Part shown: positions 1 through 33,474 of the stretch, one piece after another
Layout: each line of letters starts with the position of its first letter
Numbering within the stretch: position 1 is the stretch's first letter
Source: Actinomycetales bacterium
GTDB taxonomy: Bacteria; Actinomycetota; Actinomycetes; Nanopelagicales; Nanopelagicaceae
Assembly (NCBI GenBank): GCA_018970885.1
Contig: JAGWVL010000009.1
Location: 1-33,474 of the forward strand
DNA: 33,474 nucleotides
Direction: 5' to 3'
Notes under the pieces: model-generated
What the model was told of the DNA's origin: nothing
Databases searched by the model: none
Seen by the model: only the letters and a program-made list of their open reading frames with translations
Program-made: the position numbers and the translations under genes

Positions 1-15
1 TAAAACAGAGGTAAT

Positions 16-45
16 AAAAAAGGCTCCCTTCGGGGAGCCTTTTTT
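16..45. terminator. Bidirectional rho-independent terminator with UUCG loop
   Basis: Six A residues, a perfect 7-bp GC-rich stem (GGCTCCC pairing with GGGAGCC) closed by a TTCG tetraloop, then six T residues. The A and T runs extend the stem to 13 bp and give a U-tract on either strand. It lies 2 bases beyond the stop codon of the leftward M48 protease gene and so ends that operon. It could equally end a rightward gene entering from the left; the window begins with TAA, which may be such a gene's stop codon, but this cannot be confirmed. Confidence 0.93.
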
Positions 46-47
46 AT

Positions 48-1289
48 TTATTTCTTTAAGTTAGCTAAACGATCCAAGATCGGTGGGTGCGAGTAGTGCA
101 CCGCAACGTAAACAGGGTGTGGGTTTAGGTTACTTAGAGATTCAACTGACAGCTTCTTCAACGCTGAATACATGTGTTCGCGCGCCCCAGGGTATGTATC
201 AATTGAGTACTGATCTGCTTGATATTCATTGTGACGTGAGAATGAGTTATTAATCAAGCCAAGTAATGTTGATACGGGTGTAAAGAGCATAAAGAAGGCG
301 ATCATTGAAAGATGGAAACTTGGAGTATCTGAACCAAGCGCCTTGGAAAGATTTGGATTACTGAGTAACCAACCCATTAATGAGAAGATAACAAGGGTTT
401 GAACATTGCTGAAGGCAAACATTGTGTAGACATGCTTTCGCTTGTAGTGCCCAACCTCGTGGGCAAGAACTGCAACAGTTTCCTTGGTTGTTAATTTCTC
501 AATTAAGGTGTCATACAAACCAATAATCTTTACTTTGCCCATGCCAGAGAAAAATGCATTTAACTTTGTAGAACGCTTTGATGCATCCATTTCCCATAAC
601 TTAGAAAGTGGAAAGCCTTGAGACTGGCAATACGCCTCAACCTCTGAACGAAGTTCACCTTCAGGAAGTGGCTTTAACTTGTTGAACATTGGCAAGAAGA
701 TACGAGTGCCAAAGATGAACATAAAGAGAGAAATTGCAGAAACCGCTAGCCATCCAACCAACCAGAAGGAGGATTCGAGGTTTTGATAGATCCATGCGAT
801 CAGGAAAATAATGGGTAAGCCAAGGGCAACACTGAGAAGCAATTGCTTAATTGAATCCATCACGAACAATTTTTTAGTTGTCTTGTTAAAACCAAACTTT
901 TCTTCAATGACAAATGTGGAGTAGTAAGAAATCGGAAGATTTACAAGCATTCCTCCAACGATGAGTACGCCAAAGAAGATGACTGTAATAAGCAAGTTGT
1001 TGGTAAAGCGGTCTCGAATTATCTGATCAAGCCAGGCAAACCAGCCCAAAATAATCGCCGAAAGCATTACAACTGTGCTGATTACAGAGGTAAATAGCTC
1101 AACTTTGTACTTGGCGGTGCCGTATTCAAGGGATTTTGCGTACTCATCTGCGTTGTAGATTTCAGCGGCAACGGGGGATAAAGGCTTGTTTTTACTGCTT
1201 TCATTCAAGTAATCGATCACTCGACCAGCGGCAAAATCAATCAAAATAAAGGTAACGATGCCAAGCAACAACACTTCTGATGTACTCAT
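48..1289 (-). CDS. M48 family (Ste24-like) integral membrane zinc metalloprotease
   Basis: A 413-residue membrane protease of the M48/Ste24 type, expected to cleave membrane or misfolded proteins at the cytoplasmic membrane. The zinc motif HEVGH is at residues 277-281 and the third ligand is probably Glu355, in NEYQAD. Hydrophobic segments lie near residues 5-25, 65-85, 98-120, 148-168, 175-198, 290-310 and 325-345, which fits the multi-pass Ste24 plan. The length is normal for the family and no catalytic residue is missing. The gene starts 2 bases after the deoD stop codon, so the two are almost certainly cotranscribed. A link to prenylated-protein processing is not implied in bacteria; the natural substrate is unknown. 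Confidence 0.9.
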   Translation of the reverse strand: MSTSEVLLLGIVTFILIDFAAGRVIDYLNESSKNKPLSPVAAEIYNADEYAKSLEYGTAKYKVELFTSVISTVVMLSAIILGWFAWLDQIIRDRFTNNLLITVIFFGVLIVGGMLVNLPISYYSTFVIEEKFGFNKTTKKLFVMDSIKQLLLSVALGLPIIFLIAWIYQNLESSFWLVGWLAVSAISLFMFIFGTRIFLPMFNKLKPLPEGELRSEVEAYCQSQGFPLSKLWEMDASKRSTKLNAFFSGMGKVKIIGLYDTLIEKLTTKETVAVLAHEVGHYKRKHVYTMFAFSNVQTLVIFSLMGWLLSNPNLSKALGSDTPSFHLSMIAFFMLFTPVSTLLGLINNSFSRHNEYQADQYSIDTYPGAREHMYSALKKLSVESLSNLNPHPVYVAVHYSHPPILDRLANLKK

Positions 1290-1291
1290 GT

Positions 1292-1996
1292 TTATCCGTT
1301 CAGGGCTGCAGTAAGTGCAATTTCAACCATCGCATTAAGTGACTTCTCACGTTGCTGTGATGGCATTGATTCGTGGGTAATAATGTGATCAGAAACAGTC
1401 AGTACAGCAAGTGCACGACGTTGCTTGCGTGCTGCAATTGAGTACAAAGCGTTTGCTTCCATTTCAACACCTAGTACGCCATGTTGGATTAACTTCTGCG
1501 CTGAATCTGTTTCATCATAGAAATAATCCATTGATGCAATTCCACCGATGTGAACATTTGGATTTCCCTTAGATGCTTCATAAGCAGCAAGCAGCAGTTG
1601 GAAATCTGCATGAGGGGCAAAATCTAAGTTATTCGTAAAACGACGATTGATATTTGAGTCGGTCGAAGCTGTCATAGCAAGGATGACATCACCAATCTTT
1701 GTCTTTTCTAGCAAACCACCACATGTTCCAATACGAATTGCGACCTGAACATCATATTCATTGAAAAGTTCAGTGGCGTAAATTGAAATAGATGGAAGTC
1801 CCATTCCTGTTCCCATGACAGAAACACGTTGACCTTTATATGTTCCAGTAAAACCAAACATGTTGCGCACCGCATTAAATTGCGTGACACCTTCCAAGTA
1901 GTTTTCTGCTATCCACTGAGCCCGCAATGGGTCGCCAGGTAGAAGGATGCGATCGGCAATGTCGCCCTTTTTAGCCGAGATATGTGGTGTGCTCAT
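1292..1996 (-). CDS. deoD: Purine nucleoside phosphorylase, DeoD type
   Basis: A 234-residue enzyme that splits purine (deoxy)nucleosides with phosphate to give the base and (deoxy)ribose-1-phosphate, in purine salvage. Visible family features are His5, GDP at residues 21-23 with Arg25 (phosphate site), Arg44, Arg88 in the IRIGTCGG block, VEMEA at 177-181 (ribose contact) and Asp203 in LTVSDH (base protonation). The start is placed at the ATG opening MSTPHIS, where DeoD proteins normally begin and where a GGGATGAG stretch lies upstream. A longer frame opening at 2041 adds 15 unconserved residues and would overlap the divergent gene's start codon. It is the first gene of a leftward operon with the M48 protease. 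Confidence 0.94.
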   Translation of the reverse strand: MSTPHISAKKGDIADRILLPGDPLRAQWIAENYLEGVTQFNAVRNMFGFTGTYKGQRVSVMGTGMGLPSISIYATELFNEYDVQVAIRIGTCGGLLEKTKIGDVILAMTASTDSNINRRFTNNLDFAPHADFQLLLAAYEASKGNPNVHIGGIASMDYFYDETDSAQKLIQHGVLGVEMEANALYSIAARKQRRALAVLTVSDHIITHESMPSQQREKSLNAMVEIALTAALNG

Positions 1997-2027
1997 AAAC
2001 TCATCCCACCACACATGTCTACAGGAG

Positions 2028-2033
2028 TAGGCT
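2028..2033 (+). promoter_or_regulatory. Candidate -10 element (TAGGCT) for a leaderless transcript
   Basis: TAGGCT fits the actinobacterial TANNNT pattern and ends 6 bases before the ATG at 2040, so transcription would begin at or next to the start codon. An AGGAG at 2023-2027 lies 12 bases from the ATG, rather far for a ribosome binding site. The divergent deoD start is only 43 bp away, leaving little room for a conventional leader. No clear -35 box was found. Confidence 0.35.
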
Positions 2034-2039
2034 TTATTC

Positions 2040-2396
2040 ATGGCTAATTTGGTAATAGATGGAGATCACCTGCGGCTGACCTTGAGTCGCTGGGAACAGA
2101 TCGGTGCTTTATGGCCAGCTCCACATGCCCGCCTGGATCAGGTTGAGTCCATTGAATTCATGGAAAACCTCTGGAGCACCGAGGTTTTACGTGGGGTCAG
2201 AGCTCCCGGCACCGGGATTCCCTATGTTGTCATGATCGGGGTCATGCGGAGGGTCAAAACCAAGGATTTCTGCGTAATTAAGCGTAAAAAACCGGGGGTA
2301 GTCATCACCTTTTCCTCCGGTGCCTTCCAGAGATGGATCTATACCCTTGAAGGATCTCGACACGCCGAAGAGCGAATTTTGGGGATATTGGCCTGA
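2040..2396 (+). CDS. Conserved actinobacterial protein of unknown function
   Basis: A 118-residue soluble protein with no signal peptide or membrane segment. The N-terminal strand pattern (LVIDGDHLRLTLS), the WS-x5-RGVRAPGTGIP block near residues 45-60 and the GVVITF strand near residue 86 recall a small single-domain protein found widely in actinobacteria and annotated only as hypothetical. That family recall is from memory and was not searched. The fold looks mostly beta, possibly PH-like, which is inference. It diverges from deoD with 43 bp between start codons and precedes the str operon by 219 bp. I cannot assign a function. Confidence 0.8.
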   Translation: MANLVIDGDHLRLTLSRWEQIGALWPAPHARLDQVESIEFMENLWSTEVLRGVRAPGTGIPYVVMIGVMRRVKTKDFCVIKRKKPGVVITFSSGAFQRWIYTLEGSRHAEERILGILA

Positions 2397-2503
2397 TTTT
2401 TGGCCTCCGAGGAGTAAAAGGACGGATTTGCCTCGCGTGAGTCCGCTGGGTTACCCTTCGCGTCTGCTCTTTTTTAGGGCTTCTTTGCCTGTGCTGTTTC
2501 CAA

Positions 2504-2520
2504 GTTGAAAAACTTTCAAC
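2504..2520. promoter_or_regulatory. 17-bp palindrome upstream of rpsL
   Basis: GTTGAAA and TTTCAAC are perfect inverted copies separated by AAC. The left arm contains TTGAAA, which resembles a -35 box, so the palindrome could be an operator over a promoter. In RNA it would be a 7-bp stem with a 3-base loop and no U-tract. The function is unknown. Confidence 0.4.
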
Positions 2521-2549
2521 AGCGATCATGCGAATTGGGTGCAACACAC

Positions 2550-2566
2550 CCGACCGCGTGGGTCGG
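2550..2566 (+). promoter_or_regulatory. Hairpin in the rpsL 5' leader
   Basis: CCGACC pairs perfectly with GGTCGG around a 5-base loop, ending 49 bases before the rpsL GTG. There is no following U-run, so it is not an obvious terminator. It may be a leader element for the str operon. Confidence 0.4.
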
Positions 2567-2615
2567 TAATTAAGCGTGAATAAAGATCAGTAACGAAGTT
2601 ACGAATGGAGATGAA

Positions 2616-2996
2616 GTGCCAACAATTCAACAGCTAGTTCGTCGTGGTCGTGCTGAAAAGACCTCGAAGACAAGCACACCTGCGCTTAAGGGTTCACCAC
2701 AACGACGCGGAGTTTGTACACGCGTTTACACAACAACCCCTAAGAAACCAAACTCTGCTCTTCGCAAGGTTGCACGTGTTCGTCTTACTAGTGGCATGGA
2801 AGTCACTGCATACATTCCAGGTGAAGGTCACAACTTGCAAGAGCACTCCATTGTTCTTGTACGTGGTGGTCGTGTAAAAGATTTGCCTGGTGTTCGTTAC
2901 AAGATCATTCGCGGATCACTAGATACACAAGGTGTTAAGAACCGTAAGCAGTCACGTTCTCGTTACGGTACTAAGAGAGAGAAGAAGGCTAGCTAA
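2616..2996 (+). CDS. rpsL: 30S ribosomal protein S12
   Basis: A 126-residue S12, part of the decoding centre of the small subunit. The [11 protein letters not shown] block holds Lys43 and Lys44, and [12 protein letters not shown] holds Lys88 and Asp89 (the usual methylthiolation site). The residues altered in streptomycin-resistant mutants are wild type. Translation starts at GTG 2616, with GGAG 5 bases upstream; an ATG at 2611 is out of frame. The stop codon overlaps the rpsG start as TAATG. It is the first gene of the str operon (rpsL-rpsG-fusA-tuf). Confidence 0.99.
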
Positions 2997-3466
2997 TGCC
3001 ACGTAAAGGTCCTGTTGTTAAGTCACCAGTTGTTGCAGATCCTGTTTACAACTCGCCAATTGTTACTGCGCTAATTAACCGCGTTCTTCTACACGGTAAG
3101 CGTTCGACTGCAGAAGCGATTGTTTACAACGCACTAGAGGGTACCCGTGAGAAGACTCAGGTTGATCCGCTTATTACATTGAAGCGCGCACTAGACAACA
3201 TCAAGCCAGCTGTTGAGGTTCGTTCACGCCGTGTTGGTGGAGCTACTTACCAGGTACCTGTTGAAGTTAAAGCAAGCCGTTCAACAACTTTAGCTCTACG
3301 TTGGTTAATTGATTACTCACGTTCACGCCGCGAAAAGTCAATGGCAGAGCGTCTAACAAATGAACTTATTGATGCAAGCAATGGTCTTGGCGCAGCTGTA
3401 AAGCGTCGCGAGGATACCCACAAAATGGCGGAAGCAAACAAGGCGTTTGCTCACTACCGCTGGTAA
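2996..3466 (+). CDS. rpsG: 30S ribosomal protein S7
   Basis: A 156-residue S7, which nucleates assembly of the 30S head by binding the 3' domain of 16S rRNA and contacts the E-site tRNA. The family block [14 protein letters not shown], the [10 protein letters not shown] segment and the terminal AFAHYRW are present and the length is standard. The start overlaps the rpsL stop by one base, so the two are probably translationally coupled. This leaves no room for the long rpsL-rpsG spacer that carries the S7 autoregulatory site in E. coli, so that mechanism is unlikely here. Confidence 0.99.
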
Positions 3467-3504
3467 TTAACAGAGTTTTAGACAAGACGAGAAGAGGAAT
3501 ATAA

Positions 3505-5610
3505 GTGTCAGTAGTTGAGAAGATCGATCTAGCCACGGTTCGTAACATCGGAATCATGGCTCACATCGACGCGGGAAAAACCACGACTACTGAGCGCATC
3601 CTTTTCTATACCGGAATTAACTACAAGATCGGTGAGGTACATGAAGGTGCTGCAACCATGGACTGGATGGAGCAGGAGCAAGAGCGTGGCATCACGATCA
3701 CTTCAGCTGCAACTACATGTATGTGGAACAAGCACCTCATCAACATTATCGATACACCAGGTCACGTTGACTTCACAGTTGAGGTAGAGCGTTCACTCCG
3801 TGTTCTTGATGGTGCAGTTGCCGTGTTCGACGGTGTTGCTGGTGTTGAGCCACAGTCTGAGACTGTATGGCGTCAAGCAGATCGTTACTCAGTTCCTCGT
3901 ATTTGTTTTGTGAACAAGCTAGACCGTACAGGTGCATCTTTTGATAAGTGCGTAAGCATGATCAAGGATCGCCTAAACGCAGTTGCTTTAGTTCTGCAAC
4001 TTCCAATTGGTGCAGAGTCTGACTTCCTTGGAGTTGTCGATCTGATCGCAATGAAGGCACTTACCTGGCGTGGAGAAACACAAAAGGGTGAAGATTACGC
4101 AATCGAAGAGATTCCTGCAGACATGCTTGAAAAGGCAAAGCAAGCTCGTCACGATCTCATTGAAACTCTTGCAGAAAATGATGATGAGATCATGGAGAAG
4201 TACCTTGGTGGAGAAGAGCCAACTGAGGCTGAGATCATTGCAGGAATTCGTCGCGCAACCCTTGCGGCAAAGCTTTCACCAGTTCTTACTGGTTCAGCAT
4301 TTAAGAACAAGGGTGTGCAGCCAATGCTTGATGCTGTTGTTCGTTACCTTCCAAGCCCACTCGATGTTGATGCAATCGTTGGCCACGACATGAACGATGC
4401 AGAGAAGGAGATCAAGCGTTTACCTAAGAACGAAGAACCTTTCTCAGCGCTTGCTTTCAAGATCATGACAGATCCACACCTTGGAAAGCTCACATTTATC
4501 CGCGTGTACTCAGGTGTTTTAGAGACTGGTTCAACAATTTTGAACTCAGCAAAGGACCGCAAGGAGCGCATCGGAAAGATTTATCAGATGCACGCTAACA
4601 AGCGCGAAGAGCGTGACAATGTTGGTGCCGGAATGATTGTTGCTGTTATGGGTCTTAAAGACACAACAACAGGTGAAACTCTCTGTGATCCAGCTAAGCC
4701 GGTAATCCTTGAATCAATGGACTTCCCAGCACCAGTTATCTCTGTTGCGATTGAACCAAAGACAAAGGGAGACCAAGAGAAGCTTGGCGTTGCGATTCAG
4801 CGTCTTTCTGAAGAAGATCCAACTTTCCACGTAAAAACTGATGAAGAGACTGGCCAGACAATCATCGCTGGTATGGGTGAACTTCACCTCGAAATCCTCG
4901 TTGACCGTATGCGTCGCGAGTTCAAGGTTGAGGCAAATGTTGGTAAGCCTCAGGTTGCTTACCGCGAAACACTTCGCAAGCCAGTTGCACGTCACGATTA
5001 CACACATAAGAAGCAGACTGGTGGATCCGGTCAGTTCGCAAAGATTCAGATCGCAATCGAGCCACTACCAACTGGTCAAGTTGAAAACGGATATGAGTTC
5101 GTTAACAAGATCACCGGTGGTCGTGTTCCAAAGGAGTACATCCCTTCAGTTGATCAGGGTTGCCAAGAAGCAATGACATCAGGTCCTCTTGCTGGTTACC
5201 CATTAACAGATGTACGAGTAACTCTTCTTGACGGCGCGTATCACGATGTTGACTCATCGGAGCTCGCATTCAAGGTGGCTGGTATCGCAGCGTTTAAGGA
5301 AGCAGCAAAGCTTGCTGATCCTGCAATTCTCGAACCAGTAATGAAGGTCGAAGTTGTTACCCCTGAAGACTTCATGGGTGATGTCATCGGCGATCTCAAC
5401 AGTCGTCGTGGTCAAATCCAGGCCATGGACGAGCGGTCAGGTGCCCGCGTTGTTAGGGCGCTAGTTCCGTTGTCAGAGATGTTCGGCTATGTCGGCGATC
5501 TCCGCTCCAGAACTCAAGGTCGCGCAAGCTACTCAATGGAATTCGATTCGTATGCAGAAGTACCAGGCAACGTAGCGAAGGAAATCATTGCGAAGGTTCG
5601 CGGCGAATAA
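3505..5610 (+). CDS. fusA: Translation elongation factor G
   Basis: A 701-residue translocase GTPase that moves tRNA and mRNA after peptide bond formation and assists ribosome recycling. The G domain motifs are AHIDAGKT at 19-26, RGITI at 61-65, DTPGH at 83-87 and NKLD at 137-140. Domains II to V follow, with the domain IV region containing GGSGQFAK and the C-terminal [15 protein letters not shown] block. The length is typical of EF-G. The start is GTG 3505, preceded by GAGGA, 38 bases after rpsG. It is the only fusA in the window and shows no truncation. Confidence 0.99.
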
Positions 5611-5677
5611 ATCCCTAAAAACGAAAAAAAGCACAACCCCTAATAACTAAGCACTAGTAAACGAAAGAGGAACCAAA

Positions 5678-6871
<1,194 letters not shown>

Positions 6872-6879
6872 TTGTTTAA

Positions 6880-6905
6880 GCCCGGCGGAGTAAAAACCGC
6901 CGGGC
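6880..6905 (+). terminator. Strong hairpin after tuf without a U-tract
   Basis: GCCCGGCGG pairs perfectly with CCGCCGGGC (9 bp) around an 8-base A-rich loop, starting 9 bases after the tuf stop codon. It is followed by AAAAAC and not by T residues. It may be an intrinsic terminator of the U-less kind proposed for actinobacteria, or an RNA-stability element separating the very highly expressed tuf from the S10 genes. Confidence 0.6.
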
Positions 6906-6981
6906 AAAAACAAAGATTGAAAAATTAATAATTGATGAAGTTTTAACAAAGGTTCGAAAGAACAGATAGAAGGAGAACGAC
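6906..6981 (+). promoter_or_regulatory. rpsJ: Probable promoter region of the S10 operon
   Basis: This is an AT-rich stretch between the tuf hairpin and rpsJ. TTGAAA at 6917-6922 could be a -35 box, with TTTTAA at 6941-6946 at an 18-base spacing as a weak -10. The ribosome binding site AAGGAGA is at 6970-6976. The exact promoter is uncertain; its presence is inferred from the hairpin that precedes it. Confidence 0.35.
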
Positions 6982-7290
6982 ATGGCGGGACAAAAGATCC
7001 GCATTCGACTCAAGGCCTACGACCATGAGGTGATTGATAGTTCAGCGAAGAAAATCGTTGAAACTGTTGAGCGCACTGGTGCAACGGTCGCGGGTCCAGT
7101 GCCGCTACCAACAGAGAAGAACACTTACTGTGTTATTCGCTCTCCTCACAAATATAAGGACAGCCGCGAGCACTTCGAGATGCGCACACATAAGCGCCTA
7201 ATCGACATCATCGACCCAACACCTAAGACTGTTGATTCATTGATGCGTCTTGACTTGCCAGCAGGCGTCGACATCGAGATCAAGCTCTAA
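6982..7290 (+). CDS. rpsJ: 30S ribosomal protein S10
   Basis: A 102-residue S10, a component of the 30S head that in other bacteria also pairs with NusB in antitermination. It opens with [17 protein letters not shown] and contains the [19 protein letters not shown] block and the [11 protein letters not shown] segment, all diagnostic. An AAGGAGA site precedes the ATG. It is the first gene of the S10 cluster, following the tuf hairpin. Length and ends are standard. Confidence 0.99.
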
Positions 7291-7306
7291 GGAAAGGACG
7301 ACAACA

Positions 7307-8002
7307 ATGACTTATACAACTCAAGCAGCGGGCTCGTCCATCAAGGGCGTTCTCGGGAAGAAGTTGGGTATGACCCAGGTTTTTGATGCTAACAACAAGA
7401 TGGTTCCAGTAACTGTTATTGAAGCAGGTCCATGTGTAGTTACGCAGATCCGTACACCTGAGAAAGATGGTTACTCAGCTGTTCAGATCGCATACGGTGC
7501 AATCGACCCAAAGAAGGTTACAAAGCCACTTGCAGGACATTTTGCTAAGGCTGGTGTTACACCACGACGTTCGGTAGCAGAACTTCGCACCCTCGACACA
7601 ACTAGCTACACAGTTGGACAAGAGCTTGGTGCAACAGTTTTTGCAGCAGGCGAATTAGTTGATGCAACAGGAACGAGCACAGGTAAGGGAACTGCTGGTG
7701 TTATGAAGCGCCATGGTTTCGGTGGTCTTGGTTCATCTCACGGTGTCGATCGTAAGCACCGTATGCCAGGTTCGATCGGTGCATGTTCAACACCAGGTCG
7801 CGTTTTCAAGGGTATGCGTATGTCAGGTGTTATGGGTGGCGTTCGCGTTACAACTCAAAACCTTGTTGTGCACTCTGTTGATGCGGACCGCAATCTACTT
7901 CTTATCAAAGGATCAGTTCCTGGCCCAGACGGACAATTGGTTTTCATCCGCTCTGCAGCTAAGCACGCGATCTATGAAACAGCAGGAAAGGCGGGCAACT
8001 AA
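7307..8002 (+). CDS. rplC: 50S ribosomal protein L3
   Basis: A 231-residue L3 that reaches toward the peptidyl transferase centre. The frame extends upstream into rpsJ, but the start is set at ATG 7307 because GGAAAGG lies at 7291-7297 and recognisable L3 sequence ([13 protein letters not shown]) follows soon after. The PGSIG-x4-TPGRVFKG loop is present. That loop reads FKGMRMSG where most bacteria have a basic KGK/KGR, so one lysine is replaced by methionine. The N-terminus carries about 12 extra residues ([12 protein letters not shown]). It is followed 2 bases later by rplD. Confidence 0.98.
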
Positions 8003-8004
8003 TC

Positions 8005-8676
8005 ATGGCGCTTACTGTTGAAGTAAAGAACGCAGAAGGCAAGAAGGTTGGATCAGTAGATCTTCCTTCAGAGATCTTTGATGCGCAGACAAACATTCCT
8101 TTGATTCACCAGGTAGTAACTGCACAACTTGCAGCTGCTCGCCAGGGAACACAAAAGGCAAAGAACCGTGGTGAAACTTCTGGTTCAGGAAAGAAGCCTT
8201 TCAAGCAGAAGGGAACAGGCCGTGCACGTCAAGGTTCAGTTCGCGCTCCGCTACAACGTGGTGGTGGTGCAGCACACGCTGTTCGCCCACGTAAATACTT
8301 CCAACGCACACCAAAGAAGATGATTGCAGCTGCTTTGCGCGGAGTTCTTTCAGACCGCCAACGTCACGATCGTATTCACGTGCTTGATTCAATCGCAACA
8401 GCGGCTTCAACAAAGTCAGCTATTGCCGCAGTTCGTCAGTTCAGCGATCGCAAGAATCTACTTGTAGTTGTTTCACGTACTGAGGATCTAGCGTGGCGTT
8501 CACTTCGTAACGCTGATGACCTACACCTTCTTGTACCAGATCAGTTGAATGCATACGACATCCTCAAGAGCGATGACGTTGTGTTCTCAGAAGCTGCGAT
8601 CAAAGATTTCCTGAAGGCTCCTTCAAAGGGCAAGGGTGCGACATCAGTTGCACGCGAGAGTGAGGTCAACGCATGA
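8005..8676 (+). CDS. rplD: 50S ribosomal protein L4
   Basis: A 223-residue L4, which lines the nascent peptide exit tunnel with its extended loop. The [29 protein letters not shown] block is present in the expected place, near residues 70-95. It starts 2 bases after rplC and its last four bases (ATGA) contain the rplW start, so translation is coupled. In E. coli L4 represses the S10 operon, but no leader resembling that system was identified here. Confidence 0.99.
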
Positions 8677-8966
8677 AAGATTACCGCGACGTTCTAGTTG
8701 CACCAGTAGTTTCTGAAAAGAGCTACGGGTTGCTCGATGAGAACAAGTACACATTCATCGTTGCACCAGATGCTAATAAGACAGAGATCAAGATCGCTGT
8801 TGAAAAGGTATTCGGCGTGAAGGTAGTAAGCGTTAACACAATGAACCGTCAGGGCAAGAACAAGAAGACTCGTTTTGGTGATGGAAAGCGTAAAGACACC
8901 AAGCGCGCAATTGTTCAAGTTGCTGCTGGCGACCGCATCGACATTTTCGGAGGACCGGTTTCCTAA
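8673..8966 (+). CDS. rplW: 50S ribosomal protein L23
   Basis: A 97-residue L23 at the tunnel exit, the docking point for trigger factor and the signal recognition particle. [25 protein letters not shown] and the [16 protein letters not shown] extension are typical. Its ATG overlaps the rplD stop as ATGA. There are 33 bases before rplB, which include the AAAAGGA site for that gene. Confidence 0.99.
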
Positions 8967-8999
8967 CGGGGACTGGACCTTGAAAAGAAAAGGATCATC

Positions 9000-9833
9000 A
9001 TGGCACTTCGTAAATTAAAGCCAACGACCCCTGGTCAGCGCGGCGCAAGCGTTCCTGATTTCGCTGAAATCACTCGCTCAACTCCTGAAAAGTCTCTTGT
9101 TCGTCCAATTCACTCAAAGGGTGGACGTAACAACCAAGGTCGCGTAACTATTCGTCACCAAGGTGGCGGTCACAAGCGTGCATACCGTCTTATCGATTTT
9201 GTTCGTAACGACAAGGATGGCGTTCCAGCAAAGGTCGCGCACATTGAGTACGACCCAAACCGCACAGCGCGCATCGCTCTTTTGCACTACGCAGATGGAG
9301 AAAAGCGTTACATCATCGCACCGGACAAACTCGTTCAAGGTGCAACAGTTGAGAATGGTCCAAAGGCAGATATCAAGCCAGGAAATAATCTTCCACTTCG
9401 CAACATTCCAGTAGGTACAACAGTTCACGCAATTGAACTACGTCCAGGTGGAGGAGCGAAGATCGCTCGTTCAGCTGGTGCATCTGTACAGCTGGTTGCA
9501 AAGGATGGTCCATACGCACAACTACGTATGCCATCTGGCGAAATTCGTAACGTTGATGTTCGTTGCCGCGCAACTGTTGGAGAAGTTGGAAACGCAGAGC
9601 AAGCAAACATTAACTACGGAAAAGCTGGACGCAAGCGCTGGTTAGGTGTTCGTCCAACTACTCGTGGTGTTGTTATGAACCCAGTAGATCACCCACACGG
9701 TGGTGGTGAAGGTAAGACCTCAGGTGGTCGTCACCCAGTGACTCCATGGGGTAAGCCTGAAGGCCGCACTCGTAAGAAGAAAGCATCAGATTCAATGATC
9801 GTCCGTCGTCGTAAGTCGAATAAGAAGCGGTAG
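9000..9833 (+). CDS. rplB: 50S ribosomal protein L2
   Basis: A 277-residue L2, required for subunit association and peptidyl transferase assembly. The hallmark [12 protein letters not shown] is intact, with His231 matching the conserved histidine 229 of E. coli. The N-terminal [11 protein letters not shown] and the basic C-terminus RKSNKKR are typical. It belongs to the uninterrupted S10 gene run; rpsS follows after 12 bases. Confidence 0.99.
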
Positions 9834-9845
9834 GTAGGAGCCCTT

Positions 9846-10130
9846 ATGCCAAGAAGTCTCAAGAAGGGTCCATTCGTTGATGGACATCTACTCAAGAAGG
9901 TGGATGCACAAAACGATGCCAACACAAAAAATGTGATCAAGACCTGGTCACGTCGCTCGATGATCGTTCCTTCAATGATCGGACACACCATTGCAGTTCA
10001 CGATGGCCGTAAGCACATTCCGGTTTTCGTAACTGACGCAATGATCGGACATAAGTTAGGCGAATTCGCTCCAACACGTACCTTCCGTGGTCACGTTAAG
10101 GGCGACGATCGAAAGGCAGCTCGTGGCTAA
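9846..10130 (+). CDS. rpsS: 30S ribosomal protein S19
   Basis: A 94-residue S19, a head protein near the A-site finger and S13. It opens with [17 protein letters not shown] and contains [21 protein letters not shown] and [10 protein letters not shown], all diagnostic. A GTAGGTAGGAG stretch precedes the ATG. Its final 8 bases overlap the GTG start of rplV. Confidence 0.99.
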
Positions 10131-10542
10131 CACACAAGAGAACGCATTAGTTGCACGCGCAGTTCTGCGCGACATTCGCCATACACCACAGAAGGCACGT
10201 CGTATCGTCGACCTAATTCGTGGACAACGTGCTGATGAAGCACTCAACATTTTGAAGTTCGCACCACAGGCTGCAGGACAAGATGTGTACGCACTTCTTA
10301 ACTCTGCAGTTGCAAATGCGAAGGCTAAGAACCCTGCAATCCGTGATGCTTCAGAGCTCTGGGTTGTAGAAGCATTAGTTGATGAGGGCCGCACCATGAA
10401 GCGTTTCCGTCCACGTGCACAGGGTCGAGGTTTCCGTATTTTGAAGCGTTCATCACACATCTCAGTTGCAGTTAGCGATTCAAAATCTTCATCGAAAACT
10501 CTTAACTCGAAGAAGACTACACAGAAGGGAGCGACCAAGTAA
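10123..10542 (+). CDS. rplV: 50S ribosomal protein L22
   Basis: A 139-residue L22, whose beta hairpin lines the exit tunnel and is a macrolide contact. The start is set at GTG 10123 because conserved sequence ([24 protein letters not shown]) begins soon after and AAAGG lies 6 bases upstream at 10112-10116; the frame can be opened at 10087, but that would lie inside rpsS. The hairpin segment [13 protein letters not shown] is intact. A Ser/Lys-rich tail of about 25 residues ends the protein, as in other actinobacteria. Confidence 0.97.
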
Positions 10543-11327
10543 TGGGTCAAAAAGTAAACCCACACGGCTTCCGTCTCGGCATTACAACTGAATTCAAGTC
10601 ACGTTGGTACGCAGACAAGCTATATAAGGATTACGTCAAGGAAGATGTCGAAATCCGTCGCTTGATGCAGAAGGGTATGGAGCGCGCTGGCGTATCTCGA
10701 ATTGAAATCGAGCGCACACGTGATCGCGTCCGTATCGATCTACACACTGCACGTCCAGGAATTGTTATTGGCCGTCGTGGTCAAGAAGCAGACATCCTTC
10801 GTCAGCGTCTAGAGAAGCTAACTGGCAAGCAGGTACAGCTCAACATTCTTGAGGTTAAGAACCCAGAGATCGATGCACAACTTGTTGCACAGGGAATCGC
10901 CGAGCAGCTTGCTGCACGTGTTTCATTCCGTCGCGCAATGAAGAAGTCAATGCAAACAGCAATGAAGTCTGGTGCACAAGGCATTCGTGTTCAGTGCGGT
11001 GGCCGTCTTGGTGGTGCAGAAATGTCACGTTCTGAGTTCTACCGTGAAGGTCGTGTACCTCTACATACACTTCGCGCCGATATTGATTATGGCTTTTACG
11101 AGGCACATACAACATTTGGTCGCTTGGGAGTAAAGGTCTGGATCTACAAGGGCGAAGTTATTGGCTCACGTACAGAGCGTGCTGAAAAGGCACTTGCCGA
11201 AGCACGTGCTCCAAAGCCAGAGCGCCGCGGAGCTCGTACACCTCGTGCACCAAAGGCAGAGGTAACTGTTTCTCAGGGAACACCTACCTCAGCTGCGGCT
11301 GCAACAGCGGAAGGAGCAACTAACTAA
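10542..11327 (+). CDS. rpsC: 30S ribosomal protein S3
   Basis: A 261-residue S3, which with S4 and S5 forms the mRNA entry channel and its helicase activity. It opens with [14 protein letters not shown] type II KH domain carries GRRG at 77-80, followed by the C-terminal domain with [31 protein letters not shown]. The last 45 or so residues are an Ala/Arg-rich extension not needed for the fold. It overlaps both neighbours by one base (TAATG). Confidence 0.99.
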
Positions 11328-11740
11328 TGTTGATTCCACGTCGTGTTAAGCACCGTAAGCAACACCACCCATCCCGTAAGGGCGCAGCAAAGGGCGGATC
11401 AACAGTTGCATTTGGTGACTTCGGTATTCAGGCTCTCGCTCCTGCTTATGTAACTAACCGTCAGATTGAAGCGGCTCGTATCGCTATGACTCGTTACATC
11501 AAGCGTGGTGGAAAGGTTTGGATCAATATTTATCCAGATCGTCCACTAACCAAGAAGCCTGCTGAAACTCGTATGGGTTCCGGTAAGGGTTCACCAGAGT
11601 GGTGGATTGCAAACGTTAAGCCAGGTCGCGTTATGTTCGAAATCTCTGGCGTATCAGAAGCAATCGCAACGGAAGCGATGCGTCTTGCGATGCACAAGCT
11701 TCCAATGAAGTGTCGTGTAGTAAAGCGTGAGGAGGCATAA
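11327..11740 (+). CDS. rplP: 50S ribosomal protein L16
   Basis: A 137-residue L16, needed for A-site tRNA positioning and late 50S assembly. [19 protein letters not shown], the FGDFGIQAL segment and [20 protein letters not shown] are diagnostic. The start shares one base with the rpsC stop and the gene abuts rpmC directly. The GAGGAGGC near its 3' end serves as the ribosome binding site for rpmC. Confidence 0.99.
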
Positions 11741-11956
11741 GTGGCTATTACAACTAATGAAGAGCTACGCCAGTTGTCAGCTGAAGATTTGACTAGCAAG
11801 GTTCGTGAGTTGAAGGAAGAACTTTTCAACCTACGTTTCCAGGCAGCAACAGGTCAGCTTGAGAGCCACGGTCGTCTAAGTGCAGTGCGCAAAGAGATCG
11901 CACGTGTCTACACAATTATTCGCGAACGCGAACTAGGAATCGGAGGAGCTGCGTAA
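11741..11956 (+). CDS. rpmC: 50S ribosomal protein L29
   Basis: A 71-residue helical hairpin protein near the tunnel exit that helps bind trigger factor. The [32 protein letters not shown] block is standard for L29. The start is GTG, immediately after the rplP stop with AGGAGG just upstream. Its stop overlaps the rpsQ start as TAATG. Confidence 0.98.
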
Positions 11957-12225
11957 TGACTACTAATAATGCAGATCGCAGCGACCGTAAGGTCCGTGAA
12001 GGAATTGTTATAAGCGACAAGATGGATAAGACCATCACCGTTGAAGTTTCAAATCGTGTTAAGCACGGTATGTACTCAAAGGTTATGTCTCGCTCAAGCA
12101 AGTTAAAAGCACATGATGAGCAGAACGCTGCTGGCATGGGCGATCGTGTACTCATCATGGAAACTCGTCCATTGTCAGCAACAAAGCGCTGGCGTTTGGT
12201 TGAGATTCTCGAGAAGGCAAAGTAA
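11956..12225 (+). CDS. rpsQ: 30S ribosomal protein S17
   Basis: An 89-residue OB-fold primary rRNA-binding protein of the 30S body. [20 protein letters not shown] and the [28 protein letters not shown] block are typical. It overlaps rpmC by one base and lies 18 bases before rplN. This is the conventional boundary between the S10 and spc groups, but no terminator or promoter is visible in it, so transcription probably runs through. Confidence 0.99.
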
Positions 12226-12243
12226 GGGTTCGGTGGATAACTA

Positions 12244-12612
12244 ATGATTCAACAAGAATCGCGCCTACGCGTCGCGGATAACACAGGAGCTAAAGAGCTT
12301 CTCTGTATTCGTGTGCTCGGTGGATCCAAGCGCCGCTATGCCGGTATCGGAGACATCATCGTTTGCTCTGTTAAGGATGCAATTCCTGGCGGACAGGTTA
12401 AGAAGGGTGAGGTCGTAAAGGCTGTCATCGTTCGTACAGTTAAGGAACGTCGTCGTCCAGATGGCTCCTACATTAAGTTTGATGAAAATGCTGCAGTGAT
12501 CTTGAAGGCTGATGGCGAGCCACGTGGAACCCGTATCTTCGGACCAGTTGCACGTGAACTACGTGACAAGCGCTTTATGAAGATCATCTCGTTAGCTCCG
12601 GAGGTGCTCTAA
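12244..12612 (+). CDS. rplN: 50S ribosomal protein L14
   Basis: A 122-residue L14 at the subunit interface (bridge B8), also the docking site of the RsfS silencing factor. [18 protein letters not shown] and the [30 protein letters not shown] segment are highly conserved and intact. It is the first gene of the spc group. rplX follows after 2 bases. Confidence 0.99.
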
Positions 12613-12614
12613 TT

Positions 12615-12926
12615 ATGGCAAAGATTAAGAAGGATGACACCGTTCTTGTTATCGCAGGTAAAGATCGCGGAACAACAGGAAAGGTTCTATCAGTTGATGG
12701 CAACCGTGTAACCGTTGAAGGTGTTAACCGCCAGAAGCGTCACACAAAGGAGACAACTGGTGATCGCGGCGTGAAGGTCGGCGGAATCATCACTGTTGAA
12801 GCATCACTACATATTTCAAATGTCATGGTTGTTGATGGGGATGGCAAGGCAACTCGCCTTGGTGTTCGCAAAGATGATGAAGGCAAGAATGTTCGTATCT
12901 CACGTCGCACCGGAAAGGACATCTAA
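12615..12926 (+). CDS. rplX: 50S ribosomal protein L24
   Basis: A 103-residue L24, an assembly initiator of the large subunit with a KOW motif at its N-terminus ([23 protein letters not shown]). The [10 protein letters not shown] segment and the C-terminal [13 protein letters not shown] fit the family. It overlaps the rplE start by one base (TAATG). Confidence 0.99.
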
Positions 12927-13483
12927 TGTCAACCAAGGTAGATGTACGTCTAAAAGCCAAGTACAAGAGCGATATCGCTCCTGCACTCAAGAGCGAGTTT
13001 GGATTTAAGAATCCAATGATGGTTCCAACACTTACAAAGGTGATTGTGAACATGGGTGTTGGTGATGCAGCACGTGATTCAAAGCTGATCGAGGGAGCAA
13101 TCCGCGATTTAGTAACAATCACAGGACAAAAGCCACAAGTTACTAAGGCTCGCAAGTCAATTGCTCAATTCAAGCTTCGTGAAGGTCAGCCAATTGGTGC
13201 GCACGTAACCTTGCGCGGAGATCGTATGTGGGAGTTTGCAGATCGTTTGCTTTCAATCGCATTGCCACGTATCCGTGACTTCCGTGGTTTATCACCAAAG
13301 CAGTTTGATGGCCGTGGAAATTACACCTTCGGTTTAACCGAGCAGGTTGTATTCCCAGAAATCGAACAGGACAAGGTAGATCGTCCACGCGGTATGGATA
13401 TTACTTTCGTAACAACAGCAAAGAATGATGCTGAAGGTCGCGCACTACTTAAGGCGCTCGGCTTTCCATTCAAGGAGGCATAA
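12926..13483 (+). CDS. rplE: 50S ribosomal protein L5
   Basis: A 185-residue L5, which binds 5S rRNA and contacts P-site tRNA. Blocks present include [38 protein letters not shown], the [20 protein letters not shown] region and [19 protein letters not shown]. The length is typical. It is coupled to rplX by a one-base overlap and ends 3 bases before rpsN. Confidence 0.99.
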
Positions 13484-13486
13484 GCC

Positions 13487-13672
13487 ATGGCAAAGACATC
13501 GCTCAAGGTAAAGGCAGGTCGCAAACCTAAGTTCAAGGTTCGTGGCTATACACGTTGCCAACGTTGCGGACGTCCACACTCTGTTTATCAGAAGTTTGGT
13601 ATCTGCCGTGTTTGTTTCCGCGAAATGGCTCACCGTGGTGAGCTACCTGGTATTACCAAGGCATCTTGGTAG
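13487..13672 (+). CDS. rpsN: 30S ribosomal protein S14, zinc-binding type Z
   Basis: A 61-residue S14 of the short zinc type. Cys24, Cys27, Cys40 and Cys43 form two CxxC pairs, and the [15 protein letters not shown] segment and [17 protein letters not shown] ending match the family. This is the C-plus form used under zinc-sufficient conditions; many actinobacteria keep a second, cysteine-free copy elsewhere, and none is seen here. It has its own GGAGG site at the end of rplE. A 90-bp gap to rpsH follows. Confidence 0.99.
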
Positions 13673-13762
13673 AGAAGAACGAAATTTAAACCTATCCAAA
13701 TAACTACAACGAACAAGGTCTAGAGAAAAGAAACCAGTTCGAGAAAGGCCACGAGGCCACGT
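13673..13762 (+). other. rpsN-rpsH spacer within the spc cluster
   Basis: This is one of the widest gaps in the ribosomal run. No -35/-10 pair is convincing. A GGCC-ACGA-GGCC mini-hairpin (13747-13758) contains GAGG at 13753-13756, the likely rpsH ribosome binding site, so the site might be partly masked. Whether this matters is unknown. Confidence 0.3.
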
Positions 13763-14167
13763 ATGACAATGACAGATCCGATCGCAGACATGTTGACACG
13801 TCTGCGCAACGCGAACTCTGCCTACCATGATTCGGTTTCTATGCCGTCATCATCGGTCAAGGTACGTATCGCCGCGATCCTTCAACAAGAGGGATACATT
13901 GCGGGATACCGTGTTGAAGATGCAGATAATGGAGTAGGTAAGAACCTTGTTCTTGACCTTAAGTTTGGTGCAAACCGTGAGCGTTCGATCGCTGGTTTGC
14001 GTCGTGTAAGCAAGCCAGGACTTCGCGTGTATGCAAAGTCAACATCACTACCTAAGGTACTTGGTGGACTAGGCGTTGCAATTATTTCAACTTCATCTGG
14101 ATTGCTTACTGATAAGCAAGCCAATAAGCAGGGCGTAGGCGGAGAAGTTCTCGCCTACGTATGGTGA
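13763..14167 (+). CDS. rpsH: 30S ribosomal protein S8
   Basis: A 134-residue S8, a primary binder of the central domain of 16S rRNA. It begins [24 protein letters not shown], the usual actinobacterial start, and ends with [11 protein letters not shown]; the [20 protein letters not shown] region is typical. GAGG lies 6 bases before the ATG. It is separated from rpsN by 90 bp and from rplF by 7 bp. Confidence 0.99.
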
Positions 14168-14174
14168 TCAACTA

Positions 14175-14714
14175 ATGTCACGTATTGGTCGCATGCCTAT
14201 CGCCGTACCAAGCGGCGTAGAAGTAACAATCGCTGGGCAGAATGTTGCAGTGAAGGGTCCTAAGGGAACTCTTTCACTTAACGTTGCTGAGCCAATTCAA
14301 GTTTCCCAAGAAGCTGGTGTTATCACCGTTGCTCGTCCAAACGAGGAGCGCGCAACACGTTCACTTCACGGTCTATCTCGCACACTTGTTGCGAACATGG
14401 TCGAGGGCGTAACTAAGGGTTACACATTAACTATTGAAATCGTCGGTGTTGGTTACCGTGTGGCTGAAAAGGGTAAGGACCTCGAGTTCCAACTTGGTTA
14501 CAGTCACAACATCCAATTCCCAGCACCTGAAGGAATCACTTTCAAGGTTGAGTCACCAACAAAGTTCCATATCTCTGGAATTGATAAGCAGTTGGTTGGC
14601 GAAGTTGCTGCAAAGGTAAAGAAGCTTCGCAAGGCTGATCCTTACAAGGGCAAGGGCTTGCGTCTCTCAGGTGAAGTTGTTCGCCGTAAGCAAGGAAAGA
14701 CAGGTAAGAAGTAA
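14175..14714 (+). CDS. rplF: 50S ribosomal protein L6
   Basis: A 179-residue two-domain L6 near the sarcin-ricin loop and factor-binding site. [14 protein letters not shown], the [21 protein letters not shown] segment and the C-terminal [27 protein letters not shown] are conserved. The stop overlaps rplR by one base. Confidence 0.99.
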
Positions 14715-15091
14715 TGGCTATTGGTGTAAAGGTCCGCAAAGGTTCGGCAACAAAGGCCCGTGCCCGTCGTGCTTTCCGCGTTCGCAAGAAGGTTTCTGGA
14801 ACAGCATCTCGTCCACGTTTAGTCGTTTCTCGCTCATCACGTCACTTGTTTGTACAGGTTATTGATGACACACAGGGCAAGACACTTGCCTATGCATCCA
14901 CAATGGAAACTGATATTCGTGCCGATAAGGGCGACAAGACTGCAAAGTCAAAGGCTGTTGGTGCATTAATTGCATCACGCGCTAAGGCTGCTGGAGTTTC
15001 ATCAGTCGTCTTTGATCGTGCAGGAAATAAGTATCACGGTCGTATTGCAGCTGTAGCTGACAGTGCACGAGAGAACGGATTGGAGTTCTAA
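14714..15091 (+). CDS. rplR: 50S ribosomal protein L18
   Basis: A 125-residue L18, which binds 5S rRNA together with L5. The basic N-terminus, the [20 protein letters not shown] block, the [42 protein letters not shown] segment and the terminal GLEF are all typical. It shares one base with each neighbour (rplF and rpsE), a chain of TAATG junctions suggesting coupled translation. Confidence 0.99.
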
Positions 15092-15708
15092 TGTCTACTA
15101 ATCCAACTACTGCGCCAGCAACAGCGGGTAATGAGCGAGGTAAGGGACGCCCAGAGCGTCGCGAACGTCGTGATGATCGCGAAAAAGAAAAGAATCCATT
15201 CATGGAGCGCGTTGTATTTATCAACCGCGTATCTAAAGTTGTAAAGGGTGGACGTCGTTTCTCATTCACCGCACTTGTAGTTGTCGGAGACGGTAACGGT
15301 CAGGTCGGTATTGGTTACGGAAAGTCTAAGGAAGTTCCAGCAGCGATTGCTAAGGCAGTGGAAGAAGCGAAGAAGTCATTCTTCACAGTTCCACGTGTTC
15401 AAGGAACAGTTCCTCATCCAGTACAAGGTGAAACTGCAGCGGGTGTAGTTCTTCTACGTCCAGCTAGCCCAGGTACCGGAGTTATTGCCGGCGGTCCAGT
15501 GCGTGCAGTTCTTGAGTGTGCAGGTATCACAGATGTATTGACTAAGTCACTCGGATCTAACAATGCAATCAACATGGTTCACGCAACCGTTGCTGCATTG
15601 AAGATGCTTGAGAGCCCAGCACAAATTGCTGCGCGACGCGGTCGTCCATTGGAAGATGTTGCACCTGCAGCAATTATCCGCGCTTCACAGATCACGGTAG
15701 GTGCCTAA
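15091..15708 (+). CDS. rpsE: 30S ribosomal protein S5
   Basis: A 205-residue S5, involved in decoding fidelity and the mRNA entry channel. A charged N-terminal extension of about 30 residues (Arg/Glu/Asp rich) precedes [29 protein letters not shown]. The [46 protein letters not shown] and [17 protein letters not shown] blocks follow. Such extensions are common in actinobacterial S5. It shares TAATG junctions with rplR and rpmD. Confidence 0.99.
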
Positions 15709-15890
15709 TGCCACGTTTGAAAGTAACTCAGATTCGCTCAAAGGTTGGAAACAAGCCTGAACAGCGCGACACACTTCGTTCATTGGGTCTTAAGCGCATT
15801 AACGATGTTGTTGTTAAAGAAGATCGTCCAGAAATTCGTGGCATGGTTTACGCCGTTCGCCACCTGATTAAGGTTGAGGAGGTCGAATAA
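15708..15890 (+). CDS. rpmD: 50S ribosomal protein L30
   Basis: A 60-residue L30 with [25 protein letters not shown] and the [25 protein letters not shown] ending that define the family. It overlaps the rpsE stop by one base, and its own GAGGAGG near the 3' end serves rplO, which starts 2 bases after its stop codon. Confidence 0.98.
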
Positions 15891-15892
15891 AG

Positions 15893-16333
15893 ATGACACT
15901 AAAACTTCATCATCTTCGTCCAGCTCCAGGTGCTAAGAAAGCTAAGACTCGTAAGGGTCGCGGTGAGGCATCGAAGGGTAAGACCGCAGGTCGCGGTGGT
16001 AAGGGAACACGTGCTCGTAACACAGTTCGTGCAGGTTTCGAAGGTGGTCAACTACCTCTCGTAATGCGTTTGCCAAAGCTTCGCGGATTTAAGAACCCAG
16101 CACGTATTGAGTACCAGGCTGTGAATGTCTCAACAATTAATGCGCTATTTCCTAAGGGTGGCGATGTAACTGTTGCAGATCTGATTGCTAAGGGTGCAGT
16201 CCGCGATAGCTTGCCTGTGAAGGTGCTTGGAAACGGCGAAATCGATGTCAAGGTGAGTGTTACTGCACACGCTTTCTCATCATCTGCTGTAGACAAGATC
16301 ACTGCAGCCGGCGGCAAGACAAACGTTCTCTAA
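15893..16333 (+). CDS. rplO: 50S ribosomal protein L15
   Basis: A 146-residue L15, an assembly protein of the large subunit. The glycine- and basic-rich N-terminal half ([20 protein letters not shown] then [14 protein letters not shown]) and the [19 protein letters not shown] block are diagnostic, and the C-terminal fold ends with [16 protein letters not shown]. It is the last ribosomal gene before secY, from which it is separated by 42 bp without an evident terminator. Confidence 0.99.
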
Positions 16334-16375
16334 TAAGCGAACATCTTTAGATAGAAGAGACAGAGGAGAAGATCA

Positions 16376-17671
16376 ATGCTTTCAGCATTCGGTATGGCTT
16401 TTAAGACACCAGATCTACGAAAGAAGATCTTCTTCACTCTCTCAATCATGGCCTTGTTCCGTTTTGGTTCAGTTGTTCCAACACCTGGCGTTTCCTACAC
16501 AAATGTAAAAGAGTGTTTGAAGACGGCAGAAACTGGTGGATTGTTTGGCCTGATTAACCTTTTCAGTGGTGGAGCGCTTATTCAGCTCTCTGTCTTTGCT
16601 TTGGGAATCATGCCTTACATCACCGCCTCGATCATTATTCAGTTGTTAACTGTTGTAATTCCTCGCTTCGAAGCCCTCAAGGCTGAAGGACAATCAGGCA
16701 ATGCAAAGTTAACTCAATACACACGTTACTTAACAATTGGTTTGGCAATCTTGCAGTCAACAGGTTTGGTTGCAGTTGCTCGTACACCAGGACGTTTGAT
16801 ATCAGGATGTTCTCTTGCAATCATCCCTGACACTTCATGGCAGCGCATCGTCACAATGATCGTTGTAATGACCGCTGGTACATCAGTTGTTATGTGGCTT
16901 GGTGAGCTCATCACCGATCGTGGCGTTGGTAACGGTATGTCAATCTTGATTTTTACATCTATCGCTGCAGGTTTCCCAAGCCAGCTGTGGTCGATCAAGC
17001 TACAAAAGGGTCTCTTTGCTTTCATCTTCGTGATGTTGGTAGGTGTGCTGGTTGTAGCTGCGGTTGTCTTTGTTGAGCAGGCTCAACGTCGTATTCCAGT
17101 TCAGTATGCCAAGCGCATGGTTGGACGTCAGGCATACGGTGGAACCAGTACTTACATTCCAATCAAGGTTAACCAGGCTGGTGTTATTCCAGTAATTTTT
17201 GCTTCATCATTGCTCTACATCCCTTCACTAATTGTGAACTTCACAAACAGCCAGGCTGCATGGGCGATTTGGATTAGCCGTAACTTTGTTAAGGGCGATC
17301 ACATTATTTATGTTGCAACATATGCAGCTCTTATTGTTTTCTTCACTTACTTCTACGTTGCAATTACCTTCAACCCAGATGAGGTTGCAGATAACATGAA
17401 GAAGTACGGTGGATTCGTTCCAGGTATTCGTGCTGGAAAGCCAACATCCGAGTACTTACAGTATGTTCTTTCACGCATCACAGCTCCAGGATCTCTCTAC
17501 CTTGCGTTAGTTGCTGTCATTCCGATCGGAGCGCTCGTGCTCTTTGGAGCTACACAAAACTTCCCATTTGGTGGAACTGCGATCTTGATCGTCGTTGGTG
17601 TTGGTTTGGATACTGCAAAGCAGATTGAATCTCAGCTACAACAGCGTTCATACGAGGGATTCCTTAAGTAA
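16376..17671 (+). CDS. secY: Protein translocase subunit SecY
   Basis: A 431-residue channel subunit of the SecYEG translocon in the cytoplasmic membrane, through which unfolded and membrane proteins pass. Ten membrane segments can be followed. The N-terminal PDLRKKIFFTLSIMALFRFGS, the LFSGGALIQLSVFALGIMPYITASIIIQLL plug and channel region, the IPVQYAKRMVG cytoplasmic loop and NPDEVADNMKKYGGFVPGIRAG are diagnostic. GAGGAGA lies before the ATG. Its stop overlaps adk by one base, giving the common secY-adk-map series. Confidence 0.99.
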   Translation: MLSAFGMAFKTPDLRKKIFFTLSIMALFRFGSVVPTPGVSYTNVKECLKTAETGGLFGLINLFSGGALIQLSVFALGIMPYITASIIIQLLTVVIPRFEALKAEGQSGNAKLTQYTRYLTIGLAILQSTGLVAVARTPGRLISGCSLAIIPDTSWQRIVTMIVVMTAGTSVVMWLGELITDRGVGNGMSILIFTSIAAGFPSQLWSIKLQKGLFAFIFVMLVGVLVVAAVVFVEQAQRRIPVQYAKRMVGRQAYGGTSTYIPIKVNQAGVIPVIFASSLLYIPSLIVNFTNSQAAWAIWISRNFVKGDHIIYVATYAALIVFFTYFYVAITFNPDEVADNMKKYGGFVPGIRAGKPTSEYLQYVLSRITAPGSLYLALVAVIPIGALVLFGATQNFPFGGTAILIVVGVGLDTAKQIESQLQQRSYEGFLK

Positions 17672-18303
17672 TGCGTTTGGTCCTGGTAGGTCCACCAGGT
17701 GCAGGCAAGGGAACACAAGCACAATTCCTGGCAGCGCACTTTTCAATTCCACATATTTCAACTGGTGATATTTTCCGCGCCAATTTGAAGGCGGGAACTG
17801 ACCTCGGAAACCAGGCAAAGAGTTATATGGATCGTGGCGAGTTAGTTCCAGATTCAGTGACAAATGAGATGGTGAGAGATCGTCTTACTCATGATGATGT
17901 TGCAAATGGTTTCTTACTTGATGGTTTTCCTCGCAACGTTGCACAGGCTGAAGTGCTACGTGCAATTCTTGCTGATAAGAAGACCCCACTTCACGCGGTT
18001 CTAGAGTTTTCACTTGCTAATGAAGAGATCATCGCTCGACTTTCAGCACGTCGTACCTGTCGCGATTGTGGCGCTCCCTCAGTTGGCGTGGATAAGTGCC
18101 CAACATGTGGTGGCGAGGTTTATCAGCGCGAAGATGACAAGGCTGAAGTTATTGCACGACGCCTTGAGGTTTATGCAGAGCAGACCGCTCCGATTATTTC
18201 TTTCTATCGCAACGAGGGATTACTTATCTCTGTTAGCGCAGCAGGAAATGTTGAAGACATTACTGCTAGTGCAATCTCAGCTCTAAGCCGCGTAGCACAG
18301 TAA
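17671..18303 (+). CDS. adk: Adenylate kinase with zinc-type LID
   Basis: A 210-residue enzyme interconverting ATP plus AMP with two ADP in the cytoplasm. The P-loop GPPGAGKGT is at residues 7-15, the AMP-site STGDIFR at 30-36 and DGFPRN at 84-89. The LID is the long form with Cys130, Cys133, Cys143 and Cys146, a complete Cys4 zinc site, unlike the short LID-less form of mycobacteria. It is coupled to secY by a TAATG overlap and lies 10 bases before map. Confidence 0.98.
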   Translation: MRLVLVGPPGAGKGTQAQFLAAHFSIPHISTGDIFRANLKAGTDLGNQAKSYMDRGELVPDSVTNEMVRDRLTHDDVANGFLLDGFPRNVAQAEVLRAILADKKTPLHAVLEFSLANEEIIARLSARRTCRDCGAPSVGVDKCPTCGGEVYQREDDKAEVIARRLEVYAEQTAPIISFYRNEGLLISVSAAGNVEDITASAISALSRVAQ

Positions 18304-18313
18304 GTTTTAACTC

Positions 18314-19123
18314 ATGGCTATTCAAGTAAAAACCCTTGATCAATTAAGGACAATGCGACGTGCAGGATTAGTTGTTGCAGAGATTCACAAAGCAATTCGT
18401 GAGGCAATTAAGCCAGGCATGACAACAAATGCATTAGACACAATTGCTGAAGCGGTTATCAAGCGCAACAGTGCAACCTCAAATTTCAAGGGTTATTATG
18501 GTTTCCCAGCAACAATATGTGTTTCAATCAATGATGAAATTGTTCACGGTATCCCGGGTGATCGCATAATTAATGATGGTGATGTTGTCTCAGTTGATTG
18601 TGGTGCCATTGTTGATGGTTGGCATGGAGATGCGGCATTTTCAATCGGAATCGGCACCATCGATCCAGCGGATCAAAAGATGATGGATGTATGTGAAGAG
18701 TCGATGTGGCGCGGAATTGCAGCTGGGAAGAATGGTGCAAGAGTTTCCGATATTGGATATGCAATTGAGCAGTACACAAACTCGCAAGGAAAGTATGGAA
18801 TTTTGCAGGAGTACGGTGGACATGGAATTGGTACAGAGATGCATCAAGAGCCACATGTACTTAACTTTGGGAAAGTGGGTAACAGCCCAGAGATTATCCC
18901 TGGCTTTGCTTTAGCGATCGAACCGATGATTACCCGCGGCTCAGCGCGCACTAAGGTTCTGGGGGATGATTGGACCGTTGTATCGGCGGACAAATCACGA
19001 GGCGCACACTTTGAACACACCTACGCGATCCTGCCTGATGGCAAACCATTTGTTTTAACCGCCTTTGATGGTGGAAAAGATGCACTAGGCCGATTTGGTA
19101 TTGAGATCTCGACTCTCCTGTAA
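18314..19123 (+). CDS. map: Methionine aminopeptidase, type I
   Basis: A 269-residue metalloprotease that removes the initiator methionine from nascent proteins. All five metal ligands of the pita-bread fold are present: Asp95 and Asp106 (DCGAIVDGWHGD), His170 (GGHGIG), Glu203 (AIEPM) and Glu234 (FEHTY). His79 in the IVHGIP block also aligns with a catalytic-pocket residue. The length is typical of type Ia. It closes the secY-adk-map set; normally infA follows, but here a transport block intervenes after a 115-bp gap. Confidence 0.98.
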   Translation: MAIQVKTLDQLRTMRRAGLVVAEIHKAIREAIKPGMTTNALDTIAEAVIKRNSATSNFKGYYGFPATICVSINDEIVHGIPGDRIINDGDVVSVDCGAIVDGWHGDAAFSIGIGTIDPADQKMMDVCEESMWRGIAAGKNGARVSDIGYAIEQYTNSQGKYGILQEYGGHGIGTEMHQEPHVLNFGKVGNSPEIIPGFALAIEPMITRGSARTKVLGDDWTVVSADKSRGAHFEHTYAILPDGKPFVLTAFDGGKDALGRFGIEISTLL

Positions 19124-19238
19124 AAATCATCATTTCGTTACCTTTTTGAGACTTAAATCCCTTACATACCCTTTACTAAACCTGTACTTTTTCACCATCC
19201 CTCACCCTCGAGGGGCATTAACTACGGAGAACTCATCG
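19124..19238 (+). promoter_or_regulatory. Putative control region upstream of the tripartite transporter genes
   Basis: This is a 115-bp gap after map. TACCCT at 19167-19172 fits the TANNNT -10 pattern and TTGAGA at 19146-19151 resembles a -35, but the 15-base spacing is short, so the promoter call is weak. A perfect 10-bp palindrome, CCCTCGAGGG, at 19205-19214 lies between this and the ribosome binding site GGAGA (19226-19230), and could be an operator. No intrinsic terminator after map is evident. Confidence 0.3.
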
Positions 19239-20366
19239 ATGAGAAAAAACTCTTTAATTCGCTTGGCTATTGCGGCAACTGCAGTTGCTGTATTGGCAAG
19301 CACAACACTTCCAGCACAAGCTGCTATTAAGCCAGCAGTAAAGGCAACCGTTGGAGATGACTGCACCCAGGCATCTATCGGCAAAGTTGCAAAGGGCCGT
19401 GGAGTTGATGGATCAGATCTGACATGTCTTGTAGTAACTACAGGTTCATACAAGGGTATGAACAAGTGGTGGTACAAGGATGTTAAGCCTCTTAACAAGA
19501 TTGACTGGACAGTTCCAGCAAACCCAGGTGGATACTCACTCACAGTCAACGCAGTCAGCGACACCCTTAAGGCTGAAGGTTTACTCAGTGACTACACATC
19601 AACATTCAAGCCAGGTGCTGGTGGTTCAGTTGGACTCGGCGCATTCCAAGAGATCAAGGGCAAGCCAGAGGCTGCATTGATCACTGGTATCGCAATGACT
19701 GGAGGACTTTACTCAAACAAGTCACCACTCAATCTTCTAGCTTCAACTCCAATTGCTAAGGTTCTTCGCGAATACGATGCAATTGTTGTTCCAGCCAACT
19801 CGAAGTACCGCACATTGAAGCAATTGATGGATGATCTAGTTGCTAAACCAAACAGTGTTGCAATTGCTGGTGGTAGCAAGGGTGGTATTGACCACCAGGT
19901 CATCGGTCTTCTTGCACAAAAGGCTTCTATTGATCCAACTAAGTTGAACTATGTTGTGTTCTCTGGTGGACCAGAGGTCATTACCTCTGTTCTCAGCGGT
20001 TCAACACAGGTTGGCATCTCAGGATCATCTGAGTTCAGCGCATTTGTTGCATCAGGCAAGCTTCGCGTTCTAGGCGTTTCATCTGCAAAGCCACTTGTTG
20101 GTTTCAAGGGAAAGACCTTTGTTTCACAGGGGTATGACCTTGTATACGGAAACTGGCGCGGAGTAATGGCTCCAGCAGATCTTCCAAAGGCTGATTACAC
20201 CAACTTCATTAAGGTCATGGACATCATGCATGTTTCACCTTCATGGCAGGCACAGCTTAAGAAGAACAACTGGGACAACGAATTTGCAGCGGGAACTGCT
20301 TTCAAGACATTCCTTGAAAAGCACATTCCAGAAATCAACGCTGTTATGAAGGGTCTTGGAATCTAA
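19239..20366 (+). CDS. Secreted TctC-like substrate-binding protein of a tripartite tricarboxylate transporter
   Basis: A 375-residue extracytoplasmic binding protein expected to capture a small organic acid and hand it to TctA/TctB. Residues 1-28 form a signal peptide with a hydrophobic core and a likely AQA cut. Residues about 29-85 form an added segment with Cys42, Cys63 and Trp77-Trp78, not part of the usual TctC fold. The rest matches the TctC/Bug fold, with PANPGGYS, ANSKYRTLKQLMDDL, GGSKGGIDH and GNWRGVMAP. The start is ATG 19239, with GGAGA 8 bases upstream; the frame extends further but without a signal sequence. There is no lipobox. Codon choice is like the ribosomal genes (about 30 AAG to 3 AAA lysine codons by hand), suggesting high expression. 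The substrate is unknown. Confidence 0.9.
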   Translation: MRKNSLIRLAIAATAVAVLASTTLPAQAAIKPAVKATVGDDCTQASIGKVAKGRGVDGSDLTCLVVTTGSYKGMNKWWYKDVKPLNKIDWTVPANPGGYSLTVNAVSDTLKAEGLLSDYTSTFKPGAGGSVGLGAFQEIKGKPEAALITGIAMTGGLYSNKSPLNLLASTPIAKVLREYDAIVVPANSKYRTLKQLMDDLVAKPNSVAIAGGSKGGIDHQVIGLLAQKASIDPTKLNYVVFSGGPEVITSVLSGSTQVGISGSSEFSAFVASGKLRVLGVSSAKPLVGFKGKTFVSQGYDLVYGNWRGVMAPADLPKADYTNFIKVMDIMHVSPSWQAQLKKNNWDNEFAAGTAFKTFLEKHIPEINAVMKGLGI

Positions 20367-20367
20367 T

Positions 20368-20871
20368 TTGATTCTTAACAAGCTCTCTAAGCAAGGAAAG
20401 GGGGAGCTGGCATTTGCCAGCTCCTTCTTCTTGCTTGGAGTTTTTGTTGCCTGGGATACATCAAAGATGGATATCCCACAAGATAACTCAATTGTTAGCC
20501 CGCAAACCTTTCCATACATGGTGGCAGGCTTTGCTGCGCTAGTAGGTCTTGGTTTGATTATTGATGTACTTCGCGGAAACCATGGAACACCTGATGGTGA
20601 TGAGCCTGGTGATCCGTACACACCCTTAAATTTCAAAACGATGGGAGTTGTTGCTGCCGCTATAGGCATGCATGTGATTTTGCTTGAGATCGCCGGCTAT
20701 GTTGTAGCTGCCTCCGTTTGCTTTTGGGGCGTTGCTTACGCTTTTGGATCGCGCAGGATTCTCAAAGATTTATTGATTAGTTTGGTTTTTGCTTTTGTCG
20801 TTTATTTCTCATTTAGCCAAGGTTTGAATATCAATTTACCTTCAGGCTTTTTTGAAGGGATCTTCAAATAA
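20368..20871 (+). CDS. TctB-like small membrane subunit of tripartite tricarboxylate transporter
   Basis: A protein of about 167 residues with four hydrophobic segments (near residues 15-30, 47-68, 92-126 and 133-154 of this start), matching the small TctB subunit that supports TctA in the membrane. The start is uncertain. TTG 20368 comes 1 base after the tctC-like stop codon with GGA 7 bases upstream, so reinitiation is plausible. TTG 20356 is an alternative, adding four residues, with AAGGG only 2 bases away. No ATG start would keep the first membrane segment. It overlaps the TctA-like gene by one base (TAATG), which supports a single transporter operon. TctB proteins are poorly conserved, so the call leans on position and topology. 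Confidence 0.85.
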
Positions 20872-22370
20872 TGGGTAATAATTTTGCGATGTTGATGGAT
20901 GGTTTTCAAACCGTCTTTACGCCAACAAATTTGATGTTTGGCTTACTGGGAACTTTCCTAGGAACACTCGTTGGAGTGCTTCCTGGAATTGGACCAGCAC
21001 TTGCTATTGGTTTATTGCTACCAATTACCTTGACGGTAAATCCAACCTCAGCGTTGATTATGTTTGCAGCGATTTTTTATGGCGCGATGTATGGAGGATC
21101 GACAACTTCAATTCTTCTCAATACTCCAGGTGAGAGTGGCTCAGTAATCACTGCACTTGAAGGTAACAAGATGGCTAAAGCAGGTCGTGCTGGAGCAGCG
21201 CTTGCAACAGCTGCCATTGGTTCATTTGTAGCAGGCTTAATTGCAACCATCCTTCTAGCATTCGGTGCCCCAGTTTTGGCGGAATTTGCTCTCACAATTC
21301 AACCTGCAGGTTACCTATCGTTAATTATTTTAGCTTTTGCCACAGTAGGAACTTTGTTGGGAACCTCACGAATCCGGGGTCTCATTGCACTTGCTATGGG
21401 TTTAGTCATCGGATTAATTGGGGCTGATCTTCAATCTGGAGCGCTGCGCCTTACCTTTGGAAATCTCAATGCGATCGATGGAATCGAAACTGTCACAGTA
21501 ATTGTTGCGATCTTTGCACTTGGCGAAACACTTTATTTAGCAAGTCGTCACACAATTGTTCAAGCTTCTGTTATGCAAATAACTGGTAAAGCATGGATGA
21601 CTAGAGAAGATTTCAAACGCTCTTGGAAACCTTGGCTTCGTGGAACTGCAATTGGTTTTCCTTTGGGAGTAATTCCAGCAGGTGGCTCTGAAGTTCCGAC
21701 CTTCTTGTCATATGGTGTTGAAAAAGCACTTTCAAAAAATAAGGATGAGTTTGGCAAGGGAGCGATCGAAGGCGTCGCGGGACCTGAGGCTGCGAACAAT
21801 GCTAACGCTGCAGGTGTTTTGGTTCCAATGCTTGCATTAGGTTTGCCGACATCTGCAACAGCTGCTGTTGTTTTGGTGGCATTCCAATCCTTCAATATTC
21901 AACCCGGCCCAATGCTTTTCCAAACTAACCCTGAAATTGTCTGGGGCTTGATTGCATCACTTTTTGTTGGAAATTTTCTTTTGCTTGTTCTAAATTTGCC
22001 GCTCATACGTTTCTGGGTATTGCTTTTAAAGATACCAAGTCACTATTTGTATGCCGGTATCACAACCTTCGCGTTATTAGGTGCATATGCTTTAAATAAT
22101 TCAACCTTTGATTTACAGGTTGCATTAGTAGTTGGTGTTATTGGATTCTTGTTCCGCAGATTTGGAGTACCAATCACTCCATTGATCATTGGCGCAATTC
22201 TTGGGCCGCTCTCAGAGCTTTACTTCAAGCGCGCATTGCAGATTAGCCAAGGCGACTGGGGGATTCTGGTAGCGGGTACTTTCCCCAAGGTCATTTATGG
22301 AGTCTTAATCCTTGTGATTATCGGACCCGTTGTTTGGAAATTTAAGAAGAGCTTCGCAGTAAAGAAGTAA
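20871..22370 (+). CDS. TctA-like large permease of tripartite tricarboxylate transporter
   Basis: A 499-residue permease with about 12 membrane segments and the internal repeat of the TctA family. The first half contains [19 protein letters not shown] and [20 protein letters not shown]; the second contains [37 protein letters not shown] and [12 protein letters not shown]. Compared with the classical TctA, the loop usually reading GIPGSA is GLPTSA here, and the first-half loop is NTPGESGS, as I recall for actinobacterial members. It probably couples uptake to an ion gradient, as in characterised systems. Lysine codons are mixed (10 AAG, 7 AAA), unlike the neighbouring binding-protein gene. The MFS gene abuts its stop codon. 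Confidence 0.95.
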
Positions 22371-23537
22371 ATGGCCACAGATAAGTTACTTCCGTGGGCC
22401 AAGCCACTTTTGGTTTCATCGACGCTCACCCAAGCAACTATTTACGTTCTTCGCCCGATGATTACTTATCGGGCAATTGAATTAGATGGAAACAGTGCAC
22501 AAATTGGATTAATCGCAGCTCTTTATGCACTGTTTCCCGTTCTGCTTGCCCTGCAATTTGGTTCGTGGGTCGGTAAATTGGGCGAGGCTAAGTTCATCAT
22601 CTACGGAACTTTGGCCATGATGGTGACATCCGGTGCCTTAATTTTTGCTAACAACCTTGTTACCCTTGGTATTGCAACTGCTGCCGCCGGTCTTGCACAT
22701 TTAGCGTGCATGGTAGGTGGACAATCAATGGTTGCGCTGCGTGCGCCGCGAGCAAGTTATGACAGATACTTTGGCTTCTATACATTTAGTGCATCGGTTG
22801 GCCATATGTTGGGGCCAATCATTGCAACAATCGTTGCAGGATCAAATGGAACACTTCCAAAGTCAACATCTAATGCCTTTTTACTTGGAGTTATTTTAAC
22901 AATTATTGCTTTAGTCCCTGTCATTAAGTGGCGTAATGAAAGACCAACTGTTGAGGGTAAAGCAAATAGTGAAGGTACATTCAAGGCAGCTGTTAACTTA
23001 GTAAAGCGTCCTGGAATTATGGCAGCGATCTACATCTCGCTAGCAATTTCATCTGCAGCAGATGTTTTAGTTGTTTTCTTGCCACTATTTGGTACGGAAA
23101 ATAATTTCTCCCCATATGCAATTGGTGCAATTCTGGCTATACGCGCAGGAACCACAATGCTTTCTCGTTTATTCTTGGGGCGCTTAAGCCAACATTTTTC
23201 TACATTCCAATTACTGTGGTGGAGCACCGTAATTTCGACTGTGTGTTGTGCAGCGATGGCATTTACTCATAGTGCGATTTCATTGGGAGTAGTTGTCTTT
23301 ATCGCAGGATTTTCACTCGGTGTTGGACAACCATTAACGATGTCGCTTGTCTCGCAAAAAACTGAGAGTAGTGAGCGGGCACTTGCAGTATCTGCTCGAT
23401 TGATGGGCAATCGATTTGGCCAATTCCTAGTGCCAGCAACGGCCGGAGCCTTGGCTGCTGCATCTGGGGCAGGGGCGGTCTTTATCGGCTTGGCGGTCTT
23501 GTTGGGTAGCTCAATTTTCAGCGTAAAACGCAACTGA
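22371..23537 (+). CDS. Major facilitator superfamily transporter
   Basis: A 388-residue membrane protein with about 12 hydrophobic segments in two halves and a central hydrophilic loop near residues 185-205, the normal MFS layout. The first-half segment QFGSWVGKLGEAKFIIYG resembles motif A, and the second-half equivalent reads SRLFLGRLSQHF. It starts on the base after the TctA-like stop codon, so it is cotranscribed with the transporter. Partnership with that system is inferred from position only: it might export a related compound or product, or be an unrelated passenger. Substrate and direction cannot be read from the sequence. Confidence 0.85.
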   Translation: MATDKLLPWAKPLLVSSTLTQATIYVLRPMITYRAIELDGNSAQIGLIAALYALFPVLLALQFGSWVGKLGEAKFIIYGTLAMMVTSGALIFANNLVTLGIATAAAGLAHLACMVGGQSMVALRAPRASYDRYFGFYTFSASVGHMLGPIIATIVAGSNGTLPKSTSNAFLLGVILTIIALVPVIKWRNERPTVEGKANSEGTFKAAVNLVKRPGIMAAIYISLAISSAADVLVVFLPLFGTENNFSPYAIGAILAIRAGTTMLSRLFLGRLSQHFSTFQLLWWSTVISTVCCAAMAFTHSAISLGVVVFIAGFSLGVGQPLTMSLVSQKTESSERALAVSARLMGNRFGQFLVPATAGALAAASGAGAVFIGLAVLLGSSIFSVKRN

Positions 23538-23570
23538 ACTGTGGCCTGAATTACAATTGTGTAGTTCAGT
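23533..23570 (+). promoter_or_regulatory. Inverted repeat with -10-like TACAAT, between the MFS gene and infA
   Basis: ACTGAACT (23533-23540, containing the MFS stop codon) and AGTTCAGT (23563-23570) are perfect 8-bp inverted copies. Between them lie a second palindrome, ACAATTGT (23553-23560), and TACAAT at 23552-23557, a good -10 match. No clear -35 box is present. It could be the infA promoter with an operator, or an RNA hairpin ending the transport operon; there is no U-tract. Confidence 0.35.
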
Positions 23571-23651
23571 AGGCGGATTTCCCTTATTTGAGCCTGAGCC
23601 CTAAACTACGAGTTCGCTTGTTTCACGCTTAAACAGAAATGTAGGTACAGC

Positions 23652-23873
23652 TTGGCTAAAAAAGATGGCGCCATCGAGATGGAAGGCACCGTTGCTGAAG
23701 CTTTACCCAACGCGATGTTTCGTGTGGAGCTAACTAACGGACATAAAGTCCTCGCTCACATTAGCGGCAAGATGCGAAAGAACTACATTCGTATTCTTCC
23801 TGCCGATCGTGTGATCGTTGAAATGAGTCCGTACGACCTAACCAAGGGTCGAATTATTTATCGTTATAAGTAA
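23652..23873 (+). CDS. infA: Translation initiation factor IF-1
   Basis: A 73-residue OB-fold factor that occupies the A site during initiation. [26 protein letters not shown] and the [12 protein letters not shown] ending are diagnostic, and the length is standard. The start is TTG 23652 because the protein must begin at MAKKDG and no ATG or GTG is available there; AGGT lies 5 bases upstream. A TTG start on such a conserved gene may keep its level low compared with the ribosomal proteins. It restarts the alpha cluster after the transport block. Confidence 0.98.
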
Positions 23874-23890
23874 CAAGGGGAGCAATAGAC

Positions 23891-24004
23891 ATGAAGGTTA
23901 ATCCGAGCGTTAAGAAGATTTGCGATAAGTGCAAAGTCATTCGCCGCAAGGGTCGCGTCATGGTCATTTGCGAAAACCTACGTCACAAGCAACGTCAAGG
24001 GTAA
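23891..24004 (+). CDS. rpmJ: 50S ribosomal protein L36, zinc-binding form
   Basis: A 37-residue L36 beginning [17 protein letters not shown]. Cys11, Cys14, Cys27 and His32 form the zinc ribbon, so this is the C-plus form used when zinc is available. The gene is shorter than usual reading-frame cut-offs but unmistakable, and stands in its normal place between infA and rpsM. An AAGGGGAG site lies before the ATG. A 117-bp structured gap follows. Confidence 0.98.
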
Positions 24005-24121
24005 TTAACTAGCGAAATAAAACGCATTGTGCGACTTCAATAAGAAATTATTGAAGACCTTTGGACTGGTAGGCCAGAGAACAGCACAGTGGAGGACCTC
24101 CAGATATAGATAGGTAGATAC
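24005..24121 (+). promoter_or_regulatory. Structured leader upstream of rpsM
   Basis: This 117-bp gap contains a perfect 9-bp hairpin with a GAAA loop (24035-24056), a 4-bp CTGG/CCAG hairpin (24066-24077) and a near-palindrome, TGGAGG-A-CCTCCA, at 24090-24102. None is followed by a U-run. The apparent ribosome binding site is AGG at 24112-24114, 7 bases from the rpsM ATG. The position is where E. coli has the S4-binding pseudoknot of the alpha operon, so a translational control role is possible but unproven. Confidence 0.45.
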
Positions 24122-24499
24122 ATGGCACGTCTTGTCGGTGTCGATCTTCCACGCGAAAAGCGTCTGGAAATCGCACTCACTTACATTTTTGGAATGGGTC
24201 TTACCCGTTCACAAAAAACACTAGCCGCAACTGGCATTAGTCCAGATATTCGCGTTAAGGATCTGCAAGAAGCAGATCTAGCAAAGCTTCGCGAATACAT
24301 CGAAGCAAACTTCAAAATCGAAGGTGACCTTCGTCGTGAAATTTCCGGCGACATTCGTCGCAAGGTTGAAATCCAGAGCTACCAAGGTATTCGTCACCGC
24401 AAGGGACTACCTGTTCGCGGTCAGCGCACACATACAAATGCGCGTACACGCAAGGGACCTCGTAAGGCAATTGCAGGTAAGAAGAAGGTGACTAAGTAA
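24122..24499 (+). CDS. rpsM: 30S ribosomal protein S13
   Basis: A 125-residue S13 of the 30S head that forms bridges to the large subunit and contacts P-site t[28 protein letters not shown], the [29 protein letters not shown] segment and the basic tail are diagnostic. Its stop overlaps the rpsK start by one base. Confidence 0.99.
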
Positions 24500-24918
24500 T
24501 GGCCGCTCCTAAATCAAAGACTGCTGCTCCAGCTAAGGGCAAAGTTAAGCTTCGTAAGAAAGAGAAGAAGAACATTGCAGTTGGCAAGGCGTTCATCAAG
24601 AGCACTTTCAACAACACAATTATTTCTATTACAGACCCAACGGGCGCTGTCATCTCGTGGTCTTCATCAGGCCAGGTTGGTTACAAGGGCTCACGTAAGT
24701 CGACTCCATTTGCGGCGCAGCTTGCAGCAGAAGCAGCGGCTAGACGCGCACAGGAGCATGGCTTAAAGAAGGTTGATGTATTTGTTAAGGGACCAGGATC
24801 TGGTCGCGAAACAGCAATCCGTTCATTGCAAGCAGCAGGCCTAGAAGTTGGAGCCATCTCAGATGTAACTCCAGCTCCACACAATGGCTGCCGCCCACCG
24901 AAACCACGTCGAGTTTAA
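24499..24918 (+). CDS. rpsK: 30S ribosomal protein S11
   Basis: A 139-residue S11 of the platform, near the E site and the mRNA Shine-Dalgarno region. After a Lys/Ala-rich N-terminal extension come [45 protein letters not shown] and the terminal [17 protein letters not shown], both typical. It is coupled to rpsM by TAATG, with rpsD following after 16 bases that include an AAGGAAG site. Confidence 0.99.
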
Positions 24919-24934
24919 GGAAGGAAGAGAATAA

Positions 24935-25561
24935 ATGGCTCGTTATACCGGAGCAGACTGCAAGCGTTGCCGTCGCGAAAAAGTAAAGCTCTTCCTTAAG
25001 GGCTCAAAGTGCGATGGACCAAAGTGTCCGATCGAATCACGTCCTTATCCACCAGGACAGCACGGCCGTGGCCGTTCAAAGGAATCTGAGTACCTATTGC
25101 AGATGCGCGAAAAGCAAAAGTGCGCACGTATTTATGGTGTTCTAGAAAAGCAGTTCCGTGGTTACTACGAAGAGGCTAACCGTAAGCAAGGCAAGACTGG
25201 TGAAAACCTGCTTGTCATTCTTGAGACCCGTCTCGACAACGTTGTGTTCCGTGCAGGCTTTGCAAAGAGCCGCGACATGGCACGTCAGCTAGTTCGTCAC
25301 GGTCACTTCTTGGTAAATGGTAAGAAGGTAAACATTCCTTCATTCCGTGTCTCTGCAATGGACATAATTGATGTTCTTCCAAAGTCACTGGATCTAACAC
25401 CATTCATCGTTGCTAGCGCAGAGCTTGGCGAGAAGGCGGTACCAGCATGGATGGAGGTTGTTGGTTCACAGATGCGAATCATCATTCACTCAGTTCCTGC
25501 TCGTGCAGTCATCGACACACAGGTTCAAGAGCAGCTAATCGTTGAACTTTATTCCAAGTAA
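24935..25561 (+). CDS. rpsD: 30S ribosomal protein S4, zinc-binding form
   Basis: A 208-residue S4, a primary assembly protein that nucleates the 30S body and helps form the mRNA entry channel. Cys9, Cys12, Cys26 and Cys31 make an N-terminal zinc site, the C-plus form. The S4 RNA-binding domain follows near residues 96-160 (TRLDNVVFRAGFAKSRDMARQLVRHGHFLVNGKKV). It ends in IVELYSK, as expected. S4 is the classical regulator of alpha-type operons. A strongly structured 124-bp gap separates it from rpoA. Confidence 0.99.
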   Translation: MARYTGADCKRCRREKVKLFLKGSKCDGPKCPIESRPYPPGQHGRGRSKESEYLLQMREKQKCARIYGVLEKQFRGYYEEANRKQGKTGENLLVILETRLDNVVFRAGFAKSRDMARQLVRHGHFLVNGKKVNIPSFRVSAMDIIDVLPKSLDLTPFIVASAELGEKAVPAWMEVVGSQMRIIIHSVPARAVIDTQVQEQLIVELYSK

Positions 25562-25570
25562 TTTTTGAAA

Positions 25571-25665
25571 GTCTTGTGCGAAAGCGCAAGACATGCGGGC
25601 AGTACCTAGCAGGGCCCCTGATTGAAGGATCAGGGGAAAGAGCGGAAATCAAATAGTGGATTTCC
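25571..25665 (+). promoter_or_regulatory. Three tandem hairpins between rpsD and rpoA
   Basis: Hairpin 1 (25571-25592): 9 bp with one G-U pair and a GAAA loop. Hairpin 2 (25615-25636): CCCCTGAT with ATCAGGGG, a perfect 8 bp around 6 bases. Hairpin 3 (25644-25665): GGAAATC with GATTTCC, a perfect 7 bp around 8 bases. None ends in a U-run. Hairpin 1 starts 9 bases after the rpsD stop codon and hairpin 3 ends 8 bases before the GAGGAG site (25675-25680) of rpoA. They may tune rpoA level by partial termination, processing or RNA protection. Confidence 0.6.
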
Positions 25666-25685
25666 CCGAATGAAGAGGAGCAGCA

Positions 25686-26699
25686 GTGCTAATTGCACAA
25701 CGTCCAACTCTCAGCGAAGAAGTAGTTTCTGAGCATCGCTCACGGTTCATCATTGAACCGCTAGAGCCGGGCTTTGGTTACACACTTGGCAACAGCATGC
25801 GTCGTACATTGCTTTCATCTATCCCAGGTGCAGCAGTTACGAGCATTCGCGTTGCAGGCGCACTTCACGAGTTCACCACTCTTGAAGGGGTCAAGGAAGA
25901 TCTCACCGATATCGTTTTGAACATCAAGAACTTGGTGCTTTCATCAGATAACGATGAGCCAGCAGTTGTTTACATCCGCAAGTCAGGTGCCGGTTCAGTT
26001 ACTGGTGCAGATATCGCGGTTCCAGCTGGCGTAGAAGTTCACAACCCTGAGCTTCACATTGCAACACTTAACGGCAAAGGCAATCTTGAGATTGAACTTA
26101 CAGTTGAGCGTGGCCGCGGTTACGTGACGGCGGTACAAAACAAGCAGGCTGGCGCAGAAATCGGTCGCATTCCTGTTGACTCAATCTATTCACCAGTTTT
26201 GAAGGTTACATACAAGGTAGAAGCAACTCGCGTTGAACAGCGCACAGACTTTGATCGCCTTGTTGTAGATGTAGAAACAAAGCCATCAATGAAGCCACGC
26301 GATGCTGTTGCATCAGCTGGCCGTACATTGGTTGAGCTATTTGGTCTTGCACGTGAGCTCAATCTTGATGCTGAAGGCATCGAGATGGGGCCATCTGTAA
26401 TGGATGCAGCACTAGCTGCAGATCTTGCTCTTCCAATCGAAGATCTAGATCTAACAGTTCGTTCATACAACTGCTTGAAGCGCGAAGGCATTCACACAGT
26501 TGGCGAGTTAGTTAACCGTTCAGAGGCTGACCTGCTAGATATCCGTAACTTTGGTTCAAAATCAATTGATGAGGTCAAGGCAAAGCTTGTCTCAATGGGA
26601 ATGTCTCTCAAGGACAGCCCAGTTGGTTTCGATCCAACCCAACATCAGAACTACAACGCATCAGTCGACGATGATTTCGTCGATGCAGAGCAGGCCTAG
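25686..26699 (+). CDS. rpoA: DNA-directed RNA polymerase subunit alpha
   Basis: A 337-residue alpha subunit, whose dimer is the scaffold for RNA polymerase assembly. The N-terminal domain (about 1-230) opens with [13 protein letters not shown] and includes [25 protein letters not shown]. The C-terminal domain (about 250-315), which contacts UP elements and activators, includes [20 protein letters not shown] and [15 protein letters not shown]. An acidic tail ends it. The start is GTG 25686, with GAGGAG 5 bases upstream. rplQ follows after 11 bases, the standard order. Confidence 0.99.
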
Positions 26700-26710
26700 G
26701 AGAATCAATA

Positions 26711-27076
26711 ATGCCAACACCAAGTAAAGGTCCTCGTCTGGGTTCAGGCCCATCACATGAGCGACTTCTTCTACGCACACTCGCAGAGCAGTTGTTCGAG
26801 CACGGCAAGATCACGACAACAGAGGCAAAGGCAAAGCGCCTACGTCCATTGGCAGAGAAGTTAGTTACCTTCGCAAAGAAGGGCGATCTAGCAGCTCGTC
26901 GTCAGGTCATGGCGCAGATTCAGAACAAGAGCGTTGTACACGCACTCTTCACTGAGATCGGTCCACGTTTTGCAACTCGTGAAGGTGGATACACACGTAT
27001 CACTAAGGTTGGTCCTCGCAAGGGTGACAATGCACCAATGGCGGTAATCGAGCTACTCACTGAGAAAGATAAGTAA
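26711..27076 (+). CDS. rplQ: 50S ribosomal protein L17
   Basis: A 121-residue L17 located near the tunnel exit. The [50 protein letters not shown] segment and the [24 protein letters not shown] ending are diagnostic. It is the last gene of the alpha cluster. The next possible terminator is not in the 26-bp gap but inside the beginning of truA. Confidence 0.99.
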
Positions 27077-27102
27077 AACTTTCTTTTTTAGAAATTATTA
27101 TC

Positions 27103-27885
27103 ATGACGGAACCCACTCTCTACCCTGAGAGTGGGTTTCTTCGTTTACGGATTGATCTTGCATACGATGGAACAAACTTTTCTGGATGGGGAAAACAACC
27201 AGATCGTAGAACGGTGCAGGAAGAGGTTGAGAAGGCGTTGACAACTGCAACTCAATCAAAGATTGAAACAATTGTTGCTGGTCGCACAGATGCAGGCGTG
27301 CATGCCACAGGTCAGGTTATCCATGTGGATGTACCCGACTCATTGATTTTGGATGATTTGAGCTACAAGTTAAATCGCATGTTAGATACCGATGTTCGGA
27401 TCATGAAGGTTGCGGTTGTTAATGGCCCATTCAACGCACGTTTTTCTGCGCTACGTCGCCATTACACATACAAAATTTTGGATGGTAATCAAACGATTTC
27501 GCCACTGGATCGCTTAGATGTGGCCTCCTGGTACCGCGTTCTAGATGTTGATCTCCTGAATCAGGCAAGTGCATTAATGCTGGGTAGCCATGACTTTGCC
27601 GCCTACTGCAAATTCCGCGAAGGCTCTACAACAGTTCGAAATCTTCAACGATTTGAATGGAGAAGGGACACTGCCGGGTTTCTCATCGGTGATGTAGTTG
27701 CTGATTCATTCTGCTATTCAATGGTTCGCAACTTGGTAGGTGCAGTTGTCTGCGTGGCAGATGGACGATTTGGTCCAGAATGGATCGAACAGACACTAGA
27801 CAACAAAGTTCGGATCTCAGATAGCTTGGTCTTTCCAGCCTGTGGACTCACCCTTCGCCAAGTGGACTATCCGAGCGTGGATTAA
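27103..27885 (+). CDS. truA: tRNA pseudouridine(38-40) synthase TruA
   Basis: A 260-residue enzyme that isomerises uridines 38-40 in the tRNA anticodon stem-loop. Catalytic Asp63 lies in AGRTDAGVHATGQ, and the N-terminal RIDLAYDGTNFSGWGKQP and the FAAYCKFREG and VRNLVGAVVCVADGR blocks are typical. The start at ATG 27103 is the only in-frame choice before the conserved RIDLAYDG block. It has no obvious ribosome binding site, and a terminator-like hairpin begins 7 bases into the gene. Expression is probably low and dependent on readthrough from rplQ. It occupies its usual place after rplQ. Confidence 0.97.
   Translation: MTEPTLYPESGFLRLRIDLAYDGTNFSGWGKQPDRRTVQEEVEKALTTATQSKIETIVAGRTDAGVHATGQVIHVDVPDSLILDDLSYKLNRMLDTDVRIMKVAVVNGPFNARFSALRRHYTYKILDGNQTISPLDRLDVASWYRVLDVDLLNQASALMLGSHDFAAYCKFREGSTTVRNLQRFEWRRDTAGFLIGDVVADSFCYSMVRNLVGAVVCVADGRFGPEWIEQTLDNKVRISDSLVFPACGLTLRQVDYPSVD
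27110..27147 (+). terminator. Terminator-like hairpin inside the truA start region
   Basis: AACCCACTCTC pairs perfectly with GAGAGTGGGTT (11 bp) around the loop TACCCT, then TTCTTCGTTT follows as a broken T-tract. It is the best intrinsic terminator candidate for the alpha operon, yet it covers codons 3-12 of truA. Ribosomes starting truA would melt it, so it could act as an attenuator. Confidence 0.6.
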
Positions 27886-27894
27886 AGGGTGATT

Positions 27895-27923
27895 TTGACC
27901 CCTGAGCCTGCCGCGGGTACCCT
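27895..27923 (+). promoter_or_regulatory. Promoter of rplM-rpsI (TTGACC, 17 bp, TACCCT)
   Basis: TTGACC at 27895-27900 and TACCCT at 27918-27923 are separated by exactly 17 bases. The -35 matches TTGACA in five of six bases and the -10 fits TANNNT. It starts 9 bases after the truA stop codon and would give a transcript from about 27930 with a leader of about 67 bases. This is the clearest promoter in the window. Confidence 0.8.
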
Positions 27924-27932
27924 TACTCCTCT

Positions 27933-27948
27933 GTGCTTGAGAGAGCAC
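27933..27948 (+). promoter_or_regulatory. Small hairpin at the start of the rplM leader
   Basis: GTGCT pairs with AGCAC around a 6-base loop, a few bases after the predicted transcription start. Leaders before rplM bind L13 or control the operon in some other bacteria; no match to those structures is claimed here. Confidence 0.35.
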
Positions 27949-27996
27949 CGTCCGAAAACATTACATAGATTCACCGAAAAGAAGGTAGGCAAGAGC

Positions 27997-28449
27997 GTGC
28001 GTACATACAGTCCAAAAGCCGGTGATGCGGTCCGTAACTGGCACATCATCGATGCACAAGATGTGGTCTTGGGCCGTCTTGCAACACATGCTGCTGTTCT
28101 ACTCCGTGGAAAGCACAAGGCAACCTTTGCTCCACACATGGACATGGGTGACTTCGTGGTTGTTATCAACGCAGAAAAGGTTGCGTTGTCAGGTAACAAG
28201 TCATCACAGAAGTGGTCACATCATCACTCAGGTTTCCCAGGCGGTTTAACTTCTACTGTGTACGGCGAGCTATTAGAGACTCACCCAACACGTGCAGTTG
28301 AAAAGGCAATCAAGGGAATGCTCCCAAAGAACTCACTTGGTCGTCAGATAGCATCAAAGCTAAAGGTTTATGCAGGTCCAGAGCATCCACATGCTGCTCA
28401 AGCACCAAAGCCATATGTATTCAATCAAGTTTCACAAATCGTGAAGTAA
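27997..28449 (+). CDS. rplM: 50S ribosomal protein L13
   Basis: A 150-residue L13, an early assembly protein of the large subunit. The start is set at GTG 27997, giving [25 protein letters not shown] lies 7 bases upstream. An earlier in-frame start at 27889 would place the promoter inside the gene and adds unconserved sequence. The [38 protein letters not shown] block and the [22 protein letters not shown] segment are typical. rpsI follows after 11 bases in the usual pair. Confidence 0.98.
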
Positions 28450-28460
28450 GGGAAAAGTAA

Positions 28461-28943
28461 ATGTCAGAGAATTTCGATTTAATCGACAACGAAGAAGCTC
28501 CTACTTCATACTCAACTTCTTCACCAGCTCCAGCAACAAACCGTCCAGCTATTAAAGCGCCAGGTGCAGGTACTGGTCGTCGTAAGGAAGCTGTTGCACG
28601 TGTTCGCCTTGTTCCAGGAACAGGTCGTTGGGTTGTAAACGGTAAGACTCTTGAAAACTATTTCCCAAACAAAGTTCACCAACAACTAGTGTCAGAGCCA
28701 TTCCGCACAGTTGGTGCTGAGAACCAGTACGATGTTTTTGCACGTATCAACGGTGGTGGAGTTTCAGGTCAAGCTGGCGCACTACGTTTAGGTGTTGCTC
28801 GCTCACTCAACCAGATTGATGAAGAAGCAAACCGCCCAGCACTCAAAAAAGCTGGATTCCTTTCACGTGATGCACGTGTTATTGAGCGTAAGAAGTACGG
28901 TCTTAAGAAGGCTCGTAAGCGTTCTCAATACTCAAAGCGTTAA
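28461..28943 (+). CDS. rpsI: 30S ribosomal protein S9
   Basis: A 160-residue S9, whose C-terminal tail reaches the P-site tRNA anticodon. An acidic and Ser/Pro/Ala-rich N-terminal extension of about 38 residues precedes [33 protein letters not shown]; such extensions are usual in actinobacteria. The [19 protein letters not shown] block and the basic tail [12 protein letters not shown], ending in the conserved Lys-Arg, are intact. It is cotranscribed with rplM. Confidence 0.99.
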
Positions 28944-28967
28944 TTCACTTTTATCAAAGGAGTTCCA

Positions 28968-30311
28968 ATGGCGCTTTTTGGCACCGATGGAATCCGTGGC
29001 TTAGCCAATCGTGATCTCACCGCAGAACTCGCATTAGATGTTTCTGTCGCTGCCGCACACATTTTGGTAGAAAGCTCTTCAAATAAGGATCATCAGCCAA
29101 CTGCAATCGTTGGCCAGGATTCACGTGCATCTGGCGAGTTTCTAGAGGCGGCCGTTGTTGCTGGTTTAACCAGCGCCGGAATCAATGTGTATCGCGTCGG
29201 AGTACTTCCAACACCTGCAATTGCCCACCTTGTTGCTGAAATGAAGTGCGACCTAGGTGTCATGATTTCTGCTTCCCATAATCCAATGCCCGATAATGGA
29301 ATCAAGTTGTTCGCACGTGGTGGTGGAAAGTTAGATGATGCAATTGAGGCTCGAATCGAAGCTCGTATGGGTGAGGATTGGGAACGCCCAACTGGTCGCT
29401 ATGTTGGCCGAATAATTAACGATGAAGCGGTCATTGAGAAGTATTTAAAGCATTTACTCTCATCTCTTGAAACACCGCTTAAAGGTTTAAAGATAGTTGT
29501 CGATTGCGCCAATGGTGCATCTTCATATGTTGCACCTGAGGTATACCGCCGCGCAGGTGCAGAGGTTATTGCAATCTTTAATCGACCTGATGGTTGGAAT
29601 ATCAATCATGATTGTGGATCAACTCACCTTCACCAACTTCGTGCCGCAGTCCTTAAAGAGGGTGCAGATCTTGGTATCGCACATGATGGTGATGCGGATC
29701 GCTGCTTAGCTATTGACGCTTCCGGAAATGAAGTCGATGGCGACCATATTCTTACAATCTTGGCGCGCGGATTTAAAGCACGCGGAGTTTTAAAATCTGA
29801 CACTGTTGTTGGAACAGTTATGAGCAATCTTGGATTCATGCATGCGATGAAGGATTCTGGAATCAATGTTGTAACAACTCCAGTAGGGGATCGATACGTT
29901 CTTGAAAATATGATCGCAAATGATTACACATTGGGTGGTGAACAATCAGGCCATGTCATTATGCGCGAATTAGCCAACACCGGCGATGGTCTATTAACAG
30001 CGCTGCAACTTATGCAAGAGGTAGTTCGCACTGGAAAAACTCTCCAAGAGCTCGCTTCGACAATGGTGAGATTCCCACAAGTCTTAATTAATGTGAAGGA
30101 TGTTTCGAAAGATAAGTTGCCCGGAAACACCGTTATTGCAGCGGCGGTAAAATCAGCCGAGGATCGCTTAGGTGATTCAGGACGTGTTTTACTGCGAGCT
30201 TCTGGCACCGAAGCGCTTGTAAGAGTCATGGTTGAAGCGGCCAGTGATAGCCTTGCGCAAGAAGTTGCACAGCAGCTGGCAAATGTAGTTGAAACGGAAC
30301 TGGGGAAATAA
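28968..30311 (+). CDS. glmM: Phosphoglucosamine mutase
   Basis: A 447-residue enzyme converting glucosamine-6-phosphate to glucosamine-1-phosphate for UDP-N-acetylglucosamine synthesis. It opens with FGTDGIRG. The phosphoserine loop SASHNP is at 101-106 with Ser103, the magnesium site DGDADR at 241-246, the sugar loop GGEQSGH near 325 and the phosphate-binding RASGTE at 410-415. The length is standard. AAAGGAG precedes the ATG, 24 bases after rpsI. glmS follows after 3 bases, so two successive steps of the same pathway are paired. Confidence 0.99.
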   Translation: MALFGTDGIRGLANRDLTAELALDVSVAAAHILVESSSNKDHQPTAIVGQDSRASGEFLEAAVVAGLTSAGINVYRVGVLPTPAIAHLVAEMKCDLGVMISASHNPMPDNGIKLFARGGGKLDDAIEARIEARMGEDWERPTGRYVGRIINDEAVIEKYLKHLLSSLETPLKGLKIVVDCANGASSYVAPEVYRRAGAEVIAIFNRPDGWNINHDCGSTHLHQLRAAVLKEGADLGIAHDGDADRCLAIDASGNEVDGDHILTILARGFKARGVLKSDTVVGTVMSNLGFMHAMKDSGINVVTTPVGDRYVLENMIANDYTLGGEQSGHVIMRELANTGDGLLTALQLMQEVVRTGKTLQELASTMVRFPQVLINVKDVSKDKLPGNTVIAAAVKSAEDRLGDSGRVLLRASGTEALVRVMVEAASDSLAQEVAQQLANVVETELGK

Positions 30312-30314
30312 TTT

Positions 30315-32153
30315 ATGTGCGGAATTGTGGGTTACACAGGACCACAATCTGCTTCACATCCATTAATTGAGGGTCTACGTCGCCTCGAATACCGTGGATA
30401 TGACTCTGCCGGAATCGCTCTAGGCACACCAGGCAGGTTATTCATTGAAAAGAAAGCCGGAAAGCTCTCCAATCTAGAGAGCTCATTAGATGCTTCATTG
30501 CCAATTGTTCATTCTGGAATTGGCCACACTCGGTGGGCAACGCATGGTGGACCAACCGATGGAAATGCACATCCGCATGTAGATAATGAAGGAAAACTTG
30601 CAGTTATACATAATGGAATTATTGAAAATTACACCGAGCTACGATCGCAGTTAGAGACTAAGGGGCACAAGTTTTCATCTGAAACTGACACCGAATCAGT
30701 GGCACATCTACTGAGCGATCTTCGTAAAGTGCACAACGGTGATTTAACTGCTGCAATGCGAGATGCTGTTAAAGCGCTACGCGGTTCATTTACCTTGCTC
30801 GCAATCCATGCCGATGCACCAGATGTAATTGTTGGAGTCCGACGTAATTCACCATTGGTTGTTGGTTTAGGTAATGGCGAAAACTTCATGGCATCTGATG
30901 TTGCAGCCTTTATTGATTTCACCAAAAAGGCGATTGAGCTGGGCCAAGATGAGGTGGTCACGATGACACCAACATCAGTAGTAATTACAGATCTTGAGGG
31001 TAAAGCGGTTACACCTAAGCAGTATGAGATTTCTTGGGATGCAAGCGCTGCGCAAAAAGGTGGCTTTGCCCATTTCATGTTGAAAGAGATCTTTGAACAG
31101 CCCAAGGCAGTAGCTGACACATTGATTGGCCGCTTAAGCGATAACAACCAAATCCTCTTGGATGAACTTCATATGAGCGCAGATGAGATTCGTTCATTAA
31201 GGAAGATCACAGTAATCGCATGTGGAACCGCTTATCACGCAGGAATGGTTGCAAAATATGCGATTGAAAAATGGGCAATGATTCCAGTCGAAGTAGAGAT
31301 TGCTAGCGAGTTTAGATATCGCGATCCAATAATTGACCCTAACACTTTGATTATTGCGATTTCGCAATCAGGGGAAACTATGGATACTTTGATGGCTGTG
31401 CGTCATGCAAAAGCTGCTGGTGGAAGAGTGTTAGCGATTTGCAATACAAATAGCTCAACTATTCCCCGAGAATCAGATGCGGTGTTGTACACCCACGCTG
31501 GTCCTGAAATTGCAGTTGCATCAACAAAAGCTTTGTTAACACAGATAATCGCGGTTTACCTCATTGGATTACACCTTGGTCAAGTTAATGGATCACTGAA
31601 AGATTCACAGGTCCGTGATCTCTACAAGGAGTTATTGGAACTACCTGGAAAGATTGAACAGATTCTTGAGACAGTCGAACCACTTCGTGAGTTGACTCGC
31701 ACCTTTGCACAGAACAACACAGTCTTGTTCTTGGGTAGAAACATTGGTTACCCAGTGGCATTAGAAGGTGCTTTAAAACTTAAGGAACTTGCATACATTC
31801 ATGCCGAAGGATTTGCTGGAGGAGAGCTCAAGCACGGTCCAATCGCATTGATTGACCAAGGTACTCCAGTGATTGCGATCTTGCCTGCAGGCCATGAACA
31901 TGCATTAGATGAAAAGATGCTGAGCAACATCCAAGAGGTTAAAGCACGCGGTGCTCGAGTACTTGTTATTGCTGAAGAAGGTGCACATGTTGAAGGCGCG
32001 GAGTACGTTATTCGTATTCCAATTGCTCCAGCCTTGTTCCAGCCAGTGCTCGCAACAGTTCCATTACAGGTCTTTGCTTATGAAATGGCTGTTGTTCGGG
32101 GTAACGATGTTGATCAGCCTAGAAATCTGGCTAAATCTGTAACGGTTGAATAA
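30315..32153 (+). CDS. glmS: Glutamine-fructose-6-phosphate aminotransferase (isomerizing)
   Basis: A 612-residue enzyme making glucosamine-6-phosphate from fructose-6-phosphate and glutamine, the entry step to amino sugars for the cell wall. Cys2 is the glutaminase nucleophile (MCGIVGYTG), with HTRWATHG at 71-78 and HNGIIENY at 99-106. Two SIS domains follow, the first with SQSGET at 350-355, and the chain ends NLAKSVTVE. The 3-base gap after glmM leaves no room for a glmS riboswitch or ribozyme leader. The stop overlaps the PAP2 gene by one base. Confidence 0.99.
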   Translation: MCGIVGYTGPQSASHPLIEGLRRLEYRGYDSAGIALGTPGRLFIEKKAGKLSNLESSLDASLPIVHSGIGHTRWATHGGPTDGNAHPHVDNEGKLAVIHNGIIENYTELRSQLETKGHKFSSETDTESVAHLLSDLRKVHNGDLTAAMRDAVKALRGSFTLLAIHADAPDVIVGVRRNSPLVVGLGNGENFMASDVAAFIDFTKKAIELGQDEVVTMTPTSVVITDLEGKAVTPKQYEISWDASAAQKGGFAHFMLKEIFEQPKAVADTLIGRLSDNNQILLDELHMSADEIRSLRKITVIACGTAYHAGMVAKYAIEKWAMIPVEVEIASEFRYRDPIIDPNTLIIAISQSGETMDTLMAVRHAKAAGGRVLAICNTNSSTIPRESDAVLYTHAGPEIAVASTKALLTQIIAVYLIGLHLGQVNGSLKDSQVRDLYKELLELPGKIEQILETVEPLRELTRTFAQNNTVLFLGRNIGYPVALEGALKLKELAYIHAEGFAGGELKHGPIALIDQGTPVIAILPAGHEHALDEKMLSNIQEVKARGARVLVIAEEGAHVEGAEYVIRIPIAPALFQPVLATVPLQVFAYEMAVVRGNDVDQPRNLAKSVTVE

Positions 32154-32821
32154 TGCGCACCACTGCACAAACCCGTCGACGCCAGATGGACCGAGCACTT
32201 CGCTGGTCTCTACTTCTGTTTTTTGGTTTCTTAGTAGTTACTCAACAGGTACTTACAAATGGCCCTTTAGTGTCATATGACGAGCGGATAAACAGCCAAC
32301 CAAAACCACAATTTGAAGGACTGGCAGGTTTTCTCCTAAGACGATTAGATGATTTAGGTCTGCGCGGATTAACCGCTACCGTACTGTTGATTGCTGCGAC
32401 ATTTATTGCATACAAATTTAAAACCTGGCGGCCACTTAATTTAGCCATGCTTTCATTGCTTTCGCTGAATTTAGTAGTTGGAATCTTTAAATTGTTTTTA
32501 GGTCGCACTAAACCTCGAGATGGCTTTGATTTATTGCATGCCGGAGGAATGTCATATCCAAGTGGACATGCATCTAACGCGGTTTTGTCCTGGGGAGTTC
32601 TTGCTTATTTGATTTATAGATATGCAAAGGTAGATCGTTATCAGGGCCGTCTTGCAAGTGCTGGAGTAGCTTTGATTTCTTTGACGGTGTGTACTGTTTC
32701 ATTGATTCGCCATACCCATTGGTTTAGCGATCTTTTGGGTGGACTATTTATCGGAAGCGCATTGCTAGTGGCCGTGATTGCGATAGATAGGTATGTACCC
32801 TCTAAAAGCCAGTTGCACTAG
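32153..32821 (+). CDS. PAP2 family membrane phosphatase
   Basis: A 222-residue membrane protein with about six hydrophobic segments and PAP2-type motifs: Lys113-x6-Lys120-Pro121, YPSGHASN with PSGH at 136-139, and His189-x3-Asp193 in HTHWFSD. Two positions depart from the textbook pattern: KX6RP reads KX6KP, and the arginine expected six residues before the catalytic histidine is serine, with Arg186 three residues before it instead. Members dephosphorylate undecaprenyl pyrophosphate, phosphatidylglycerophosphate or other lipids. The neighbouring wall-precursor genes favour a lipid-carrier role, by inference. It is coupled to glmS by TAATG. Confidence 0.85.
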   Translation: MRTTAQTRRRQMDRALRWSLLLFFGFLVVTQQVLTNGPLVSYDERINSQPKPQFEGLAGFLLRRLDDLGLRGLTATVLLIAATFIAYKFKTWRPLNLAMLSLLSLNLVVGIFKLFLGRTKPRDGFDLLHAGGMSYPSGHASNAVLSWGVLAYLIYRYAKVDRYQGRLASAGVALISLTVCTVSLIRHTHWFSDLLGGLFIGSALLVAVIAIDRYVPSKSQLH

Positions 32822-32824
32822 ACT
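32819..32824 (+). promoter_or_regulatory. Candidate -10 element (TAGACT) for leaderless alr
   Basis: TAGACT fits TANNNT and ends 6 bases before the alr ATG; its first three bases are the PAP2 stop codon. No ribosome binding site is visible upstream of the ATG, which is what a leaderless gene would show. No clear -35 box was found. Confidence 0.4.
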
Positions 32825-32830
32825 TCTCCA

Positions 32831-33474
32831 ATGGTCAATCGAGCTGAAGCGCGTATTGATTTAGACCGCATTGCTGCAAATATCAATCTGCTGAGAGGTC
32901 CATCACGCATCCCTTTAATGGCCGTTGTTAAGGCAGATGCTTACGGACATGGATTAGTTGAAGTTGGTTTAGCGGCAGAGAGAGCTGGGGCTGATTGGCT
33001 AGGTGTCGCGCTATTGGAAGAGGCGATAAAACTTCGCACACATGGAGTCCGCGCACCGATTCTTGCCTGGTTAGTTCCACCAGGTTCAGATTTCAAGCAA
33101 GCGGTTGCGCATGATATTGATATCGCAGTTGCTTCAATTGCCGCCTTTGCTGAAATTTCTACTCTGTCCACCAAACCTAGAATTCATATTGAGTTAGATA
33201 CCGGAATGAGTCGTGGTGGTTTTCTTGATGAGTGGAATGATTTTCTAAAATTAGATTTTTCAAAGGTACATGTTGTGGGAGTCTTTTCTCACTTTGCCAG
33301 AGCTGATGAGCCAGAAGAACAACAAAATGCGGATCAATTAAAACGTTTTAATGAAATGGTCCAAGATTTAGCAGATAACAGAATCAACCCTGAAATCAAG
33401 CACCTTTCAAATTCGGCGGCAACCTTGAAAAATTCCGCGGCACACTTTGATTTAGTTCGCACCGGAATTTCTCT
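32831..33474 (+). CDS. alr: Alanine racemase, 3' end cut by the window
   Basis: The first 214 codons of a pyridoxal-phosphate enzyme that makes D-alanine for peptidoglycan. NRAEARIDLDRIAANINLLR leads to the cofactor lysine Lys34 in VVKADAYGHG. The LDTGMSRGGF block, the GVFSHFARAD segment and HLSNSAATL follow, as in the alpha/beta barrel of Alr. About 150 further residues, including the C-terminal domain with the second catalytic tyrosine, would lie beyond the end. It begins 9 bases after the PAP2 stop codon, without an evident ribosome binding site. Proximity to glmM and glmS is common in actinobacteria. Confidence 0.97.
   Translation, partial: MVNRAEARIDLDRIAANINLLRGPSRIPLMAVVKADAYGHGLVEVGLAAERAGADWLGVALLEEAIKLRTHGVRAPILAWLVPPGSDFKQAVAHDIDIAVASIAAFAEISTLSTKPRIHIELDTGMSRGGFLDEWNDFLKLDFSKVHVVGVFSHFARADEPEEQQNADQLKRFNEMVQDLADNRINPEIKHLSNSAATLKNSAAHFDLVRTGIS

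Follow-up and report, generated by a model that had tools for sequence, protein, structure and literature searches.

A conserved hairpin just upstream of rpoA in the class Actinomycetes, a putative site of translational control

Introduction

The alpha operon is a textbook case of translational control. The S4 pseudoknot of the Escherichia coli operon is catalogued in Rfam as RF00140 (Alpha_RBS). This pseudoknot is located before rpsM and spares the cistron for RNA polymerase alpha, whose regulation is said, in the part of the source available to us, not to depend on S4 (PMC10931766). Another cis-regulatory RNA in the same operon is the L17-Actino-Proteobacteria leader (RF03132), which has 56 model positions and, according to the available part of its description, is found in actinobacteria between rpoA and rplQ (PMC7247131). 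In Mycobacterium tuberculosis, rpoA has a 5′ UTR of 152 nt that ranks among the abundant 5′ UTRs; it was aligned with the UTR of rpsM, and coordinate regulation was proposed (Arnvig 2011, PMC3207917, available in part). The accessible portion of that account describes no hairpin, wide conservation or covariation in the rpoA UTR.

Here we describe H3, a small hairpin before rpoA in actinomycetes. It shares with the L17 leader that it is a putative cis-regulatory RNA of the actinobacterial alpha operon, and with the E. coli pseudoknot that it may serve translational control there. However, it is a plain hairpin that lies before rpoA, rather than a pseudoknot before rpsM or a leader before rplQ. 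A known Rfam family was ruled out by Rfam 15 covariance scans of the window and its relatives, which gave no match at H3. RF00140 has no covariance-model match there and RF03132 none at gathering level, and when the spacer of the window was searched with E-values of up to 10 allowed, only other families came up. No description of an rpoA hairpin in actinobacteria was found in the literature searched, some of it available in part, and H3 is apparently not yet catalogued.

The rpsD–rpoA Spacer

The window, which is the whole stretch of 33,474 nt that was analysed, contains the following features around the spacer:

24935–25561, + strand: rpsD (S4), the cistron upstream of the spacer, from the ORF list
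25571–25592, + strand: H1, a strong hairpin with a GAAA loop directly 3′ of the rpsD stop, from the inverted repeat, single folding and relatives
25615–25636, + strand: H2, a strong hairpin, from the inverted repeat, single folding and relatives
25644–25665, + strand: H3, the conserved element, with stem 25644–25650/25659–25665 and an 8-nt loop at 25651–25658 (AAAUAGUG)
25649–25659, + strand: the H3 core, UCAAAUAGUGG, within H3
25675–25680, + strand: the Shine–Dalgarno-like GAGGAG (SD) of rpoA, identified by eye, 9 nt 3′ of the H3 stem
25686–26699, + strand: rpoA, RNA polymerase alpha, GTG start, from the ORF and relatives found by protein search
26711–27076, + strand: rplQ (L17), 11 nt past rpoA

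The ORF listed as rpoA was named by recognition of its sequence. The end of rpsD at 25561 and the GTG at 25686 delimit a gap of 124 nt (25562–25685). The initial annotation had noted that most gaps in this cluster are under 20 bases, which holds in general, although the rpmJ–rpsM gap is also long (about 117 nt). The 11 nt between rpoA and rplQ leave no room for a separate rplQ leader in the window. Past rplQ, the terminator scan lists a 13-bp hairpin with a short T-rich tail (27108–27139), which overlaps the start of the ORF at 27103–27885. As for a promoter specific to rpoA, two sigma-70-like sites are listed in the window, both of them outside the spacer.

The inverted repeats found in the spacer coincide with H1, H2 and H3. 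They bear out the three stems originally annotated, with arms of 9 nt (including one G–U), 8 nt (perfect) and 7 nt (perfect), as well as their lack of U-tracts: no T run lies 3′ of any stem, and none of the stems is listed by the terminator scan. A T5 run is located 5′ of H1. The spacer folds with a minimum free energy of −45.3 kcal/mol, compared to a mean of −30.4 for shuffled sequences (z = −4.37; 0 of 200 shuffles as low). When folded singly with short flanks, the hairpins have z scores of −4.75 (H1), −3.18 (H2) and −2.29 (H3). H3 is the weakest fold of the three, yet it is the conserved one. In the window, H2 and H3 could also pair with each other over 7 bp through their 3′ arms (25633–25639/25661–25667), but this alternative is probably a chance occurrence, since it is absent in the relative L007.

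Variable Hairpins Behind the Upstream Stop Codon

H1 is recurrent in position and variable in sequence among relatives. Compared to the window, L005 has two H1 pairs swapped (C–G to U–A and U–A to G–C) and one broken, and a much different, longer stem occupies the position in L007 and L068. Beyond the window, H2 is kept only in the nearest relatives; L007 and L068 show compensating changes in its stem, and smaller stems occupy the same place in L014 and L019. Among the 44 distinct spacers from the same genus, 15 span 51–66 nt and contain little besides H3, which rules out the three hairpins as one conserved unit. The remaining 29 exceed 70 nt, and in the longer spacers a hairpin of differing sequence often follows the rpsD stop. 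Strong hairpins of unrelated sequence are also often seen 3′ of the upstream stop elsewhere in the class, in both rpsD–rpoA and rpsK–rpoA spacers (L113–L152, L184–L188), and 32 of 44 folded class regions have z below −2. H1 and H2 stand apart from H3 as hairpins that evolve quickly and lie at the 3′ side of the upstream cistron, and these variable hairpins could possibly protect its 3′ end.

The three hairpins together might act as a partial terminator, or as a processing or protection site, that sets the ratio of alpha to ribosomal proteins. The frequency in the class of strong hairpins right after the upstream stop is in keeping with such a role, and hairpin clusters are argued to act as terminators in the available part of one study (PMC8355165). 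However, the stems lack a U tract, the trio is not conserved, and the H3 loop is conserved in sequence, something not required of a terminator or a 3′ protector. Moreover, the accessible data for M. tuberculosis rpoA give an RPKM of 150 for the UTR and 119 for the CDS, a ratio of only 1.3 (PMC3207917), which also goes against the partial termination first suggested for this spacer. We regard this as the least probable of the readings considered. An intrinsic terminator, in the sense of a GC-rich stem followed by a U run, was rejected, and the spacer is absent from the terminator-scan listing.

Structure and Covariation of H3

A covariance model of H3, R1, matches the window at 25636–25672 with 34.2 bits (E = 4.2e-8), whereas the next best match has an E-value of 0.55. 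In most relatives the core reads UCAWAUDGYGG. Across the class, the loop and the closing C–G pair are near-invariant, while the rest of the stem varies freely.

The initial annotation had suggested that covariation among relatives would support the hairpins, and this came out strongly for H3 but not for the three as a unit. In an alignment of 60 selected sequences (A1), seven of the nine pairs were changed on both sides, and the covariation score was 0.510, compared to 0.223 when shuffled (0 of 500) and at most 0.176 when slid. The rows of A1 were picked by core pattern, and the invariance of the core in this alignment is therefore partly a product of selection, but the counts for the stem are independent of that choice. 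Of 152 loci, 22 failed the A1 core pattern, having TCAAATAGAGG or TTAAATAGTGG instead, and further variants occur in L286 and L302. In a second alignment (A4) of separately fetched loci, fitted to R1, 73 distinct rows out of 78 gave a score of 0.372, compared to 0.182 when shuffled (0 of 500) and at most 0.114 when slid. The covariation shows that H3 exists as a structured RNA. No conserved alternative fold of H3 was seen.

Distribution Across the Class

The rpoA loci were fetched through the RpoA protein and not through the motif, which gave matches in 58 of 101 genomes of the genus, 111 of 121 of the family and 195 of 197 of the class. From the class, upstream regions were read for 40 of the genomes with an RpoA match and for five more. 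The core, in the pattern T[CT]A[AT]ATN[AG]NGG, was present in all 139 distinct rpoA upstream regions (94 from the family and 45 from the class); by chance, it would be expected in an estimated 0.3% of regions at equal base frequencies. The most common core was TCAAATAGTGG (68 regions), followed by TCAAATAGCGG (19) and by TCAAATAGAGG, TCATATGGCGG and TCATATAGCGG (15 each), with seven others. As these counts include no fixed ATG and no fixed ANGGA, the motif of a CsrA-like site, a CsrA-like site and an upstream ORF were dropped as candidates.

A separately fetched set of 80 loci came from named genomes, which were scanned using an alignment of RpoA. R1 matches H3 before rpoA in 78 of these at an E-value of 0.0044 or better, and a 79th, Streptomyces dysideae (L302, core TCACATAGCGG), has an E-value of 0.055. 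The model did not find H3 in the one remaining locus, from a metagenome-assembled genome (L303). Named loci with H3 include Mycobacterium, Streptomyces, Amycolatopsis and Micrococcus.

When whole genomes of the phylum were searched with the model, 30 of 296 matched, with one match each, all of them the genome of the window or members of its class. For 19 of the 30, the match could be compared with listed rpoA positions, and all 19 agree. This search under-calls, because five class genomes with no model match (G227, G300, G317, G324 and G332) carry H3 on direct reading. Outside the class, H3 was found in one of 15 genomes read directly (L190, E = 0.018). L190 belongs to a small neighbouring class of three genomes, two of which have a match between rpsD and rpoA (L190 and L314), while the match in the third is away from rpoA. 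H3 is an ancient element common to the whole class Actinomycetes.

H3 Belongs to rpoA

The distance from the end of the core to the rpoA start is 21–30 nt in 138 of the 139 regions, and 66 nt in L129 (s.d. 1.9 without L129). In contrast, the gap from the upstream stop to the rpoA start in these regions ranges from 51 to 360 nt (s.d. 36). Both L129 and L299 have extra sequence between H3 and the SD. H3 is also present where rpsK rather than rpsD is upstream (e.g., L117, L120, L140, L150 and L185–L188), and since it is kept in such loci, it belongs to rpoA. H3 occurs specifically in front of rpoA, at a nearly fixed distance from the start and irrespective of the upstream gene.

By pattern search, the H3 core occurs as a single copy in the genome of the window. 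A dispersed intergenic repeat (REP or MITE-like) was rejected on this single occurrence and on the one model match in each matching genome. Two Streptomyces-like genomes have a second rpoA-like gene (G240:C1:5622417–5623430 and G268:C1:5465125–5466138); the model search found one H3 in each genome and no second H3 at the extra gene.

H3 might also be the recognition hairpin of an endonuclease cleavage site that separates rpoA–rplQ from the upstream message, as its intercistronic location and conserved loop would allow. However, the tight spacing to the SD is unexpected for such a site, and a single copy per matching genome is unlike a general RNase site, which makes this reading very improbable.

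Other RNA Elements of the Alpha Operon

Because homology between the rpoA and rpsM UTRs is reported in the available part of PMC3207917, the rpsM leader was checked for a copy of H3. None was found, either in 20 loci of the class or in the window. The actinomycete rpsM (S13) leader looks like an H-type pseudoknot (L206–L225, about 25–140 nt before rpsM), with a CCCCGG/CCGGGG stem and a loop containing CGGAGG that pairs with a downstream CCTCCG about 25–34 nt before the start. Covariation is seen in the second helix, as CAGAGG/CCTCTG (L209, L221), CGGGGG/CCCCCG (L212) and CGAAAGG/CCTTTCG (L225). A pseudoknot script placed this structure among its two best candidates for 18 of the 20 loci, but not for L207 and L222, where it is visible in the sequence, nor for the window, where the leader was placed by eye at about 24052–24101. 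The rpsM leader has no Rfam 15 match.

The RF03132 leader was found between rpoA and rplQ in five of 20 loci, all Streptomyces-like (L157, L158, L159, L160 and L181), where it co-occurs with H3. Streptomyces-like genomes thus seem to have three RNA elements in the alpha operon, namely the rpsM pseudoknot, the rpoA hairpin and the L17 leader.

These elements bear on whether H3 is itself a ribosomal protein leader, for L17 or for S11, S13 or S4, that controls rpoA–rplQ. This would be a special case of regulation by a trans-acting factor. H3 lies in a ribosomal protein operon, with rplQ directly following rpoA in the window, and, like such leaders, it is a covarying structured RNA upstream of a gene in such an operon. 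The first gene it would regulate, however, is not a ribosomal protein gene, since H3 adjoins rpoA and rplQ comes second. Mimicry of an rRNA site is frequent, but not obligatory, in ribosomal protein leaders. Run against the rRNA loci (16S and 23S) from three genomes of the class, R1 revealed no such mimicry by H3 (best E = 0.87, at chance level); short string overlaps with 23S, such as GATAGCGGA, were given no weight. L17 becomes less likely as the ligand because five of the 20 loci carry a separate leader before rplQ, and S4, S11 or S13 because, as noted, the leader of rpsM contains a covarying pseudoknot of its own and no copy of H3. Thus, although such leaders are common in these operons, according to the accessible part of PMC7247131, we consider a ribosomal protein leader quite improbable here.

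A Putative Translational Control Site

We lean, with modest confidence, towards H3 as a putative rpoA-specific translational control site with a trans-acting factor, a reading drawn from sequence comparison. In this reading, H3 would act in cis, as an RNA element that serves rpoA alone in the class Actinomycetes. A factor, probably a protein, would read the loop and closing pairs of H3 and alter the access of the 30S subunit to the rpoA SD, so that the level of alpha could be set independently of the ribosomal protein cistrons on the same mRNA. The near-invariance of the loop suggests sequence-specific recognition. H3 itself does not cover the SD, but because its stem ends just 5′ of it, a bound factor would touch the 30S footprint. 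The fixed place beside the SD and the near-invariant loop favour translation initiation over transcription or decay as the step affected. The original idea that the spacer sets alpha apart from the ribosomal proteins fits this reading, although only H3 is conserved and not the three-hairpin unit to which that role was assigned.

However, a constitutive positive role, by ribosome docking or insulation of the ribosome-binding site, would yield the same conservation of H3. In that case, H3 would be a translation enhancer or insulator that contacts 30S, or frees the rpoA ribosome-binding site from upstream structure, and has no ligand. That H3 keeps a fixed distance from the SD and the start is consistent with this, as are the strong hairpins just upstream in many class members (the 32 of 44 regions above). 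Insulation alone, however, needs neither a near-invariant loop nor an invariant C–G closing pair, and we find this explanation doubtful.

If H3 does act through a trans-acting factor, the boldest ligand candidate is alpha itself. Free RNA polymerase alpha would bind H3 and repress its own translation, making H3 a candidate autogenous operator; we consider this unlikely. If true, this would account for the uncoupling of alpha from the ribosomal proteins encoded on the same mRNA.

H3 would form a new Rfam family. As a small, near-universal hairpin before actinomycete rpoA, it offers a concrete element to mutate and for which to seek a factor, for instance in the laboratory species Streptomyces coelicolor or Mycobacterium smegmatis. 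Should alpha prove to be that factor, H3 would be an RNA operator, conserved across the class Actinomycetes, through which a subunit of RNA polymerase controls its own synthesis.
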